NCBI RefSeq assembly: GCF_002269345.1
Contig: NZ_CP022889.1
Coordinates: 806,001 to 870,000 of the forward strand
Length of the DNA stretch: 64,000 nt
Direction: 5' to 3'
Source: Tsuneonella mangrovi
GTDB taxonomy: Bacteria; Pseudomonadota; Alphaproteobacteria; Sphingomonadales; Sphingomonadaceae
A program made the position numbers and the translations under genes. This document shows, piece by piece, positions 1 through 64,000 of this stretch (positions are counted from its first letter, which is position 1; the number at the start of each line of letters is the position of its first letter). The notes beneath the pieces are model-generated. The model had not been told where the DNA came from and ran no database searches. It saw nothing but the letters and a program-made list of their open reading frames with translations.

Positions 1-363
1 TCGATCCCGGTCGCGCAGCAGATCTCGCAGCGCCTTTCGCCGAAGTCGGCCGAACTCGGCGAACTCAAGATCAAGGTCAGCGGGTGCATCAACGCCTGCG
101 GACACCACCACGCGGGCCACATCGGCGTACTCGGTGTGGACCGCAAGGGGGTCGAGAATTACCAGCTCCTGCTCGGCGGAAGCGAAGCCGAAGACACATC
201 GCTCGCCAAGATCACCGGCCCCGGTTTCGACGAAGCAGGGATCGTGAATGCGGTCGAGAAGGCGACCGAGGTCTATCTCGCCCAGCGCAGCAACGGAGAG
301 CGCTTTCTCGATACCTATCGCCGGATCGGCATCGATCCGTTCAAGGAGGCGATCTATGGCTGA
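1..363 (+). CDS. cysI: Assimilatory sulfite (nitrite/sulfite) reductase hemoprotein, C-terminal part
   Basis: The frame is open from base 1, so the 5' part lies outside the window; 120 codons are visible. They contain SGCINACG (about nt 79-102), whose C-x3-C is the second cysteine pair holding the coupled 4Fe-4S cluster and siroheme in the nitrite/sulfite reductase family. The first pair would lie upstream. The enzyme reduces sulfite to sulfide in the cytoplasm. The stop is overlapped 8 bp by the DUF934 gene (ATGGCTGA), and cysH follows in the same way, so this is a sulfate-assimilation operon. Whether the substrate is sulfite or nitrite cannot be decided from this fragment alone; the cysH neighbour argues for sulfite. 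Confidence 0.9.
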   Translation, partial: SIPVAQQISQRLSPKSAELGELKIKVSGCINACGHHHAGHIGVLGVDRKGVENYQLLLGGSEAEDTSLAKITGPGFDEAGIVNAVEKATEVYLAQRSNGERFLDTYRRIGIDPFKEAIYG

Positions 364-781
364 CCTGCTGCGTTTTCGCGATGACGAACCGGTCGATCAC
401 CCTGCGGTAACGGTCGATTCGTATCTCGGGCAGGACGATGCCGCCGCCGTGCGGATCGAACCGGGCGACGACGCACGTGCACTGATCCCGCACATTGCCG
501 CGCTCAAGCTGGTGGAAATCAACTTCCCCGCCTTCACCGACGGGCGCGGCTATTCGGCGGCGCGCGTGCTGCGCGAAGCAGGATACACCGGCGAATTGCG
601 CGCAGTGGGCGATGTCTTGGTTGATCAGCTTTCGGCGATGCGCCGCTGCGGGTTCGACAGCTTCGAGCCCGACCGGCCGTTCGACGCGGCAGAAGCCAGC
701 GCGGCGCTCGCGACCTGGCCCGATGTCTACCAGCCTGCTGCGGACGCCCGCGCCCCGATCTGGCGCCTGCGCCATGGCTGA
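356..781 (+). CDS. DUF934 protein of the sulfate-assimilation operon
   Basis: The protein is 141 aa, from the ATG that overlaps the cysI stop by 8 bp. Its core carries LKLVEINFPAFTDGRGYS followed by ARVLREAGYTGELRAVGDVL, the typical signature of the DUF934 family, which is regularly encoded between sulfite reductase and cysH in Alpha- and Betaproteobacteria. The biochemical role is not established; an accessory role in sulfite reduction is inferred from gene order only. No signal peptide or membrane segment is seen, so it should be cytoplasmic. The C-terminus overlaps cysH by 8 bp, again in the form ATGGCTGA, so translation of all three genes is probably coupled. Confidence 0.88.
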   Translation: MADLLRFRDDEPVDHPAVTVDSYLGQDDAAAVRIEPGDDARALIPHIAALKLVEINFPAFTDGRGYSAARVLREAGYTGELRAVGDVLVDQLSAMRRCGFDSFEPDRPFDAAEASAALATWPDVYQPAADARAPIWRLRHG

Positions 782-1574
782 AGCCGATCCCATTCGCCTG
801 CGCGACCGGATCGATGCTGGCCCCCGCTTTACTGCCAACGATGCGGAGAGACGGAACCAGCGCTTCCACGGTGCCGATACCCGCGCGTTGCTCGAAGCGG
901 TGTTGACGCTCGGGATCGCCGGACGGGTAGCGGTCGTGTCGAGCTTCGGAGCGGAAAGCGCGGTGCTGCTTCACCAGGTCGCGCGAATCGCACCGGCAAC
1001 GCCCGTGCTGTTTCTCGATACCGGCAAGCATTTTGCGGAAACGCTCGCTTATCGCGATGCACTCGTGGCGCAATTGGGCCTGACCAACCTCGTCGTCCTG
1101 GAGCCCGATCCGGCAGACCTCGCAACGCGAGACGAAAGCGGGTTGCGCTGGTCTTACGATCCCGACGGATGCTGCGAGATCCGCAAGGTTCGGCCGCTCG
1201 CGCGCGCATTGTCGCGGTTCGATGCATCGATCACCGGGCGCAAGGCGTTCCAGGCGCAGACTCGGGCCGCCCTGCCCCGGTTCGAACTCGATACCTCGGA
1301 TGCACTCGGTCGGCTCAAGGTCAACCCGCTGATCGACTGGCAGGCGGACGATCTCGCGGCGCATTTCGCCGCGCACGATCTGCCGCCGCACCCGCTGCTC
1401 GAAGACGGATATCCTTCGATCGGTTGCTCACCCTGCACCAGCAAGGTCGCGCCGGGTGAAGACCCGCGCTCGGGCCGCTGGAAGGGCTGGGACAAGACCG
1501 AATGCGGCATCCATTCGCCGGTCAGGCCGGGGCCGGACGGCGAGCTTCCGCCCGGTTACGAACCGGTCTTCTGA
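774..1574 (+). CDS. cysH: Assimilatory adenylyl-sulfate (APS) reductase, CysH family
   Basis: The protein is 266 aa. PP-loop family features are visible: SSFGAESAVLLHQ near the N-terminus, LDTGKHFAETLAYRD, and the C-terminal catalytic ECGIH. A CC pair (DPDGCCEIRK) and a CSPC motif (IGCSPCTSK) form the CC/CxxC set that binds the 4Fe-4S cluster. By family knowledge this points to the APS-using, thioredoxin-dependent type rather than the cluster-free PAPS reductase. It delivers sulfite to the upstream sulfite reductase. The ATG at 774 was chosen because it overlaps the preceding stop and the conserved domain begins soon after. There is no same-strand gene directly coupled downstream. Confidence 0.93.
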   Translation: MAEADPIRLRDRIDAGPRFTANDAERRNQRFHGADTRALLEAVLTLGIAGRVAVVSSFGAESAVLLHQVARIAPATPVLFLDTGKHFAETLAYRDALVAQLGLTNLVVLEPDPADLATRDESGLRWSYDPDGCCEIRKVRPLARALSRFDASITGRKAFQAQTRAALPRFELDTSDALGRLKVNPLIDWQADDLAAHFAAHDLPPHPLLEDGYPSIGCSPCTSKVAPGEDPRSGRWKGWDKTECGIHSPVRPGPDGELPPGYEPVF

Positions 1575-1617
1575 TCATTCGCTGCGCAGTTAACGTGATA
1601 TACGGGGCCGATCGTGT

Positions 1618-2958
1618 ATGCCTCGCTGCGCGATGACTGACCCCGCCCCAAATTCCACGATTCCAGCCGCCACGCCGGCGCTCGATGGCTTGCCGGGCAG
1701 CCCTGCGGCGCTCGCGCTGCTGTGGCTGGCGACAGTCTTCGCGCAATTCGCGCTGCAGTTCGTTGACGGCGCAACTTACGCCCACGTTTCTGCAGCCCTC
1801 GCACCGGGTTCGCTAATGGTTCTCAGCGCGGTGGTGGCGGGAGTCCTGCTGGGAGATCGCGCGCCCACTGCCCGGCTGATCGGCTTCGCGCTCCTGTTCC
1901 TGCTCGTGGTTTCGCTGATCCGCGCAGTTGCGGTCGCAATTCTCGGCGTATTGCCCGAGGCGGTCGAGCGCCTTCACCTGTTTGAGGCCTTCTGCGCGCT
2001 GTTGTTCCTCCCCGCAGGCGTACTGGCATTGCGCAAGTTGGCCCCGATGTGGCGCACAGTGGCATCCGCCAGCGCGATGGCACTGGCGTTGTTCGCCGCG
2101 ACGAGCTGGCCGGATACCCGGCACGGCATCGAACGCGCGCTCGACCCGCTGTTTGCCAGCAATGCGGCGCGCTTGCCGCGCTCGCTGGTCTACGAGGTTG
2201 CGCCCGACCAACTGTTCGACAGCCAGCAAGCGCTGGTCGACCGGGAGGTGGACGCCAATCGGGCTCCGTTCAACGCCACCGACACGCTGGTGCTGGGGAT
2301 CGCGGCGGATGGCTCGCAAGAGTTGTTCGCGCGCGAGGCGGGCGAAGCGCTCGGCAGAATCGAAGGCCGCTACGGTGCCAGGCACACGAGCGGGCTGCTG
2401 CTCTCGAATACCGAGAACGACCTGCTGCGAACCCCGCTGGCAACCCGCGCAAACCTCGTGCGCACGCTGGCGAAGTTCACCGCCGGTCGCGACCCAAGCA
2501 AGACCACCGCAATCGTCTACATCGCAGGGCACGGCGCGATGAACGCCACCGTCGCTACGCGGCTGCCGACCGATGACGAGTTGCGACCGATCAACGCTAG
2601 CTTCCTTGCCAAGGCGCTCGACGAGGCCGGGATCGGCAAGCGAATCGTGATCGTTTCAGCGTGTTTCGGCGGCAGCTGGATACCAGCGCTTGCCAATCGC
2701 GAGACGATCGTGATGGCTGCCGCTGCGCCCGACCGGACCTCGTTCGGGTGCGACGACACCCGGCGGCTGACGATCTTTGGCCAAGCGATGCTCGAAGGAC
2801 CGCTCGCCAAAGGCGCACCGTGGCAACAGGTATTCGCCGCTGCCCGCAATTTCGTCGCGCACGAGGAAGCCCGGCTCAACGTCGAGCCTTCCGATCCGCA
2901 ATCCTACGTCGGCAAGGACATGCAGGCCGTATGGAGCGAACCCGCTAAAGTGAAATAG
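1618..2958 (+). CDS. Membrane-anchored C13 (legumain/caspase-clan) family peptidase
   Basis: The protein is 446 aa. About five hydrophobic segments lie in residues 20-150 (for example around 24-43, 54-73, 79-101, 109-128 and 133-147), followed by a soluble domain. That domain has YIAGHG with His305 and IVSACFGG with Cys349, the His...Cys dyad of the C13 family in clan CD. The substrate is unknown. With the catalytic part after the membrane region, it could process membrane or envelope proteins; that is inference. The start is uncertain: ATG 1618 is used, ATG 1633 (MTDPAP) is equally possible, and neither has a strong ribosome binding site. It stands alone 43 bp after cysH and converges on a lipoprotein gene. 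Confidence 0.8.
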   Translation: MPRCAMTDPAPNSTIPAATPALDGLPGSPAALALLWLATVFAQFALQFVDGATYAHVSAALAPGSLMVLSAVVAGVLLGDRAPTARLIGFALLFLLVVSLIRAVAVAILGVLPEAVERLHLFEAFCALLFLPAGVLALRKLAPMWRTVASASAMALALFAATSWPDTRHGIERALDPLFASNAARLPRSLVYEVAPDQLFDSQQALVDREVDANRAPFNATDTLVLGIAADGSQELFAREAGEALGRIEGRYGARHTSGLLLSNTENDLLRTPLATRANLVRTLAKFTAGRDPSKTTAIVYIAGHGAMNATVATRLPTDDELRPINASFLAKALDEAGIGKRIVIVSACFGGSWIPALANRETIVMAAAAPDRTSFGCDDTRRLTIFGQAMLEGPLAKGAPWQQVFAAARNFVAHEEARLNVEPSDPQSYVGKDMQAVWSEPAKVK

Positions 2959-3016
2959 GCCGCCGGGCGGCACCGGCAGTCATTTGCATGCCGATCCCGC
3001 CCGCAGTCACGCACGC

Positions 3017-3445
3017 CTATTCGGGTACGCGTTCGACCGTCACCGATTCCTTGGTGTCCGGATTTTCGCTGGTCCAGACCCCCTTGGCGTCGATGCCTTC
3101 CTTGTTGCAGACCTCGGTCGCGTCGGGTTCGCTCTTTGTGTAGCAATATTCCGACGGCGATTTCTGGTCCCAGGTGCCGCTTTCGACCACCTTGCCATCG
3201 GCCATTGCGGTGTAAGTCCCGTCCGCCTTGAGCTCTTCCATCGTCACATCGCCGTTGGCGGCAGTGATCTTGTATTTGCCGACCGGCGACTGACCGTCAG
3301 CGGCAAGCGACGTGGATGCATCGGACGGTGCGTCGGACGTTGCTTCCATCGCCGCCCCGGCGCTTGCCTGGGCGTCGGGCGTGGTTGCCGACTGCGAACA
3401 GGCAGCAAGCGCCGCAATCGCGGCCAAGCCAATGATATTTTTCAT
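3017..3445 (-). CDS. Small lipoprotein, hypothetical
   Basis: The protein is 142 aa. The N-terminus MKNIIGLAAIAALAACSQS is a lipoprotein signal with lipobox LAAC, giving a lipidated Cys16. An Ala/Ser/Thr-rich linker to about residue 55 follows, then a small domain with GKYKITAANGDVTMEELKADGTY and WDQKSPSEYCYTK. The two later cysteines (about residues 103 and 114) may form a disulfide. The start is set by the ATG preceded by a GGGGAGA ribosome binding site. The mature protein is probably attached to the inner or outer membrane facing the periplasm. I do not recognise a functional family. It converges with the peptidase gene. Confidence 0.8.
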   Translation of the reverse strand: MKNIIGLAAIAALAACSQSATTPDAQASAGAAMEATSDAPSDASTSLAADGQSPVGKYKITAANGDVTMEELKADGTYTAMADGKVVESGTWDQKSPSEYCYTKSEPDATEVCNKEGIDAKGVWTSENPDTKESVTVERVPE

Positions 3446-3539
3446 GATAGTCTCCCCTCGAGTGGCACGTGGTGGCAGCCGTTCCTGCCGATGCGACTCG
3501 CGATCCCGGTCGCACAATGCACGCACGCGAGGCTTCCCG

Positions 3540-4460
3540 CTAGAGCCAACCCTGCGCGCGGTACCAGTTGGCGGTTTCCTTTAGTCCCTCGGGGGTAGCG
3601 ATGCGCGGAGCCCATACTTCGGGAGGGACCTGCCAATCGGTCCGTGCGACCCAGTCCGGATGGCTCATATACCCGACCCGGTCGGGCGTGAGCTTCGCTG
3701 CATCGCCCCGAACCAGTCCGTCGATCCGCGCGGCGAAATGCAAGAGCGGCTTGGGCAAGTGGAGCACCAGCGGCCGGCTATCGACTGCCTCGCCGATCAT
3801 CCGGGCCATGTCGGCATGGCTCCATCCGCCCGGCTGCCCATCGTCGGGTTCGAACATCCGTCCACTCACCATATCGCCGCCGGGAAGCATGGCGACGAGC
3901 AAGTCGGCAAGGTCGCGCGCATGGATGATCGACGAAGATCCGCCCGGCGGCATCGGCACCACGCCAAGCTTCGCCGCCTTGAACAGGTCGAGATAGTCCT
4001 TGTCACGCGGGCCATAGACGCCGGGAGGGCGCACGATCGTCCAGTCGAGATCGCTCGCTTCGACCAGCCGCTCGGCGCGTTCCTTCGAGGCTCCGTAGGC
4101 CGACAGCCCCGGCTCTCGGGCTGAGAGTGACGAGACGAACACGAAGCGCGGCACACCTGTCGCTGCAGCCGCTTCGAGCAACATCTGCGTGCCGGTGATA
4201 TTGGCCGCTTCGAACGCGGCCGGGTCGGGCGCATTGGTCAGGCCGGCAACGTGGAGCACGCTATCCGCCCCTTCGACGAGGCGGGCGAGCGCGGTTTCGT
4301 CCGACAAGCTGCCGCCGACCCACTCGATATCGCTGGGCGCTTGCGGGATGGTCCGGGCAAGAGCACGCACCGCGATGCCTTCGTTCGTCAGCGCTTCGCA
4401 CACCATCTGGCCGACGAAACCGGTCCCGCCGGTCAACGCGACGAGCGGGCGGTCGCTCAC
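3540..4460 (-). CDS. NAD(P)-dependent epimerase/dehydratase (atypical SDR)
   Basis: The protein is 306 aa. The Rossmann motif TGGTGFVG lies near the N-terminus, VSSLSAREPG and YGASK (catalytic YxxxK) in the middle, and an extended C-terminal substrate domain follows. This is the extended or atypical SDR fold related to nucleoside-diphosphate-sugar epimerases and complex I NDUFA9-like proteins; the substrate is not deducible. It starts with GTG at 4460, whose GTGA overlaps the proB stop, so it is translationally coupled to proB. A longer reading frame exists upstream inside proB but would carry an unrelated arginine-rich extension, so the GTG was preferred. Confidence 0.87.
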   Translation of the reverse strand: MSDRPLVALTGGTGFVGQMVCEALTNEGIAVRALARTIPQAPSDIEWVGGSLSDETALARLVEGADSVLHVAGLTNAPDPAAFEAANITGTQMLLEAAAATGVPRFVFVSSLSAREPGLSAYGASKERAERLVEASDLDWTIVRPPGVYGPRDKDYLDLFKAAKLGVVPMPPGGSSSIIHARDLADLLVAMLPGGDMVSGRMFEPDDGQPGGWSHADMARMIGEAVDSRPLVLHLPKPLLHFAARIDGLVRGDAAKLTPDRVGYMSHPDWVARTDWQVPPEVWAPRIATPEGLKETANWYRAQGWL

Positions 4461-5590
4461 AGAAGGACCATGTGATCGCGGTGGACCACCGCTGCGCGCG
4501 GAGCATAGCCGAGAAGCTCGGCCTGTTCGGTCGCCTTGTGCCCGGCGATTGTGCGGCACTCGTCAGCGTCGTACTCAGCCAGCCCCTGCGCCAGCGCGGA
4601 GCCATCGGCAGCTGCGATCGTCACCAGATCGCCGCGCCGGAACTGACCATCCACCATCGTGATCCCGGCGGCCAGCACGCTCGCCCCCTTGCCCAGAGCT
4701 GCACGACAACCGTCGTCGACTCTAAGTGCACCCTTGACGGCGATTCGCCCGCCGATCCACGCCTTGCGCCCGGCATCGTTGCGCCGCGGGACGAATACGC
4801 TCGACCGGCCGCTTTGCAGCGCACTGGCGAGCGGCTTGTCGGATGTGCCGTTGACGATCGCCAACGCGATCCCCGCCCGGGTGGCGATCTCCGCCGCCTG
4901 GATCTTCGAGGTCATCCCGCCCGAACCCATGCCCGAAGTGGAGCTTTCACCGGCCATCGCCTTGATCCGAGCATCGATCTTCTCGACCAGCGGCACGAGC
5001 GTGGCCCCGTGCTCGCGCGGATCGCGGTCGTAGAGTCCGTCAACGTCGCTCAGCAGAACCACTCCATCGGCCCGCGCGGCTTGCGCCACGCGGGCGGCCA
5101 GCCGGTCGTTATCACCGAAGCGAATCTCGGCGGTCGCAACCGAATCGTTCTCGTTCACCACCGGCACCACGCCGCGTTCGAGCAAATGGACCAGCGTCGC
5201 CGACGCATTGAGGTAGCGGCGGCGATCCTCGAGGTCGTCGAGCGTCACCAGCATCTGAGCGGCAGCCAGTCCGCGTTCGGCGAGCAGTTCGGCCCACAGG
5301 CCCGAAAGCGCGATCTGCCCTACCGCCGCTGCCGCCTGCGCATCGGCGAGGCTCGCCCGCCCGCCCCTGGCGAGACTCAGCCGCGCCGCGCCGAGCGCAA
5401 TCGCGCCGGACGACACCACCACCACTTCCTGCCCCGTAGCGCGCGCGGCAGCGATTTCTTCCACCAGGCCGGCCAGCCAATTGCGCCGCACACCGCCGTC
5501 CTTGCCGACAAGCAGCGCCGAGCCGACCTTGATCACAAGGCGGGCGCAACGCGCCGGATCGAGCAAGTCAGTGAGGTTCGTTACAGGCAT
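4457..5590 (-). CDS. proB: Glutamate 5-kinase
   Basis: The protein is 377 aa, the usual length for a kinase plus PUA enzyme. The amino-acid-kinase domain has VIKVGSALLVGKDGG near residue 20, VVSSGAI at about 60, the glutamate-binding region PVVNENDSVATAEIRFGDND, and SDVDGLY. The C-terminal third is a PUA domain. It catalyses ATP-dependent phosphorylation of glutamate, the first step of proline synthesis; proC lies 3.6 kb away on the same strand, and proA is not in the window. The start MPVTNLTDLL at 5590 was chosen over an upstream in-frame ATG because homology begins there. It lies 55 bp after obgE and is coupled to the SDR downstream. Confidence 0.95.
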   Translation of the reverse strand: MPVTNLTDLLDPARCARLVIKVGSALLVGKDGGVRRNWLAGLVEEIAAARATGQEVVVVSSGAIALGAARLSLARGGRASLADAQAAAAVGQIALSGLWAELLAERGLAAAQMLVTLDDLEDRRRYLNASATLVHLLERGVVPVVNENDSVATAEIRFGDNDRLAARVAQAARADGVVLLSDVDGLYDRDPREHGATLVPLVEKIDARIKAMAGESSTSGMGSGGMTSKIQAAEIATRAGIALAIVNGTSDKPLASALQSGRSSVFVPRRNDAGRKAWIGGRIAVKGALRVDDGCRAALGKGASVLAAGITMVDGQFRRGDLVTIAAADGSALAQGLAEYDADECRTIAGHKATEQAELLGYAPRAAVVHRDHMVLL

Positions 5591-5645
5591 TGACGCGGCG
5601 CTTAGCGAATCCCGCAAGGCTCGTCACGCAATCGCGAGGCTAAGC

Positions 5646-7045
<1,400 letters not shown>

Positions 7046-7123
7046 GTTCCAGTCGCTCCTGCCGGCGAGCCGGTCAGGAAGGGCGCGCATTAGCGAAGCG
7101 CGCCCGCCTTGCAAAGGGCAAAT

Positions 7124-8128
7124 TCAGTTGCCCGAACCACTCGTAGCGGACGGCCCATAAGTCGCGCTGCCAGCGGCGGCGGTCGGCACCGACGTGGGCT
7201 GCGCGGACGAACTCGCAGGTGCCTGTGCCGCTGCGACCGGAGGATCGAGGATGGTGTTGGCTGCTGTACCGGCCTGCGGCGTCGCCACTGCATCCGATGG
7301 AGCAACGGGCACGCTTTCGATCGTGCCAGCGCTGCCCTCGCTGCCCACTGCGGTTGCCTGCCCCGCTGGTGAGGCGGGCGGCGGCGTGAACACCGGCGCC
7401 AACGGATTGGGAGACGATGGCGGCGGCGGGGCGTACGTGGCGTTCATCGAAACGCGCGCATCGGGGACTCCATACTCCCGATTCCATTCGGCGAGCGCCT
7501 TGCTGTAGGCTTCGTAGGCTTCGAAGAAGTTTTCGTAGACCCCTTCGATCCGTGGCAGGTTGCTTAGCGCGAAGGCGTCGATATCGGTCGGCTGACTGGC
7601 GAGCGCTTCGGAGGAGATCTCGTTCGCGGTATCGCAGAACTGGATCTTCACCGGCGGCAAGGCGAAGAAATTATACACCTGCGTCAGGTAGTTATCCATC
7701 ACGTCGCGGTAATTGCTGCTGTAGCGCGCACGAAACGCGCTCATCAGGTTACGGTTGGTCGCCGCCAGCGACTTTCCGTTCCTTTGCAGCATCTCCTTGT
7801 AGGCGGGCAGGATGCTCGACCACTTGGGATCGAGGCAATTAAGCGCCGCGACATTCATCGCCGAACGGAAGTTCCACGTCACCTGGCCCGGCGTGAGGTG
7901 GTAGTTGGGCGTCATCCGCACGCCGCTGAGATCGACCCGGGGCACCACGAAATCGGCGCTCGCACCGAGCGGGGGGAGCGGTCGCGGGGGGATGACTTTG
8001 ACCGGCGGCGGCGGTGGTGGTGGCGGAGGCGGAGGCGGAGGCGGCGGAGGCGTAGCGCACGCGGCAAGCACGGCCAGCCCCCCGGCCACCGCGATTATGC
8101 GGATACGCGTGGCAGTGATTTCGAACAT
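7124..8128 (-). CDS. Proline-rich outer/inner membrane lipoprotein, hypothetical
   Basis: The protein is 334 aa. Signal sequence and lipobox LAAC (lipidated Cys24) are followed immediately by a run of 16 prolines encoded by mixed CCG/CCT/CCA codons, then IPPRPLPP. The conserved central part (residues about 55-205) has GVRMTPNYHLTPGQVTWNFRS and an aromatic-rich stretch NYRDVMDNYLTQVYNFFALP. The C-terminal 120 residues are low-complexity Pro/Ala/Ser. The poly-proline rod probably spans part of the periplasm or peptidoglycan; translation of it would need EF-P. I do not recognise a named family. The start is the ATG directly before the signal peptide. It lies 78 bp past tRNA-Ala and the Bax-inhibitor-like gene is upstream. 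Confidence 0.8.
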   Translation of the reverse strand: MFEITATRIRIIAVAGGLAVLAACATPPPPPPPPPPPPPPPPVKVIPPRPLPPLGASADFVVPRVDLSGVRMTPNYHLTPGQVTWNFRSAMNVAALNCLDPKWSSILPAYKEMLQRNGKSLAATNRNLMSAFRARYSSNYRDVMDNYLTQVYNFFALPPVKIQFCDTANEISSEALASQPTDIDAFALSNLPRIEGVYENFFEAYEAYSKALAEWNREYGVPDARVSMNATYAPPPPSSPNPLAPVFTPPPASPAGQATAVGSEGSAGTIESVPVAPSDAVATPQAGTAANTILDPPVAAAQAPASSSAQPTSVPTAAAGSATYGPSATSGSGN

Positions 8129-8216
8129 GCAGCGCGGCCCTCCTCTGCCCGCAACGGTCATATCCTGGCACCCATTGCGGGCCGATGAAGCACCGACCCT
8201 ATCGCTGCCATCGGCC

Positions 8217-8254
8217 AAAGAAAATGCCCGAGGCGCGAGTTGCGCCCCGGGCAC
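8217..8254 (-). terminator. Rho-independent terminator of the Bax-inhibitor-1-like gene
   Basis: On the minus strand a 12-bp stem (one G-T wobble), TGCCCGGGGCGC with GCGCCTCGGGCA around a 5-nt loop, is followed by TTTTCCTTT. It sits 37 bp after the stop of the gene at 8291-9070. Confidence 0.8.
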
Positions 8255-8290
8255 GATGAACCGATTCGTCTTTGCGGCAAATAGAGCCGA

Positions 8291-9070
8291 TCAGCTCCGG
8301 CTGTTGCCCATGAAGCGCAGCAGGAACAGGAACATGTTGATGAAAGCGATGTAGAGAGTCAGTGCCCCCAACACGACCTGCTTTCCCTCCCACGGAGTGC
8401 CACGAACATGAGCGTACCCCTCCTTCAGAGCTTGGGTGTAATACGCTGTAAGACCCGCGAAGATCAGTACACCGAGCGCACTAATTGCCAAGTCGAACGC
8501 TGTCGAATGAAAGAAGAACAGGTTCAAGACCATAGCGATGATGAGTCCAATCACGCCCATCATCAGGAAGCTACCCAAAGCCGAGAGATTCTTCCCTGTG
8601 GTGTAGCCGAACAAGCTCATGCCGGCGAAAGCACCTGCCGCAGCGAAGAACGTCGCGCCGAGAGACTGACCGGTGTAGAGGATGACAATATAGGAAATCG
8701 ACGCTCCGAACAGCGCTGCATACGCCCAAAACATAGCTTTGAGCGTGCCAACGCTAAAACGTTCTGCCCCGCCAAACCGAATAGCCAAAACGATACCGAG
8801 CGGCGCAAGCATCACGATCCAACCCAGCAAAGTGGGCTGAATTGCTTGTCCTTGAGGGGTGCTGATCACTTGATAAAGTGAATTGAGCAGGCTCTGCGAA
8901 TTGGCGAAAACCAGAGCAATAACTGCCGAGAGGAGCACGCCCGACGCCATGTAGTTGTAAATCGACAGCATATGCCGCCGCAGGCCCTCGTCGAAAACGA
9001 CCGCGCCACCGGCGCGCGGCACCGAGCCGAAGCCGGTCTGCGTCGTGCGAGGTTCATTCCAGTTGGCCAT
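8291..9070 (-). CDS. Bax inhibitor-1 / YccA family integral membrane protein
   Basis: The protein is 259 aa. After about 35 soluble residues (MANWNEPRTTQTGFGSVPR) seven hydrophobic segments can be counted. FGASISYIVILYTGQSLGATFF and GFAGM-like glycine-rich turns fit the BI-1/YccA (TMBIM) family. Members form pH-sensitive calcium-leak channels or modulate FtsH; the role in this group of bacteria is unknown. It is visibly less GC-rich than its neighbours (hand count 47-50% over 8461-8580). It has its own terminator, and about 110 bp of intergenic DNA upstream, so it is probably monocistronic. Confidence 0.92.
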   Translation of the reverse strand: MANWNEPRTTQTGFGSVPRAGGAVVFDEGLRRHMLSIYNYMASGVLLSAVIALVFANSQSLLNSLYQVISTPQGQAIQPTLLGWIVMLAPLGIVLAIRFGGAERFSVGTLKAMFWAYAALFGASISYIVILYTGQSLGATFFAAAGAFAGMSLFGYTTGKNLSALGSFLMMGVIGLIIAMVLNLFFFHSTAFDLAISALGVLIFAGLTAYYTQALKEGYAHVRGTPWEGKQVVLGALTLYIAFINMFLFLLRFMGNSRS

Positions 9071-9182
9071 AGTAACCATCTCCATTGGCCCGCCGCACGT
9101 GTGGGCGAGTTACCGGGCAAATATCGAGGCTGGAGCGGGCTTTTTCAAGCAAAACCGGACGCAATCGGGCCGATTTTCGGCG

Positions 9183-9995
9183 TTAACCCTCGTCTCGCGC
9201 GGCTTCGGCCATTTCGCGCCCGCGGTCGCGGGTCGCGCGCAGCGTTTCGGTAAGCAGCCGGGCCAGCGCGTCGTTTTCGTCGAGGACGTCGAGGCCCTTT
9301 TGCGTCATGCCGCCGGGGCTTGCGACCCTTCGTGCCAGTTCGCCGGGGGGATCGGGCGATTGCGCAGCCAGCGCCGCCGCGCCTTCGACCATCTGCACCG
9401 CCAGCCGCTCGGCCTGTGCATGATCGAGGCCGAGACGTGTCGCTCCTGCAGCCAGAGCATCGATGAAGCGATAGACGAACCCCGGCCCCGACCCGGCGAG
9501 CGCGGTCACGAGATCGAACTGCGCTTCGTCCTCCAGCCACTCGGCGGTTCCCAGCATTGCGGCCATTTCGGTCAACGTCGCGCGCTGGTCTTCGCTGAGG
9601 CCCTGCGCCACCAGCGCATTGGGCGACTTGCCCAGCGCCACTGCAAGGTTGGGCATCAACCGGGCAATCCCGCCGGCACGCGGGAACCGGCGGGCGAGGC
9701 TGTCAAGCTCGACCCCGGCAAGGATCGAGACGAACACCGTCCGCCTCCCCACTATGGGCTCCAGGCCGGGCGCGACGTCTCCCAGCTTCTGCGGCTTGAC
9801 GCCCAGCAGCACCGCATCGAACGGCTCGCCTTCGGGCCATGCGTTTACCAAGGTCATGCCATCGGGAGCGTCAGCGCGCGTCGGATGATAAATCGTGAAA
9901 GTATCCGCCGGTACGCCAGCCGCGCGCCAGCCATCGACCATCGCCCCGACCATGGTGCCGAAACCAACGATCAGGATGCGTTGAAAATGGCTCAT
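9183..9995 (-). CDS. proC: Pyrroline-5-carboxylate reductase
   Basis: The protein is 270 aa. The N-terminal Rossmann region starts ILIVGFGTMVGAMVDGW. The P5C reductase signature includes LAGSGPGFVYRFIDAL and, near the C-terminus, VASPGGMTQKGLDVL. It reduces pyrroline-5-carboxylate with NAD(P)H in the last step of proline synthesis. The glycine-rich loop reads GFGTMVGAM instead of the common GxGxMGxA(I/L), a minor variation. The start is the ATG at 9995 just before the Rossmann strand. It lies 32 bp after the YbjN gene and probably shares its transcript. Confidence 0.94.
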   Translation of the reverse strand: MSHFQRILIVGFGTMVGAMVDGWRAAGVPADTFTIYHPTRADAPDGMTLVNAWPEGEPFDAVLLGVKPQKLGDVAPGLEPIVGRRTVFVSILAGVELDSLARRFPRAGGIARLMPNLAVALGKSPNALVAQGLSEDQRATLTEMAAMLGTAEWLEDEAQFDLVTALAGSGPGFVYRFIDALAAGATRLGLDHAQAERLAVQMVEGAAALAAQSPDPPGELARRVASPGGMTQKGLDVLDENDALARLLTETLRATRDRGREMAEAARDEG

Positions 9996-10027
9996 CCTAG
10001 CGATGTAGGGCCGCAAGGCCGCCGGGG

Positions 10028-10534
10028 CTAGGCCTCTCCGGCAGCGTCCACCATCGCGCTGTCGAGCGCATCGCGCGGCGATTTGTCACCCCACAGTACG
10101 AACTGGAACGCCGGATAGAACCGGTCGCACTCGTCCACTGCGGTCTCGACCAGTCCCTGCGCCTGACCGAGGCTCAGCAAGCCATCGTCACCAAGCAGCA
10201 AACCATGCCGGTAAACCAGCATCCCGCCTTTCGACCAAACATCGAAGTGTCCGAGCCAAAGTTGCTCGTTCACCATCGCCAGCAGCTCGTGCGCCGGCGC
10301 GCGCTTGGTGTCGGCAACGCGAATGTCCGGCAGGCACAACAGCTGCAACACGTTGTCTGTGCTGCGCCAGATGGCGCGCACCTGGTATGTCGCCCAACTC
10401 CCTTGAATTTCAGCAGAAATCTCGTCCGCCGAGACGATTTCATGCGGCCAGTCGCGCGCATCGAACAGCGCCGCGAGCATCTCGATCGGCGCGGCATCGT
10501 CGTCCTCGACGAAGGGCTGCTCGGCGGTTCTCAT
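10028..10534 (-). CDS. YbjN domain-containing protein
   Basis: The protein is 168 aa. The sequence has the YbjN (type-III-chaperone-like fold) pattern: EMLAALFDARDWPHEI near the start, an arginine/tryptophan beta-sheet core (YQVRAIWRSTDNVLQLLCLP), a helix with NEQLWLGHFDVW, and a C-terminal segment FYPAFQFVLWG. It is known in E. coli as a sensory-transduction or multicopy-suppressor type protein without defined chemistry. In sphingomonads it often precedes proC, as here. The ATG at 10534 was chosen; the upstream TTG alternative would add residues without conservation. No signal peptide is present. Confidence 0.88.
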   Translation of the reverse strand: MRTAEQPFVEDDDAAPIEMLAALFDARDWPHEIVSADEISAEIQGSWATYQVRAIWRSTDNVLQLLCLPDIRVADTKRAPAHELLAMVNEQLWLGHFDVWSKGGMLVYRHGLLLGDDGLLSLGQAQGLVETAVDECDRFYPAFQFVLWGDKSPRDALDSAMVDAAGEA

Positions 10535-10676
10535 CGGGCTGCAGGCTTGTGCGACTTCATGGCGGCACTGGTGGACGATCACCCCGCCCACCCGCAATCT
10601 TGACGCGTCCGGTTGCTGGGGAGAACTCGATAACCTTGTTCAAAGGTTGTGCAAAAACGGTGGACGACGGGCCAGC

Positions 10677-12500
10677 CTATTTGAGCGGATCGACCGCCTC
10701 TCCCTTTGCGCTGGTAAACCGGTAACTGTCGATCCCGGCCGCTTTCAGGTCGTTCACGAACTTGTTGGCGTCCCTCACCGAATCGAATGGTCCGGTGACC
10801 AGCCGGTTCGTGCGGTTGAGCCTGGCGGTGTAGGGATCGCGCTTGCCGAGCAGTTTCGGCTCCTTTTTCGCCAGGCGCTGCCAAGTGAATCCGAGCGCCT
10901 TGATGTTTTGCCCGATACCAACTTGCACCCAGATCCGGCTGGGGACCGGCGGCGGTGGCGGCGGAGCGGGTGGAGGAGGAGGCGCCTCGCGCTTGACCTT
11001 GATTGCGGTGATATCGACCGCGCCCGGCCTTGCCTTGGGTACTGCGGTCGAAGGCGCAAGGTCGGCAAACGCATCCGCCACGCTTTCAGGGGCCGATGGC
11101 GGCGGAGGCGTAGTAGCAGAGGTCGGAGCAGCCGCTGTCGGAGCAGCCGCGGTCGGCGCATCGCTGGTCACGACCTGCCGGATAACGACCGGCGGTGGCG
11201 GGGAAGGCGGTGATGGTGGCGGCGACGGTGGCGGGCTTGCCTGCGCTTGCCTCACCGCATCGAGGCGACTGGTCGCTTGCCCCGAACCAACCTTGGCGAG
11301 GTCGAAGCCGGCTGCGGCATCGGCCTTGGGCGGAAGTTCGCCATTGCTGTCCAGCGCAACCTGCGCGGTTGCAGCCGATTCCGGGGCTTGAGGAGGCGGC
11401 GGTGGCGGTGGCGGCGGTGGGGCAGGAGGGGGTGGCGATGGCGGCGGGCTCGATTCCACCGGAGAATAGGTAATTTTCAATCCTTTGGCGCGCGCAGCCT
11501 TTTCCGCTTCGGCCACCTTGCGCGCTTCCCGCTCGGCCCGCTTGCTTTCGCGGCGCGCGGCAGCAGCAGCCTGGGCATCATCCTTCGAGCTGGCAGTGGT
11601 GCGTGGTCCCAGCGGCGTTCCGCTGGGGGTCAGCCTCGAATCGACCGAAGCGACGCTCGTCCCACCTGCCTGTGCAGGAGGTGTTCCCGCGAATTGCGCG
11701 TACCGCGGATCGTCACGCCCGATCTGCGCGGCGCGGGGGAACCGACCGAGGTTGGCCGCCGCCGCCTGCTGTGCCCGCGTGAGCTGCGGCATGTAGTCGA
11801 GGTAGGGGATCATCTGCGAGGCCATGTTCGCCGGCATCACCGCATTGGCAATCGAAGTCGCTTCCTGCTTGTCGCCTATGATCGCCAGGCCGAATGCGCG
11901 GATACGGTATGCCCCGAAATCGCGCTTCTGCAACAGCGGCAGCAGTGTCGCCTCGAACCCGCGCTTGTCGCCCGAAATTGCCTGGCTGAGCGCAAGCCGC
12001 CGGGTCGTCTCTTCGTCGGCCCCGTGCGACAGGTCGAGCCGGTACTGCGCCTGCGCCGCAGCGTTGTTGCCCACCAGGTCGTAAGCGAGTCCGCGTTCGG
12101 ACGCGATTTCCGCCGGGTCCGCTCCCGCGGCCACCGCCTGGTCGAACAGTTCGATCGCTTCGACCGGGCGATCGGTCCGCACCGCTGCCTTGGCGAGCCC
12201 GACCTTCACCACCGGGCTGCCCGGCTTGAGTTCGTCCGCCCGCCCGAAGAAGCCGATTGCAGCATCGGTATCGTCGAGCGCCAGCGAAGCGTTGCCCGCA
12301 TCGATCAGCGCATCGAAGTCGGTCCCGTTCTGCGCCAGCCGCCGCAGGGCATCGCCGAGATCGGCAGCAGCGGGAGGCGGGGTCGGCTGGACGACCGCGC
12401 GATCCTGCGCGCGCACCGTCGTTGCGACCAGTGCCAGAGGCATCAGCGCGGCAATGGAAATGGAGGCGCGGGCGATGGTTTTGGTGCGGCGCACGGGCAT
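10677..12500 (-). CDS. SPOR-domain, TPR-containing secreted protein next to ftsZ
   Basis: The protein is 607 aa. A signal peptide (MPVRRTKTIARASISIAALM, ending near VRAQ) is followed by TPR-like helical repeats (about 45-220) with ALDDTDAAIGFFGRADELKPGSP. A basic/alanine linker and long proline-rich tracts come next. The C-terminal SPOR domain (about residues 520-607) starts RIWVQVGIGQNIKALGFTWQ. SPOR domains bind glycan strands lacking stem peptides at the septum, so a periplasmic role in division is likely and fits its place 60 bp after ftsZ. The start at 12500 puts the signal peptide at the N-terminus; an in-frame ATG at 12554 is possible. It is the last gene of the dcw run. Confidence 0.85.
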   Translation of the reverse strand: MPVRRTKTIARASISIAALMPLALVATTVRAQDRAVVQPTPPPAAADLGDALRRLAQNGTDFDALIDAGNASLALDDTDAAIGFFGRADELKPGSPVVKVGLAKAAVRTDRPVEAIELFDQAVAAGADPAEIASERGLAYDLVGNNAAAQAQYRLDLSHGADEETTRRLALSQAISGDKRGFEATLLPLLQKRDFGAYRIRAFGLAIIGDKQEATSIANAVMPANMASQMIPYLDYMPQLTRAQQAAAANLGRFPRAAQIGRDDPRYAQFAGTPPAQAGGTSVASVDSRLTPSGTPLGPRTTASSKDDAQAAAAARRESKRAEREARKVAEAEKAARAKGLKITYSPVESSPPPSPPPPAPPPPPPPPPPQAPESAATAQVALDSNGELPPKADAAAGFDLAKVGSGQATSRLDAVRQAQASPPPSPPPSPPSPPPPVVIRQVVTSDAPTAAAPTAAAPTSATTPPPPSAPESVADAFADLAPSTAVPKARPGAVDITAIKVKREAPPPPPAPPPPPPVPSRIWVQVGIGQNIKALGFTWQRLAKKEPKLLGKRDPYTARLNRTNRLVTGPFDSVRDANKFVNDLKAAGIDSYRFTSAKGEAVDPLK

Positions 12501-12559
12501 GACGGTGGCCCTGCCTGTCGGCGTCTTAACAAGCGCCGAACGGGCAGGCGGCACTCCTG

Positions 12560-14140
12560 TTACTGGTTGTTCTGGCGCCCGAGGAAGCGCGGAATGCTGA
12601 GCGAAGCCGAATCGTCGTCCCCATCTTCATCCTCTTCCTCGTCGTCGGACGTCGAGGGGCCGGAGCCGCGTGAGAGGTTGGCCATCCGCTCGAACAGCGT
12701 GCTACCTGCGCCGGACCCACCGCCGCCGCCACCGCTACCGGAGCCTTCTCCATCGTCGCCGGAGAGCAGGGGCCGGCGGCGCCCGCCCGGATTGGGCTGG
12801 AGGGGTTCGTCCTCGGCCACGAGGCGGTCGGCATCGAGCAGCAGCTCGTCCTGCTGCGGCGGTGCTTCGTCGCCTTCGCCCTCATCTTCGTCGTTGCGCA
12901 GACCGGCAAGCGGGTCGACGATTCCATCGACGTCGTCGTCTTCGTCGTAATCGTCGTACTCGTCGCCTTCTTCATCTTCGCCGAGATCGACTTCGGCTAA
13001 CCCGGCAAGGTCGAGCGGTTCCGGCTCCGAGGCTTCAGCCGCTTCCGGTTCAATCGCTTCGGGCTCGTCCTCGACCAGTTCGCTTTCTTCGGGCAACTCG
13101 AGCGCGGGACGCTTGGGCGTGCGCGGGCCACCCAGCGAGAACGAGCGATTTTCGCCCGAAGCGCTGGATTCGGCGCTGCCGTCGATCCCGGTCGCAACCA
13201 CCGAAACGCGAATCTTGCCTTCGAGCTCGGGGTTGAACGCCGAACCCCAGATGATGTTGGCATCCTCGTCGACCAGTTCGCGGATGTGGTTCGCAGCCTC
13301 GTCGACTTCGAGCAGCTTCATGTCCTCGCCGCCGATGATCGAGATGATCACGCCCTTGGCGCCGGCCATGCTGACGCCGTCGAGCAGCGGGTTGGCGATG
13401 GCGCGTTCAGCGGCTTCGAGTGCGCGGTTCTCGCCCTCGCCCTCGCCGGTGCCCATCATCGCCTTGCCCATTTCCTCCATCACCGACCGCACGTCGGCGA
13501 AGTCGAGGTTGATCAGGCCCGGCATCACCATCAGGTCGGTGATCGAGCGAACGCCCTGCTGCAGCACTTCGTCGGCCAGCTGGAACGCTTCCTTGAAGGT
13601 CGTTTCCGCCTTGGCGATCAGGAACAGGTTCTGGTTGGGAATGACGATAAGCGTATCGACGTGCTTCTGCAGCTCTTCGATACCCGCTTCGGCAGCCCGC
13701 ATCCGGCGGGTACCTTCGAACAGGAACGGCTTGGTCACCACGCCCACCGTCAGCACGCCCTTGCGGCGTGCCGCCTCGGCGATCACCGGCGCGGCGCCGG
13801 TGCCGGTGCCGCCGCCCATGCCGGCAGCGATGAAGCACATATTCACACCGTCGAGCGCGTCTTCGATCTCGGCGACGGTTTCTTCCGCGGCGGCCTTGCC
13901 GACTTCGGGGCGGGCACCGGCGCCCAACCCGCCGGTGATGTCCGGGCCGAGCTGGATGCGTGTCGGCGCGCCCGAATTGGAGAGCGCTTGCGCATCGGTG
14001 TTGGCAACAAGGAAATCGACCCCTTCGATGCTCGCGGCGATCATGTTGGCGATGGCATTGCCGCCTGCGCCGCCGACACCGACTACGGTGATCCTCGGAC
14101 GAAGGTCTTCAGTTGCAGCTGGGCCGATATTTATGCTCAT
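12560..14140 (-). CDS. ftsZ: Cell division tubulin FtsZ
   Basis: The protein is 526 aa, longer than the usual 380-400. The GTP-binding signature GGGTGTG is at residues 109-115, the T7 loop NLDFADV at 211-217, and the N-terminus holds [12 protein letters not shown]. The polymerising core ends near residue 325. The following 180 residues are a very acidic linker rich in Asp/Glu plus a glycine/serine run. The conserved C-terminal peptide [14 protein letters not shown], for FtsA binding, closes the protein. Long linkers are known from alphaproteobacteria such as Caulobacter. The start has a strong GGAGGG ribosome binding site. A separate promoter probably lies in the 150-bp gap after ftsA. Confidence 0.97.
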
Positions 14141-14162
14141 GTCATTTCCCTCCGGGGAACGC

Positions 14163-14198
14163 GCAATCGATAGTACAATTTTCGCGAGTTTGGCACAA
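14163..14198 (-). promoter_or_regulatory. Candidate ftsZ promoter (-35 TTGTGC, -10 TACTAT)
   Basis: In the only sizeable gap of the dcw run, the minus strand shows TTGTGC (14193-14198), 17 bp, then TACTAT (14170-14175), which would start transcription near 14163, about 23 nt before the ftsZ ATG. The match to sigma-70 consensus is partial (3/6 and 4/6), so this is a suggestion. Confidence 0.35.
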
Positions 14199-14291
14199 AG
14201 CGCTTAAGGCGGGCATAGGTAGGTATCCCTTATCCACAGCGCGCAATTTGCCGGTAAAACAGGCTGATTCACGGAATAGCGGCGAAACCAT

Positions 14292-15575
14292 CTAGAAATA
14301 CTCCCGAACGGCGCGAAGAACGCGGGTGACGATCGCCATTCCCGAATAGCTGGTGGTCGGCTGGTAGGACGGGCCGATCGCGCGAATGTCGACCGGGTCA
14401 GCCGCCGCGTAAAGGCACAGCCCCGTGAGCGTTCCGAAGCTCGCGGTGGCGGTCGCTTCGCCCAGCCCGCGCAGCGCGGGCGGCTTGCCAACCCGCACCG
14501 GATGACCCAGCGCGCTCTGCAGATATTCCGCGATTCCAGCGAGTTCCGCCCCGCCGCCGGTTACCACGATCTGCCCGCCCTTGGTTCCGGCAAAACCCAT
14601 GTCCTTGAGCGCGCGATTGACCTCTGTCGCCAACCGCCCGAGCTGTTCGGTGATCACCGAGACCAGTTCTGCGCGGGGAATGCGGTTCTTGTCGTCTGCT
14701 CCGCGCGCCGGAGTGGCCGTTGCTTCGTCCTCGTCTGGCCCGTGAACCGGGATCATGTCCTTGTAGTCCGACGGGCTGGCGATTGCCGAGCCATACCGGC
14801 TTTTGAGCCGCTGCGCCTGGAAACGCCGGATGCCGAATGCGCTGGCGACCGCATCGGTGATGTCGGACGAGCCGAACTGGATCGCCGATAGCCCCAGCAA
14901 CATACCGCCCGCATAGAGCGCGACATTGGTCACTTCACCGCCGATCTCGATCAATGCGGTGCCGAGCTCGCGCTCTTCCGGTGTGAGGCACGACTGGCCC
15001 GACGCGAGCGGGGTCGCTACGACCGCCTCGACTTCCAGGTGCGCCTTCTGCACCGCTTCGATCAGGTTCCGCACCGGCGCGCCGTCAGCCAGCATGACAT
15101 GGATATCGACCCCGAGGCGTTCGGCATGGAGGCCGCGAGGGTTAGCGACGCCATGCGCCCCGTCGAGCGTGTAGTGCGCGGGCTGCGCGTGGAGCACCAT
15201 CCGCCCGTCGGGCTGGATCGAATCCCGCGCCGCGACCAGCAGGTGTTCGACGTCGTCTTCCTCGACCCGTCGCCCGCCGATCTCGATCTCTACCTTGGCA
15301 ACCCGGCTCGCCAGCCCTGCCCCCGAACATCCGACCCACACGCTGGAAATGCTCGTACCTGCGTTCTTCTCTGCCCGCTCCACCGCATCGCGGATGGCAT
15401 AAGTCGCCGCGGCCATGTCGGTCACATAGCCGCGCTTGATCCCCTGGCTCGCCCGGTTGCCCGAACCGAGCACGATCATCTCGCCGGTTTCCGACAGGCC
15501 CATGATCATCGCCGAGATGCGGAACGATCCGACATCGACCGCCCCGAAGACCCTGACGATGCGCGGCAAACCCAT
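14292..15575 (-). CDS. ftsA: Cell division actin homologue FtsA
   Basis: The protein is 427 aa. The actin/Hsp70-fold features are VFGAVDVGSFRISAMIMG at the N-terminus, the second phosphate loop region ELGTALIEIGGEVTNVALY, and GGQIVVTGGGAELAG. The C-terminus reads RVLRAVREYF, resembling the amphipathic membrane-targeting helix. FtsA anchors FtsZ polymers to the membrane through the FtsZ C-terminal peptide. Two adjacent ATGs exist (15578 and 15575); the second is preferred because GGGAGG then sits 6 nt upstream, giving a TGATG junction with ftsQ. Confidence 0.95.
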   Translation of the reverse strand: MGLPRIVRVFGAVDVGSFRISAMIMGLSETGEMIVLGSGNRASQGIKRGYVTDMAAATYAIRDAVERAEKNAGTSISSVWVGCSGAGLASRVAKVEIEIGGRRVEEDDVEHLLVAARDSIQPDGRMVLHAQPAHYTLDGAHGVANPRGLHAERLGVDIHVMLADGAPVRNLIEAVQKAHLEVEAVVATPLASGQSCLTPEERELGTALIEIGGEVTNVALYAGGMLLGLSAIQFGSSDITDAVASAFGIRRFQAQRLKSRYGSAIASPSDYKDMIPVHGPDEDEATATPARGADDKNRIPRAELVSVITEQLGRLATEVNRALKDMGFAGTKGGQIVVTGGGAELAGIAEYLQSALGHPVRVGKPPALRGLGEATATASFGTLTGLCLYAAADPVDIRAIGPSYQPTTSYSGMAIVTRVLRAVREYF

Positions 15576-16486
15576 CATTCACCTCCCTTGGTGCTGAGCG
15601 CCTGATGTTCGGTCCGCCCCGGGATGCGCAAATAGATCCGGTCGGGCACGCGCATGTCGAAGGTGGCGACCTTCCCGCCGATCAACCGGTTGACGCCGTC
15701 AAGCCGAGCGAACGAGACCAGCGCGCTGGAGCCTTCGTTCTGCCCCTGCGGCAGGGCAAGCACTTGCCCGGTCTTGAAGGTGAGGTTCCAGCGGCGGTTG
15801 CCGATCCATTCGGCGGCGACGATCTGCGGCTTGAGCGCGGGCGCGGCAGCGATCAGCCGCGTGAGGTCGGGCATTTGCCGCGCCGAGCCCGGACCGGAAA
15901 TCTCCAGCATACCCTTGGCGGCACTCGGCTTGATCGGTTCGAGCTCGTGCCCGGTGCCGTCGATCAGCACCAGTCGGCCCGGTTTCTTGAGCACCGCCGC
16001 CGGTTTGCGCTCGACGATGTCGATCACCAGCGTCGTCGGCAGTTGGCGGCTGACCCGCGCATCGGCCACCCACGGCAGCGCGAGCAATTGCTGGCGCAGT
16101 TGGTCAAGATCGACCGACGGCATCGGACGATCGCGCTGGGCGAACGCGATATTGTAGACCTTCATCTCGTTCATCCGGTGAATCCCGGTCACACGAACGT
16201 TGCGCGCCACGAACCCGGCATCCGCCGCCACTCCGGCAACTTGCGCCTGCGCCAGAGCCGGCAACCCGGCGAGGCTGGCGACGAACCATGCCAGCGCCAC
16301 CGCGCCGCCGATGATGATGGCAAGAAACACCCGGTGAAGCTGCTCTTCGGTGAACGGCAGGATCGCCATCACGGCGTCCATGAACCCGCTGGTCCTGGCC
16401 TTGGCCTTTCGCGCAGTGTTTGCGCGGCTGCGCGCAGCAGCCGCACGGCGCACGCCCTTGCCCTTGCGGTTGATGGTCTCAGCCAT
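15575..16486 (-). CDS. ftsQ: Cell division protein FtsQ
   Basis: The protein is 303 aa. A basic N-terminal cytoplasmic tail (RRAAAARSRANTARKAKAR) precedes one transmembrane helix at about residues 54-77. The periplasmic part starts with a POTRA domain (NVRVTGIHRMNEMKVYNIAF) and continues with the FtsQ beta domain (LPWVADARVSRQLPTTLVI). It recruits FtsL and the FtsWI synthase to the septum. The start MAETINRKGKG overlaps the ddl stop by 8 bp; an upstream in-frame start would lie deeper inside ddl. Confidence 0.93.
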   Translation of the reverse strand: MAETINRKGKGVRRAAAARSRANTARKAKARTSGFMDAVMAILPFTEEQLHRVFLAIIIGGAVALAWFVASLAGLPALAQAQVAGVAADAGFVARNVRVTGIHRMNEMKVYNIAFAQRDRPMPSVDLDQLRQQLLALPWVADARVSRQLPTTLVIDIVERKPAAVLKKPGRLVLIDGTGHELEPIKPSAAKGMLEISGPGSARQMPDLTRLIAAAPALKPQIVAAEWIGNRRWNLTFKTGQVLALPQGQNEGSSALVSFARLDGVNRLIGGKVATFDMRVPDRIYLRIPGRTEHQALSTKGGE

Positions 16487-17447
16487 CGGCACCCGCTCCC
16501 TTCGCCGCGCCCCGCAGCGCCTCGGCAACGATCGCCTCGACCAGGTCTTCGTAGCTCATCCCGCAATAGCGCGCCTGTTCGGGCACCAGGCTAAGCGGGG
16601 TCATCCCCGGCTGGGTGTTGGTTTCGAGCACGAACAGCCCGTCTTCGCCGCGCTCGTCGTCCCACCGAAAGTCGGTCCGGCTGGTGCCCTTGCAGCCAAG
16701 CACCTGGTGCGCCTTCACCGCATAACCCATGCACAGTTCGGCGATCCGCTCGGGAATATTCGCCGGGCAGACGTGCTCGGTCATCCCGTCGGTGTACTTG
16801 GCGTCGAAATCGTAGAAGCCGGACTTGGGCACCAGCTCGGTCACGGTCAGCGCGCGCGGCCCTTCTGCCCCGTCGATCACCGCTACGGTCAGCTCGCGGC
16901 CTCGGATGTAGGGTTCGGCGAGCAGGCGATCGAATTCCTGCCACGGTCCGGGCACGTCGCGGCGGATCGGGTTGCCATAATTGCCATCGGCGGTAACGAT
17001 CGCCACGCCTACCGAGCTGCCTTCGTTGACCGGCTTGAGCACGTAAGGGCGCGCCAGCGGATCGCGTTCGTAAAGCTCTTCGCACTCGACGATCCGCCCG
17101 CCGGGCATCGGGATGCCGTGCGGCACCAGCGCCTGCTTGGTCAGTTCCTTGTCGATCGCGATCACCGAAGTGGCGAGACCCGAATGGGTATACGGAACGC
17201 CCATCAAGTCGAGCATCCCCTGCACCGTGCCGTCCTCTCCCGGCACGCCGTGGAGCGCATTGAACACGACGTCGGGCGCGGCCTCGGCGATCCGCGCGGC
17301 GACTTGCCGATCCATGTCGATCCGGGTGACTTGATGCCCGCGCGCCTCGAGCGCCTTGGCGACGCCCTCGCCGCTCATCAGCGAAACCGGCCGCTCGTTC
17401 GCCCAGCCGCCCATCAGCACCGCGACGTGGAGTTTGGGAAGGGTCAC
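16479..17447 (-). CDS. ddl: D-alanine--D-alanine ligase
   Basis: The protein is 322 aa. ATP-grasp ligase features include HVAVLMGGWANERPVSLMSG, FNALHGVPGEDGTVQGMLDL, and the C-terminal substrate/metal region VLETNTQPGMTPLSLVPEQ. It makes the D-Ala-D-Ala dipeptide used by MurF in the cytoplasm. The start is GTG at 17447, whose GTGA overlaps the murB stop; the longer frame upstream lacks ligase-like sequence. This is the DdlB position within the dcw cluster. Confidence 0.95.
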   Translation of the reverse strand: MTLPKLHVAVLMGGWANERPVSLMSGEGVAKALEARGHQVTRIDMDRQVAARIAEAAPDVVFNALHGVPGEDGTVQGMLDLMGVPYTHSGLATSVIAIDKELTKQALVPHGIPMPGGRIVECEELYERDPLARPYVLKPVNEGSSVGVAIVTADGNYGNPIRRDVPGPWQEFDRLLAEPYIRGRELTVAVIDGAEGPRALTVTELVPKSGFYDFDAKYTDGMTEHVCPANIPERIAELCMGYAVKAHQVLGCKGTSRTDFRWDDERGEDGLFVLETNTQPGMTPLSLVPEQARYCGMSYEDLVEAIVAEALRGAAKGAGADG

Positions 17448-18412
17448 GGCCGACCCACCCGCTGGATTTCCCATTCGAGGGCGATGCCCGAATTGGCGTA
17501 GACCTTGCGGCGAACCTCTTCGCCCAGCCCTTCGATGTCGGCGCTGGTCGCGTTGCCGGTATTGATAAGGAAGTTGGTGTGCTTTTCGCTCACTTGCGCG
17601 CCGCCCTTGGTCATCCCGCGACAGCCCGCCGCATCGACCAGCTGCCACGCCTTGTGCCCAGGCGGGTTCTTGAAGGTCGATCCGCCGGTCTTGGTCCGCA
17701 GCGGCTGCGATTCCTCGCGCGCCTTGGCGATGCGGTCCATCTCTGCGCCGATTTCTTCAGGAATGCCTTCGCGTCCCTGGAAGCGTGCGGCGACCACGAT
17801 CGCACCGTCGGGCAGCACCGAGTGGCGATAGGTGTATTCGAGGTCCGCCTTGGGCAGCGTCACGAACGAACCGTCGGGCAGGATCACGTCGCAATCGACC
17901 AGCACGTCGGCCACTTCGCAGCCGTATGCACCCCCGTTCATCCGCACGAACCCGCCCACGGTGCCGGGAATGCCGCGCAGGAATTCGACCCCAGCAATCC
18001 CTGCATCGCGCGCCTTGGATGAGACGAGGATTCCGCTCGCGCCGCCGCCGCATTCGAGCACCATGTCGCGCCGCGCCTCGACCGTAGCGAACGCCTTGCC
18101 GAGGCGGATCACCACGCCGGGAACGCCGCCGTCGCGCACGATCATGTTCGAGCCGAGCCCGAGCGCCATCACCGGCAAGGTCCCGCCCAGCCGGTCGAGG
18201 AATTCCTTGAGGTCCTCGAGGTCGGCGGGCTCGAACAGCCAGTCGGCATTGCCGCCGGTCTTGAACCAGACATAGGGCGCAAGCGGTGCGTTGGGCGTCA
18301 GCTTGCCGCGGATGCCGTCGGTGTTGAACGGGGCACTCGCAGTGGTTTCCGTGGTCGAGCCCGGCGCACTGCCGGTATCGTACATGTTCCAGTCGTCGGG
18401 CTGCACACTCAT
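17444..18412 (-). CDS. murB: UDP-N-acetylenolpyruvoylglucosamine reductase
   Basis: The protein is 322 aa. FAD-binding type-4 features are [29 protein letters not shown], and [18 protein letters not shown]. The catalytic region [15 protein letters not shown] places a serine/arginine-type active site, and GGSTFKNP lies further on. It reduces UDP-GlcNAc-enolpyruvate to UDP-MurNAc. The chosen start MSVQPDDW overlaps the murC stop through ATGA. The first 30 residues are poorly conserved, so the internal MYDTGS start cannot be excluded. Confidence 0.95.
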
Positions 18413-19830
18413 GCGGCGCGCTCCTGCGCGATGGCATCGGCGAGGCCCGCCGCCCAGCGGGTGATGTCGCCCGCACCGAGGCACACCACGAGATCGCCCG
18501 ACTGCACTTCACCTGCCAGCACGCGAGCGAGTTCCTCACGGTCCGCCACTTCGGCAGCAAAGCGGTGCCCGCGGGACTTGATCCCCGCGACCAGCGCGGT
18601 CGAATCGATCCCTGGAATCGGGTCTTCGCCCGCTGCGTAGACCGGCGCGGCATAAACCTGGTCGGCTTCGTTGAAGGCGTTCCGGAACTCGTCCATCAGG
18701 TCGCGCAAGCGGGTGTAGCGGTGCGGCTGGACCACCGCGATCACACGGCCTTTGCCCGCACCGGTGACGCTTTCGCGCGCGGCGGAAAGGACTGCGCGGA
18801 TTTCCACCGGATGGTGCGCGTAGTCGTCGATCACGGTTGCGCCATCGACCGTGCCGACCTTGGTGAACCGTCGCCGCACACCGCCGAACTGCGCAAAGCC
18901 GGTGCGGATCACTTCGTCATCGCAGCCCATTTCCAGCGCCACGGCGATCGCGGCGAGCGCGTTCTGCACGTTGTGGCGGCCCGGCATCGGCAAGTGGACG
19001 CCGGAAATGACCCGGTCTTCCTCTCCGCGCTGGCGCACTGTCACGTCAAACACATTGCCGCCCGCTTCGGGGCGCACATCGGTGGCGCAGATGTCCGCCT
19101 GCGGGGAAAAGCCGTAGGTCACAACACGCCGGTCACGCACCTTACCGATCACCGCTTGCACTTCGGGGTGGTCGATGCACAGCACCGCCGCGCCGTAGAA
19201 CGGCACGTTGTGGATGAACTCCACGAATGCGCGCCGCACGCCGTCAAAATCGCCGTAGTGATCCAAGTGCTCGGGATCGATGTTGGTGACGACCGCGATG
19301 GTCCCGTCGAGCCGCAGGAAACTGCCGTCGCTTTCGTCGGCTTCGACCACCATCCAGTCGCTGTCACCCAACCGCGCGTTGGAGCCGTATTGCTCGATGA
19401 TTCCGCCGTTGATAACGGTCGGGTCGACGTTTCCGGCATCGAGAAGTGCGGCGATCATGCTGGTCGTGGTGGTCTTGCCGTGAGTACCGGCGACAGCCAC
19501 GGTGTTCTTGAGCCGCATCAACTCGGCAAGCATTTCCGCGCGGCGGACCACCGGGATGCGGTTTTCCAGAGCTGCGACGACTTCGGGATTGGTCCGCTTC
19601 ACAGCAGTCGAAGTGACGACCACCGCCGCGCCTTCGACGTTGTCCGCGGCATGGCCGATGTGCACGGTGATCCCGCGCTGGCGCAGGCGCTCAACGCTCG
19701 GCCCTTCTGTGAGGTCGGAACCCTGCACCGAATAGCCGAGGTTCTTCATCACTTCGGCGATGCCGGACATCCCGATCCCGCCGATGCCGACGAAGTGGAT
19801 CGTCCCGATATCGGTACCGACACCTTTCAT
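18409..19830 (-). CDS. murC: UDP-N-acetylmuramate--L-alanine ligase
   Basis: The protein is 473 aa. The N-terminal Rossmann domain is [18 protein letters not shown]. The central Mur-ligase P-loop is [17 protein letters not shown], and the acidic/lysine region [10 protein letters not shown] and [14 protein letters not shown] follow. The C-terminal domain has [14 protein letters not shown]. It adds L-Ala to UDP-MurNAc. ATGA junctions at both ends couple it to murG and murB. Confidence 0.97.
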
Positions 19831-21023
19831 GCCGCGCGATCTCGCGAAGATGCCTGGCCTGCGGCTTCGCCATGCGCCGAGCCCCGCAGCCCTTCACCGG
19901 CGACGCGGATTTCGTCCATCAGTTCCGCCCCGCCGAAGCTTTCGACGAGGTCAGCGAGGTCTTCCACTGCCTTGGGACGCCCGCAGTTCCACGCCGCGTG
20001 GGCGGCAGTGGCCAGCGTTTGCGGATGCTGCGCCATCGCCTGGATCTGTTTGGCGAGCTGCTTGGGAGTGAACCCGGCCTGCCGGATCATCCGCGCACCG
20101 CCAGCCTGCACCAGCTCTTGCGTGTTGACGGCCTGGTGATCGTCGGTCGCAATCGGCAGCGGCACAAGGATCGCGGGCCGACCCACTGCAGTCAATTCGG
20201 CGATCGTCGAAGCGCCGGCGCGGCCGATGAACAGGTGCGCGTCGGCCAGCCGCGAGGCCATGTCCTCGAAGTATGTTCCGAGCTCTGCCGGAATATCGTG
20301 GCTGCGATATCGCGCGCGGACCGCATCGACGTCTTCCGCACGGCACTGCTGGGTCACCTGCAAGCGCTGGCGCAGCGCGGGCTGCAGCATCGCAAGCCCA
20401 TCGGGCACAATCTCGCTCAGCACGCTCGCGCCCTGGCTGCCGCCAGTGACGAGCACGCGCAGCAAGCCGTCCTCGGTGAACGCCGGGAACGGCTCTTCGC
20501 GCAATGCGAGCACTTCGGCGCGCACCGGGTTGCCGACCAGGTGGACCCTCTCGAGCAGTTTGGGCTTGAGCCGCTCGACATCGGGGTAAGCGGTTGCGAT
20601 CGCTTGAACCCGGCCTGCAAGCAGGCGGTTCACGCGGCCCAGCACGGCGTTTTGCTCGTGGATCACCGCAGGGATTTCCGCCGCAGTTGCAGCGAGCAGC
20701 GCGGGCAGCGAAGGATACCCGCCGAACCCGACGACGGCGGTCGGCCCGAAGCTTTCGAACAGCCGCATCGCCATCTTGCGCCCTTCGAGCACCGCCTTGA
20801 TCCCGCCGGGCCAATGCAGCGGGTTCTTGCCGAAGCGACCGGCGGGCAGGACGTGCGCGGGCAGGAAGTCGGGCTTGCCCGGCAGGTTCGCCCCGCGCGT
20901 ATCGGTGACCAGCGCAACATGGTGGCCGCGCCGGTCGAGCTCGGTCGCCAGCGCGAAAGCAGGGATCAGGTGGCCGCCGGTGCCGCCGGCTGCGAGGACG
21001 AAATGGCGTGATGCGCCGGTCAT
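19827..21023 (-). CDS. murG: UDP-GlcNAc:lipid I N-acetylglucosaminyltransferase
   Basis: The protein is 398 aa, with the GT28 motifs [17 protein letters not shown] at the N-terminus, [16 protein letters not shown], and [15 protein letters not shown]. The UDP-binding C-terminal half contains [16 protein letters not shown] and [19 protein letters not shown]. It converts lipid I to lipid II on the cytoplasmic membrane face. The ATG at 21023 overlaps the ftsW stop (ATGA). The C-terminus has a short alanine/arginine-rich tail beyond the usual end. Confidence 0.96.
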
Positions 21024-22243
21024 TGATCGGCTCCTTTGGTGAGGAGGGCCTTGAGGCCCGGCGTTTCGCGATCGAGGAACGGGTTGCGCCGCGTCAACGC
21101 CAGCAGCAACCCCACCGCAAGGCACACCGCGATAGTCGACGAGCCGCCGTAGCTGACCAGCGGAAGCGTCATTCCCTTGGAGGGAAACAACTGCAGGTTG
21201 ACGAGGATATTGATGAACGCCTGCCCGCCGATCTGGGTAATCAGCCCAGTCGCGGCGAGCAGCGTGAACTGGTCGTCTTCGTCCACCAGCCGGGTCAAAA
21301 CGCGGATCACGATGCCAAGGTAGAGCAGCACGATGAAGGCACAAGCGATCAGGCCGAATTCCTCGCCGATCACCGAGAAAATGTAGTCGGTGTGCGCTTC
21401 GGGCAGGTTCATCTTTCGCACACCCAGCCACAGCCCGCTGCCCAACCAGCCTCCCGCAACGAGCGTGCGGTGCGCGAGGTCGACCTGGTCGAAAGCAGTC
21501 CCGCCACCCAGGAAGCTGTCGATCCGGTGGCGCGCGTTATCGTAGAGGAAATAGGTCGCGGTCAGCGCGACCATCCCTGCCCCGGCGAGCATCCCGATGC
21601 GCTTGAGCGGGATCCCGGCGAGCAAGATGATCGCAAACCACACCCCGCCGAACAGGATCGTCCCGCCGAGGTCCGGCTGCATCATCATGAATGCAGCGAC
21701 GACCACCATGATCCCCGTGACGATCGATAGGACGGGGATATTCGGATCGCGCGCGCGCCAGCTGACGATCCACGCCAGCAGGATCGCGAAACCGGGCTTG
21801 AGGAATTCGGACGGCTGGAAACCGATGCCGAAGTTGATCCACCGCCGCGCGCCGTTGACCTCGCTGCCGATCACCGGGACGAGCATCAGGAAAACCAGCA
21901 TCGTCACGGCGAGCACGATGCCCGCCCGGCGCGCATTGTCGCGGCTCAGCGCCGATGCACCGAACAGCGCAGCGAGACCCAGCACGTCCCAGCGCAGCTG
22001 CGCCCAGTAGAAATAGAGCTCGGGCAACTTGATCTTGGCAGTCGAGAGGCGGTGCGCGCTCGCCGGGCTGGCAGCGGCAACCGCGACCATTCCGACCGCC
22101 ATCAGCAACAGGATCAGGAACAGCAGCACCTTGTCAACCTCGCGCCACCACACGCGCAGGTCGTTGCGGAAGCTCAATTGGTAGGTCGCTGCACGCGCGG
22201 TATCGCCCGGTGCGCGCGGGATCCAAGGCTGGGTTGCGCTCAT
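21020..22243 (-). CDS. ftsW: SEDS-family septal peptidoglycan polymerase FtsW
   Basis: The protein is 407 aa. About ten hydrophobic segments follow a short cytoplasmic N-terminus. The SEDS signatures GARRWINFGIGFQPSEFLK, MMMQPDLGGTILFG and FPSKGMTLPLVSYGGSS are present; the last loop contains the conserved region facing the partner transpeptidase. It polymerises lipid II at the septum together with FtsI, also in this operon. The start MSATQPW overlaps the murD stop; the upstream extension is antisense-like arginine-rich sequence. Confidence 0.95.
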   Translation of the reverse strand: MSATQPWIPRAPGDTARAATYQLSFRNDLRVWWREVDKVLLFLILLLMAVGMVAVAAASPASAHRLSTAKIKLPELYFYWAQLRWDVLGLAALFGASALSRDNARRAGIVLAVTMLVFLMLVPVIGSEVNGARRWINFGIGFQPSEFLKPGFAILLAWIVSWRARDPNIPVLSIVTGIMVVVAAFMMMQPDLGGTILFGGVWFAIILLAGIPLKRIGMLAGAGMVALTATYFLYDNARHRIDSFLGGGTAFDQVDLAHRTLVAGGWLGSGLWLGVRKMNLPEAHTDYIFSVIGEEFGLIACAFIVLLYLGIVIRVLTRLVDEDDQFTLLAATGLITQIGGQAFINILVNLQLFPSKGMTLPLVSYGGSSTIAVCLAVGLLLALTRRNPFLDRETPGLKALLTKGADQ

Positions 22244-23601
22244 GCGGCGTCCCCCAGGCAGCAGGGATCCGGCGCGGGTTCGCCGCCGGTCAGCGCATCG
22301 ACCAGCTGGCAAAAGCGTTCGCCGCGCTGCTCGTAGTCCTTGAACTGGTCGAAGCTGGCGCAGGCCGGGCTGAACAGCACCACGTCGCCCGGGCTGGCAT
22401 TGGCGATCGCGCGCGAGATTGCTTCGCACAGCATTTCCGCGCGTTCGACCTTGACCTGGCCCTCGAGCAGTTCGGCAAAGCGCGGCCCGGCCTCGCCGAT
22501 GGTGTAGGCGACCGCGACATTACCGATATGCGCTTCGGTCGCGCCGAGCCCGTTTTCCTTGGGCAATCCGCCAACGATCCAGTGAATCCGCCGCCTGCCG
22601 TTCTCGGGCGGGTAGGCCGCCAGCGCGGGCGCGGTAGAGTCGGTGTTGGTCGCCTTGCTGTCATTGATGAACAGAACGCCTTTGTGTTCGGCGATCCGCT
22701 CCATGCGGTGCGGGAGGCCGGTGAAGGTTTGGAGCGCTCGGATGATAATCGCCTCATCGATCCCGAGGATGTCCGCAACTTCCACAGCCGCTCTCGCGTT
22801 TTCGAGATTATGTGGACCCTGCAGAGACGGCCAGGTGGCTTGGTCTCGTTTCTTGATACCTTTGTGATCAAAAACATCTTCGATGAAGCTCGCAATCGCT
22901 CCTTGCGCACCTAGCTCGAATTTGACTTCCTCATTGATGCTGCTGATCTTGTTGTGTCCAGCAGTCTGCATCTCGAACAGCCGCGCCTTGCTCGCAGCGT
23001 ATTTCTCGAAGCTGCCATCGTAGCGGTCGAGGTGATCGGGCGTCACATTCAGCAGCACCGCTACATCGCAGTCGAGCGAGTAGGTCAGGTCGATCTGGTA
23101 GCTCGACAGTTCGAGCACGTAGACCCCGCCTTCAGGCAGCGCATCCTGCGAAAGGATCGGCAGGCCGATGTTGCCACCCATGAGTGCGGGAACGCCCGCA
23201 GTTTTCAGGATATGCGTGACCAGCGCGGTAGTAGTGCTCTTGCCGTTGGTGCCGGTGATGCCGACGACCTTGTGCGGCGGCAGCGAAGCGCGGGCCTGCG
23301 CGAACAGTTCGATATCGCCGATCACCGGCACACCGAACTGCGCCGCGCGCTTGGCGATCGGGTGGGTGTTGAGCGGCACGCCAGGCGAAACCACGACGCC
23401 ATCATACCCCGTAAGGTCGATCTCCAGCGGATCGGCCAGCAGTACGTTGGCAGGATCGACCCTGTCGCGTGCGTTGTCCTGCCGGTCCCACGCGGTCACT
23501 TGCGCCCCGCTCGCCAGCAGCGATTCGACCGTCGCCAGCCCCGACCGGGCGAGGCCGAGGACGGCGTAGCGCTTTCCGGCAAAGGCGGGGCTGGTGATCA
23601 T
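22240..23601 (-). CDS. murD: UDP-N-acetylmuramoylalanine--D-glutamate ligase
   Basis: The protein is 453 aa. The N-terminal domain is [20 protein letters not shown], the P-loop [20 protein letters not shown], then [20 protein letters not shown] and [21 protein letters not shown]. The C-terminal domain holds [20 protein letters not shown]. It adds D-Glu to UDP-MurNAc-L-Ala. An internal stretch of about 22740-22980 is much less GC-rich (hand count 47% over 22861-22980) and uses A/T-ending codons, unlike the rest of the gene. This suggests local gene conversion or a relaxed inserted segment. The start gives an ATGA junction with mraY. Confidence 0.95.
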
Positions 23602-24668
23602 CGCAGCTTCAGCGTCGCAAGGCCGAGCAAGGCGAGCACGATCGAGACGATCCAGAAGCGGATTACGACGGTCGATTCCTTCCACCCCAGTTGCTCGAAA
23701 TGGTGGTGTATCGGCGCCATGCGGAACACCCGCCTGCCGGTTCGTTTGAACCAGAACACCTGGATAATCACCGAAAGCGCTTCGAACACGAACAGCCCGC
23801 CGACGATCGCCAGCACGATCTCGTGGTGGCTGGCGACCGCAATCGCGCCGAGCGCGCCGCCGAGCGCAAGGCTGCCGGTATCGCCCATGAACACCGCCGC
23901 CGGGGGCGCGTTGAACCACAGGAACGCGAGGCCCGATCCCATGATCGCCGCACAGAAGATCGCCAGTTCGCCTGCCCCGGCCACATGCGGGATACCGAGG
24001 TAGGCGGAGAAGTCCTCGCGGCCCGCCAGATAGGCGATGATCGCGAACGCTCCCGAAGCGATGATCACCGGCATCGTCGCCAGCCCGTCGAGTCCATCGG
24101 TGAGGTTCACCGCATTGCCCGCACCGACCATCACGATCGCCGCGAACACGTAGTAGAACGGCCCCAGCGGGATCCCGCTCTGCATCATGAACGGCACGTA
24201 GAGCACGGTGTTGATCTGGCCGACGATGATCCACGCGGCGACGCCCGCGACGATGAATTCGAGCAGCAGCCGCACCCGCCCCGGCACGCCGCGGTGGCTG
24301 GCCTTCGAAACCTTGTCGTAATCGTCGAGGAACCCAATCACCCCGAAGCCGAGCGTTACCGCAAGGCAGGCCCACACGAACGGGTTCGACAGGTCCATCC
24401 ACAGCAGCAGCGAGAGTGTGAGCGAGATCAGGATCATCAGCCCGCCCATCGTCGGCGTGCCGCGCTTGGCGAGGTGGCTTTGCGGGCCGTCTTCACGGAT
24501 CGGTTGCCCCTTGCCCTGCCGCACGCGCAGCATGGTGATGAACTTCGGCCCGATGAGCAGGCCGATCATCAGGGCGGTCAGCAGGACGGCACCCGCGCGA
24601 AAGGTCTGGTAGCGTATGAGGTTAAGTACGCCCTCGAAATGCAGCCACTCTGCGATCTGATAGAGCAT
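23598..24668 (-). CDS. mraY: Phospho-N-acetylmuramoyl-pentapeptide transferase
   Basis: The protein is 356 aa with about ten transmembrane helices. PNPT-family motifs are [13 protein letters not shown] (near residue 67), [20 protein letters not shown]-like [24 protein letters not shown], and [31 protein letters not shown] near the C-terminus is the His-rich cytoplasmic loop. It transfers phospho-MurNAc-pentapeptide to undecaprenyl phosphate to form lipid I. It starts immediately before the murF stop with no overlap, and the end overlaps murD by ATGA. Confidence 0.97.
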
Positions 24669-26141
24669 TCAGCCTTCCCGGCGCGTTGACCCGCGATCGA
24701 CGAAATGGGCAACCACCCGGCCGAGCCCGATTGCATTCGAGCCCTTGACCAGGATCGCATCGCCCGCGGCGAGCCCGAATTCCTCGAGCGCACCGATCGC
24801 CTCGCCTGGCCCATCGCAATGGGCGAAGGCGAGTCCGGCGGCAAGCGAATTGCTGCCCGGTTTCCCCAGTTCGCGTGACAGGGCGCGCATCTCATCGCCC
24901 ACCAATACTGCAAAGTCGACCTGTGCCTCGGCCAGCGGCTCGGCCAGCTGGGCATGGAAACCGGGTCCGAAGTCGCCCAATTCCTTCATGCTACCGAGCA
25001 CTGCGATGCGTCGCGTAGCCGGGGTCTGGCCGAGCTGGCGAAGGGTCGCGCGCATCGAGGCAGGATTGGCGTTGTAGCTCTCGTCGATCAGCAGCGCATG
25101 GCCTCCGGTCACTGCGATCCGGTGGCGCGCACCGCGGCCCTTGAGCCCGCCCATCTCGGCGAGCGCAAGCCCTGCCGCGGCAAGGTCGCCGCCCGCCGCC
25201 TTGACCGTGGCCATCACCGCCAGCGCGTTCGAAATCCAGTGCTCACCCGGTTCGGCGACCGTGAAGCACAGCCGGGTGCCGGAAATGTCCGCCGTCACCA
25301 GCGCGCCGCCGTTGGCGCTCGGGATCGCATCGAGCAAGCGCGCGTCGGCGTGAGCGCTGCGCCCGAAGCTGACGACCTGCGCGCCGCACGCCTGGGCGTG
25401 GCCGCGCAGCCGTTCGAAATGCGGGCTGTCGGCCGGGATCACCGCCGTGCCGCCTTCGACCAGCCCCGCAAAGATTTCGCCCTTGGCATCGGCAATCGCT
25501 TCCTCGCTGCCGAGATTCTCGATGTGTGCCGGGGCAATCGTGGTCACGACCGCGATGTGCGGGCGAACCTGCCGCGTCAGGTGGTCGATCTCGCCCGCAT
25601 GGTTCATGCCCATTTCGAAAACGCCGAAACGGCTGCGCGCGGGCATCCGCGCGAGGCTGAGCGGCACGCCGACATGGTTGTTGTAGCTGCGGACGGAACG
25701 GTGCGCCGCCCCGCGGCTCGTCCGGTCGAGCGCAGCAAAGATCGCTTCCTTGACCCCGGTCTTGCCGACCGAGCCGGTGACGCCGATCCGCACGGCTTCG
25801 GCACGCTCACGTGCGGCAGCAGCAAGCGCTTCGAGAGCAGCGGAGGTATCCTCCACGAGGATATGCGGCCAGTCGATCGGCTCGCTGACCAGCGCGGCCG
25901 CGGCCCCGTTGGCGAATGCCTTGCCGATGAAGCGGTGGCCGTCGGTGCTTTCGCCCTTGAGCGCAATGAACAGGTCGCCAGCGCGCACGTCGCGTGAATC
26001 GATCTCGACGCCCGACACCTGGAACGCCCCGCTCGCCGTGCCGCCAACGGCTTCGGCGATCGTTTCGGCGCTCCACAGTGCCAGCGGGAGCCGGTCGCGC
26101 GCCACGCGCGGCCATGACAGGATGGCCCGGTTGAGGCTCAT
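24669..26141 (-). CDS. murF: UDP-N-acetylmuramoyl-tripeptide--D-Ala-D-Ala ligase
   Basis: The protein is 490 aa. The N-terminal domain has GVEIDSRDVRAGDLFIALKG, the P-loop is VTGSVGKTGVKEAIF, then FEMGMNHAGEIDHLTRQVRP and the C-terminal IDESYNANPASMRATL. It adds D-Ala-D-Ala, made by Ddl in this cluster. The start MSLNRAILSW overlaps the murE stop (ATGA). The first 25 residues are an unusual tryptophan/arginine-containing extension ahead of the usual start of the fold (LWSAETIAEAVGG). Confidence 0.96.
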   Translation of the reverse strand: MSLNRAILSWPRVARDRLPLALWSAETIAEAVGGTASGAFQVSGVEIDSRDVRAGDLFIALKGESTDGHRFIGKAFANGAAAALVSEPIDWPHILVEDTSAALEALAAAARERAEAVRIGVTGSVGKTGVKEAIFAALDRTSRGAAHRSVRSYNNHVGVPLSLARMPARSRFGVFEMGMNHAGEIDHLTRQVRPHIAVVTTIAPAHIENLGSEEAIADAKGEIFAGLVEGGTAVIPADSPHFERLRGHAQACGAQVVSFGRSAHADARLLDAIPSANGGALVTADISGTRLCFTVAEPGEHWISNALAVMATVKAAGGDLAAAGLALAEMGGLKGRGARHRIAVTGGHALLIDESYNANPASMRATLRQLGQTPATRRIAVLGSMKELGDFGPGFHAQLAEPLAEAQVDFAVLVGDEMRALSRELGKPGSNSLAAGLAFAHCDGPGEAIGALEEFGLAAGDAILVKGSNAIGLGRVVAHFVDRGSTRREG

Positions 26142-27607
26142 GTCAGGCTCCCCTCCTGCGCCGCGCATTCGCGCGCAACGGTGACATCGTCGAACGGCAG
26201 TATGCGCATCTGGTCTCCGGCTCCTACGATCTGGCCCTGTTCGTGTCCCTTGCCGGCGAGGAGGACGATGTCCCCCGCCCCGGCCATGCTAACAGCAGCC
26301 GCGATCGCATCGCGCCGCCCGGCAATTTCCTGTGCGCCCGGCGCGCCCGACAGGACCGCGCGGCGTATGTCCGCCGGGTCTTCCCCGCGCGGGTTGTCAT
26401 CGGTGACGATCACGACATCTGCCTGCTGGCTAGCGACCCGGCCCATTTCGGCCCGTTTGCCCTGATCGCGATCTCCGCCCGCTCCGAACACCACCAGAAG
26501 GCGCTTTTCCACATGTGGGCGCAGCGCAGCGATGGCTGCTTCCAGCGCATCGGGTGTGTGGGCATAGTCGACATAGACCGGCGCGCCCTCGCGATTGATC
26601 GCTGCACGCTCCAGCCGCCCGCGCACCGGCTGCAAGCGCGAGAGGTTGGCGAAAGTCGTTTTCGGATCGCCGCCGGTCGCGATGACGAGGCCCGCAGCGA
26701 CCAGCGCGTTCGCCGCCTGGTAGGCACCGATAAGCGGTAGCGAGACCTTGGTGGCCGCGCCGTCGTATCCGACCTGCAGGTCCTGCCCCAACTGGGTGGG
26801 AGTGCGGGCGAGCAGGCCGATCCCATCCGCCTGCCCGCCCACTGCCAGCACGCGTAACCCCCGTTCGCGTGCGTGCTCGGTTGCCTTGGCGGTCCAATCA
26901 TCACCGCCTTGCCAGATCACCGCAGTTCCGCCTTCGGCGACGACTTCGTCGAACAACCGCATCTTGGCCGCGAAATAGTCGTCCATCGTCGCGTGGTAAT
27001 CGAGATGATCGCGGCTGAAATTGGTGAATGCGCCCGCTGCCACCCGCAGACCTTCGTTGCGATACTGCGACAGGCCGTGGCTCGAGGCTTCGTAGGCGAC
27101 GTGGGTCACCCCTTCGCGGGCGAGGCCGGTCATATTCGAAAGGAACGTGACGATATCGGGCGTGGTCAGCCCGGTCGAAACGCTGCCGTCAGGCGTGGTG
27201 ACGCCGAGTGTGCCGATCGAGGCTGCGCTGTTGCCCGCCATCCGCCACAGTTGGCGCGCCATCTCGACTGTCGAGGTCTTGCCGTTTGTACCGGTCACCG
27301 CGACGATCGTCTCGGGTACCGGCACGAAGAACTTAGCCGCCAGTTGCGCGAACAGCCTGCGCGGAGTGGGGTCACCAATGTGCAAAGCGCCTTCGACTTT
27401 CGCCTCCGGTCGGGCGACGACCGCAATCGCTCCGGCAGCGACAGCAGCGAGGATGAAGTCCTCGCCGTTGACCGCGCTGCCCTGGAACGCGCCGAACACC
27501 GTGCCGGGGGCGACCTTGCGATGATCGATCGCGAAGCCGGTGACGGCGTTGTCGCCGAAACCGTTCGCGTCGATTCCGCAGTCGCCGACGAGCGTGGAGA
27601 GCCTCAT
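26138..27607 (-). CDS. murE: UDP-MurNAc-L-Ala-D-Glu--meso-diaminopimelate ligase
   Basis: The protein is 489 aa. Present are the MurE N-domain (FAIDHRKVAPGTVFGAFQG), the P-loop AVTGTNGKTSTVEMARQLW, and YEASSHGLSQYRNEGL. The sequence DDNPRGEDP carries the DNPR motif that marks the meso-DAP-specific enzymes, so the peptidoglycan should be the DAP type. The start MRLSTLVGDC gives an ATGA junction with ftsI, and the stop overlaps murF. Confidence 0.97.
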   Translation of the reverse strand: MRLSTLVGDCGIDANGFGDNAVTGFAIDHRKVAPGTVFGAFQGSAVNGEDFILAAVAAGAIAVVARPEAKVEGALHIGDPTPRRLFAQLAAKFFVPVPETIVAVTGTNGKTSTVEMARQLWRMAGNSAASIGTLGVTTPDGSVSTGLTTPDIVTFLSNMTGLAREGVTHVAYEASSHGLSQYRNEGLRVAAGAFTNFSRDHLDYHATMDDYFAAKMRLFDEVVAEGGTAVIWQGGDDWTAKATEHARERGLRVLAVGGQADGIGLLARTPTQLGQDLQVGYDGAATKVSLPLIGAYQAANALVAAGLVIATGGDPKTTFANLSRLQPVRGRLERAAINREGAPVYVDYAHTPDALEAAIAALRPHVEKRLLVVFGAGGDRDQGKRAEMGRVASQQADVVIVTDDNPRGEDPADIRRAVLSGAPGAQEIAGRRDAIAAAVSMAGAGDIVLLAGKGHEQGQIVGAGDQMRILPFDDVTVARECAAQEGSLT

Positions 27608-29382
27608 TCGCCTTCCGCCGCTGCCTTGCCGCCCTCGGATTCCGGAACCAGCGGATCGAGGTCCGACAGGTCGACATCGCGCGAGGTATCGGGCGGAATG
27701 CCGAGCATCGGCCCGATCCGCGGGATCAGCCGCCCGACGATCGGCACGGCGTTCCACGCGGCGGTGCGCTGGTAACTGCTCGCGGCGGTGCCCTTCGGCT
27801 CGTCGAGCATCGCGATCACGACATAGCGCGGGTGGTCCATCGGGAACGCGGCCGCAAAGGTCGACACCAGCGAATGATGGCGATAGCCGTGCGCTCCGGG
27901 CTTTTCGGCCGATCCGGTCTTGCCGCCGACGCGGAAGCCCGGCGCGTTGGCGCCCCGCCCGGTGCCGTATAGCGCGACCATGCGCAGCAGCTGGCGCATT
28001 CGTGCCGAAGTCGATGCCTTGAACACGCGGTGCCCGCGCGGAGCCTCGCCGGGCTTGAGTTTGTAGAGCGTCGACGGACGCCAGATCCCGCCGTTGACCA
28101 GCGCGGCATAGGCGCTGGCGAGATGCAGCGGAGTCACCGCCACGCCGTGCCCGAAACCGACGGTCATCGTCCGCAGGCGCGGCCAGTCCTTCCCCGGCCA
28201 GATCGGGAAGCCGCGCGCGGGCAGCTCGATCTCGGGGCGCTTGTTCATGCCCAGGTCGATCAGCGTCTGGCGCATCCGGGCACCACCCAAGGTGTCGGCA
28301 ATCCGCGCAGAGACGGTGTTTGAGGAATGGATCAGCGTTTCCGGCACGTTGAGCGAGTCGCCCATGTTGTGCAGGTCCTTGATCGTGAACCCGCCCATCT
28401 TGATCGGTTCGGCATCCCACTTCTTGCCGAAATCGCGCACCACCCCGGCATCGATTGCAGCGGCAATCGTGATCGGCTTGAAGGTGGAGCCGAGTTCGTA
28501 AACCTGGTTGGTGATGCGGTTGAAGCTGGTCGGAAACTTGCCTTCGGCTGCTTCGGCCTTGGTCAAAAGCAGGTCGCTCGGCTTGACGTTGTTGGGATCG
28601 AATTCGGGCAGCGAGGCCATTGCCAATACTTCACCGGTGTCGACGTCAAGGACGATCCCGGCCCCGCCCATCGCGTTGACCATCTTCATCCCGCGCCCAA
28701 GCTCGTCTTCCAATGCGCCTTGCACCCGCGTATCGATCGACAACTCGACCGGGGTCCCGCGCTTGGCCGGGTCCTTGAGCCGGGCATCGAGTGTCTGCTC
28801 CATCCCGAGCTTGCCGTTACCGTTCGCGTTGACGAAGCCGAGCACGTGCGCGGCGAGCGAACCTTGCGGGTAGTAGCGCTGGGTTTCCTTCGGCAGTTCG
28901 AGCGCCGGTTCGCCGATCGCCAGCACCTTGTTCGCCTGTTCGGGCAGGATACGGCGCTCGAGGTATCCGCCGCGACCGGCGGCAAGCTTCTTCTCGACCT
29001 TCGCTTCGTTCATGTCGGGGAAGATCGCCTTGAGGTCGGCAGCGACGACCTTGGGGCTCTTGACCAGCGGGGAGCCACCAGCGAGCGCGCCTGGATCGTA
29101 CCACAGCGCGAATGCCGGGAATGCGCGGGCGAGCACTTGTCCGTTGCGGTCGGTGATCTCGCCCCGCGGCGGCAGCAGTGCATCGACGAGCGAGGTCGAC
29201 TCTGTGCTGTGATCGTCAAGTCCGAGGTAGCCGATGCGTCCCAACGCCGCGATGGCGATGGCAACAAACAGTCCCGCTACCAGCAGCACGCGCAAGCGTG
29301 CGACGGTCAGCTGGCGACGGCGCTGGGTGACAAGGTGCACCCGGCCGGAAGAAATCGCCGTGCTGACCGATATCGCGGTCAC
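27604..29382 (-). CDS. ftsI: Septal peptidoglycan transpeptidase FtsI (PBP3)
   Basis: The protein is 592 aa. The short N-terminal tail and one transmembrane helix (about 30-50) are followed by the PBP dimerisation domain (PPRGEITDRNGQVLA). The transpeptidase domain carries the active-site motifs STFK (Ser299, Lys302), SSN (353-355) and KTG (488-490). It cross-links septal peptidoglycan with FtsW. The start overlaps the ftsL stop by ATGA. The C-terminal 40 residues are acidic and variable. Confidence 0.96.
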   Translation of the reverse strand: MTAISVSTAISSGRVHLVTQRRRQLTVARLRVLLVAGLFVAIAIAALGRIGYLGLDDHSTESTSLVDALLPPRGEITDRNGQVLARAFPAFALWYDPGALAGGSPLVKSPKVVAADLKAIFPDMNEAKVEKKLAAGRGGYLERRILPEQANKVLAIGEPALELPKETQRYYPQGSLAAHVLGFVNANGNGKLGMEQTLDARLKDPAKRGTPVELSIDTRVQGALEDELGRGMKMVNAMGGAGIVLDVDTGEVLAMASLPEFDPNNVKPSDLLLTKAEAAEGKFPTSFNRITNQVYELGSTFKPITIAAAIDAGVVRDFGKKWDAEPIKMGGFTIKDLHNMGDSLNVPETLIHSSNTVSARIADTLGGARMRQTLIDLGMNKRPEIELPARGFPIWPGKDWPRLRTMTVGFGHGVAVTPLHLASAYAALVNGGIWRPSTLYKLKPGEAPRGHRVFKASTSARMRQLLRMVALYGTGRGANAPGFRVGGKTGSAEKPGAHGYRHHSLVSTFAAAFPMDHPRYVVIAMLDEPKGTAASSYQRTAAWNAVPIVGRLIPRIGPMLGIPPDTSRDVDLSDLDPLVPESEGGKAAAEGE

Positions 29383-29855
29383 CGAGCGGTATCCGCCAGG
29401 ATCTCTCCACCGTGGACCAGCGCTGCGGCAATCGCGCCAGTTTCGATCCGGCTATGCACCGGCTTGCCTGTTAGCGGCGAAACCATTTGGCGGAACGCCC
29501 CCTGGTCGCCGGTCTCGTCCGCCCGCGCGACGCGGATCGGAGCCGGAGCATCGGGGCGGCGCACTTCGCCGAGCGCGGCCAGCTGGCGTTCGCCTTCGAG
29601 ATACTGGTCGGCGGTCGGCGGCTTGTAACCGAAATCGACCGCGTTCCACTGGGCCAGCTGCTGCTGGCTGGAACGGGTTTCGAACTCGGTCTGGAGCATC
29701 TGGTTCTGGCCTTCGAGCGAAACGATGTGACGCTCGGCCAGGCGCACCTGGCTCTTCACCGAATTGACCTTGAAGGTTAGCGCGAAAAAGGCGGTGAAAC
29801 ACAATGCCAGGGTCACGGCCCAGCCGAACTGGCGCAAACGACTTCCGGTAACCAT
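29379..29855 (-). CDS. ftsL: FtsL-like cell division protein
   Basis: The protein is 158 aa. One N-terminal transmembrane segment (AVTLALCFTAFFALTFKV, about 11-28) is followed by a coiled-coil heptad region (VRLAERHIVSLEGQNQMLQT) and a loose C-terminal tail. Sequence identity to FtsL is low, as usual, and the call rests on topology plus position between rsmH and ftsI. Two adjacent ATGs are possible (29858 or 29855); the second is spaced 7 nt from GGGAGG. It would link FtsQ/FtsB with the FtsWI synthase. No separate ftsB is present in the window. Confidence 0.83.
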   Translation of the reverse strand: MVTGSRLRQFGWAVTLALCFTAFFALTFKVNSVKSQVRLAERHIVSLEGQNQMLQTEFETRSSQQQLAQWNAVDFGYKPPTADQYLEGERQLAALGEVRRPDAPAPIRVARADETGDQGAFRQMVSPLTGKPVHSRIETGAIAAALVHGGEILADTAR

Positions 29856-30796
29856 CATGCAGCCTCCCTTGTCGGAATGGCGGTGCGGACCGCGTGGCGC
29901 AAAGTGGCCGAGCGGGCGCGCGGATTGCGATCTGTCTCCGCCTCGCTCGGGCGGATTGCCTTGGATACCTGGGTAAACGTGGCGGGGGCCGCGTCGACTC
30001 GCGGCAAGTGGCGCGAGCCGCCGGTGTTGGCGCCCGACGCTTCGCGCAGGAATTGCTTGACGATACGATCCTCGAGGCTGTGAAAGCTGACCACCGCCAG
30101 CCGCCCGCCTTCGCGCAGGACCTGTTCGGCTCCGGACAGTCCCTGCTCGAGTTCGCTTAGCTCGGCGTTGACGTGGATCCGTACCGCCTGGAAGCTGCGG
30201 GTCGCCGGATCCTTCGGCGCGCCGGGGCGATAGCCCAATGCCTTGCGCACCACGCGGGCCAGGTCGCCGGTTGTTTCGAGCGGCCGTGCTGCAACAATCG
30301 CGCGGGCAACCCGGCGGCTCTGGCGCTCCTCGCCATACTTGTAGAGCACATCGGCGATCGCGCCTTCGTCGGCTTCGTTGAGGAAATCGGCTGCGCTCTC
30401 GCCCGTTTGCGCCATGCGCATGTCGAGCGGGCCGTCGGCGGAGAAAGCGAAACCGCGCTCCGCCTGGTCGAGTTGCATCGAGGATACCCCGATATCCATC
30501 ACCACGCCGTCCACGCGGGCAACGCCCGCTTCTCCGAGAGCTGCGACCATCTCGGAGAAGCGGCGCGCGTGGAGTGTAAGGCGCGGCGGATTTTCCTCCG
30601 TCTCGCGCCAAGTGCGCCCCAGGGCAATGGCATCGGGATCACGGTCGAATGCATGGACGCTCGCGCCTGCATCGAGCAGCGCGCGGGTATAGCCGCCGGC
30701 GCCGAAGGTAGCGTCCACGATTACGTCACCGGGCTGCGGGTCGAGCGCGGCGATCACCTCGTCGAGCAGGACGGGGATATGTGGGGACGCGGTCAT
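29855..30796 (-). CDS. rsmH: 16S rRNA (cytosine-1402-N4) methyltransferase
   Basis: The protein is 313 aa. Family signatures are [19 protein letters not shown] at the N-terminus, the SAM-binding [18 protein letters not shown], and the C-terminal [17 protein letters not shown]. It methylates C1402 of 16S rRNA in the decoding centre; the gene is historically mraW. The start gives ATGA with mraZ. Confidence 0.96.
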
Positions 30797-31296
30797 TTGC
30801 CCTTCCCCTTGCCCGAGCCCTTGACGTCGCTCTTGGCCATGAAATCCGCGCAGGCGGCCTTGGCGGCGGCCCAGTCGTCGCCCATCCGCATCAGCTCTTC
30901 GGGGTTCCAGATGGTGAACTGCCGCCCGCCGCCCTGGAAGAACAGCGAGTCTCCGATATTGGCGAGCGAGCGCAAGTAATCGGGCATAACGAAGCGACCC
31001 GAATCGTCGAACGGCACACGCGCGAAACCGAACAATTGCGATTCGCGGGTGTCGCGGTCGTAGTCGAGTCCGAAACGGTCTTCCTCGCGGTCGATCTGGG
31101 CGAACAGCTCGGGCATCCGCGAAAGGCCGAAGCCGGTGAGGCAGTTAAACCGGGCGTGCTTGTCGAGGCAGAGGATCTTGCCGTCGCTAGAGGCCTTCAC
31201 GGCGTTGCGGAACAGCGGCGGCAGGACGAAGCGATCCTTTTCGCCGATTGGCGAAAAAGCCTGCCCGCTGAAACCACTGAAACTTCCCGTCGCCAA
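30793..31296 (-). CDS. mraZ: Division/cell wall operon transcriptional repressor MraZ
   Basis: The protein is 167 aa with two SpoVT/AbrB-like repeats. The first is around [21 protein letters not shown], the second around [22 protein letters not shown], so both DxxGR/K...xLP-type cores are present. A Lys/Gly-rich tail ([10 protein letters not shown]) follows. The only plausible start is TTG at 31296; there is no in-frame ATG or GTG before the first repeat, and an ATG at 31313 is out of frame. GGGG lies close upstream. MraZ forms rings that bind phased repeats in its own promoter; a matching decamer array is present at 31448-31487. It is the first gene of the dcw operon. Confidence 0.93.
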
Positions 31297-31447
31297 AACC
31301 CCGAGCCCCTCATGCGGGAGATCCCATTCCCCGCGAACACACCTCTCCCGCTCCCGGCAGCGCGAGCGCTATCGGGTCGCGCCGCCATTGGGCGACGCGC
31401 AGCGAAAACAGCATCTTCGATGGACGGTGGTATTAACCAACCTCCGC

Positions 31448-31487
31448 CGGGGATGGAAGGGAAAATTAGGGGATTAGTGGGGATTAT
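31448..31487 (+). promoter_or_regulatory. Putative MraZ operator: four phased decamers
   Basis: Read on the plus strand, four consecutive 10-mers start with the same G-run at exact 10-bp spacing: CGGGGATGGA, AGGGAAAATT, AGGGGATTAG and TGGGGATTAT. This fits the TGGGN-plus-5-bp-spacer repeats known as MraZ boxes in E. coli. The array ends inside the -10 box, so bound MraZ would block RNA polymerase. The G-rich strand here is the non-coding strand of mraZ. Confidence 0.65.
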
Positions 31488-31488
31488 A
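31483..31488 (-). promoter_or_regulatory. -10 element TATAAT of the dcw operon promoter
   Basis: A perfect TATAAT on the minus strand directs transcription toward mraZ, with an expected start near 31476. The -35 region is only AT-rich (TTAATA at 17-bp spacing), so it may depend on an activator or simply be weak. The MraZ decamers overlap it. Confidence 0.5.
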
Positions 31489-31623
31489 CGATTAATTATT
31501 GAATTTATTAATTTTCTTGCAGCACCAACAACCTTACTGCGAACTCAGTCTCCCTCGGTATAGTTAAGCGACTCCGGGCTGTCCCGCACTTTCCCCGGCC
31601 CCTCACCCGTGATTTCCCGTGGT

Positions 31624-32412
31624 TCAACCTCCAAACGCCGTGTCGACGAGTCGCCGCAGGACCAAACCGGCCCTGCCGCCGTCCCGACGCAAGTCGAACA
31701 GCGCGGTATCGGCGACAATCGTCGCATGGCCCTTGCCGATGGCGCACGCCGCAACGAGGCCCTTGTCCGAAAGCTGGCAGTTCACGCCGTCGGCCTTCAC
31801 GAGAGCGAAGGTCCCCGCCATGTCGACCGGCAGCTGCTGCCCTGCCACGCTCACGGTCCGCTCTCCGCCAGCCTGATCCGGATCGAAGCGCAGCTCGAGC
31901 CCCCAATGCGCGAGGATCGGCGAGAGTAAAGCAACATCCTGCGGCCTCCGTTTGTCGCCTAGTGCGAAGCGCGAATCCGCGGTCACCCATGGGTCGGCAA
32001 ACAGCAGTAGTCGCCCGCCCGCCCTGACCCAGCGATCGAGCGCTACGTTCTCCGCAGGCGACAATGGGCGCGGCTGGACAAGCAGCAAGCGTTGCAGGCC
32101 GGTGAGCGGATCGGACTTGTCGGCTCGCGCGACCGCCCCCGCCAGCGAATCGAGCGGAACCAGCGTCCAGTCAGCCTCCAGCGCAGTGCGCGGCCATGGA
32201 GGCGGCTGGTCGTTGTCGAGCACGCCGGCGACATCAGCGCTTTCGTTCCAATAGACCGGCAGTGACGAGACGAGCCCTACTTCGGGGCGTTCGCCAGAGG
32301 CATGGCTGGCGCTGCGATACGCGGCAACGAACGGTATGCCGATCGCCAGCAGCTCGCCGATCGCCACCACTGCGGCGAACCCGATCACCAGGCGGCGGCG
32401 GGTGATCCGCAT
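31624..32412 (-). CDS. Membrane-anchored hypothetical protein (DUF4350/GldG-like)
   Basis: The protein is 262 aa. One N-terminal hydrophobic segment (LVIGFAAVVAIGELLAIGIPF, residues about 8-28) is followed by a periplasmic domain with VGLVSSLPVYWNES, LVQPRPLSPAENVALDRWVRAGGRLLLFADP, and a C-terminal beta-rich half. The phrase VRAGGRLLLFADP resembles the intracellular-type glutamine-amidotransferase-like fold seen in DUF4350 and GldG-type proteins; this is a fold-level guess. It starts 4 bp after the stop of the gene at 32417-32764, so the two form an operon. Confidence 0.72.
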   Translation of the reverse strand: MRITRRRLVIGFAAVVAIGELLAIGIPFVAAYRSASHASGERPEVGLVSSLPVYWNESADVAGVLDNDQPPPWPRTALEADWTLVPLDSLAGAVARADKSDPLTGLQRLLLVQPRPLSPAENVALDRWVRAGGRLLLFADPWVTADSRFALGDKRRPQDVALLSPILAHWGLELRFDPDQAGGERTVSVAGQQLPVDMAGTFALVKADGVNCQLSDKGLVAACAIGKGHATIVADTALFDLRRDGGRAGLVLRRLVDTAFGG

Positions 32413-32416
32413 GGGC

Positions 32417-32764
32417 TCAGGGAGCGTCGGTCGGGACCGGGGACGGGCTGGCAGTGACCACGGGCGTCGGAGTTGCAGCCGGCAGGTCGGGCACGACACC
32501 GGCATCGGCCAGCGGATCGCTCTGCGGCGTGGAGGTCTCTGCCGGAACGGTCGCTGCCGCTTCGGGAACGCTGGTCGCTTCGACTTCCTTCGCGCGATTC
32601 TCGATCACGTTGGCGATCCCGACCAACAGGACGATCCCGACCAACAGCGAAAAGCCGACCTGCAGCCGCTGCACCGCTTCGGCGCGCGAGCCGCCCAATG
32701 GCACAGGTGTCCCGGGATCTACCGAGGGCGGGTTACGTCGGGAATTGAAAGGCTGGTGGGCCAT
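32417..32764 (-). CDS. Single-pass membrane protein, hypothetical
   Basis: The protein is 115 aa. After 33 polar residues a single transmembrane helix (about 36-53, VGFSLLVGIVLLVGIANVI) is followed by a Pro/Ala/Thr-rich, acidic C-terminal tail. I do not recognise it. It is co-transcribed with the gene just downstream (4-bp gap), so the two may act together at the inner membrane. Codon use is ordinary for the window. Confidence 0.68.
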   Translation of the reverse strand: MAHQPFNSRRNPPSVDPGTPVPLGGSRAEAVQRLQVGFSLLVGIVLLVGIANVIENRAKEVEATSVPEAAATVPAETSTPQSDPLADAGVVPDLPAATPTPVVTASPSPVPTDAP

Positions 32765-32821
32765 GCAGCGCAGGCTAGACTATCCGCAGGGTCAGTCAAT
32801 CGCGGCGCGGGGCCGAGCGGC

Positions 32822-33823
32822 TTACGAGCCTTGCAGCCAGTCGAATACCGGAAGGCCTTTCGCCGCGAGCCATTCGGGATTGTAGAGCGTCGACAGGTAG
32901 CGGAAGCCGGTGTCGCACAGGATCGTCGCGACGCGCGCATCGGGCCCGAGCTGCTTGCCCAGCGCCACCGCGCCAGCCACGTTGATACCCGAAGAGAGGC
33001 CCAGGCAGACCCCTTCGTCACGCAGCAAGCGGGCGACCCAGTCGAGCCCCTCTTCGTCCGAAACGCGGAACTGGGTATCGACCGGTGCGCCTTCGAGGTT
33101 GGCGGTAATCCGGCCCTGCCCGATGCCTTCGGCAACCGAGCTGCCTTCGGACTTCAGCTCGCCTTCGGCATAGTAGCTGTAGAGCGCCGCGCCATGGGGA
33201 TCGGTCAGCGCGATGGTTACGTCTTCATTGTGCCCCTTGAGGCCCATCCCCACTCCGGCGAAGGTCCCGCCCGTGCCCACCGCGCAAGTGAAGCCGTCGA
33301 TCCGCCCTTCCATCTGCTGCCAGATTTCTTCGGCGGTGCCCTCAATGTGCGCCTTGCGATTGGCGGTGTTGTCGAACTGGTTGGCCCACACCGCGCCCTC
33401 TGTCTCCTCGGCCAGCCGGCGGCTGGTGTGGACGAAGTGGTTGCAGTCGGCAAACTTGGTCGGCGGCACCAGCACCAGCTCCGCACCAAGCGCGCGCAGG
33501 GTCGCCATCTTCTCCTGGCTCTGGTTGTCGGGCATGACGATGATCGTGCGATAGCCGCAAGCATTGGCGACCAGCGCCAGCCCGATCCCGGTGTTACCCG
33601 CGGTGCCTTCGACCACTGTGCCGCCCGGTTCGAGCTCTCCGCGCGCTTCCGCGTCGCGCACGATCCATAATGCCGCGCGATCCTTCACGCTGCCGCCCGG
33701 ATTGGTGAATTCGCACTTACCCCAGATTTCGCACCCAGCAGCTTCGCTGGGGCCCTTGAGCAGCACCAGCGGAGTGTTGCCGATCAGGTCGAGGGTATTT
33801 TCGCACACGCGCAGGTTCGTCAT
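32822..33823 (-). CDS. cysK: Cysteine synthase A (O-acetylserine sulfhydrylase)
   Basis: The protein is 333 aa. The PLP lysine is Lys47 in NPGGSVKDRA. Further motifs are EGTAGNTGIGLALVANACGY (substrate asparagine loop) and VGTGGTFAGVGMGLKG (PLP-phosphate loop). It combines O-acetylserine with sulfide, the product of the cys operon at the window start. The start MTNLRVCENT at 33823 is 90 bp after the ferredoxin gene; the upstream in-frame start adds a non-homologous stretch. The C-terminal region is longer than the minimal 310-aa enzymes, a feature seen in several alphaproteobacterial homologues. Confidence 0.92.
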   Translation of the reverse strand: MTNLRVCENTLDLIGNTPLVLLKGPSEAAGCEIWGKCEFTNPGGSVKDRAALWIVRDAEARGELEPGGTVVEGTAGNTGIGLALVANACGYRTIIVMPDNQSQEKMATLRALGAELVLVPPTKFADCNHFVHTSRRLAEETEGAVWANQFDNTANRKAHIEGTAEEIWQQMEGRIDGFTCAVGTGGTFAGVGMGLKGHNEDVTIALTDPHGAALYSYYAEGELKSEGSSVAEGIGQGRITANLEGAPVDTQFRVSDEEGLDWVARLLRDEGVCLGLSSGINVAGAVALGKQLGPDARVATILCDTGFRYLSTLYNPEWLAAKGLPVFDWLQGS

Positions 33824-33913
33824 GGCCGTCGAACTAGGTCCGCCCCACTTCAGGCGCAACGCAGTTCCGCTTCGCCCCCTGACACTGTGCCTTGCGCTTC
33901 AGAGCGCCGGCCG

Positions 33914-34231
33914 TCAGTCTTCCTGCGCGATCGTGACCTTGAGGCCGTCGAGATCGTCGGTGAACGGGATCTGGCAGCCGAGCCGCGAATTCTCGTCGCG
34001 ATGGTCGCTGCTTTCGAGCAGGTCGTCCTCGTCTTCGCTCATCGGGTTGAGCTTGTCCTTGAACGACGGATCGACATGAACGTGGCAAGTGGCGCACGAG
34101 CAGCAGCCGCCGCACAGCGCCAGCAATTCGTCGAACCCGTTGTCGCGGATCGCTTCCATCACGGTCAGGCCATCGGCCACGTCGATGGTCGATTCCTCTC
34201 CGGCGCGGTTGACGACTGTCAGCTTCGGCAT
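33914..34231 (-). CDS. Adrenodoxin-type 2Fe-2S ferredoxin
   Basis: The protein is 105 aa. Cluster ligands are within CGGCCSCATCHVHV and in the later LGCQIPF, the vertebrate/adrenodoxin-type C-x5-C-x2-C...C arrangement. The protein is acidic (SEDEDDLLESSDHRDEN). Such ferredoxins pass electrons to P450s, oxygenases or Fe-S assembly; the partner is not visible here. The start MPKLTVVNRAG at 34231 is used. The gene diverges from alkA with about 100 bp between them. Confidence 0.93.
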   Translation of the reverse strand: MPKLTVVNRAGEESTIDVADGLTVMEAIRDNGFDELLALCGGCCSCATCHVHVDPSFKDKLNPMSEDEDDLLESSDHRDENSRLGCQIPFTDDLDGLKVTIAQED

Positions 34232-34332
34232 CTCGCAAATTCCCGTTCGTAAGTGTCGTGCCCCCTGTCGGGCTTTCGGCGGGGCTGCTACGGGCTGTTC
34301 GCCGATTTGGCAAGCGGGCACGGAGAGGACTG

Positions 34333-34950
34333 ATGGGGCTGAGCGCGGAGAAGATCAAGTCGGGGCTCGACCATGTCGCAGCGCAGGAGCCCGCGATCGC
34401 CCGCGCGCTGGAAGCGGCCGGATACCCCGAACCACGCATCCGCGAGCGCGGCTATCGCACCTTGCTCCGCGCAATTGTGGGACAGCAGGTCTCGGTCGCT
34501 GCGGCAGCAAGCATGTGGCGCAAGCTCGAGGCAGAACTGGGCGAGGATATTCCCGTGCACGACCTGCTGGGGCGCGATTTCGACACGCTGCGTGCGTGCG
34601 GACTTTCGCGCCAGAAACAAGGCTATGCGCGCTCTCTGTGCGAGCTGGTCGCAGCCGGGGAAATCGATTTCGATGCCCTGCCCGACGACGACGAGGAAGC
34701 GATCGCCCAGCTCACGCAGGTCAAGGGCATCGGCCGCTGGACGGCGGAGATCTACCTGCTGTTCGCCGAAGGCCGGCCCGACATCTGGCCGGCTGGCGAC
34801 CTGGCGGTCCAGGCGGGTCTTGGGCGCATCCTCGGGCTCGAAGAGCGGCCGAGCGAGAAGGAAACCCGCGCGCTGGCCGAAGCGTGGCGGCCGCATCGCG
34901 GGGCAGCCGCGATCTTCACCTGGCATTGCTATAACAACCCGGCGCTTTAG
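34333..34950 (+). CDS. DNA-3-methyladenine glycosylase II (AlkA-like)
   Basis: The protein is 205 aa. The core is a HhH-GPD glycosylase: helix-hairpin-helix LTQVKGIGRWTAEIYLLF (127-144) and the catalytic Asp156 in PAGDLAVQAG. The early helix RTLLRAIVGQQVSVAAA is typical of AlkA. It removes alkylated bases in base-excision repair. It lacks the N-terminal TATA-fold and Ada-type domains of E. coli AlkA, as most alphaproteobacterial versions do. The start at 34333 is supported by GGAGAGG a few bases upstream. Confidence 0.92.
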   Translation: MGLSAEKIKSGLDHVAAQEPAIARALEAAGYPEPRIRERGYRTLLRAIVGQQVSVAAAASMWRKLEAELGEDIPVHDLLGRDFDTLRACGLSRQKQGYARSLCELVAAGEIDFDALPDDDEEAIAQLTQVKGIGRWTAEIYLLFAEGRPDIWPAGDLAVQAGLGRILGLEERPSEKETRALAEAWRPHRGAAAIFTWHCYNNPAL

Positions 34951-35027
34951 GGTACGCAATCGCACGTCACGACACGCCGCTTGCGCTTATGCAGGCTGGC
35001 GCTAGGGATGGCTGCGGAGAGATAAAC

Positions 35028-35834
35028 ATGAGCGATCGCAAGGCAATTTTCATCACCGGTGGCGGATCGGGAATCGGACAGGCCATCGCCGAGTATTTTG
35101 GCGGGCGCGGCTGGTTCATCGGTCTCGGCGATATCGACACCGCCGGGATGAGGGAGACCGAAAGCCGGGTCGGCCCGGGTTCGTGCTACAGCCACCAGTT
35201 CGACGTGCGCGACCGCGCCGCGTGGGACACCGCGCTCGAAGGTTTCTCGATGGCTGCAGGCGGGCGGATCGACGTGCTGGCAAACAATGCCGGGATTCCG
35301 CTGGGCGGATCGCTCTCGGAAAACACGCTCGAGGAAATCGGTCGCTGCATCGACATCAACCTGAAGGGCGTGTTCTACGGCGCGCAGGCGGTGCTCCCCT
35401 ATCTCAAGAAAACCGCGCCGGGCAGTTGCCTGCTCAACACCGCCAGCGCGGCGGGAATCTACGGCAGCGGCGGGGCGTCGGTCTATTCGGCAACCAAGGC
35501 CGGCGTGCGCAGCCTGACCGAATCGCTCGACGCCGAATGGGCCGAATTCGGTATCAACGTGCGCAGCCTGTGCCCCGGGTTCATCGACACCCCGTTGATC
35601 GACAAGACTCCGAACCAGTCGACCAACGAAGCGATCCGCGATCGAGTGAAGGCCGCCGGACTCGAGATTACCCCGCCGCTCGCCGTCGCCCAGGCTGAAT
35701 GGGACGCGGTGCATGGGGAAAGGCTGCACACGCTGGTCAACTCGACCGCCCGGCAACTGGCGTTCGGCACCCGCTGGATGCCCGGCCGAGTACGCAAGCG
35801 TGCGCGCGGAATGGCCCGCCCGCTGGGGGTCTAG
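35028..35834 (+). CDS. Short-chain dehydrogenase/reductase
   Basis: The protein is 268 aa. Classical SDR motifs: TGGGSGIG (10-17), LANNAGIPLGG (85-95), catalytic Ser140, Tyr153 and Lys157 (YSATK). The substrate is unknown. The C-terminal part (RVKAAGLEITPPLAVAQAEW) contains VHGERLHTLV, seen in several Erythrobacter/Sphingomonas SDRs. The ATG at 35028 has GGAGAG upstream. It converges with the pterin dehydratase gene, 6 bp apart, without a terminator hairpin. Confidence 0.93.
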   Translation: MSDRKAIFITGGGSGIGQAIAEYFGGRGWFIGLGDIDTAGMRETESRVGPGSCYSHQFDVRDRAAWDTALEGFSMAAGGRIDVLANNAGIPLGGSLSENTLEEIGRCIDINLKGVFYGAQAVLPYLKKTAPGSCLLNTASAAGIYGSGGASVYSATKAGVRSLTESLDAEWAEFGINVRSLCPGFIDTPLIDKTPNQSTNEAIRDRVKAAGLEITPPLAVAQAEWDAVHGERLHTLVNSTARQLAFGTRWMPGRVRKRARGMARPLGV

Positions 35835-35840
35835 GCTCCG

Positions 35841-36131
35841 TCAGACCATCGCGTCGATCGCAGTTGCCATATCGGCATCGCGCTGGCTCAGCCCGCCCGC
35901 GTCGTGCGTAGTCAAATTAATCTCGACCCGGTTGTAGACGTTGAACCATTCCGGGTGATGGTCGGCTTTCTCGGCTAGCAGCGCAACCCGCGCCATGAAA
36001 CCCCACGCCGCATTGAAGTCGGCGAACACGAACGTCCGCTCGATCGCCTTGCCCTCGCGCGCCAACGACCAATAGGGGTGCGCCGCCAACAGGCTGGTGC
36101 GTTCGCTCTCGGTCAGTTCGGCGATTGCCAT
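35841..36131 (-). CDS. 4a-hydroxytetrahydrobiopterin dehydratase
   Basis: The protein is 96 aa, the normal family length. The active-site motif is DHHPEW (His58-His59-Pro60) with the later THDAGG (His76). It recycles the carbinolamine formed by aromatic-amino-acid hydroxylases (phenylalanine hydroxylase, phhA), which is not in this window. It runs convergently to the SDR and divergently from ccmA, with about 50 bp upstream. Confidence 0.94.
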
Positions 36132-36184
36132 AGTGCGCTCATTTCTACTTATCTTGTCGGTCTTGCACCTTTCGCCTAACCCGC

Positions 36185-36799
36185 ATGTCGATGCAAGCGA
36201 CGGGACTTACCGCATGGGAGTTGTTTTGCCGCAGGGGCGACCGGCTCCTGTTCGGCTCGCTCGACCTGTGGCTGGACAAAGGTGCCGCCTTGCATCTGGT
36301 CGGCCCCAATGGTGTTGGCAAGAGCAGTCTGCTGCAAATCCTCGCAGGCCTGCGCAAACCATCTTTCGCGCCCGAGCTGAGCAAGGTTTGCGACGGCTAC
36401 GGCATTGTGAACTGGCAGGGCACCGTCGGCCTGCTGAACGAGCGTCATGCGCTCGATCCGGAATTGCCTCTCGGACAGGCGCTCTCGTTCTGGTCAAAGC
36501 TGGATGGCTGCACGACCGACATTGCTACAACGGGTTTGGCGGGTCTCGAGGATGTTCCGGTACGATATCTGTCTACCGGTCAAAAAAAACGAGCAGCACT
36601 AGCGCGCCTGCTGGGGCAAGGCGCGGACCATTGGCTGCTCGACGAACCGCTCAACGGGCTGGATAGCGCGGGTGTCGAATTGGTCGAGCACATCATCGCC
36701 GAGCGAAGGAAGTCAGGTGGTGTGGTTGTGGTCGCTTCGCACCAGCCGATCACTCTGCCAGACTGTCAGACAATCGATCTCAGGGACCATCCCTGGTGA
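36185..36799 (+). CDS. ccmA: Heme exporter ATP-binding protein CcmA
   Basis: The protein is 204 aa. Walker [11 protein letters not shown] (39-48), ABC signature YLSTGQKKR, and Walker [13 protein letters not shown] are present, a compact ABC ATPase of the CcmA type. CcmA with CcmB and CcmC handles heme and the CcmE chaperone during cytochrome c maturation. The start is either ATG at 36185 or 36191. It is coupled to ccmB by a GTGA overlap; ccmC, D, E, F, G and H are not in the window. The region is somewhat less GC-rich than its neighbours. Confidence 0.9.
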
Positions 36800-37452
36800 T
36801 TGTCCTCGCTCGTTTGCTGCGCCGCGACCTGGCACTGTTGCTCGGCAACGGGCGCGGCGGGCCGTTGCTGCCAGTGCTGTTCTTCGTGGCGGTGGCGATA
36901 CTGTTCCCGTTCGCGGTCGGCCCCGATGCGCCTCTGCTCGCGCGGACCGGCGGCGGCGTGCTGTGGATCGCGGCATTGCTTGCCAGCATCCTGCCGATCG
37001 ACCGGTTGGTGGCCCTCGACGTCGAGTCCGGGGTGTTCGACCAGCTCGCGCTGCGCGGCGTATCGGAAGAGCTTGCAATGGTGTCGCGCCTGCTGGCGCA
37101 CTGGCTCAGCTTCGGGCCGCTGTTGCTGCTTGCCACGCTGATCGCGGCGGCGCTGCTGGGATTGGACAGCACGACGCTGGTCACGCTGCTGCTGGGCCTT
37201 CTCGCCGGTACCCCGGGGCTGGCTGCTGTCGGTCTAGTGATCGCTGCGCTGACCACTGCGGTGCGCGGCGGAGCAGCACTTGGCGGGTTGCTGCTGGTGC
37301 CGCTCGGCGTTCCGATCCTGATTTTCGGTGCCGGTGCCCTCGCGAGGCCCGATGGCACGGCGCTCGCGCTATGCGCCGCAATCAGCCTTGCGCTGTGCGC
37401 GATCGCCCCGTTTGCGGCAGCAGCCGCAATCCGCGCGGGCCGGGAAAGCTAA
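36796..37452 (+). CDS. ccmB: Heme exporter permease CcmB
   Basis: The protein is 218 aa with six hydrophobic segments. CcmB-typical sequence includes LRRDLALLLGNGRGGPLLPVLFF at the start and DRLVALDVESGVFDQLALRG in the first loop, plus VPLGVPILIFGAGA. It forms the membrane part of the CcmAB transporter. It begins with GTG at 36796, whose bases overlap the ccmA stop. The downstream gene is a MAPEG protein, so the ccm cluster is split in this genome. Confidence 0.92.
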   Translation: MIVLARLLRRDLALLLGNGRGGPLLPVLFFVAVAILFPFAVGPDAPLLARTGGGVLWIAALLASILPIDRLVALDVESGVFDQLALRGVSEELAMVSRLLAHWLSFGPLLLLATLIAAALLGLDSTTLVTLLLGLLAGTPGLAAVGLVIAALTTAVRGGAALGGLLLVPLGVPILIFGAGALARPDGTALALCAAISLALCAIAPFAAAAAIRAGRES

Positions 37453-37534
37453 CTATTCCAAAGCACTAGATGCTGCGATTGCAGCACGCCCGAATGAGGC
37501 GCATGGTGCCCGAAAAATAAGGGGGTGCCACACC

Positions 37535-38008
37535 ATGAACCAACTCAGTTTCGACAATCCGGTATTCGCGACATACGCCGTATCGGCCTCGCTGATGATC
37601 CTGCTTGCGGTTGCAACCGCATGGATCACGGTGGTCCAGATGATGCGCGTCAAGGGCGGTTTCCGTGCGCCAGAGGACATGAAGAAGACGCCGCTCAACC
37701 CGACACCCGCCGCCGACCAGACCGCGCCCAAAGAACCGGTCGAGCGCTTTCGCCGGATCATGCAGAACCACCTCGAGAACATCCCGTTCTTCATCGTTAT
37801 CGGACTGTTGTTCGTGCTGACCGGTCCCTCACCCGCGCTCGCGCACTGGCTGTTCTACGGCTACGTGGTGTCGCGCGTCCTGCACTTCCTCGCCTATTCG
37901 ACCGCGCAAATCCATGAAGTCCGCGCGACGTTCTGGACTATCGGGTCGGTGATCATCATCGCGATGTGCGTGATGGTGATGCAGGCGGGATGGGCTGCTG
38001 CGGGGTAG
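37535..38008 (+). CDS. MAPEG family membrane protein
   Basis: The protein is 157 aa with four hydrophobic helices. MAPEG signatures include VERFRRIMQNHLENIPFFIV (residues about 65-84, the glutathione-binding ERxxRxxxN(D/H)xEN pattern) and VSRVLHFLAYS. The family includes microsomal glutathione transferases and prostaglandin E synthase-like proteins; the closest type here is mPGES-1-like. Substrate unknown. The ATG at 37535 has only a GGGGGTG element upstream. Transcription could come from ccmB, 82 bp upstream, across a small hairpin (37471-37486). Confidence 0.88.
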   Translation: MNQLSFDNPVFATYAVSASLMILLAVATAWITVVQMMRVKGGFRAPEDMKKTPLNPTPAADQTAPKEPVERFRRIMQNHLENIPFFIVIGLLFVLTGPSPALAHWLFYGYVVSRVLHFLAYSTAQIHEVRATFWTIGSVIIIAMCVMVMQAGWAAAG

Positions 38009-38018
38009 CCGCCGGACC

Positions 38019-38846
38019 TCAGTTGTAAGGCGGCTTGTCCAGTCCCTTGGGGCTGAGCGTGAAGATCTCGCAGCCGTCTTCGGTGATGCCGATCGAATGC
38101 TCGAACTGCGCCGATAGGCTCTTGTCGCGGGTCACCGCGGTCCACCCGTCGCTCAGCAACTTCACCCACGGCTTGCCGAGGTTGATCATCGGCTCGATGG
38201 TCATGAACATGCCGGGACGCAGCTCCGGCCCTGTCCCAGCCTTCGCAGCGTGAACCACTTCGGGCGCATCGTGGAACAACCGCCCGAGGCCGTGTCCGCA
38301 GAACTCGCGAACCACGCCGTAGCGGTGCTTTTCAGCATGTGCCTGGATCGCCGCGCCGATATCGCCCAGCCGCGCGCCGGGCTTCACCTGCTCGATCCCG
38401 ATCATCAGGCATTCGTGAGTAACATCGACCAACCGCCTGGCCTTAAGCGGCACGTCGCCAACGAGGTACATCCGGCTGGTATCGCCGTGCCACCCGTCGA
38501 GGAGCGGAGTGACGTCGATGTTGACGATGTCCCCGTCCTTGAGCTGCTTGTCGCTGGGGATGCCGTGGCACACCACATGATTGATCGAGATGCAGCACGA
38601 ATGGGTAAACCCGCGATAGCCGAGCGTTGCCGGGACCGCACCGCCGTCGAGCGTCATCTGCCGCACGACATCGTCGAGCTCACCAGTGGTCACCCCCGGC
38701 TGGACCAGCGGGGCCAACGCGTCGAGGATTTCGGCTGCCAGCCGCCCCGCCTTGCGCATCCCTTCGAACCCTTCGGGCCCGTGGAGCTTGATGGTGCCGT
38801 CGCGGATGACGGTCTCGTCGCCGGTGATGGTCTGGTATTCGGTCAT
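38019..38846 (-). CDS. map: Type I methionine aminopeptidase
   Basis: The protein is 275 aa. The pita-bread fold signature is visible: SINHVVCHGIPSDKQLKDGD, NIDVTPLLDGWHGDTSRMYL (two metal-binding Asp), GHGLGRLFHDAPEV (His), GMFMTIEPMI and FEHSIGI (two Glu). It removes N-terminal methionine from nascent proteins. The start MTEYQTITGD is preferred over a GTG three codons upstream. It converges with the MAPEG gene; the preceding gene is the lipoprotein at 38879. Confidence 0.96.
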   Translation of the reverse strand: MTEYQTITGDETVIRDGTIKLHGPEGFEGMRKAGRLAAEILDALAPLVQPGVTTGELDDVVRQMTLDGGAVPATLGYRGFTHSCCISINHVVCHGIPSDKQLKDGDIVNIDVTPLLDGWHGDTSRMYLVGDVPLKARRLVDVTHECLMIGIEQVKPGARLGDIGAAIQAHAEKHRYGVVREFCGHGLGRLFHDAPEVVHAAKAGTGPELRPGMFMTIEPMINLGKPWVKLLSDGWTAVTRDKSLSAQFEHSIGITEDGCEIFTLSPKGLDKPPYN

Positions 38847-38878
38847 GCCGCCCACTTAGCGATTGCGGCCGCGAATTG

Positions 38879-39730
38879 CTACTTCGCCGCAAACGCCGCC
38901 TTGTATTCGGGTCGGACGGTTGCGAGCACAGCTGGCGTCACCGGCAGGGTAATCTCGTAGGCCCCCTCGGCATAGGGCCCCGCGACATAGGGCCCGAACC
39001 AGATGCCGACCTTGTCGAACTTGCGGCCATCGCTCGAGCCGACAAACACCGTTGCGTCCTTCACGTGCTGGCACGAATCGAACCCGTAATCCTGCCCGGT
39101 CGGAGCGGGTTTGTAGTCCGCGCCGCGCCGCGTCTTCCGCGCGGCATCGAGCGCCCTGCACAGCGCCGGCTGGAGCGCCTTGTCGAGCACCGCGGGCGAA
39201 GTGAACATCTCCACCCCCGCAACCACTTTGCCCTGTTTGTCGAGCCATACGTCGGATTCGCGCCCATACATCCCGTGCGCTCCGCCAGTGTACATCGCGA
39301 TGTCCGCCGACAGGCTGAGATAGCCCGGAACCTCGGCAACGACCTTCCACGTCTTGCTGAAATTGCTTGTCCGGCACGAAGCGCAATCGGCTGGCGTCGC
39401 CGAGAGCGCATCGATCCAGCTCTTGCGGTTCTTGCGCATGATCGCCTCGCGCTCCTGCATCAGCAACGCTGCGAGTGCGGGGCGATCGGTGACGGCGGCG
39501 GGCCACGCATACTTGAAGTCCCACTGCCCGCCGTCCTTCGCTTCGCTCTTGGCAAAGCTCACGCCCTTGTCGGTGCTATTCGAAGTTGCCGACGCGCTCG
39601 ACTTGCCCGTGGCCGCGCTGCTGGCGTTTGCTCCGGCAGCAGCGTCGGTGGCCTGTCCTGCGCCGCCCGAACCCGAACAAGCCGCAAGCGCCAGCGCCAT
39701 GACAATCGGCAACATCGAGCGAAGGGGCAT
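38879..39730 (-). CDS. DUF3298/DUF4163-like lipoprotein
   Basis: The protein is 283 aa. A lipoprotein signal MPLRSMLPIVMALALAACSG gives Cys18. A Ser/Ala/Thr-rich linker to about residue 55 follows. The folded part has WDFKYAWPAAVTDRPALAALL, DIAMYTGGAHGMYGRESDVWL and a C-terminal half ending EYKAAFAAK, which matches the secreted DUF3298/DUF4163 pattern (RsiV-like lysozyme-binding fold in other bacteria). A role as a lysozyme-inhibitor-like or peptidoglycan-sensing protein is only possible inference. It lies 32 bp upstream of map and diverges from the aminopeptidase gene. Confidence 0.78.
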   Translation of the reverse strand: MPLRSMLPIVMALALAACSGSGGAGQATDAAAGANASSAATGKSSASATSNSTDKGVSFAKSEAKDGGQWDFKYAWPAAVTDRPALAALLMQEREAIMRKNRKSWIDALSATPADCASCRTSNFSKTWKVVAEVPGYLSLSADIAMYTGGAHGMYGRESDVWLDKQGKVVAGVEMFTSPAVLDKALQPALCRALDAARKTRRGADYKPAPTGQDYGFDSCQHVKDATVFVGSSDGRKFDKVGIWFGPYVAGPYAEGAYEITLPVTPAVLATVRPEYKAAFAAK

Positions 39731-39766
39731 TGGAATTCTCCGGCCAACAGGCGATAGGGCACCGCT

Positions 39767-41149
39767 ATGACCAAGAAGACCGACCTTATCCAGCCCGATC
39801 GCGGGCAAGACGCCATCGCTATCCATCTGGTGGACAAGGAAGGCTTTGCCGACTGGGCCAAGTCGCTGACCAAGGGCCAGCGCGCCGCGCTCGAGGCGCA
39901 GAAGTTCGATGGCGGCGGCTACCAGGTCGGTATCGTCCCTGACGGCGACGGCTGGTTCGCGGTCGGCGGAGTGGCCGATCCGGCGGACCTGTCGAGCTGG
40001 TGCATGGCGAAACTCGCCGAGAGCCTGCCCGAAGGCACCTATCGCCGGGTCGGCGGCGAACCGGGTCCATCCCTCGTCGGCTGGCAGACCGCGCAGTATC
40101 GCTTCACCCGCTATCGCGACGATCCCGATGCGCCGGGTAAGCGCGTGCTGCTGACGAGCGACGCCAAGGCGATCGAACCCGCGCTTGCCGAAGCACACGC
40201 GATGATGAAGGTGATGGACCTCGTCAACACGCCTGCCGAGGACATGGGCCCCGCTTCGCTCGAAGCCGAATTCGAAGCGCTCGCCAAGCACCACAAAGCC
40301 GAGTTGTCGGTGGTCAAGGGTGACCAATTGGAACGCGAGTACCCGATGGTCCACGCGGTTGGCCGCGCGGCATCGCGCGAACACGCCCCGCGCTTGCTGC
40401 ACCTTGCATGGGGTAGCGAGAAGAACCCGGTGCTGGCGATCGTCGGCAAGGGCGTGTGCTTCGATTCCGGCGGGCTCGACATCAAGGGCGCGAGCGGCAT
40501 GGCGCTGATGAAGAAGGACATGGGCGGTGCGGCCCACGCGATCGCGCTCGCCGGGCTGGTGATGGGATCGGGCCTCAAGGTGAAGCTCCACCTGCTCGTG
40601 CCCGCGGTCGAGAACGCGATTTCGGGCAATGCCTTCCGTCCGGGTGACGTGCTCCAGACCCGCAAGGGACTGACGGTCGAGATCGGCAACACCGATGCCG
40701 AAGGCCGCCTGATCCTCGGCGATGCGCTGACCCGTGCGAGCGAGGAGAAGCCCGACCTGGTTATCGACTTCGCGACGCTGACCGGCGCTGCCCGTGTGGC
40801 GTTAGGGCCGGACCTGCCTGCGCTGATGACCCGGCGCGACGAAACCGCCGATGCCCTGATCGCGGCGGGCAAGGCCAACGACGACGAGCCGTGGCGGCTG
40901 CCTCTGCCGCATGCCTATGTCGAGTATCTCAAGTCCGATATTGCCGATACCAACAACGCCGCCACCAACGGGTTCGCCGGAGCGAGCGTGGCCGGCCTGT
41001 TCCTCGACAAGTTCGTCGGCGAAGGCATCGACTGGGCCCATTTCGACACCTTTGCTTGGCGTCCTGCGGCCAAACCCGGGCGGCCCAAGGGCGGCGCGCC
41101 ACTGGGGTTGCGCGCGGCGTGGCACATGCTCCGCCAGCGCTACGGCTGA
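39767..41149 (+). CDS. M17 family leucyl aminopeptidase
   Basis: The protein is 460 aa. The M17 signature NTDAEGRL (308-315) and the metal/active-site segment VGKGVCFDSGGLDIK (227-240) are intact, with DMGGAAHAIALAGLVM following. It cleaves N-terminal residues from peptides in the cytoplasm with two metal ions. The N-terminal domain is shorter and less conserved than in E. coli PepA, as in the common alphaproteobacterial clade. It diverges from the lipoprotein gene with 36 bp between them. Confidence 0.94.
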   Translation: MTKKTDLIQPDRGQDAIAIHLVDKEGFADWAKSLTKGQRAALEAQKFDGGGYQVGIVPDGDGWFAVGGVADPADLSSWCMAKLAESLPEGTYRRVGGEPGPSLVGWQTAQYRFTRYRDDPDAPGKRVLLTSDAKAIEPALAEAHAMMKVMDLVNTPAEDMGPASLEAEFEALAKHHKAELSVVKGDQLEREYPMVHAVGRAASREHAPRLLHLAWGSEKNPVLAIVGKGVCFDSGGLDIKGASGMALMKKDMGGAAHAIALAGLVMGSGLKVKLHLLVPAVENAISGNAFRPGDVLQTRKGLTVEIGNTDAEGRLILGDALTRASEEKPDLVIDFATLTGAARVALGPDLPALMTRRDETADALIAAGKANDDEPWRLPLPHAYVEYLKSDIADTNNAATNGFAGASVAGLFLDKFVGEGIDWAHFDTFAWRPAAKPGRPKGGAPLGLRAAWHMLRQRYG

Positions 41150-41244
41150 CCCGTCCGGGGGCAACCCGCCTGCCATGCTTGCCCGCGCGGCCAGCACGGT
41201 CTAAGCGCGCTGAAGATTTCCCGCAGGCGCAAGAAAAGAATTTC

Positions 41245-41583
41245 GTGAGTACGACCGGCGAATACGGACTTCCCGAAGGGCAGCTTTCGCTGTCCGGCCC
41301 TGTCGTGCGTCCGGAGCCCGGCACACTGCCGATCCGGGGCGACCTGGCGCATATCGCGCTGGCTGACCGCTACCTCGTCGCCGCATACGTCGTGCCGGTC
41401 GTGCGCGAGATCGGACCGGCGGGCGCACCGCTCCTGATCAACCCGCGCGACGATGCCGAAGCGGTTACTCTGCTCGAAGCGGGCACACGGTTCGAAGCGC
41501 TCGACTATGCGGGCGACTGGTGTTGGGGCTGCGTCGGGCCGGACGGGCCGAGCGGGTACTTGCGCACCGCGCTGCTCGCCTGA
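41245..41583 (+). CDS. Small SH3-like domain protein
   Basis: The protein is 112 aa, starting with GTG (no in-frame ATG). A beta-rich sequence such as LAHIALADRYLVAAYVVPVV, TRFEALDYAGDWCWGCVGPDG and SGYLRTALLA fits a bacterial SH3-type domain of the kind found at the N-terminus of NlpC/P60 peptidases. Here no peptidase follows, so it may be a stand-alone or split module. The ribosome binding site is weak (AAGAAAAG). It ends 2 bp before the argC start, suggesting co-transcription. Confidence 0.66.
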   Translation: MSTTGEYGLPEGQLSLSGPVVRPEPGTLPIRGDLAHIALADRYLVAAYVVPVVREIGPAGAPLLINPRDDAEAVTLLEAGTRFEALDYAGDWCWGCVGPDGPSGYLRTALLA

Positions 41584-41585
41584 CC

Positions 41586-42521
41586 ATGTCCGCTACCGTT
41601 TTCATCGATGGCGCGGCCGGGACCACCGGCCTCGAGATAGCCGACCGGCTCGCCGGACGGAGCGAGTTTTCGCTCGTTGCGCTCGACGATGCCAGCCGCA
41701 AGGATCCCGCCGCCCGGCGCGAAGCGCTCAACGCAGCCGATTTCGCGATCCTTTGCCTGCCCGACGATGCCGCCCGCGAAGCGGTGGCGCTGGTCGATCC
41801 GGACAGCAAGGTGCGGTTGATCGACGCGTCGAGCGCGCATCGGGTTTCCGATGGTTGGACCTATGGCTTTCCCGAGCTGGTCGGTCGCGACGCGGTCGCT
41901 GGCGCGCGGTTCGTCGCCAATCCGGGATGCTATCCCACCGGCTTCCTCGCGCTCGTCGCACCGCTGGTGCGCGCGGGGCTGCTGCCAGCCGACTGGACCT
42001 ACACGGTCAACGCCGTTTCAGGGTACTCGGGCGGCGGCAAGGGGCTGATCGCGCGGTTCGAGGCCGATCCGGCGATCGGCTGGCGCGGCTATGCTCTCGG
42101 CTTCGGCCACAAACACTTGCCCGAAATGGCACGCTACGCCGGCCTGCCCCGCCCGCCGGTGTTTACGCCCGCTGTAATCGCCGCGCACCGCGGAATGGCG
42201 GTGAGCGTTCCGCTGGCCTTGTCCGCAATGGAAGCTGCGCCTTCGCCCGCCGCGATGCGCGACGCGCTGTCCGAATTCTACGCCGGATCGCCGATCATCA
42301 AGGTCTGCGATCCTCCAGAAAGCGGCGAGATCCTGCTGCGCGCCGATGCCGCGCCGTGGGACGGGCTCGAACTGTTCGTGCTGGCATCGCCCGATGGCAG
42401 CGAGGCGCAGCTGCTCGCCCGGCTCGACAACCTCGGCAAGGGTGCGAGCGGCGCGGCAGTACAGAACCTCAACCTGATGGCGGGGCTCGATGAAACCGCC
42501 GGATTGCAGCTCACTGCCTGA
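41586..42521 (+). CDS. argC: N-acetyl-gamma-glutamyl-phosphate reductase
   Basis: The protein is 311 aa, the short (type 2) form. Motifs: VFIDGAAGTTGLEIADRLAG at the N-terminus and the active-site cysteine in ANPGCYPTGFLAL; FGHKHLPEM carries the conserved histidine. It reduces N-acetylglutamyl phosphate in arginine synthesis. The start at 41586 is 2 bp after the SH3 gene stop. The following 250 bp hold a palindrome and a sigma-54-like promoter for glnB. Confidence 0.95.
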   Translation: MSATVFIDGAAGTTGLEIADRLAGRSEFSLVALDDASRKDPAARREALNAADFAILCLPDDAAREAVALVDPDSKVRLIDASSAHRVSDGWTYGFPELVGRDAVAGARFVANPGCYPTGFLALVAPLVRAGLLPADWTYTVNAVSGYSGGGKGLIARFEADPAIGWRGYALGFGHKHLPEMARYAGLPRPPVFTPAVIAAHRGMAVSVPLALSAMEAAPSPAAMRDALSEFYAGSPIIKVCDPPESGEILLRADAAPWDGLELFVLASPDGSEAQLLARLDNLGKGASGAAVQNLNLMAGLDETAGLQLTA

Positions 42522-42575
42522 AAATCAGGCACTGCCTGCCCGATCATCAAGCACCGCATTGCCGCAAGATTGCGC

Positions 42576-42593
42576 CAACCGCACCTGCGGTTG
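42576..42593. repeat. 18-bp palindrome downstream of argC
   Basis: CAACCGCA and TGCGGTTG are perfect arms around CC. It lies 55 bp after argC and about 66 bp before the sigma-54-like element. It could end argC transcription (no T-run) or be an operator. It is not the NtrC consensus. Confidence 0.45.
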
Positions 42594-42658
42594 AACGAAT
42601 GTTGCCAAAGTCCCCTTTAAACGCGGCGTTTGATCGCCTAGTGCCGTGGAATCGAGCC

Positions 42659-42675
42659 TTGGCACGATTCTTGAA
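42659..42675 (+). promoter_or_regulatory. Sigma-54-like promoter of glnB-glnA
   Basis: TTGGCACGATTCTTGAA matches the sigma-54 consensus TGGCACG-N4-TTGC in the -24 element and spacing; the -12 element reads TTGA instead of TTGC. It lies 98 bp upstream of the glnB start, where nitrogen-regulated RpoN promoters are expected. Confidence 0.5.
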
Positions 42676-42685
42676 GATTCGTTAG

Positions 42686-43111
<426 letters not shown>

Positions 43112-43196
43112 ACCATCGAGGCAGGTCGATTCACCTGCCCTGCTCCAACCCCCCGGCGCCATATGATCCGGCGCTGACCAACAAGAGGAAGACCAA

Positions 43197-44606
43197 ATGT
43201 CCAAAGCGAAAGATGTCCTCAAGCAGATCAAGGAACAGGAGATCGAATGGGTCGATCTGCGGTTCACCGATCCCAAGGGCAAGTGGCAGCACCTGACGAT
43301 GGTGTCGGGCGTGCTGGGCGAGGACGAGCTGGAAGACGGCCTGATGTTCGACGGCTCGTCGATCGCCGGCTGGAAGGTCATCAACGAATCAGACATGATC
43401 CTCAAGCCAGACCTCGACAGCGTTTACGTCGATCCGTTCTCGGCCACCCCGATGATGATCATCTTCTGCGACATCGTCGAACCTTCGACTGGCGACTGGT
43501 ACGACCGCGATCCGCGCTCGACCGCCAAGCGCGCGGAGAACTACCTCAAGTCGACCGGCATCGGCGACACGGTCTATGTCGGCCCGGAAGCCGAGTTCTT
43601 CATGTTCGACGACGTGAAGTTCTACGACGGCTACACCGGCAACGGCTTCTCGATCGACGATATCGAATTGCCGACCAACACGGGCCGCGACTACGAGGCG
43701 GGCAACATGGGCCACCGTCCGCGTGCCAAGGGCGGATACTTCCCGGTCGCCCCGGTCGATAGCGCCACCGACATCCGCGGCGAAATGGTCGCCACGATGA
43801 TGGAGATGGGCCTGCCGTGCGACAAGCACCACCACGAAGTGGCCGCTGCCCAGCACGAGCTCGGCCTCACTTTCGGCACGCTGGTCGAAACCGCCGACCG
43901 GATGCAGATCTACAAGTATGTCGTGCAGCAGGTCGCCCATGCCTATGGCAAGACCGCGACCTTCATGCCCAAGCCGATCAAGGAAGATAACGGCTCGGGT
44001 ATGCACACCCACATGTCGATCTGGGACGGCGGCAAACCGCTGTTCGCGGGCAACGGCTATGCCGGTCTGTCGGAAATGTGCCTCTACTACATCGGCGGCG
44101 TCATCAAGCACGCCAAGGCATTGAACGCGTTCACCAACCCGACCACCAACAGCTACAAGCGGCTGGTGCCGGGCTTCGAGGCGCCGGTGCTGCTGGCCTA
44201 TTCGGCTCGCAACCGCTCGGCCTCGTGCCGTATCCCTTATGGTGCGGGCGAGAAGGCCAAGCGCGTCGAGTTCCGCTTCCCTGATGCGATGGCCAACCCC
44301 TACCTCGCCTATGCCGCGCTGCTGATGGCGGGCCTCGATGGGATCCAGAACAAGATCCACCCGGGCGAGGCGATGGACAAGAACCTCTACGACCTGCCGC
44401 CGGCAGAGCTCGCCGAAGTGCCGACCGTGTGCGGATCCTTGCGCGAAGCCCTCGAAGCACTCGAAGCGGACAACGAGTTCCTGACCAAGGGCGACGTGTT
44501 CACCAAGGACCAGATCGACGCCTACTGCGAACTGAAGTGGGAAGAAGTCAGTCGCTGGGAAACCACCCCGAGCGCGGTCGAATTCGACATGTACTACAGC
44601 GCCTGA
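43197..44606 (+). CDS. glnA: Glutamine synthetase type I
   Basis: The protein is 469 aa. The type I signatures are [17 protein letters not shown], the ATP-binding [20 protein letters not shown], and the adenylylation tyrosine region [10 protein letters not shown] near residue 398. It assimilates ammonia with ATP. The ATG at 43197 has GAGGAAG upstream. It is co-transcribed with glnB and ends at a strong terminator. Regulation by sigma-54 and adenylylation is expected from the promoter and the tyrosine. Confidence 0.97.
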
Positions 44607-44629
44607 TCCTGACGCTGGCGCAAAAATCA

Positions 44630-44659
44630 GGGGCGCCCGGGAAACCGGGCGCCCCTTTT
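44630..44659 (+). terminator. Strong rho-independent terminator of glnBA
   Basis: GGGGCGCCCGG and CCGGGCGCCCC form an 11-bp stem with a GAAA tetraloop followed by TTTT. It lies 23 bp after the glnA stop; a minus-strand cytochrome gene ends 53 bp further on. Confidence 0.93.
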
Positions 44660-44712
44660 CGTCGAAGCTATAAGGGCTGGATCCCCGCCAGGCCGGCCCA
44701 ATTCGGCTTCGA

Positions 44713-45108
44713 CTACTTCAGCGTCGCGAGATAATCCGCGAGCGCATCAAGCTGCTGTTGGTTGTGCAACCCGGCGAACGGCATCCGGTTGCCCGGAACG
44801 ACCTGTCGCGGATTGGCAACGTAGTCCTTGAGGTTGTCCTCGGTCCAAGTCAGCCCGGACTTGCGCATGGCAACCGAGTAGGCGAATCCCGGGATGCTGC
44901 CGGCCTTGCGTCCAACCACGCCGAACAGGTGCGGCCCGATAGACGATCCACCTTCCTTCTTGTTTGAATGGCAGACCGCACAGTGAGCCATGAACACCTG
45001 CTGGCCCGAAGTGGTCGATGACGAGGCAATGGCCGCCGGTGGACTAGCCACGGCAAAGGCGATTGCGAGCGCGCCAGCCGCGCCGGCGAGGTTCAGAAGG
45101 CGAGCCAT
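44713..45108 (-). CDS. Periplasmic class I c-type cytochrome (c2-like)
   Basis: The protein is 131 aa. A signal peptide (cleavage near residue 29) is followed by the heme site CAVCH (Cys43, Cys46, His47). The distal ligand is Met109 in VVPGNRMPFAG, typical of mitochondrial-like cytochromes c2. It is a soluble one-heme carrier. Its start overlaps by 16 bp the end of the upstream fused cytochrome/barrel gene, so the two are co-expressed, and it could take electrons from that outer-membrane protein toward the inner membrane. The gene is followed after 53 bp by the glnA terminator region. Confidence 0.92.
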   Translation of the reverse strand: MARLLNLAGAAGALAIAFAVASPPAAIASSSTTSGQQVFMAHCAVCHSNKKEGGSSIGPHLFGVVGRKAGSIPGFAYSVAMRKSGLTWTEDNLKDYVANPRQVVPGNRMPFAGLHNQQQLDALADYLATLK

Positions 45109-46505
45109 GAGTAAACCCTCACTGCATTGTTGTCCGATGCATTGGCACCGGCTCCATCGTAGTTGGTGCTTGCGCCGTTAAACTTGCCGTAGAACGTCGC
45201 TTGCAGGCCGAGCTGCAGGTTTACCCGCTTGCCCAGCGGACCATTGCCGTCGCCCCACGGCGAATAGTCGAGCTGGAGCATGACCCCGTTGCTGTCGGGG
45301 CTGGCCGTGCTGCTGTCGTAGAGCGCGGAATTGCTGTCGCCGGTGATCGAGAATGCCCCGATCGTTGCGCCCAGCTTGTTGTGCCAGTGGTAACCGAAGT
45401 CGCCGCGCAGTTCGTTGAGGCCGACGCTGGCGCAATCGGGACCGGTCATCGGTCCGATCATGCCGAGCGCACAGCTGGCGCGATAGTTGGCGTTTTCATG
45501 CACGTAGCGCGCCTGCGCCGAGAGCACATCGCCCGATGCCAGCTGCTTCTGCCACGAGGCATCGAACCCCAGATCGGTGTAATGGTCGGTGAAGCCGCTG
45601 CTCATGTCGCGATCGGGATAGACGTTGGCGTTGAGCACGAATGCACCAAGTTCCAGCGTCCCGCCTCCTGCATTGCCCTGCCAGGCGACGCGGCCATAAG
45701 GCGCAAGGCCGTGGATGTTCCCCGGTCCGCCCGACGGATCTGCACCCAGCCAGTTGAGCGTTCCCGCTGCGGGCGTGGTATAGGCCCCACCCTCCAGGTA
45801 GAACTTCTGGCCGATCCAGGCGTAGGCGCTGAGCCCGACCGATTCGGTGGCCAGCCCATCATCGATCAACGGCGCTGCGTCGGGCGTGCCCGAAACCGCC
45901 GTGTCGGTGTAGGGGAATCCCCACGCCGGGGTGGTGTTCCACGCATCCTGCACGGTCGGGCTGTTGTTCAGCGTCAGACCGAGGGTGGTATCGGCGCCGA
46001 ACAAGTTGGCCTTGGTCACGGCGCGGATATCGGTGTTGTCCCATGCCCAAGCCTGACCCACGCCATCGTAGGTGGTTTGCGAGAACATGCCGAAGTGCTT
46101 GCCGAGCCCACCGGCGATGAAGATGCTGCCCTGATCGAATGCGACGTTGTCGTTCTGGTCGAGGCCGTCAGGCGCAGGCACCTGGTCGCGCTTAGTGTGC
46201 GTCAACGAGGCAACCGCCATCGCGGCGAGCGGCACACTCTTCTGTGCCCGCAGGGTATAGCCGTCGAGCTTGAACTCGCGCCCGAACGGCGTGAGCTGCG
46301 GGCCGAACCCGCCGACATGGCATGCGCTGCACGGCAGCCCGGTCTGTTCCGCAAATGCCGGAACCGCCTTGGCCGAGTGGACCGGCAAGGTCATGATCGC
46401 GCCAGCGGACACCAGAGGAAGGAGGAGCAGCGAGCGCTTGATCCAGGTGGAACGGGTGCTGGCTGCGGGCTTGCGTTGCTGGGCAACTTTACGATCCGGT
46501 GTCAT
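45093..46505 (-). CDS. Fused monoheme cytochrome / outer-membrane beta-barrel (Cyc2-like)
   Basis: The protein is 470 aa. Residues 22-47 form a signal peptide (ending near HSAKA). Then comes VPAFAEQTGLPCSACHVGGF with heme motif C59-x2-C62-H63, and LTPFGREFKLDGYTL. The remaining about 360 residues are alternating, Gly/Asn/Asp-rich beta-strands, ending VYSWLAF with a terminal aromatic residue as in BAM-assembled barrels. A single heme at the mouth of a porin is the architecture of Cyc2 of iron oxidisers; the substrate here is unknown. Start ATG 46505 with GGAG upstream. The overlap with the c2-like cytochrome and the FNR box upstream suggest a respiratory electron-transfer unit. A redox-inactive porin with a structural heme is the alternative. 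Confidence 0.72.
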   Translation of the reverse strand: MTPDRKVAQQRKPAASTRSTWIKRSLLLLPLVSAGAIMTLPVHSAKAVPAFAEQTGLPCSACHVGGFGPQLTPFGREFKLDGYTLRAQKSVPLAAMAVASLTHTKRDQVPAPDGLDQNDNVAFDQGSIFIAGGLGKHFGMFSQTTYDGVGQAWAWDNTDIRAVTKANLFGADTTLGLTLNNSPTVQDAWNTTPAWGFPYTDTAVSGTPDAAPLIDDGLATESVGLSAYAWIGQKFYLEGGAYTTPAAGTLNWLGADPSGGPGNIHGLAPYGRVAWQGNAGGGTLELGAFVLNANVYPDRDMSSGFTDHYTDLGFDASWQKQLASGDVLSAQARYVHENANYRASCALGMIGPMTGPDCASVGLNELRGDFGYHWHNKLGATIGAFSITGDSNSALYDSSTASPDSNGVMLQLDYSPWGDGNGPLGKRVNLQLGLQATFYGKFNGASTNYDGAGANASDNNAVRVYSWLAF

Positions 46506-46567
46506 GGCCTGGTACTCCTTTGGCGAGTTGGCACCGAGGGCAATGGGCTCGACCGGATCCGATCTCA

Positions 46568-46581
46568 TTGATCTGAATCAA
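46568..46581 (-). promoter_or_regulatory. Perfect FNR/FixK-type binding site
   Basis: TTGATCTGAATCAA matches the TTGAT-N4-ATCAA consensus exactly and extends to ATTGAT...ATCAAT. It lies about 63-76 bp upstream of the fused cytochrome gene and on the far side of the divergent lysozyme gene. It could respond to oxygen or nitric oxide (FnrL/FixK/DNR family); the regulator is not in the window. Confidence 0.75.
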
Positions 46582-46725
46582 TCACGGCATTTGTAGCACA
46601 GCAGTGTGGCATTTTTGTCCGGTGAGCAGGGAGGCCGTTCCCGTGCAGGGCGAGAAACCATTTTCCTACAGTCCCCTGCCCTCCTTATTGAGTCACCCCC
46701 GTTCGCCGCGCGATGGAGGTCTTTT

Positions 46726-47346
46726 ATGCAACGCAAACCCGTTTTCGACGCTGTCCGGCGCATGCTCGGGCGGGGCTTTCGGCAGGACGAAGTCGAAACG
46801 CTCGACCGCGCTTGCGACAACGCGGAAGAATCGGTCCAGGACAGTGTTCCATGTGTTCCACCACGCCATGTTTCCGCTGCCGGAATCGCGCTGATCAAGC
46901 GGTTCGAAGGGTGCGCGCGGGTGCGCGGCGATGGCCGGGTGGAAGCCTACCCCGACCCGGCAACCGGCGGCGCGCCATGGACCATCGGCTGGGGCGCGAC
47001 CGGCGCGGGTATCGGCCCCGGTACGGAATGGACGCAGGAAGAGTGCGACGCCCGGCTCGAGTGCGACCTGGCCCGCTATGCCGCCGAGGTTGCGCGCACG
47101 ATCGGCGCGGCACCGACCAGCCAGAACCAGTTCGATGCGATGGTCAGCTTTCACTATAACACCGGGGCGATTTCCCGGGCGACGCTGACGCGCAAGCACG
47201 TGGCGGGCGACTACGCCGGTGCGGCTGCCGAGTTCGCGCGCTGGAATCGTGCGGGCGGGCGAGTCGTCGCCGGCCTCATGCGCCGCCGCGCCGCAGAAGC
47301 GGACCTCTATGCTTCGGCGAGCCCACCCTCGCCGCGCGGTCAGTAG
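46726..47346 (+). CDS. Phage-type lysozyme (GH24)
   Basis: The protein is 206 aa. The GH24 motif is KRFEGC with catalytic Glu61, then YPDPATGGAPWTIGWGATG with the conserved Asp/Thr, and later QFDAMVSFHYNTG. About 50 residues precede the domain without a clear signal peptide, and the enzyme ends in a basic Ala/Arg tail. It hydrolyses peptidoglycan glycan strands. No holin or other phage genes are near, so it is a stand-alone, possibly domesticated, endolysin. Start ATG 46726 follows GGAGGT with 5-bp spacing. Its stop overlaps the tamB stop convergently by 7 bp. Confidence 0.88.
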   Translation: MQRKPVFDAVRRMLGRGFRQDEVETLDRACDNAEESVQDSVPCVPPRHVSAAGIALIKRFEGCARVRGDGRVEAYPDPATGGAPWTIGWGATGAGIGPGTEWTQEECDARLECDLARYAAEVARTIGAAPTSQNQFDAMVSFHYNTGAISRATLTRKHVAGDYAGAAAEFARWNRAGGRVVAGLMRRRAAEADLYASASPPSPRGQ

Positions 47347-50300
47347 TCCTTGCTCGCTTGCGCAACGATCGAAGACCGTCCGATTGTCGACACCGAGCCG
47401 AGTAGCGAGAGCCACGAGGTAATCCGGAATTCGGTGTCGGTTGCGCTGTACCCGCGCCCGTCGGTCACGATCTCGATATAGGCGCGCCGACCAATGTTCT
47501 TGCCCACTGCGATACCGGTACCGCGCCCGATGGTCGGGTCGGCGCTGACGATCCGCAATCGGTCGAGCCCGATGGCACTGCGCAGCTGGTTGATCGGGTC
47601 GAGCCCGCCGCCGCCGTGGAGCGAGGCCACCGCAGCACCCAGTTGCAGCACGTCGGTCGCCGAAAGCTGCGTGATCGAATCGCCGAACAGCAGCCGCGAG
47701 AGGATCTCTTCCTCGGGCAGCGACGGATTGGAAGTGAACGTGATCCGCGAACGCAATGCGCTACCCTGGACCTTCGCGGTCACTTCGAGGCTGTTCTTGG
47801 TGGTGGTCGCTTCGATATCGAGCCGTGGATCGATCGAGGTGTTCTCATCGAAAGTGATCCGCCCGCGGGTCAGGTCGAACTGCGTGCTGGCGAAAGTATA
47901 GGTGCCGCGCACCGCGCTGGCTGTGCCGCCGATACGCGGATCGGCGGTGGTCCCGCGCAGCCGGATATTTGCGCTCCATTCGCTGTCGAGCCCCATTCCG
48001 CGCACGTCGATCCCATCGTCCGATTTCGCATCGACGAGGTATCGCCACGGGACGCTGGGCGCGCGTTGGGGTGCTGCATCGGCCGGTCGGTTGACTTCAC
48101 GGGTCTTGATCTGCGGCAGCTGGGTGACGTCTGCGGCCGTGCCCAGCTTCCAGCTGGCGCGGTCGATCTGCAACCGGCCCGCAACCATGCCGCCCACACC
48201 GCTCGAAACGATCCGCATCGGGCCGGTAACCGCCGCGGTCAGTCCGCTGGAATCGAGCAACGCGGCATTGTGCGCCGCCAGTCGCAAGTCGAGCTGCGGC
48301 CCGCGCGTCGAGCTCATGCCGCTCAGCCCCACGGTTCCGCTGCCGAGCACGGTCCCGCCGTTGGGAGCAGTACCGGAGAACGAGGTGAGACGCAGCTGCG
48401 AGCCGTCGAAGGTGCCGCGCCCCTTGACCTTGGTCAGGTCGGTCCCGGTCAACCCGCTGCGCAGCCGCAAGTCGTCGCTCGAAATCGAGCCGCGTACTTG
48501 CGGATTGTCGAGCGTCCCGGTCACATCGGCGGCCGCCGAAACCGGGCCGGTGAGGTCGAAGGTGTTGACCGCGACCAGCCGCCACAGCGCGTCGGCCGGA
48601 CCGGCATAGCGCAGCTGCGCAAACAGGTCCCCAGCACGCAATCGATCGAACAGCGTCCCGCTGGCAGGAAGGCTGGCGATGCGCCCCTGCAATCGCCCGA
48701 GTCGTTTGCCGTCGGCGCTGTCGACCACTGCGCGAGTTGCGATCCGGTCACGGTCGAGCTTCATCACCAGCGCAAGATCGATCGGCCGAGAGGTAAGCAG
48801 CAGGCCGGAGCGGGTCAGGCCCTTGACCTGGACTTTCGCCTCGCCGGTCGGAACGCCGTCGGGCTCGCGAGCAAGATCGACCACGCCCGAAATGGAGCCC
48901 CCGAGATCGAGCGCGTCGGATGCAATGTCGGTCAGCGTCAGCGGCATGTCGGCCAGCTGGAGATGCGCGCTCGCTGCACCCGTGCCGAAGCTGCCCTCCG
49001 CGATCATCGAGCCTCCGCCATAATTGAGCTGGGTCGGCTGCAGCTGCCAGCCACCGCCGGGCCGCTTCTCGATCACTGCACGGCGCGGCATGGCGATTGC
49101 GCCATCGCGATAGCTTCCGTTTGCCGCCACGGTGTATCGGCCAGGAGCGGCTTCGGCAGCGAGCTGCAGTCCGAAACGGCTGCCTCGACGCCCGGCAATC
49201 GAGGCGTTTATCGTGCCGATCCCGCCCGCCAGCTTGGCCTTCGCGGCGAAGCGTCCCACGAACATGCGGCCGTAGCTGATGCCCATTGCGAAGACCGATC
49301 CGTCGATCCGGCTGGTTCCATTTGCCAGCGAACCGGTGCCTTTGACCGTTGCCCGCGCGACCGACATCGGAGTCAAACCGCCGAAAACGGCATCGCGAAC
49401 CTTGAGATCGACGGTAAAGTCCTGTCCGCCGTCCCGCGGCTGAAGGCCGATCGTTCCATCGAGCCCGCCGCCCTTCAGCGCCAGTGTCCCGTCCGCTCCA
49501 CCCCCCGCCAAAGCGAGGTCGCCGGTTATCGCGGTCTTCCAGACATCGAGATGCTTGATCGCCAGCGTGGTAGGTCCGCTGGCTGGCGCGGAAAGTGCCA
49601 TCGATCCGGCAAACGGACCCAGTGTCGAGCCGCCCTTGGTCTCGATTCCCAGACCGCCCTCGATCGGGGTGAGCGCCACGCGGACATCGCGCAATCCTGC
49701 AGCGGGAACCGGATTGGCAAACACCAGAACCGCGTCCGGGCCGCGATCGGAATAGGCCCCGTCGATCGTGAACTTGCTGTAGTCGCTGCTGCGCCCTTGG
49801 CCCTTGAGTGTCGTCTTGCCTTGGCCGTACGCTCCGGCAGCGGTCAGCGTGAGCTTCGCTGCATCAAGCTTTAATCGGTTCACGCGAAGCGGCGCACCCG
49901 CGGCCAGCGAAACTCCGCTTGCAAGCCGGATGTCCGGGCCTGCGAGGCTCGCTACAGTCGGGTTCGCTACTTGCGGTACGCGTGCTGTCAGGTTCGCCGA
50001 GAGGCTCCACGCCGCTTTTCCACCAATCGCAAGATCGATCGCGGCTTGGGCATTGGCCTTGCCGACCGACGCGAGTTCGATCCCATTCGCTGTGACTGGG
50101 CCGGTAAACCGGTACGTACTCTTGGCAAGGTCCCCCGCGAACGCCAGCCGAGCAGTGGCCCCGTGGAAATCAAGCGCCAGCCGGTCGCTCGAGATTTTGC
50201 CGCCCGCCAACGTGGCATCGCCGCGCAGGGTGCCGCTGACCAGCCGCGAATCGACTTGCTGCGTGCCGGTGATGACCCGTGCGATCCGGGCATCGAGCGG

Positions 50301-51536
50301 GACCAGCCAGCGCTTGCCGTCGTAGCGTATGGTCGCTTGCTGGAGGATTCCTTCGATCCGGGTCGAACCGGATACGATCTGCGCAACCTGCAGGCGATGC
50401 TCGACCGCAAGCTTGCGGAATGGCCCGTCGAGCATCGCGGAGAGAAGCGCGCCCTCGACTTTGCTTCCCGCTCCGAATGCCGCAGGATCGGTCAGGCGCA
50501 AGTCGACCGCCAGGTCTTTGGCAGCATTGTTACCGAGGTCGATTGCTCCCTTCGCGCTGCCGCGCATCCCTCCTCCGACGACCTGCAATCGGCCATCGAG
50601 CACGCTGTTCACCAGCGTGCCGGCGCCGGAATAGGTCACGGTCTTGCCAGCGAGGCGTGCTGCCACTCCGCTCAGCGCATCGCCCGGCTGCGCATTGCCC
50701 GAAATGGCGTATTGGCCGCCATCGTTGCGCAGCCGGAAAGCGACGAATTGTTTGCCGTCGCGAGTGACCAGACCGCGCCCCTGCCACTGCTTCCACGTTC
50801 CCTTGCCGAACAGTCGCGCATGGTAGCCGGATTTGGACCCGATCAGGCCGGCGACCACGCCGTCCTTCGCAGCGAGGTAATCGAGGTCGAGGTCGAACCT
50901 GTCGCCATCGGGCTCAGCGTCAATCAGCGCGTGCAGCCGGTCCACGTTGCCAAGCTTGCCGTCCGCCTTGAGATAGACCCTGCCTTGCTTGACATCGGCG
51001 CGGGCAAGCAGGTTGATTCTTTGCGCTTCAGCCCCGGCTATGCCGGGAGCCACGGTCAGGTTGTCGATCCGGAAGCGATCGAGCCTGATGTCGAAGTTGG
51101 GTAGCGTGGGCGAATTCGGGTTGGACTTGAGTAGTTGCGGCCTGCGCAGCAGCGTCCCGCGATGCGTCACCAGATTGCGGATATCGAGCCCGCTGGTGAA
51201 CCAGTGGAATGGACGCCAGTCGAGATCGACCTGCGGTATTTGCAGGAAGTCGCCCTTGGGATCGGCCACTGTCACGTCACGCAACACTGCCTTGCCGAAC
51301 AGGTTGCCGTCGATCCGCCCGATCCGGATCTGCATCCCGGACGCAGGCGACATCTTGGCAATCTGGTCGGTCACCAGGCGGTGGCCGATCGGGCTGTTGA
51401 GGACAACTACTGCCACACCGAACAGCAAGAGGACCACGCCGAGGCCGCGCATCGCCATAAACCGCAATCGCCGCCGGAACGACGGGCGAACGACGATCGT
51501 CTGGACCTTTTCTTCAAGGGCAGGATCGTCGGCCAT
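47340..51536 (-). CDS. tamB: Translocation and assembly module protein TamB
   Basis: The protein is 1398 aa. One transmembrane helix (about 30-47) anchors it in the inner membrane; the long periplasmic part is an AsmA-like beta-taco fold with many repeating Gly/Asp-rich strands. The C-terminal DUF490 domain has RITFDENTSIDPRLDIEATT and LLFGDSITQLSATDVLQLGAAVASLHGGGG. It ends SIVAQASKDY. TamB bridges to TamA and is thought to carry phospholipids or barrels between membranes. It starts 1 bp overlapping the tamA stop (TGATG), so tamA and tamB are coupled. Confidence 0.93.
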   Translation of the reverse strand: MADDPALEEKVQTIVVRPSFRRRLRFMAMRGLGVVLLLFGVAVVVLNSPIGHRLVTDQIAKMSPASGMQIRIGRIDGNLFGKAVLRDVTVADPKGDFLQIPQVDLDWRPFHWFTSGLDIRNLVTHRGTLLRRPQLLKSNPNSPTLPNFDIRLDRFRIDNLTVAPGIAGAEAQRINLLARADVKQGRVYLKADGKLGNVDRLHALIDAEPDGDRFDLDLDYLAAKDGVVAGLIGSKSGYHARLFGKGTWKQWQGRGLVTRDGKQFVAFRLRNDGGQYAISGNAQPGDALSGVAARLAGKTVTYSGAGTLVNSVLDGRLQVVGGGMRGSAKGAIDLGNNAAKDLAVDLRLTDPAAFGAGSKVEGALLSAMLDGPFRKLAVEHRLQVAQIVSGSTRIEGILQQATIRYDGKRWLVPLDARIARVITGTQQVDSRLVSGTLRGDATLAGGKISSDRLALDFHGATARLAFAGDLAKSTYRFTGPVTANGIELASVGKANAQAAIDLAIGGKAAWSLSANLTARVPQVANPTVASLAGPDIRLASGVSLAAGAPLRVNRLKLDAAKLTLTAAGAYGQGKTTLKGQGRSSDYSKFTIDGAYSDRGPDAVLVFANPVPAAGLRDVRVALTPIEGGLGIETKGGSTLGPFAGSMALSAPASGPTTLAIKHLDVWKTAITGDLALAGGGADGTLALKGGGLDGTIGLQPRDGGQDFTVDLKVRDAVFGGLTPMSVARATVKGTGSLANGTSRIDGSVFAMGISYGRMFVGRFAAKAKLAGGIGTINASIAGRRGSRFGLQLAAEAAPGRYTVAANGSYRDGAIAMPRRAVIEKRPGGGWQLQPTQLNYGGGSMIAEGSFGTGAASAHLQLADMPLTLTDIASDALDLGGSISGVVDLAREPDGVPTGEAKVQVKGLTRSGLLLTSRPIDLALVMKLDRDRIATRAVVDSADGKRLGRLQGRIASLPASGTLFDRLRAGDLFAQLRYAGPADALWRLVAVNTFDLTGPVSAAADVTGTLDNPQVRGSISSDDLRLRSGLTGTDLTKVKGRGTFDGSQLRLTSFSGTAPNGGTVLGSGTVGLSGMSSTRGPQLDLRLAAHNAALLDSSGLTAAVTGPMRIVSSGVGGMVAGRLQIDRASWKLGTAADVTQLPQIKTREVNRPADAAPQRAPSVPWRYLVDAKSDDGIDVRGMGLDSEWSANIRLRGTTADPRIGGTASAVRGTYTFASTQFDLTRGRITFDENTSIDPRLDIEATTTKNSLEVTAKVQGSALRSRITFTSNPSLPEEEILSRLLFGDSITQLSATDVLQLGAAVASLHGGGGLDPINQLRSAIGLDRLRIVSADPTIGRGTGIAVGKNIGRRAYIEIVTDGRGYSATDTEFRITSWLSLLGSVSTIGRSSIVAQASKDY

Positions 51537-53770
51537 CAGAACGCTTGCCCCAGCGATACATAGACGCCGATCCGGCTGTCGGTCGGGCGCGGGTTGATGG
51601 GGGTCGCAATATCGACGCGCAGCGGCCCGAACCCGGTCAGGTAGCGCACCCCGATCCCTGCCCCGACGCGGACATCATCGAAAGTCGGCGTCACGCTTTG
51701 GCTGACTGCTCCAGCATCGACGAACGGCACGACCTGCAGCGCTCCGTCAAACAACGCGGTACCGATCCGTGCTTCGAGCGAAGCCTCTGCCAAGGAGCGA
51801 CCGCCGGTCGCACCGCCATAGGCGTCGAGCGGGCTGATTGCCTGGTAGGCGTAGCCGCGTACCGACCCGCCGCCACCTGCATAGAATCGCCGTGATGGGG
51901 CAATGGCGGCGAGCGGCGCACCGGGAATGGCACCCAAGCGTACCCGCCCGGCTAGCACAGACTTTGTACCGATCGCCTTGTAGAACGAGGCGTCGACCTG
52001 TGTCCGGACATAGAAGCTCTGCACGCCGTTGTTGGTCGATACTTCGGGGGAAATCCGCCCGGCCAGCCGGTAACCGCGGGTCGGGTTGAGCAAGTCGTCG
52101 GAGGTGTCGATCTGCGCGTAGGTCGGCAGTGCGGCAATGAAGTAGGTGAGGAACGGACTCTTCTTGCCGACTTTCTTCAACTCGCGCTGCCGCGTGGCGA
52201 CCAGCTCGAGGCCGGTGCTCCAGCTGAACGGCTTCTGGAACAGCAGCGTGGAGGTTTTCTCCAGCGTGCCGATCATGGAAAGCGTATCGGCATCGTAGGC
52301 GTCGGTCGAGATCGTCGAGGCAAATGTGTCGATCGTCAGGATCTTGTCGCGGCCGTGGAAGTTGTTCTTGCGAAAGGTGACGCCGCCGAGTTGTTCCTGC
52401 GTGCCGGCAATCGCGCGTACGCGCAGCATCCCTTCGGGCGGGAACAGGTTGCGGTGTTCCCAACTGCCCTGGACGCGGAAACCCTCGCCAGTGCCGTAGC
52501 CGATTGCCCCGGCGATTGTGCGCAGCTTGGCTTCGGTCAGCGCGACATCCATGTCGACCGTGCCTGGCTTGTCGCCATCGGGCTGGGTGACTGCGCGGGG
52601 GGTCACTGTGGCCGATGCAACCAGCCCCGTGGCAACGATCGCCCGGCGCAGGTCCACTGCAAGGCTGCGCCGGTAGACGTCGCCAGCCTTGAACCGGGCA
52701 ATCTCAGCCAGATGATTGCTCGACAAGAAACGCGGTTTGTCGGAAACGACCTGGCCGATCACGAACTTGCCGTTCGGATGCACCGGCATCGCCAGGTCGC
52801 CGGTGAGCGTATCGTGATCGATGAGCAACGACGGCGGGTCGATCTTGGCGAACGGATATCCGCTTTCGCCCAGCGCAGTGTCCAGATTGGCCCGTTGCGC
52901 TTCGATCACGAAGCTCGATAGCGGATCGCCGGTCTGGATCGCGAATGCCTTGCGCAAGGCTTCCGCGTCGGGCGCACGCGACAGGTCTCCGAGGTTGATA
53001 GAGCCGAACTTGAACTGCGTGCCGGGCACGATGTCGAAGCGAACCTGCGGGCGATCGGCGGACTTGATTTCTCCACCGAGCGAGCGGAACACCTGCCCGT
53101 CGTAGTAGCCATAGTCGCGCAGCAGGGTGCCGAGCAGTTCCTCATCCGATCGTGCGCGTACCGCCAATTGGGCGACATTGTCCTTGCCGCTATCCAGCTC
53201 GGCTATCGTCGAGAGCGAACGGTAATGGCTCGCAAAATCCGCGCGCTGGGGGAATGCAGAGGGATCTTCCGGGAAGGCGAGCTCGACTTCTCGCGTAATG
53301 CGCACGACATCGCTGCTCGACTCCGTCGGCTGGTTAGCACCCATGCCAACGTCGGCAAATTCGATCGACGTATCGGGCGACAGCGGAACCAACTGCGGCA
53401 AATCGATCTGGTCGGGCCACGGAAGCGCGATCAGCGGTGAATCGGCAAACGGGGAGTCGGGCTCTGGTGCGTTGGCACTTGCCGCATCATCTCCGGTTTT
53501 TGGCGGAGCACCATGCCCGGCCCAGGCATCGGGATCTGCGACCGCCGAATCAGGGATCAGGTCGCTGGGCGACGTTGGCGGCTGGCTTGCAGCGGTCTTG
53601 TCGGGAGCAGGTGAGGGTGCTGCAGGCGACGCCTGGGTCTGCTGTGGCGGTGAAGAGCTCGCAGCAACCGACTGCGCCAGCGCCGTTCCGGGAATCGCTG
53701 CCAGCGCCAGAACCGACGCGGCAATCAGCTGCAGGCTAGTCGGCGAAACCGATTTGCGGGAGCGAAGCAT
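51536..53770 (-). CDS. tamA: Autotransporter-assembly outer-membrane protein TamA (Omp85 family)
   Basis: The protein is 744 aa. A signal peptide (to about residue 32, GTALAQ) is followed by a 100-residue Pro/Ser/Ala-rich disordered stretch not usual in TamA, then POTRA repeats ([39 protein letters not shown]). The Omp85 barrel follows, with [16 protein letters not shown] (the conserved VRGY loop), and ends VYVSLGQAF. It pairs with tamB. The start [12 protein letters not shown] overlaps bpt by 35 bp; the longer upstream frame is antisense to real bpt sequence. Confidence 0.9.
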
Positions 53771-54578
53771 CCTTGGCCGCGCTTGCCGGCCGGTCTTCTC
53801 GCCGCGGAGCGCGCATGGCGTCGGCAATGAGCCGATCCTGCTCTGCTCGGCTGAGACGCCGCCATCCGTCGCGTTCGAGCAGCTCGAGGGGGCGGTAGCG
53901 GACCTTGTACTGCATCCTGTCGGAGCCCTCGACCCAATAGCCGAGATATACATAGCCCAGGCCTTCCTCGGCAGCGCGGCGGATGTGGTCGAGAATGATG
54001 TAGTTGCCAAGCCCGGTTCGCGCCTCGTGTTCCGGGTCGTAGAACGAGTAGATCATCGACAACCCGTCGCCCTGCCGGTCGGTCAGGCAGGCACCGACGA
54101 GGCGGCCCGGCTGCGACCCTTCGGCGGGCTCCCTGTACTCGATGACATAGCTGGAGACAGGCGTGTGTTCCACCATATCCGCGTAGTCGATGTCGTCCAT
54201 CGCGGCCATGCCGCCCCCCGGGTGACGCACCCCGAGATACTTGCGAAGCAGGTCGAACTGTTCGGTAGTCGCCCATGGACGACACTCGGTAGCAACGAGG
54301 TTGCTGTTGCGTTTCAGGTTACGCTTTTGCGTGCTCGAAGGTTCGAATTCACGCGCGGGGATCCGGACCGAGATACACGCCTGGCAATCGAGGCAGCTCG
54401 GCCGGTAGGCAACCGTCTGGCTGCGGCGGAACCCGATGCGCCCTAATGCTTCGTTGAGCTGGTCGGCGTGCGGGCCCTTGAGTTCGGTGAACACCTTCCG
54501 CTCGCTCCGCCCCGGTAGGTACGGACACGGCGCCGGGCTGGTCACGAAAAACCGGGGGAATCGAACTGGTGCCGTCAC
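53736..54578 (-). CDS. bpt: Aspartate/glutamate leucyltransferase (Bpt, N-end rule)
   Basis: The protein is 280 aa. The arginyl/leucyl-tRNA-protein-transferase fold is marked by [23 protein letters not shown], the cysteine motif [12 protein letters not shown], and [19 protein letters not shown]. It adds leucine to N-terminal Asp/Glu and feeds the ClpS/ClpAP N-degron route. The start is GTG at 54578. The stop is embedded 35 bp into tamA, giving a bpt-tamA-tamB operon. Confidence 0.92.
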
Positions 54579-54668
54579 GGATCTGGCTGCGTCCTCTTGT
54601 CAGCGAGAATCGGGTGTGGTGCGAACTTGGGAGGACTATGCCTTGCGAGGACCGTCGGTAAAAGACCC

Positions 54669-54689
54669 TTAACCATCTATCTTGGTTAA
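54669..54689. repeat. Palindrome with CtrA-like half-sites in the bpt upstream region
   Basis: TTAACCA and TGGTTAA are perfect arms around a 7-nt centre in an AT-rich 185-bp gap between bpt and ilvA. The half-site TTAACCAT resembles CtrA binding motifs of alphaproteobacteria. It may be an operator of bpt. Confidence 0.4.
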
Positions 54690-54763
54690 CAAAGACTTAT
54701 TTTGCACAACTGATATTTGGTTACTGGCACACCGGGGAAACTACCGGATTCGCGCACCGGGAA

Positions 54764-56014
54764 TCAGTCGAGTTCGACCTGGCTCACGGCGTAACCCTTG
54801 CCCTTGAGCGCAGCGACCAACGCCTCGAGCTGATGCCGATCGCGTGCTTCGCACTCGATATCTGTAATCAGCCCCTTGGCCGGCAGCGTCGTGAAGATCC
54901 GCTGATGGTAAATCTCGATGATGTTGACATTGTGCGCGTCGAACTCGCGCATGACCTTGAACAGCGCGCCGGGGCGATCCTGCAAGGTGATCCGCAGCCG
55001 CGCAAGGCGACCCGACCGCGCGAGGTCGCGCAGCAGGACATTGGCCAGCAAGCGGGTGTCGATATTGCCGCCGCACAGAACCAGCCCGATCTTGCGCCCC
55101 TCGAACCGTTCGGGATGCGCCAGCACCGCCGCCAGTCCGGCCGCGCCAGCGCCTTCGACGACGGTCTTCTCGATCTGCAACAGCAGGCTGACGGCACGCT
55201 CGAGCTGGGCTTCGTCGACCAGCAGGATGTCGTCGACCTGTTCGGCGATCACCTGCGACGTGAATTCCCCGGGGGCCTTGACTGCAATGCCTTCCGCGAG
55301 AGTGTCACCACCGCATGGCAAGTCGGCCCCTTTGATGCGATCGTACATCGAAGGATAGAGCGCCGCCTGCACGCCCACCACATCGAGCGGCGGATCGAGC
55401 GACTTGGCGACGGTCGACATGCCCGAAATGAGCCCGCCGCCACCGATCGGCACGACAATGCAATCGAGATCCGGCGCGTCGGCGAACATTTCGAGCGCGA
55501 CAGTTCCCGCTCCCGCGGCCACGTTCGGATCGTCGAACGGATGGACAAACGTCAGCCCCAGTTCCTTCTCGAGCTTGCGCGCATGGGCGTAGGCCTCGTC
55601 GAACGTTTCGCCTTCGAGCACGACGTTGCCACCGACGCTTTCGGTCTGCATGACTTTTACAGTCGGGGTCGTGCGCGGCATCACGATCGTTACCGGGACG
55701 CCTAGTCGCGTTCCGTGGTAGCTGAGCCCCTGCGAGTGGTTGCCCGCCGAGGCCGCGATTACGCCGCGCGCACGCTGCTCGTCGGTCAGCTGCAGAAGCG
55801 CGTTGAGCGCGCCGCGCTCCTTGTAAGCAGCAGTGAACTGCAGGTTCTCGAACTTGAGCCAGATCTCCGCACCGCAAATCTGCGACAGCGTGATCGAGTG
55901 CATCGTGGGCGTGTGCACCACTGCGCCGGCAATGCGTGTTTGCGCTGCGCGAACGTCGTCGATTGTCAGCGGCAGGTTGGTTGCCGGGCGGCTGGCGGTA
56001 TTGCTCTGGCTCAT
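54764..56014 (-). CDS. ilvA: Threonine ammonia-lyase with C-terminal ACT domain
   Basis: The protein is 416 aa. The PLP lysine is Lys65 in FTAAYKERGALN; SAGNHSQGLSYHGTRLGVP and PIGGGGLISGMSTVA are the substrate and phosphate loops. The C-terminal 75 residues form an ACT domain (LRITLQDRPGALFKVMREFD), which usually mediates allosteric control. The short length resembles the TdcB-like class with ACT rather than the 510-aa E. coli IlvA. It makes 2-oxobutanoate for isoleucine. The start MSQSNTASRP was chosen over upstream in-frame starts. It diverges from the amidohydrolase. Confidence 0.9.
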   Translation of the reverse strand: MSQSNTASRPATNLPLTIDDVRAAQTRIAGAVVHTPTMHSITLSQICGAEIWLKFENLQFTAAYKERGALNALLQLTDEQRARGVIAASAGNHSQGLSYHGTRLGVPVTIVMPRTTPTVKVMQTESVGGNVVLEGETFDEAYAHARKLEKELGLTFVHPFDDPNVAAGAGTVALEMFADAPDLDCIVVPIGGGGLISGMSTVAKSLDPPLDVVGVQAALYPSMYDRIKGADLPCGGDTLAEGIAVKAPGEFTSQVIAEQVDDILLVDEAQLERAVSLLLQIEKTVVEGAGAAGLAAVLAHPERFEGRKIGLVLCGGNIDTRLLANVLLRDLARSGRLARLRITLQDRPGALFKVMREFDAHNVNIIEIYHQRIFTTLPAKGLITDIECEARDRHQLEALVAALKGKGYAVSQVELD

Positions 56015-56105
56015 CGTGCGATGCGCCCTAGGGGATTCCGCGCGCCGGGGGAACACGCGATTTGCCACGCTTTGCACTGCCCGGAAAACCGCTATGGATG
56101 GGGTC

Positions 56106-57776
56106 ATGCCGAAGTTCCGATTGTTCGCCGCTGCCCTTGCTGGCCTGATCGCCCTCCTCTCCGCATCGGTTCATGCCGACACACTGGTCGACAACATCCA
56201 GGGAATTTCGGTCGATCGCGAAGGCAAGGTCACCCGTTTCACCGGGATTTGGATCGACAACAACGGGCGTATCAAACAGTTACTCGCACGCGGTGACAAG
56301 CGACCCGAACACCCGGCCTACGTTGTCGACGGCAAGGGTGAATACGTCCTCCCCGGGCTGATCGATTCGCACCTTCACGTAATGGGCATCGGTTTTGCGT
56401 TGCTGACGCTCGACCTGTCCGACACAACCTCGCTGGCCGAGGCGCAAGCCAAGATCAAAGCCTACGCCGCCGCCAATCCCGACCACCGCTGGATCCTGGG
56501 ATCCGGCTGGAATCAGGAGAAATGGGGACTCGGCCGATTCCCGACCGCGGCCGAAATCGATTCTGTGGTACCCGATCGCCCGGTCTTGCTGGAGCGCGCC
56601 GACGGCCATGCACAGTGGGCCAACAGTGCCGCAATGGCCGCTGCCGGGATCACCGCCAAGACCGCGGACGTGCCGGCTGGCCACATCGAGCGATTGCCCG
56701 GCTCGCGCCAACCGGCAGGCGTTTTCGTCGATGGCGCGGTCTCGCTGTTCGACAAGGTCGTGCCCGAACCGCGCCCGGCCGATCGCGACCTCGCGCTTGC
56801 CAAGGCGCAACAATTGCTGCTGTCCTATGGCGTCACCGCCGCGGCTGACATGGGCACGACAATCGAGGACTGGCAGAGCTTCCGCCGGGCCGGGGATTCG
56901 GGGGGGCTGCGGATCCGCATCATGTCCTACGCACTGGGCACCAAGGCGATGGAACTGATCGGCGGACCGGGACCCACACCGTGGCTCTACAACGACAAGC
57001 TGCACATGGGCGGCGTGAAGCTCTACCTCGACGGCGCGCTCGGTTCGCGCGGAGCGTGGCTGAAAGAGCCCTATTCCGATGATCCGAAGAACACAGGACT
57101 GCCGCGGTTGACGGGCGACCAGTTGCGGAACCTGATGAGCCGCGCGGCGCTCGACCATTTCCAGGTCGCGGTCCACTCGATCGGCGATGCGGCCAATGCG
57201 GAAATGCTCGATGCGATCGACGAACTCTCCGAAACTTACAAGGGCGATCGGCGGTGGCGAATCGAACATGCGCAGATTGTCGATCCGGCGGACATTCCGC
57301 GCTTCGGAGAACACGGGATCATCGCCTCCATGCAGCCTACGCACCAGACCTCTGACCGGCTGATGGCTGAAGCCCGGCTGGGGCCGGACCGGCTCGGCGG
57401 GGCCTACGCCTGGCGCTCGATCGCAGCCGCTGGCGGGCATCTTGCATTCGGTTCCGATGCGCCGGTCGAAAAGCCCGACCCATTCGCCGGGATCGCCGCG
57501 GCGATCAGCCGGACCGATGCCAATGGCGAGCCGTTCGGCGGGTGGATGCCGCAGGAGACGGTCACCAGAGAAACCGCGCTGGCAGCCTATACGGCTGGTG
57601 GCGCGTGGGCCGGATTCGCCGAGGGACGCTTCGGCGAGCTCAAACCCGGCGAATGGGCCGACTTCGTCATCGTCGACCGCGATCCGTTGTTGGCCTCGCC
57701 TGAACAAATCCGCGCCACCCATGTGCTGCAAACATGGGTGGGCGGCGAGAAGTTTTACGAGGCATCCGCGAACTGA
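56106..57776 (+). CDS. Secreted amidohydrolase (family 3)
   Basis: The protein is 556 aa. A signal peptide (cleavage after about residue 24, SVHADT) is followed by the amidohydrolase core: VLPGLIDSHLHVMG (metal-binding HxH), KLYLDGALGSRGAW, HSIGDAANAEMLDAID, IEHAQI, and LAFGSDAPVEKPDPF. This is the YtcJ-like amidohydrolase-3 group acting on amide or N-formyl substrates; the substrate is unknown. Location should be periplasmic. An in-frame ATG at 56094 (MDGVMPKF) is a possible earlier start. A stem-loop at 57841 follows the gene. Confidence 0.88.
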   Translation: MPKFRLFAAALAGLIALLSASVHADTLVDNIQGISVDREGKVTRFTGIWIDNNGRIKQLLARGDKRPEHPAYVVDGKGEYVLPGLIDSHLHVMGIGFALLTLDLSDTTSLAEAQAKIKAYAAANPDHRWILGSGWNQEKWGLGRFPTAAEIDSVVPDRPVLLERADGHAQWANSAAMAAAGITAKTADVPAGHIERLPGSRQPAGVFVDGAVSLFDKVVPEPRPADRDLALAKAQQLLLSYGVTAAADMGTTIEDWQSFRRAGDSGGLRIRIMSYALGTKAMELIGGPGPTPWLYNDKLHMGGVKLYLDGALGSRGAWLKEPYSDDPKNTGLPRLTGDQLRNLMSRAALDHFQVAVHSIGDAANAEMLDAIDELSETYKGDRRWRIEHAQIVDPADIPRFGEHGIIASMQPTHQTSDRLMAEARLGPDRLGGAYAWRSIAAAGGHLAFGSDAPVEKPDPFAGIAAAISRTDANGEPFGGWMPQETVTRETALAAYTAGGAWAGFAEGRFGELKPGEWADFVIVDRDPLLASPEQIRATHVLQTWVGGEKFYEASAN

Positions 57777-58109
57777 GACAGGGAGCCATTAACTCAATGT
57801 CAACTATCGGCTTCTAGGCCGCGAGATACCCCGTTCGGCAATTCGGCACGCGCTTGGCGCGCTGTGCCGAATCCGCATTCTTTTTCCGGGAACACCCCGG
57901 AAATACGAGCGTTAAGGGGCCAAGAGTGTGATTCCCGGTCGGTTTACGTAATCGAATTCGTATCGGCCGGACGTTAAAGGGTTGGATTGTCGCGAGGGAA
58001 CCGGGCGGAATTTACAAGCAATTGCTCTCATTTGCGGTTGCTTCAGGCCCTTACATCCCTTAAGCCGTTCCACAGATCGAATTTATTGCTTCTAGAGGGA
58101 GACACTAGA
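57777..58109. other. 333-bp intergenic region, hairpins only
   Basis: No gene is visible. It holds a stem-loop at 57841-57872, a 7-bp hairpin TTCCGGG/CCCGGAA (57884-57902), and an AT-richer stretch up to the ribosome binding site AGAGGGAGAC just before the 58110 gene, whose promoter should lie here. No clear -35/-10 pair was found. Confidence 0.6.
57841..57872 (+). terminator. Stem-loop after the amidohydrolase gene
   Basis: ATTCGGCAC pairs with GTGCCGAAT, with an inner GCGC/GCGC stem and a 3-nt bulge. CCGCATTCTTTTT follows, so a weak rho-independent terminator is likely. Confidence 0.55.
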
Positions 58110-58328
58110 ATGAAGTTCCGTAACATTGCAGCCGCCACAGCTGCTGTATCGCTGGCAGTTGCTCCGGTTATGGCTCAGGCCGCTCCGGCATCGCGCGCTT
58201 CGGCTCCGGCCAAGGACACGAGCAAGCTGGCAGGCGGCCCGCTCATTCTGGCTGTTCTCGCCGTTTCGGCGATTATCGCCGGTGTCGTGATTGCCGCGAG
58301 CAACAACAACACCGCTGTCAGCCCGTAA
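58110..58328 (+). CDS. Small secreted or membrane protein, hypothetical
   Basis: The protein is 72 aa. A signal-peptide-like N-terminus (MKFRNIAAATAAVSLAVAPV, cleavage near AQAAP) and a second hydrophobic segment (LILAVLAVSAIIAGVVIAAS, about 45-64) are separated by a basic Ser/Ala/Lys stretch. If the signal is cleaved, a single-pass membrane peptide remains. I recognise no family; similar small proteins occur in sphingomonads by my recollection. It has a good ribosome binding site (GAGGGAG) and its own strong terminator, so it is likely well expressed and monocistronic. Confidence 0.75.
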   Translation: MKFRNIAAATAAVSLAVAPVMAQAAPASRASAPAKDTSKLAGGPLILAVLAVSAIIAGVVIAASNNNTAVSP

Positions 58329-58356
58329 ACCGGGCGGCACGTTCGATTTCAGAAGA

Positions 58357-58380
58357 ACGGGGCCCCGGCCCCGTTTTTTT
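58357..58380 (+). terminator. Rho-independent terminator of the small protein gene
   Basis: CGGGGCC and GGCCCCG form the stem (8 bp with the flanking A-T pair), with a run of at least seven T after it. It lies about 28 bp after the stop at 58328. Confidence 0.92.
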
Positions 58381-58418
58381 GTGCCTGAATTCTGTTGTCG
58401 GCCGGCGCTCGCGTGCTT

Positions 58419-59333
58419 TCAGCCGGAAGCGGGGATACTTTCGAGCGCAGAACGACGTAGCTTCGCTTCCACGGCGACCATCCGGCTGCCAGCCGCTTCC
58501 GCACGGCGCCACAGCCGGTCCTGCTCCTCGCGCGACGACATGACGCTGGCCTGCGCCTCGATACATGCGAGTCGCATGCGGTCGCTTGGATGACAGACCG
58601 CGAAATCTGCTGCCAGATCCCTCGCCGCCTCGCTGCCCAAACCCACAGCGATGCGCATGAACGTCTCGTTCGCTCCGCTTGTCAGCACCCGTGCGACCGT
58701 GCCCGCCGCGGTGTCGAAAGCGTATTGGTCGAACCACGGCTGCACCGGGCAGGTCGCCATGACATTGAGCGAGATCGACAACGAACTTGGCGGAAACTGC
58801 GCATGCACGTCGCGGTGCGCGCGATAGTGCATGATCTTTCCAGGACTCAAGGTCGCCCGCTCGACGAACCGCAAGCCCGCATCCTCGCCGGGAAAACCGG
58901 CGATGCGTTCGTAGTCGAACTCGTAGTAGTCGCTGGCGTAGCCTGGCCCGAAATAGCCCACGGTCAGGAAATCGAAGTTGTGATCGTGCGGCAACCCGTA
59001 GGCGAACGCCTGCGCACCGCTCGCTTGCATGATGTGCTCATCCTCCGACGGCCAGATGTTGGCGCGCAGGAAAAACCCACCGCGCGCGGGAGACAGCATG
59101 ATCGCCTGCGGTCCGTAACCGCCGTTGTCGCTGTCGCTGGCCGCCGCCTGCGCGAGTTCGGCTGCGAGAATATCGCCAAGGAAGGTGCGGTTGTTGGCCA
59201 ACCGCTTGAGCCAGCGCGCCGTACCATCGACGCTGTCCCGATCGCTGGGATCGAACCCTTCGGCCGCGATCGCATCGCGGCATTCCTCGAGCGAGCATTC
59301 CGTTTCGTCGGCGATCGCGATCACGCGGGGCAT
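58419..59333 (-). CDS. Cupin-like metal-binding protein of the peptide locus, hypothetical
   Basis: The protein is 304 aa. A helical N-terminal third is followed by GLPHDHNFDFLTVGYFGPGY (residues about 118-137), LSPGKIMHYRAHRDVHAQFP (about 164-183) and SISLNVM. The spacing of His residues (HDH...H...H) and the beta-rich sequence suggest a cupin-type metal site. The C-terminal 75 residues are helical. Its second half aligns by eye with that of the gene at 59321 (LSPG/FEPG, HPSDRMRLACIEA against HSGDPDVRWQALREC), so the two look like paralogues. It overlaps that gene by 13 bp. Start MPRVIAIADE. Some homologues may be misannotated as transposase; no transposase catalytic triad is visible. Confidence 0.72.
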   Translation of the reverse strand: MPRVIAIADETECSLEECRDAIAAEGFDPSDRDSVDGTARWLKRLANNRTFLGDILAAELAQAAASDSDNGGYGPQAIMLSPARGGFFLRANIWPSEDEHIMQASGAQAFAYGLPHDHNFDFLTVGYFGPGYASDYYEFDYERIAGFPGEDAGLRFVERATLSPGKIMHYRAHRDVHAQFPPSSLSISLNVMATCPVQPWFDQYAFDTAAGTVARVLTSGANETFMRIAVGLGSEAARDLAADFAVCHPSDRMRLACIEAQASVMSSREEQDRLWRRAEAAGSRMVAVEAKLRRSALESIPASG

Positions 59334-60295
59334 GGTTCGCGCTCCAGTTCGGCGAGTTGCGGATAGCGCGCAACCAACTGTGCACGCAGCGCTGCGGCAT
59401 TGCCCGCCAGCGGATCGGACGGTTCGCGGGCAATTGCGCACAAGCGGGTGAAGCCGATTGCAGTATCGAGCGCGAGGCATTCGCGCAGCGCCTGCCAGCG
59501 AACGTCCGGGTCGCCTGAATGCGTTAGCTCGACCAACCGTGGCACGGCGTCGGGATGCTTCGTCCGCGCCAGCACTGTCAGCGCCATCAACCGGCGGCTC
59601 GACTTGCGATCGCCTGACGCGCGGTGGACCAACTCGCCGGTATCGATCCGGAATTCACGGCTCGGCTCGGGGTCGTTCGCAGTGCGCGACAGGCGGAGCG
59701 TGACGAGCCGACCATCGATCGAGTCGAACATTCGCGCCGAACGCGAACCTTCTTGCACGAGTCGATCGCCCGGTTCGAACTCCCGGGATTCGTGAGCAAA
59801 GCGCGCCTGCTGGTCACCACCGCTGCGTGTGACCAGCCGGATCCTGGCCTTACCCGCCAGGCACACCTCGTGGCGCTCGGCATCGACGAAGGCGATCGTC
59901 TGCTGCTTCGGGCATTGCGAAAAGGCGAACCCGTCATGCATCGTCAGTGCCAGCGCCGCAGGACCCTGCGCAGCGACCTGGACCAGCGCGTAGCCGTGCT
60001 CGTACTGGAAGCGCATCGGTATCGTCACCAGCGGGTCGAGCCGCATCTGCTCGACCACCGTTTCGACCAGGTCGCCGACAAACGCCTGCGCGGCCTTCGG
60101 ATCATGCACCAACGGTTCGAGCACCGGACACTCCGCCAGCGGAGCCCCGGCAGCGTAGTCGCGCATCGCGTCCATCGCCGCGACCACCTCGGAGCGGGCG
60201 TGCCACGCGGTCATCGCTTGCCTCAAGCGCTCGGCGGAAAGGAGCTGCGGAGCAGGGTCGCTCCGCAGCTCGGCAAGGATCGGGTCGATCCGCAC
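59321..60295 (-). CDS. HEAT-repeat/cupin-like protein of the peptide locus, hypothetical
   Basis: The protein is 324 aa, starting with GTG at 60295, 4 bp after the stop of the 55-aa gene. The N-terminal 90 residues are helical, the centre is beta-rich (LVTIPMRFQYEHGYALVQV, REFEPGDRLVQEGSRSARMF), and the C-terminus has HEAT-like helices (PDAVPRLVELTHSGDPDVRWQALREC). It resembles the downstream 304-aa protein in order and key residues but has lost the HDH pair, so it may be a non-metal partner. Function unknown. It is in an operon with both neighbours. Confidence 0.7.
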   Translation of the reverse strand: MRIDPILAELRSDPAPQLLSAERLRQAMTAWHARSEVVAAMDAMRDYAAGAPLAECPVLEPLVHDPKAAQAFVGDLVETVVEQMRLDPLVTIPMRFQYEHGYALVQVAAQGPAALALTMHDGFAFSQCPKQQTIAFVDAERHEVCLAGKARIRLVTRSGGDQQARFAHESREFEPGDRLVQEGSRSARMFDSIDGRLVTLRLSRTANDPEPSREFRIDTGELVHRASGDRKSSRRLMALTVLARTKHPDAVPRLVELTHSGDPDVRWQALRECLALDTAIGFTRLCAIAREPSDPLAGNAAALRAQLVARYPQLAELEREPCPA

Positions 60296-60299
60296 CCGG

Positions 60300-60467
60300 T
60301 CAGAGCCCGAGCAGTGCGAGCCCGTTGCTCTGTTCGTAGAGGTAGACCATCAGGATCACGAGGCGGTCATCGGTGTACGATGTCGAAAAGTGCGACAGGC
60401 TACCGAAGATTCCGGTCATGGTTTCAAGGCTGGGCAAGCTGGCAAGCTCGATCGTCGGCAAGTTCAT
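60300..60467 (-). CDS. 55-aa peptide, first gene of the three-gene locus
   Basis: The short reading frame starts at ATG 60467 with GGGAG eight bases upstream and ends at TGA 60300-60302. The protein begins MNLPTIELASLPSLETMTGI, contains FGSLSHFSTSYTDD, then a hydrophobic stretch RLVILMVYLYEQ, and ends NGLALLGL. There are no cysteines. The next gene starts 4 bp later. The ribosome binding site, the tight spacing and the codon use support it being real. It could be a precursor peptide, a small membrane-associated protein or a toxin-like peptide; none can be chosen from the sequence. Confidence 0.62.
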   Translation of the reverse strand: MNLPTIELASLPSLETMTGIFGSLSHFSTSYTDDRLVILMVYLYEQSNGLALLGL

Positions 60468-60581
60468 GGGCAAGTCTCCCTCGATGGGCGCGACCCCTTC
60501 GCACCCGGCTGGCGAACCCTGCCGAGCGTTGTTCCCGTTTCGAAATTAAATTGTTGTAATATCCCCCTACGCCCGCCACCC

Positions 60582-61040
60582 ATGCCGCCGATGGCCAGTT
60601 TCCCGGAAACCTTCGATCCGAAATACCTGTCGCACTACGTCATGCGCAGGGCCCATCCCGGTTGGCTGGGGATGCGTTACGTCGACAGCGGTGAAGATTG
60701 GGTTGAACTCGAGCTGCCCTGGCGTGCGGACCTGGTGGGCGACGAAGAGCGCCCGGTGCTCGCCTCGGGCCCGATCGTCAGCCTGATGGACATGGCCTCG
60801 GGCATGGCGATCTGGACCGCCAACCGGGTGTTCAAGCCCGTCGCAACGCTCGACCTCAGGGTCGACTACATGCGCCCAGCAAAGGAACGGAATTCGGTGT
60901 TCGGCCGGGTTCGGTGCTATCGCCGCACCCGCTCCGCCGCGTTCGTCAACGGGATCGCGCACGACGGCGATCCGGACGATCCGGTTGCGCACATCGCGGG
61001 CGTGTTCATGTACATCAAGGCGGAGGGGATCATTGGCTGA
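60582..61040 (+). CDS. PaaI-like hotdog thioesterase 1
   Basis: The protein is 152 aa. The hotdog fold is marked by ASGPIVSLMDMASGMAIWTA (the catalytic helix region), TLDLRVDYMRPAKE and a closing beta strand AGVFMYIKAE. Members of this PaaI family hydrolyse acyl-CoA thioesters; the substrate is unknown. The start is ATG 60582 or 60591; no strong ribosome binding site is seen, so a short leader is possible. The stop overlaps the next gene by 8 bp, which starts with TTG. Confidence 0.86.
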   Translation: MPPMASFPETFDPKYLSHYVMRRAHPGWLGMRYVDSGEDWVELELPWRADLVGDEERPVLASGPIVSLMDMASGMAIWTANRVFKPVATLDLRVDYMRPAKERNSVFGRVRCYRRTRSAAFVNGIAHDGDPDDPVAHIAGVFMYIKAEGIIG

Positions 61041-61431
61041 ATTGCTGACCGCCTACGCCCGCTCGCTCGGCATATCAGTGGATGACGATGCCGGCGAGAC
61101 CCCGGTTCTGCGGCTCGAATTTTCTCACGATATCGAGGGGCGCCCCGGCGCGCTTCACGGCGGGGCAACCGCTGGCCTGCTTGAAACCGCAGGCTATGCT
61201 GCGCTTCGGACCGAACTCGAGCGGCGCAAACGCGTCCACCTGCTCAAACCGATCAACATCACGGTCGAATATCTCTCCGCCGGATTGCCGAAGACCAGCT
61301 TCGCGCAAGGGCGGATCGTGCGGCTTGGACGGCGCAATGCCAACCTGACGGTCGAGGCCTGGCAGGACGATCGTAAGCGCCTCATTGCGACCGCAGTGAT
61401 GAATATCCTGATGGTGTCCGAAGGCGAATGA
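61033..61431 (+). CDS. PaaI-like hotdog thioesterase 2
   Basis: The protein is 132 aa. ALHGGATAGLLETAGYAALRT is the hotdog helix with its HGG, and PINITVEYLSAG follows. Start is TTG at 61033: GGAGGGG sits 6 bp upstream and no in-frame ATG fits. It overlaps thioesterase 1 by 8 bp. The two tandem hotdog proteins probably form a heteromer or work on related acyl-CoAs. It converges with mrcA with only 2 bp between the stops. Confidence 0.86.
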   Translation: MAELLTAYARSLGISVDDDAGETPVLRLEFSHDIEGRPGALHGGATAGLLETAGYAALRTELERRKRVHLLKPINITVEYLSAGLPKTSFAQGRIVRLGRRNANLTVEAWQDDRKRLIATAVMNILMVSEGE

Positions 61432-61433
61432 GC

Positions 61434-63593
61434 TCAGTTGCCGCCCGAGGGCGGAGCGGCGTTCGCATCTGTGGGCTGGCCGGGCGAAACCTTGAGCCCG
61501 TTCTGGTCCAGGCGCAGGTCGATTGGAATGCCGTTGACCTGTGTAGAAACCGTCACTCCATCCTGCCCGACCTGCAGCCGCGATCCCTTGTCGTCGAGCG
61601 GGATATCCTTGAGCTCCGGCACATCCATCGGCTTGATCGGCCCGCCCGGATCGGTGCTGGCGGTCGGTTGGGGCGCCGGCGCAGGAGCGGGGCCGCGCAG
61701 CGCCGAGACCATGAAATCGTGCCAGATGCGTGCCGGGATCCCGCCGCCATGGATGCCCTTGAGCGGGGTGTTGTCGTCGTTGCCGACCCACACGCCCACC
61801 ACCAGGTCCCCGGCGAAGCCCACGAATAGCGCGTCGCGGTTGTCTTGTGTGGTGCCGGTCTTGCCGTAGTTCGGGACGGACAGCATCGCTGCACGCCCGG
61901 TTCCGTTGTTGATGGTCGCGCGCAACAATTGCTCGATCTCTGCATGGTTCTTGGCCGAAAAGCTGTGCCGCTTGCTCCAGTTCCACGCCTGCACAAGCCA
62001 GCCACCCTGCGATTGCACGAAGGCGTGGGGCTCCACCGGAAAGCTATTGCCAGCCACTCCCGCATAGGCGGCAGTAAGCTGCATCAGCGTGGTCGATGCG
62101 GTGCCGAGGGCAAGGCTGGGATCGCCAGCCGGCATCGGCCCGGTCATGCCCAGATCGCGCGCCATCGCGATTACCTTGTCGCTGCCCACGGTCTTGAACA
62201 ACCGGACTGCGGCTACGTTGCTCGAGTGTGCGAAGGCGTCCTCGAGCGAAATCGTCTTCGAGTAATTCCCTCCGGCATTCTGCGGGCGATAGCTGCCTTC
62301 GGTGATCGGCATGTTGTCGATCCGGTCATCCGGCGTCATGCCCGAGCGCAGGGCGGCAAGGTAGACGAACAGCTTGAAGGTAGAACCGGGCTGGCGCTTG
62401 GCCTGCGTTGCGCGGTTGAATGGCGACTTTTCGTAGTCCTTGCCGCCAATCATTGCCACGACTTCGCCGTTGGGGCGCATAGCTACCAGCGCGACTTGCG
62501 CCTTGCCGACCGGTGCCCGCTCGACCACCCGGCGGGCGATCGACTGGAGCCGCGCGTCGAGCGTGGTGGTCAAAGTGACGTGCGAATAGCCCTGGGGGGT
62601 CATCTGGCGCGCCTGGGGCAGCGCCCAGTCGGCAAAGTAAGTGCCGGTCGGCAAATCGGGCCGGTTGCGGACGTGCAATTTGGGCGGACGGATCCGCGCA
62701 GCTTGCGCCCTGGTGATCATCCCTGTCTCGACTTCGGCCTGGACGACCATCTTCATCCGGTTGGCGGCCCGCTGGTAGTGCTTGGTCGGCGCATAGGCGG
62801 AAGGAGCCTGCACCAGCCCGGCGAGCATCGCCGCTTGCGACCGGGTGAGGTCTTCGGGTTCGCGCGAGAAATAGTGCAGCGAGGCAGCGCGAAGGCCGTA
62901 GGCATTGTCTCCGAAATAGGCGTTCGAGAGATACCGCTCGAGGATCTGGTCCTTGCTCAGCCATGCCTCCAGCCAGAACGCGATCAGCATCTCGCGCGCC
63001 TTGCGGCCCAGCGTCTGGCGCGGGGTGAGGAAAGTGAACTTGGCGAGCTGCTGGGTGATCGTGCTGCCGCCTTCGGTCCGGTTGCTGGTGAGGTTCGACC
63101 ATGCAGCGCGGGCGATCCCACGCGGATCAATCCCCCAGTGGCTGTAGAACCGGCGGTCCTCGATCGCGACGAACGACTGTGGCACGTATTTCGGGAGCTT
63201 TGCTATCTCGACCGGCTTGTCGATATTCGCGCCATTGCGCGCAATCGGCGTTCCGTTCGATGCAAGTAGCGTCAGTTGCGGCGGGGCGATCGGCTGGAGC
63301 GACTTGGACAGCGGCGCGGTAACCGCCAGCCACGCGACCAGCACGATGAACAGGCCGATGAGCCCGGCCACGATCCGCACCGCCCACCGTAGCTTGCCGC
63401 GCCCCTTGCGAGCGGGAGCAAGATCATCGTCGGACAGCGGCGCGGCGCGATCGAGCCGATGGTCCCACTCATCGAACTGCGCGTCGTCGAGCGGCCCGTC
63501 GCCGTAGGAATCGTGGAGGGCGAAATAGCCGCGGTGCCCGTCGCCTTCGCGACCGGCACGCCCCTGCTTCTTCCATGAATCGAACGGCGACAT
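61434..63593 (-). CDS. mrcA: Bifunctional penicillin-binding protein 1A
   Basis: The protein is 719 aa. A cytoplasmic acidic N-terminus (to about residue 67) and one transmembrane helix (72-92) precede the GT51 domain with catalytic Glu145 in AIEDRRFYSHWG. The transpeptidase domain has STFK (Ser404, Lys407), SSN (457-459) and KTGT (578-581). It polymerises and cross-links peptidoglycan. The start is ATG 63593, with a GTG just upstream (63596) as an alternative; there is no good ribosome binding site, because a 24-bp palindrome covers that position. The C-terminal tail is Pro/Asp-rich. Confidence 0.94.
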   Translation of the reverse strand: MSPFDSWKKQGRAGREGDGHRGYFALHDSYGDGPLDDAQFDEWDHRLDRAAPLSDDDLAPARKGRGKLRWAVRIVAGLIGLFIVLVAWLAVTAPLSKSLQPIAPPQLTLLASNGTPIARNGANIDKPVEIAKLPKYVPQSFVAIEDRRFYSHWGIDPRGIARAAWSNLTSNRTEGGSTITQQLAKFTFLTPRQTLGRKAREMLIAFWLEAWLSKDQILERYLSNAYFGDNAYGLRAASLHYFSREPEDLTRSQAAMLAGLVQAPSAYAPTKHYQRAANRMKMVVQAEVETGMITRAQAARIRPPKLHVRNRPDLPTGTYFADWALPQARQMTPQGYSHVTLTTTLDARLQSIARRVVERAPVGKAQVALVAMRPNGEVVAMIGGKDYEKSPFNRATQAKRQPGSTFKLFVYLAALRSGMTPDDRIDNMPITEGSYRPQNAGGNYSKTISLEDAFAHSSNVAAVRLFKTVGSDKVIAMARDLGMTGPMPAGDPSLALGTASTTLMQLTAAYAGVAGNSFPVEPHAFVQSQGGWLVQAWNWSKRHSFSAKNHAEIEQLLRATINNGTGRAAMLSVPNYGKTGTTQDNRDALFVGFAGDLVVGVWVGNDDNTPLKGIHGGGIPARIWHDFMVSALRGPAPAPAPQPTASTDPGGPIKPMDVPELKDIPLDDKGSRLQVGQDGVTVSTQVNGIPIDLRLDQNGLKVSPGQPTDANAAPPSGGN

Positions 63594-63597
63594 CACT

Positions 63598-63621
63598 ACT
63601 GTATTATCAAGACAATACAGT
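63598..63621. promoter_or_regulatory. Operator-like palindrome over the mrcA start region
   Basis: ACTGTATT and AATACAGT are perfect 8-bp arms around an 8-nt centre, 5-28 bp upstream of the ATG. A GATAAT that could be a -10 lies inside it. It may be a repressor site or an RNA hairpin covering the ribosome binding site. The arm spacing does not fit the LexA box (CTG-N10-CAG). Confidence 0.5.
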
Positions 63622-63681
63622 TAGCGCTAGCCGATATGTGCTGAACCCCGGCTGACGCAATTCAACACGTCCGCTCCCGAA

Positions 63682-64000
63682 TCAGAGGACGATCTCTAAG
63701 GCCTGTCCGTCAGCAACCGAGAGATAATCGGCTGCCAGTTCGTAGCCGAGATCGCCATACGACGCTGCGGTCATGTGCGACAGGTAATCGACGTTGTTGA
63801 TATACCCCGTCATGATCTCGTTGCCGTAGGTCGCCTCGTCCCAGTGCGATCCGGCAGTACCGCTTCCGCCATCGGTCTCGACATAGATTTTGGTTGTGCC
63901 GAACTGGATATTTGATTGCGCCTTCGCCAGCGTGCCGGTGAACAAGTTGTTCGTATCGACCAGCCCGAGCATGTCCCAGATCGAACCGAAGCCGAGGCTG
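63682..64000 (-). CDS. Leishmanolysin-like (M8) metalloprotease, C-terminal part
   Basis: The gene runs off the right edge; the visible frame is open from base 64000 to the stop at 63682. It reads SLGFGSIWDMLGLVD at the edge, then SHWDEATYGNEIMTGYIN and LSHMTAASYGDLGYELA. LGFG(S/T)IW directly follows HExxH in leishmanolysin-type proteases, and the later SHWDE...NE(I/L)MTG with AS..DLGY is their C-terminal signature. The catalytic HExxH itself should lie just beyond the window. It would be a secreted or surface zinc protease. It ends about 60 bp upstream of the mrcA palindrome on the same strand. Confidence 0.75.
   Translation of the reverse strand, partial: SLGFGSIWDMLGLVDTNNLFTGTLAKAQSNIQFGTTKIYVETDGGSGTAGSHWDEATYGNEIMTGYINNVDYLSHMTAASYGDLGYELAADYLSVADGQALEIVL

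What the first reader, a model, noticed from the sequence alone, without database searches (positions are those of the whole stretch)
58419..60467. Three-gene locus: 55-aa peptide plus two paralogous cupin/HEAT-like proteins
Seen: a 55-aa gene (60300-60467) with its own ribosome binding site, then a 324-aa gene starting 4 bp later, then a 304-aa gene overlapping by 13 bp. By eye the two large proteins share order and motifs (LSPG/FEPG, a beta region, and HPSDRMRLACIEA against HSGDPDVRWQALREC). Only the second keeps HDHNFDF and MHYRAHRDVH, which could bind a metal. Inference: a peptide with one active and one degenerate partner, as in a peptide-modifying, sensing or toxin/antitoxin-like unit. 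No known family explains the trio.
Basis: partly seen in the sequence, partly recalled or inferred. Interest (0 to 1): 0.72.

Follow-up and report, generated by a model that had tools for sequence, protein, structure and literature searches.

The report
Peptide with cupin enzyme and lookalike
A small gene for a leader-bearing, valine/isoleucine-rich peptide is inherited together with a cupin protein that keeps a three-histidine metal site and with a similarly built partner that has lost it, which looks like an undescribed bacterial system for chemically modifying a ribosome-made peptide.

Summary
The three genes are real, lie exactly as described, and form a conserved unit. Gene 3 (58419-59333) was found in 104 of 298 genomes of its family. 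In 66 fetched loci with homologues the partner gene was beside it in 65 and the small frame in 63. The small protein has a constrained N-terminal segment (LPKIDLSSLPDLxxxTGxFGS), a freely changing linker, a constrained DDxIVVIMVYxYE segment and a free tail. In divergent loci a leader-like half often persists while the C-terminal half becomes other I/V/A-rich sequences. One locus carries two such frames in tandem with alike leaders and unlike C-termini. Both large proteins are predicted as N-helices, a cupin and C-terminal HEAT-like helices, and both models hit thiol dioxygenases in the PDB. Only gene 3 keeps H116xH118...H177, which align with cysteine dioxygenase histidines. Best reading: a RiPP-type system, with the small gene as precursor, gene 2 as metal-less partner, and gene 3 as a mononuclear-metal oxygenase acting on the peptide. 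The reaction, product and role are unknown. No description was seen in the paper searches made.

The parts
60300..60467 (-). Small gene, 55 aa: proposed precursor peptide (leader-like residues 2-23, linker, core-like residues 33-45, tail)
   Evidence: homologues in 63 of 66 loci; pN/pS by segment
60399..60464 (-). Leader-like segment NLPTIELASLPSLETMTGIFGS, homologous to LPKIDLSSLPDLxxxTGxFGS
   Evidence: pN/pS 0.41-0.48; coordinates checked; often recognisable in divergent loci
60333..60371 (-). Core-like segment DDRLVILMVYLYE, proposed substrate region
   Evidence: pN/pS 0.51-0.59 between a linker at 0.93-0.98 and a tail at 0.98-1.04; coordinates checked
59321..60295 (-). Gene 2, 324 aa: metal-less cupin with C-terminal HEAT repeats; proposed leader-binding partner
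   Evidence: HEAT_2 E 4e-8; model pLDDT 94.2; Foldseek top hit a B. subtilis cysteine dioxygenase; no conserved metal ligands in 27 homologues
58419..59333 (-). Gene 3, 304 aa: three-histidine cupin (thiol-dioxygenase-like fold) with C-terminal HEAT-like helices; proposed peptide-modifying metalloenzyme
   Evidence: model pLDDT 90.4; Foldseek top hits thiol dioxygenases; invariant H116, H118, H177; hhalign to CDO_I proteins E 3.6e-6
58968..58988 (-). Metal-site motif HDHNFDF (H116 and H118)
   Evidence: coordinates checked
58803..58832 (-). Second motif MHYRAHRDVH (third ligand H177)
   Evidence: coordinates checked

Best explanation
A RiPP-type (ribosomally made, post-translationally modified peptide) system. 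The small gene encodes a precursor whose N-terminal half is a recognition leader and whose I/V-rich C-terminal stretch is the part acted on. Gene 2, a cupin without metal ligands carrying HEAT repeats, binds the precursor and presents it. Gene 3, a similarly built cupin that keeps a three-His metal site of the thiol-dioxygenase kind, uses a mononuclear metal (probably iron) and O2 to oxidise the core. Shown here: gene conservation, leader/core pattern, shared predicted domain order, conserved His triad in one protein only. Inferred: binding roles, metal identity, and that a covalent change happens at all. Unknown: the reaction, how the leader is removed, and what the product does.
For: Gene 3 in 104 of 298 family genomes; partner beside it in 65 of 66 and small frame in 63 of 66 loci. 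Segment pN/pS: leader 0.41-0.48, linker 0.93-0.98, core 0.51-0.59, tail 0.98-1.04. In 31 divergent partner loci a fixed rule picked one frame each: 26 of 31 had a C-terminal 12-mer with 8 or more of I/V/L/A/F/M against 66 of 417 background frames; 18 of 31 against 17 of 417 had five or more I/V; 22 of 31 against 30 of 417 had [LIV]Px[LIMY] within the first 35 residues. Two tandem frames with alike leaders and unlike cores. An Alteromonas plasmid homologue lies between two ABC transporter sets. H116/H118/H177 invariant in 30 sequences and aligned to CDO_I histidines. Both models resemble thiol dioxygenases.
Against: No exporter or dedicated protease was seen beside the trio in the sphingomonad loci examined; the neighbours typed are housekeeping or general genes, including a signal peptidase cluster in 14 of 60 loci. 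Within the close group the core is well conserved, unlike many defensive peptides (recalled). No Pfam or NCBIfam model matches the peptide or gene 3. A modified peptide has not been seen. By eye no single core residue is common to all the divergent peptides, so there is no obvious target residue. For L092, L111 and L114 the rule found no convincing frame.
Confidence: 0.6

Rival explanations
1. The small protein is an unmodified third subunit: its N-terminal half docks on the cupin pair and its hydrophobic stretch anchors the complex to a membrane or another protein, while gene 3 acts on an unknown small molecule.
For: A conserved docking half and a hydrophobic stretch are also what an anchor would show. 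No export or leader-protease gene was seen beside it in the sphingomonad loci examined. The locus sits beside a thioesterase in 18 of 35 genome-contig loci, a stable chromosomal address.
Against: By eye the hydrophobic stretch is often only 8-14 residues long, short for a membrane helix. Two tandem frames with alike leaders but unlike C-termini fit precursors better than anchors. ABC transporters surround the Alteromonas copy.
Confidence: 0.22
2. Gene 3 is a protein-cysteine dioxygenase like ADO or plant PCO, and the peptide is a thiol-bearing substrate or oxygen sensor.
For: Best fold matches are thiol dioxygenases including PCO4 and ADO. Some divergent peptides carry a Cys in a VGGxxC motif.
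Against: Only 2 of 57 distinct peptides of the close set contain Cys. The positions equivalent to the CDO His and Tyr of the Ser-His-Tyr set are Asn190 and Met192 in the window protein (role of the set recalled).
Confidence: 0.08
3. A toxin/antitoxin, defence or signalling unit with the peptide as effector.
For: Three closely packed genes with a small first gene; patchy presence (no copy at the syntenic place in 10 of 10 other genomes of the genus; six of these also searched whole without a match).
Against: PADLOC gives no hit for gene 3 or the peptide, and only a weak HEAT match for gene 2 (E 0.0018). In many loci the site beside thioesterases is a stable chromosomal address.
Confidence: 0.06

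Closest known systems
Thiol dioxygenases (cysteine dioxygenase PF05995, 3-mercaptopropionate and mercaptosuccinate dioxygenase, PCO/ADO)
   Same: Cupin fold in Foldseek (best E 2.5e-8, TM 0.42 by query and 0.62 by target length); HxH plus a later His at equivalent positions.
   Different: No Pfam match at the limits used; the His and Tyr of the Ser-His-Tyr set (recalled) are Asn and Met; extra HEAT-like C-terminus; found with a cupin partner and, in most loci, a small peptide gene.
Crocagin biosynthesis (CgnA precursor, CgnC dioxygenase, homologous CgnB/CgnE peptide binders; PMC10070186, passages seen)
   Same: A short precursor, an oxygenase, and dedicated precursor-binding proteins in one operon.
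   Different: CgnB and CgnE resemble aminopeptidases, not cupins, and CgnC needed 2-oxoglutarate. Here the partner is built like the enzyme itself.
MNIO/DUF692 RiPP enzymes with partner proteins (MbnBC, TglHI; search listing and abstract starts only)
   Same: An iron enzyme working as a holoenzyme with a partner protein on a precursor peptide.
   Different: MNIO enzymes are TIM barrels with two or three irons (recalled). Here both proteins are predicted cupin-HEAT proteins.

Membership tests
RiPP system | Short gene encoding a precursor next to modifying enzymes | tested here: met
   63 of 66 loci; in 31 divergent partner loci a fixed rule gave a hydrophobic-ended frame (8 or more of 12) in 26, background 66 of 417. 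That genes 2 and 3 modify anything is inferred.
RiPP system | Conserved leader and separable, more variable core | tested here: met
   Segmental pN/pS; leader-like half kept with new C-termini across lineages; tandem frames. Against it: within the close group the core itself is constrained.
RiPP system | Core is covalently modified by the linked enzymes | not testable with these tools
   needs mass spectrometry
RiPP system | Leader removal and export genes | tested here: inconclusive
   None seen beside the trio in sphingomonad loci (not every neighbour was typed); ABC transporter sets flank the Alteromonas copy
Cysteine dioxygenase family PF05995 | Matches the family model | tested here: not met
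   0 Pfam families for the window protein at E 1; PF05995 not among the matches of 59 members at E 0.1; no PF05995 match in the own genome at E 1e-5
Cysteine dioxygenase family PF05995 | Three-His metal site | tested here: met
   H116, H118, H177 invariant in 30 sequences, aligned to the family's histidines. Metal binding itself not tested.
Cysteine dioxygenase family PF05995 | Ser-His-Tyr second-sphere set (recalled) | tested here: not met
   Ser188 kept, but Asn190 and Met192 stand at the His and Tyr positions
Crocagin-like system | CgnB/CgnE-type peptide binders (aminopeptidase-like) | tested here: not met
   Gene 2 is predicted as a cupin with HEAT repeats
Toxin/antitoxin or defence system | Similarity to known defence components | tested here: not met
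   PADLOC: none for gene 3 or peptide, weak HEAT-ARM match for gene 2. Other toxin/antitoxin collections were not searched.

The most novel reading that the evidence does not exclude
A new RiPP class: a thiol-dioxygenase-fold enzyme turned from free thiols to oxidising an aliphatic, usually Cys-free peptide core, with its own dead duplicate (pseudo-cupin) serving as the leader receptor. The core chemistry would be new because most cores of the close set lack the Cys residues and Ser/Thr clusters that many known classes use.
Probability: 0.42. Interest if true: 0.78.

Novelty: new variant of a known kind. Interest (0 to 1): 0.62.

Why it matters
Cupins of the thiol dioxygenase kind are known for small thiols and protein N-terminal cysteines (recalled). 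A version tied to a dedicated peptide, with a lookalike that has lost the metal site, would add an enzyme type to peptide natural-product chemistry and show how leader recognition can arise by duplication of the enzyme. The genes are short, frequent in sphingomonads and easy to co-express, so the idea can be tested directly.

Tried and rejected
Narrow profiles of the two proteins did not match each other (hhalign Prob 0.1%); only broad profiles did. Split tests show the match is carried by the C-terminal helices (E 2.2e-7). The cupin parts alone are weak (E 0.007) and so are the N-terminal helices (E 0.008) and both together (E 0.021), against 0.41 and 0.94 for mismatched controls. HEAT repeats resemble each other generally (both profiles hit designed alphaRep proteins), so common descent of the cupin parts rests mainly on fold and domain order. 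Gene 2's Foldseek list also holds vicilins, auxin-binding protein and sigma-1 receptors, so its cupin is not specifically CDO-like.

The gene 3 to CDO_I match was significant only with the broad profile (E 3.6e-6; narrow profile 0.052; cupin part of the broad profile alone 3.5e-4); gene 2 gave 0.0032 (broad), 0.0024 (narrow) and 0.014 (cupin part). The CDO_I set held 10 proteins from 14 fetched loci: for L130 the script found no frame, and L134, L137 and L139 gave wrong frames and were dropped.

DUF3089 and thioesterase neighbours were considered as pathway members and set aside. The thioesterase also stands, with the amidohydrolase, in 10 of 10 genus relatives lacking the trio at that place. 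The DUF3089-type cluster occurs in 25 of 60 loci (one representative typed; 22 with a member of 300 aa or more) and lies on the opposite strand in all 20 loci listed. Own-genome searches found single copies of gene 3 and the peptide. Rfam gave nothing in 54000-64000. The promoter scan found none, and its only terminator-like site lies inside gene 3.

Ten paper searches (67 was aimed at crocagin) showed no description. They cover open-licence PMC only, I saw listings and abstract starts, and for only part of the papers found was listed (20 of 34, 10 of 14, 12 of 56). A word search inside one paper on leader-recognition elements found neither cupin nor HEAT.

Full report
What is there. On the minus strand, a 55-aa frame (60467-60300), a 324-aa frame (60295-59321) and a 304-aa frame (59333-58419) follow each other with a 4-base gap and a 13-base overlap. 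Upstream are two thioesterase genes on the plus strand and then a penicillin-binding protein gene on the minus strand. Downstream, on the plus strand, are a 113-aa frame and an amidohydrolase. The host genome is a single 2.70-Mb contig. Titles of the 36 named-collection loci are mainly Novosphingobium, Qipengyuania, Erythrobacter and other sphingomonads.

The trio is a unit. Gene 3 was found in 104 of 298 genomes drawn from the family, 5 of 385 drawn from the class (4 of them in the family) and 15 of 398 drawn from the phylum (13 in the family). The draws share some genomes. Two plasmid records, of Alteromonas stellipolaris (40% identity) and Vibrio sp. (27% over 40% of the query), also hold it. 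I looked closely at 66 loci: the 30 best and the 36. Gene 2 was found in 65 and the small frame in 63. The misses are contig ends (L042, L066) and L056. These 66 include the window itself and some genomes twice; 59 distinct small-gene sequences remain. L064's small-frame hit is weak (E 0.17).

The small gene is a protein gene with modules. Over all pairs of 59 sequences, pN/pS is 0.41 in the N-terminal segment, 0.93 in the linker, 0.51 in the DDxIVVIMVYxYE segment and 0.98 in the tail. For the 936 pairs with pS 0.05-0.6 the values are 0.48, 0.98, 0.59 and 1.04. These are uncorrected proportions with high pS, so the true ratios are probably lower. Leader and core are constrained, with free sequence between and after them.

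In divergent relatives the leader-like half often stays while the C-terminal half changes: for example IDLAAIPELKTSVAIHGS then VKQQEVGGPICLGIAISLFIAL (L074), or LPELASPVDKAG then ATESVAIIAVIWAIVIAS (L077/L115). A fixed rule was applied to 31 divergent partner genes, duplicate loci left out and L064 counted here too. It was recounted against 417 background frames from the same loci, picked frames removed. A C-terminal 12-mer with 8 or more of I/V/L/A/F/M was present in 26 of 31 against 66 of 417; five or more I/V in 18 of 31 against 17 of 417; [LIV]Px[LIMY] in the first 35 residues in 22 of 31 against 30 of 417 (at least one of these, L110, matches inside its hydrophobic part). L092, L111 and L114 failed the rule, although L114 has a fitting frame further upstream.

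L067 carries two tandem small frames, each with a ribosome-binding-site-like stretch by eye. Their leaders are alike (DVNQLPCLNLEAGMAD and NVNELPALEFDAGLAN) and their C-termini unlike. The Alteromonas locus also has two small frames, between a HlyD/ABC/MacB set and an ABC ATPase/permease pair. In 9 of 30 divergent loci examined a relative of the window's thioesterase lies in the locus, so cores have changed at one chromosomal address (inference).

The two large proteins. AlphaFold models (pLDDT 90.4 and 94.2, pTM 0.83 each) show the same order: N-terminal helices, a cupin-type beta region, C-terminal helices. Foldseek against the PDB puts mercaptosuccinate, 3-mercaptopropionate and other thiol dioxygenases first for gene 3 (best E 2.5e-8). 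A B. subtilis cysteine dioxygenase comes first for gene 2 (7.8e-7), where generic cupins also rank high. Broad profiles of the two families match over 255 columns (Prob 95.3, E 2.3e-8), but one search shows that most of this signal is in the C-terminal helices, and narrow profiles did not match. That they are duplicates is therefore well supported for architecture and C-terminus, and probable for the cupin part.

The metal site. In 30 divergent gene-3 proteins, R90, W94, H116, H118, F120, G126, G129, G131, Y132, L162, H177, Q179 and S186 are invariant. A profile of ten CDO_I proteins aligns with gene 3 (Prob 87.5, E 3.6e-6 over 157 columns). HDH falls on HDH, H177 on the third histidine, and SLNVM on SIHVY. 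The triad is thus kept while the His and Tyr of cysteine dioxygenase's Ser-His-Tyr set (recalled) are Asn and Met. In 27 gene-2 proteins only W267 is invariant, and no His is among the nearly invariant columns.

Distribution and history. None of the 10 other genomes of the genus has a recognisable copy at the place between the amidohydrolase and the thioesterase; the site is empty there. Six of the ten were also searched whole without a match. With the thioesterase neighbour shared across other genera, loss in the genus is more likely than a recent gain here (inference).

How it works, most likely. The pattern of leader, linker, core and tail, precursor multiplication, a likely metalloenzyme and a dead lookalike is what a RiPP system with an enzyme and a leader-binding partner would show. 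Crocagin biosynthesis works in a comparable way with unrelated binders (PMC10070186, passages seen). The chemistry is open. Oxidation of aliphatic or acidic side chains, or cross-linking to the conserved Tyr, are possible; cysteine oxidation is unlikely because only 2 of 57 distinct peptides of the close set have Cys. The rival that the peptide is an unmodified anchor or third subunit is not excluded.

Novelty. No family model in Pfam or NCBIfam covers gene 3 or the peptide of the window, nor does PADLOC. Over 59 gene-3 members Pfam gave only scattered weak matches. Ten literature searches in open-licence PMC showed no description (listings and abstract starts only). Subscription papers were not searchable.

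Noticed in passing
L091 2761-10929 (Alteromonas stellipolaris plasmid pASTE61-200): Homologous pair and two small frames lie between a HlyD/ABC/MacB-FtsX set and an ABC ATPase plus ABC-2 permease, with a conjugation-type coupling-protein gene nearby: an export-equipped, plasmid-borne version.
   Followed up: partly
L092 7063-8619 (Vibrio sp. ED002 plasmid p1-ED002): A shortened pair, with gene 3 cut short of most of the C-terminal helices, and a small frame with an LPEF motif downstream instead of upstream.
   Followed up: partly
L067 2374-7094: Two trios side by side, the second with two tandem precursor-like frames.
   Followed up: yes
L111 (G614, another family of the class): Pair present, but the upstream small frame has no I/V-rich stretch; it may be another core type or a wrong frame.
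   Followed up: no
window 58340-58385: A GC-rich inverted repeat between gene 3 and the convergent 113-aa frame looks like a shared terminator by eye, though the terminator scan did not flag it.
   Followed up: no
window 57987-58328 (+): 113-aa frame with a signal-peptide-like stretch and a hydrophobic C-terminal segment by eye; TrbC pilin match below cut-off (E 0.008).
   Followed up: no
L120-L129, place between amidohydrolase and thioesterase: No trio at this place in 10 of 10 other genomes of the genus.
   Followed up: yes
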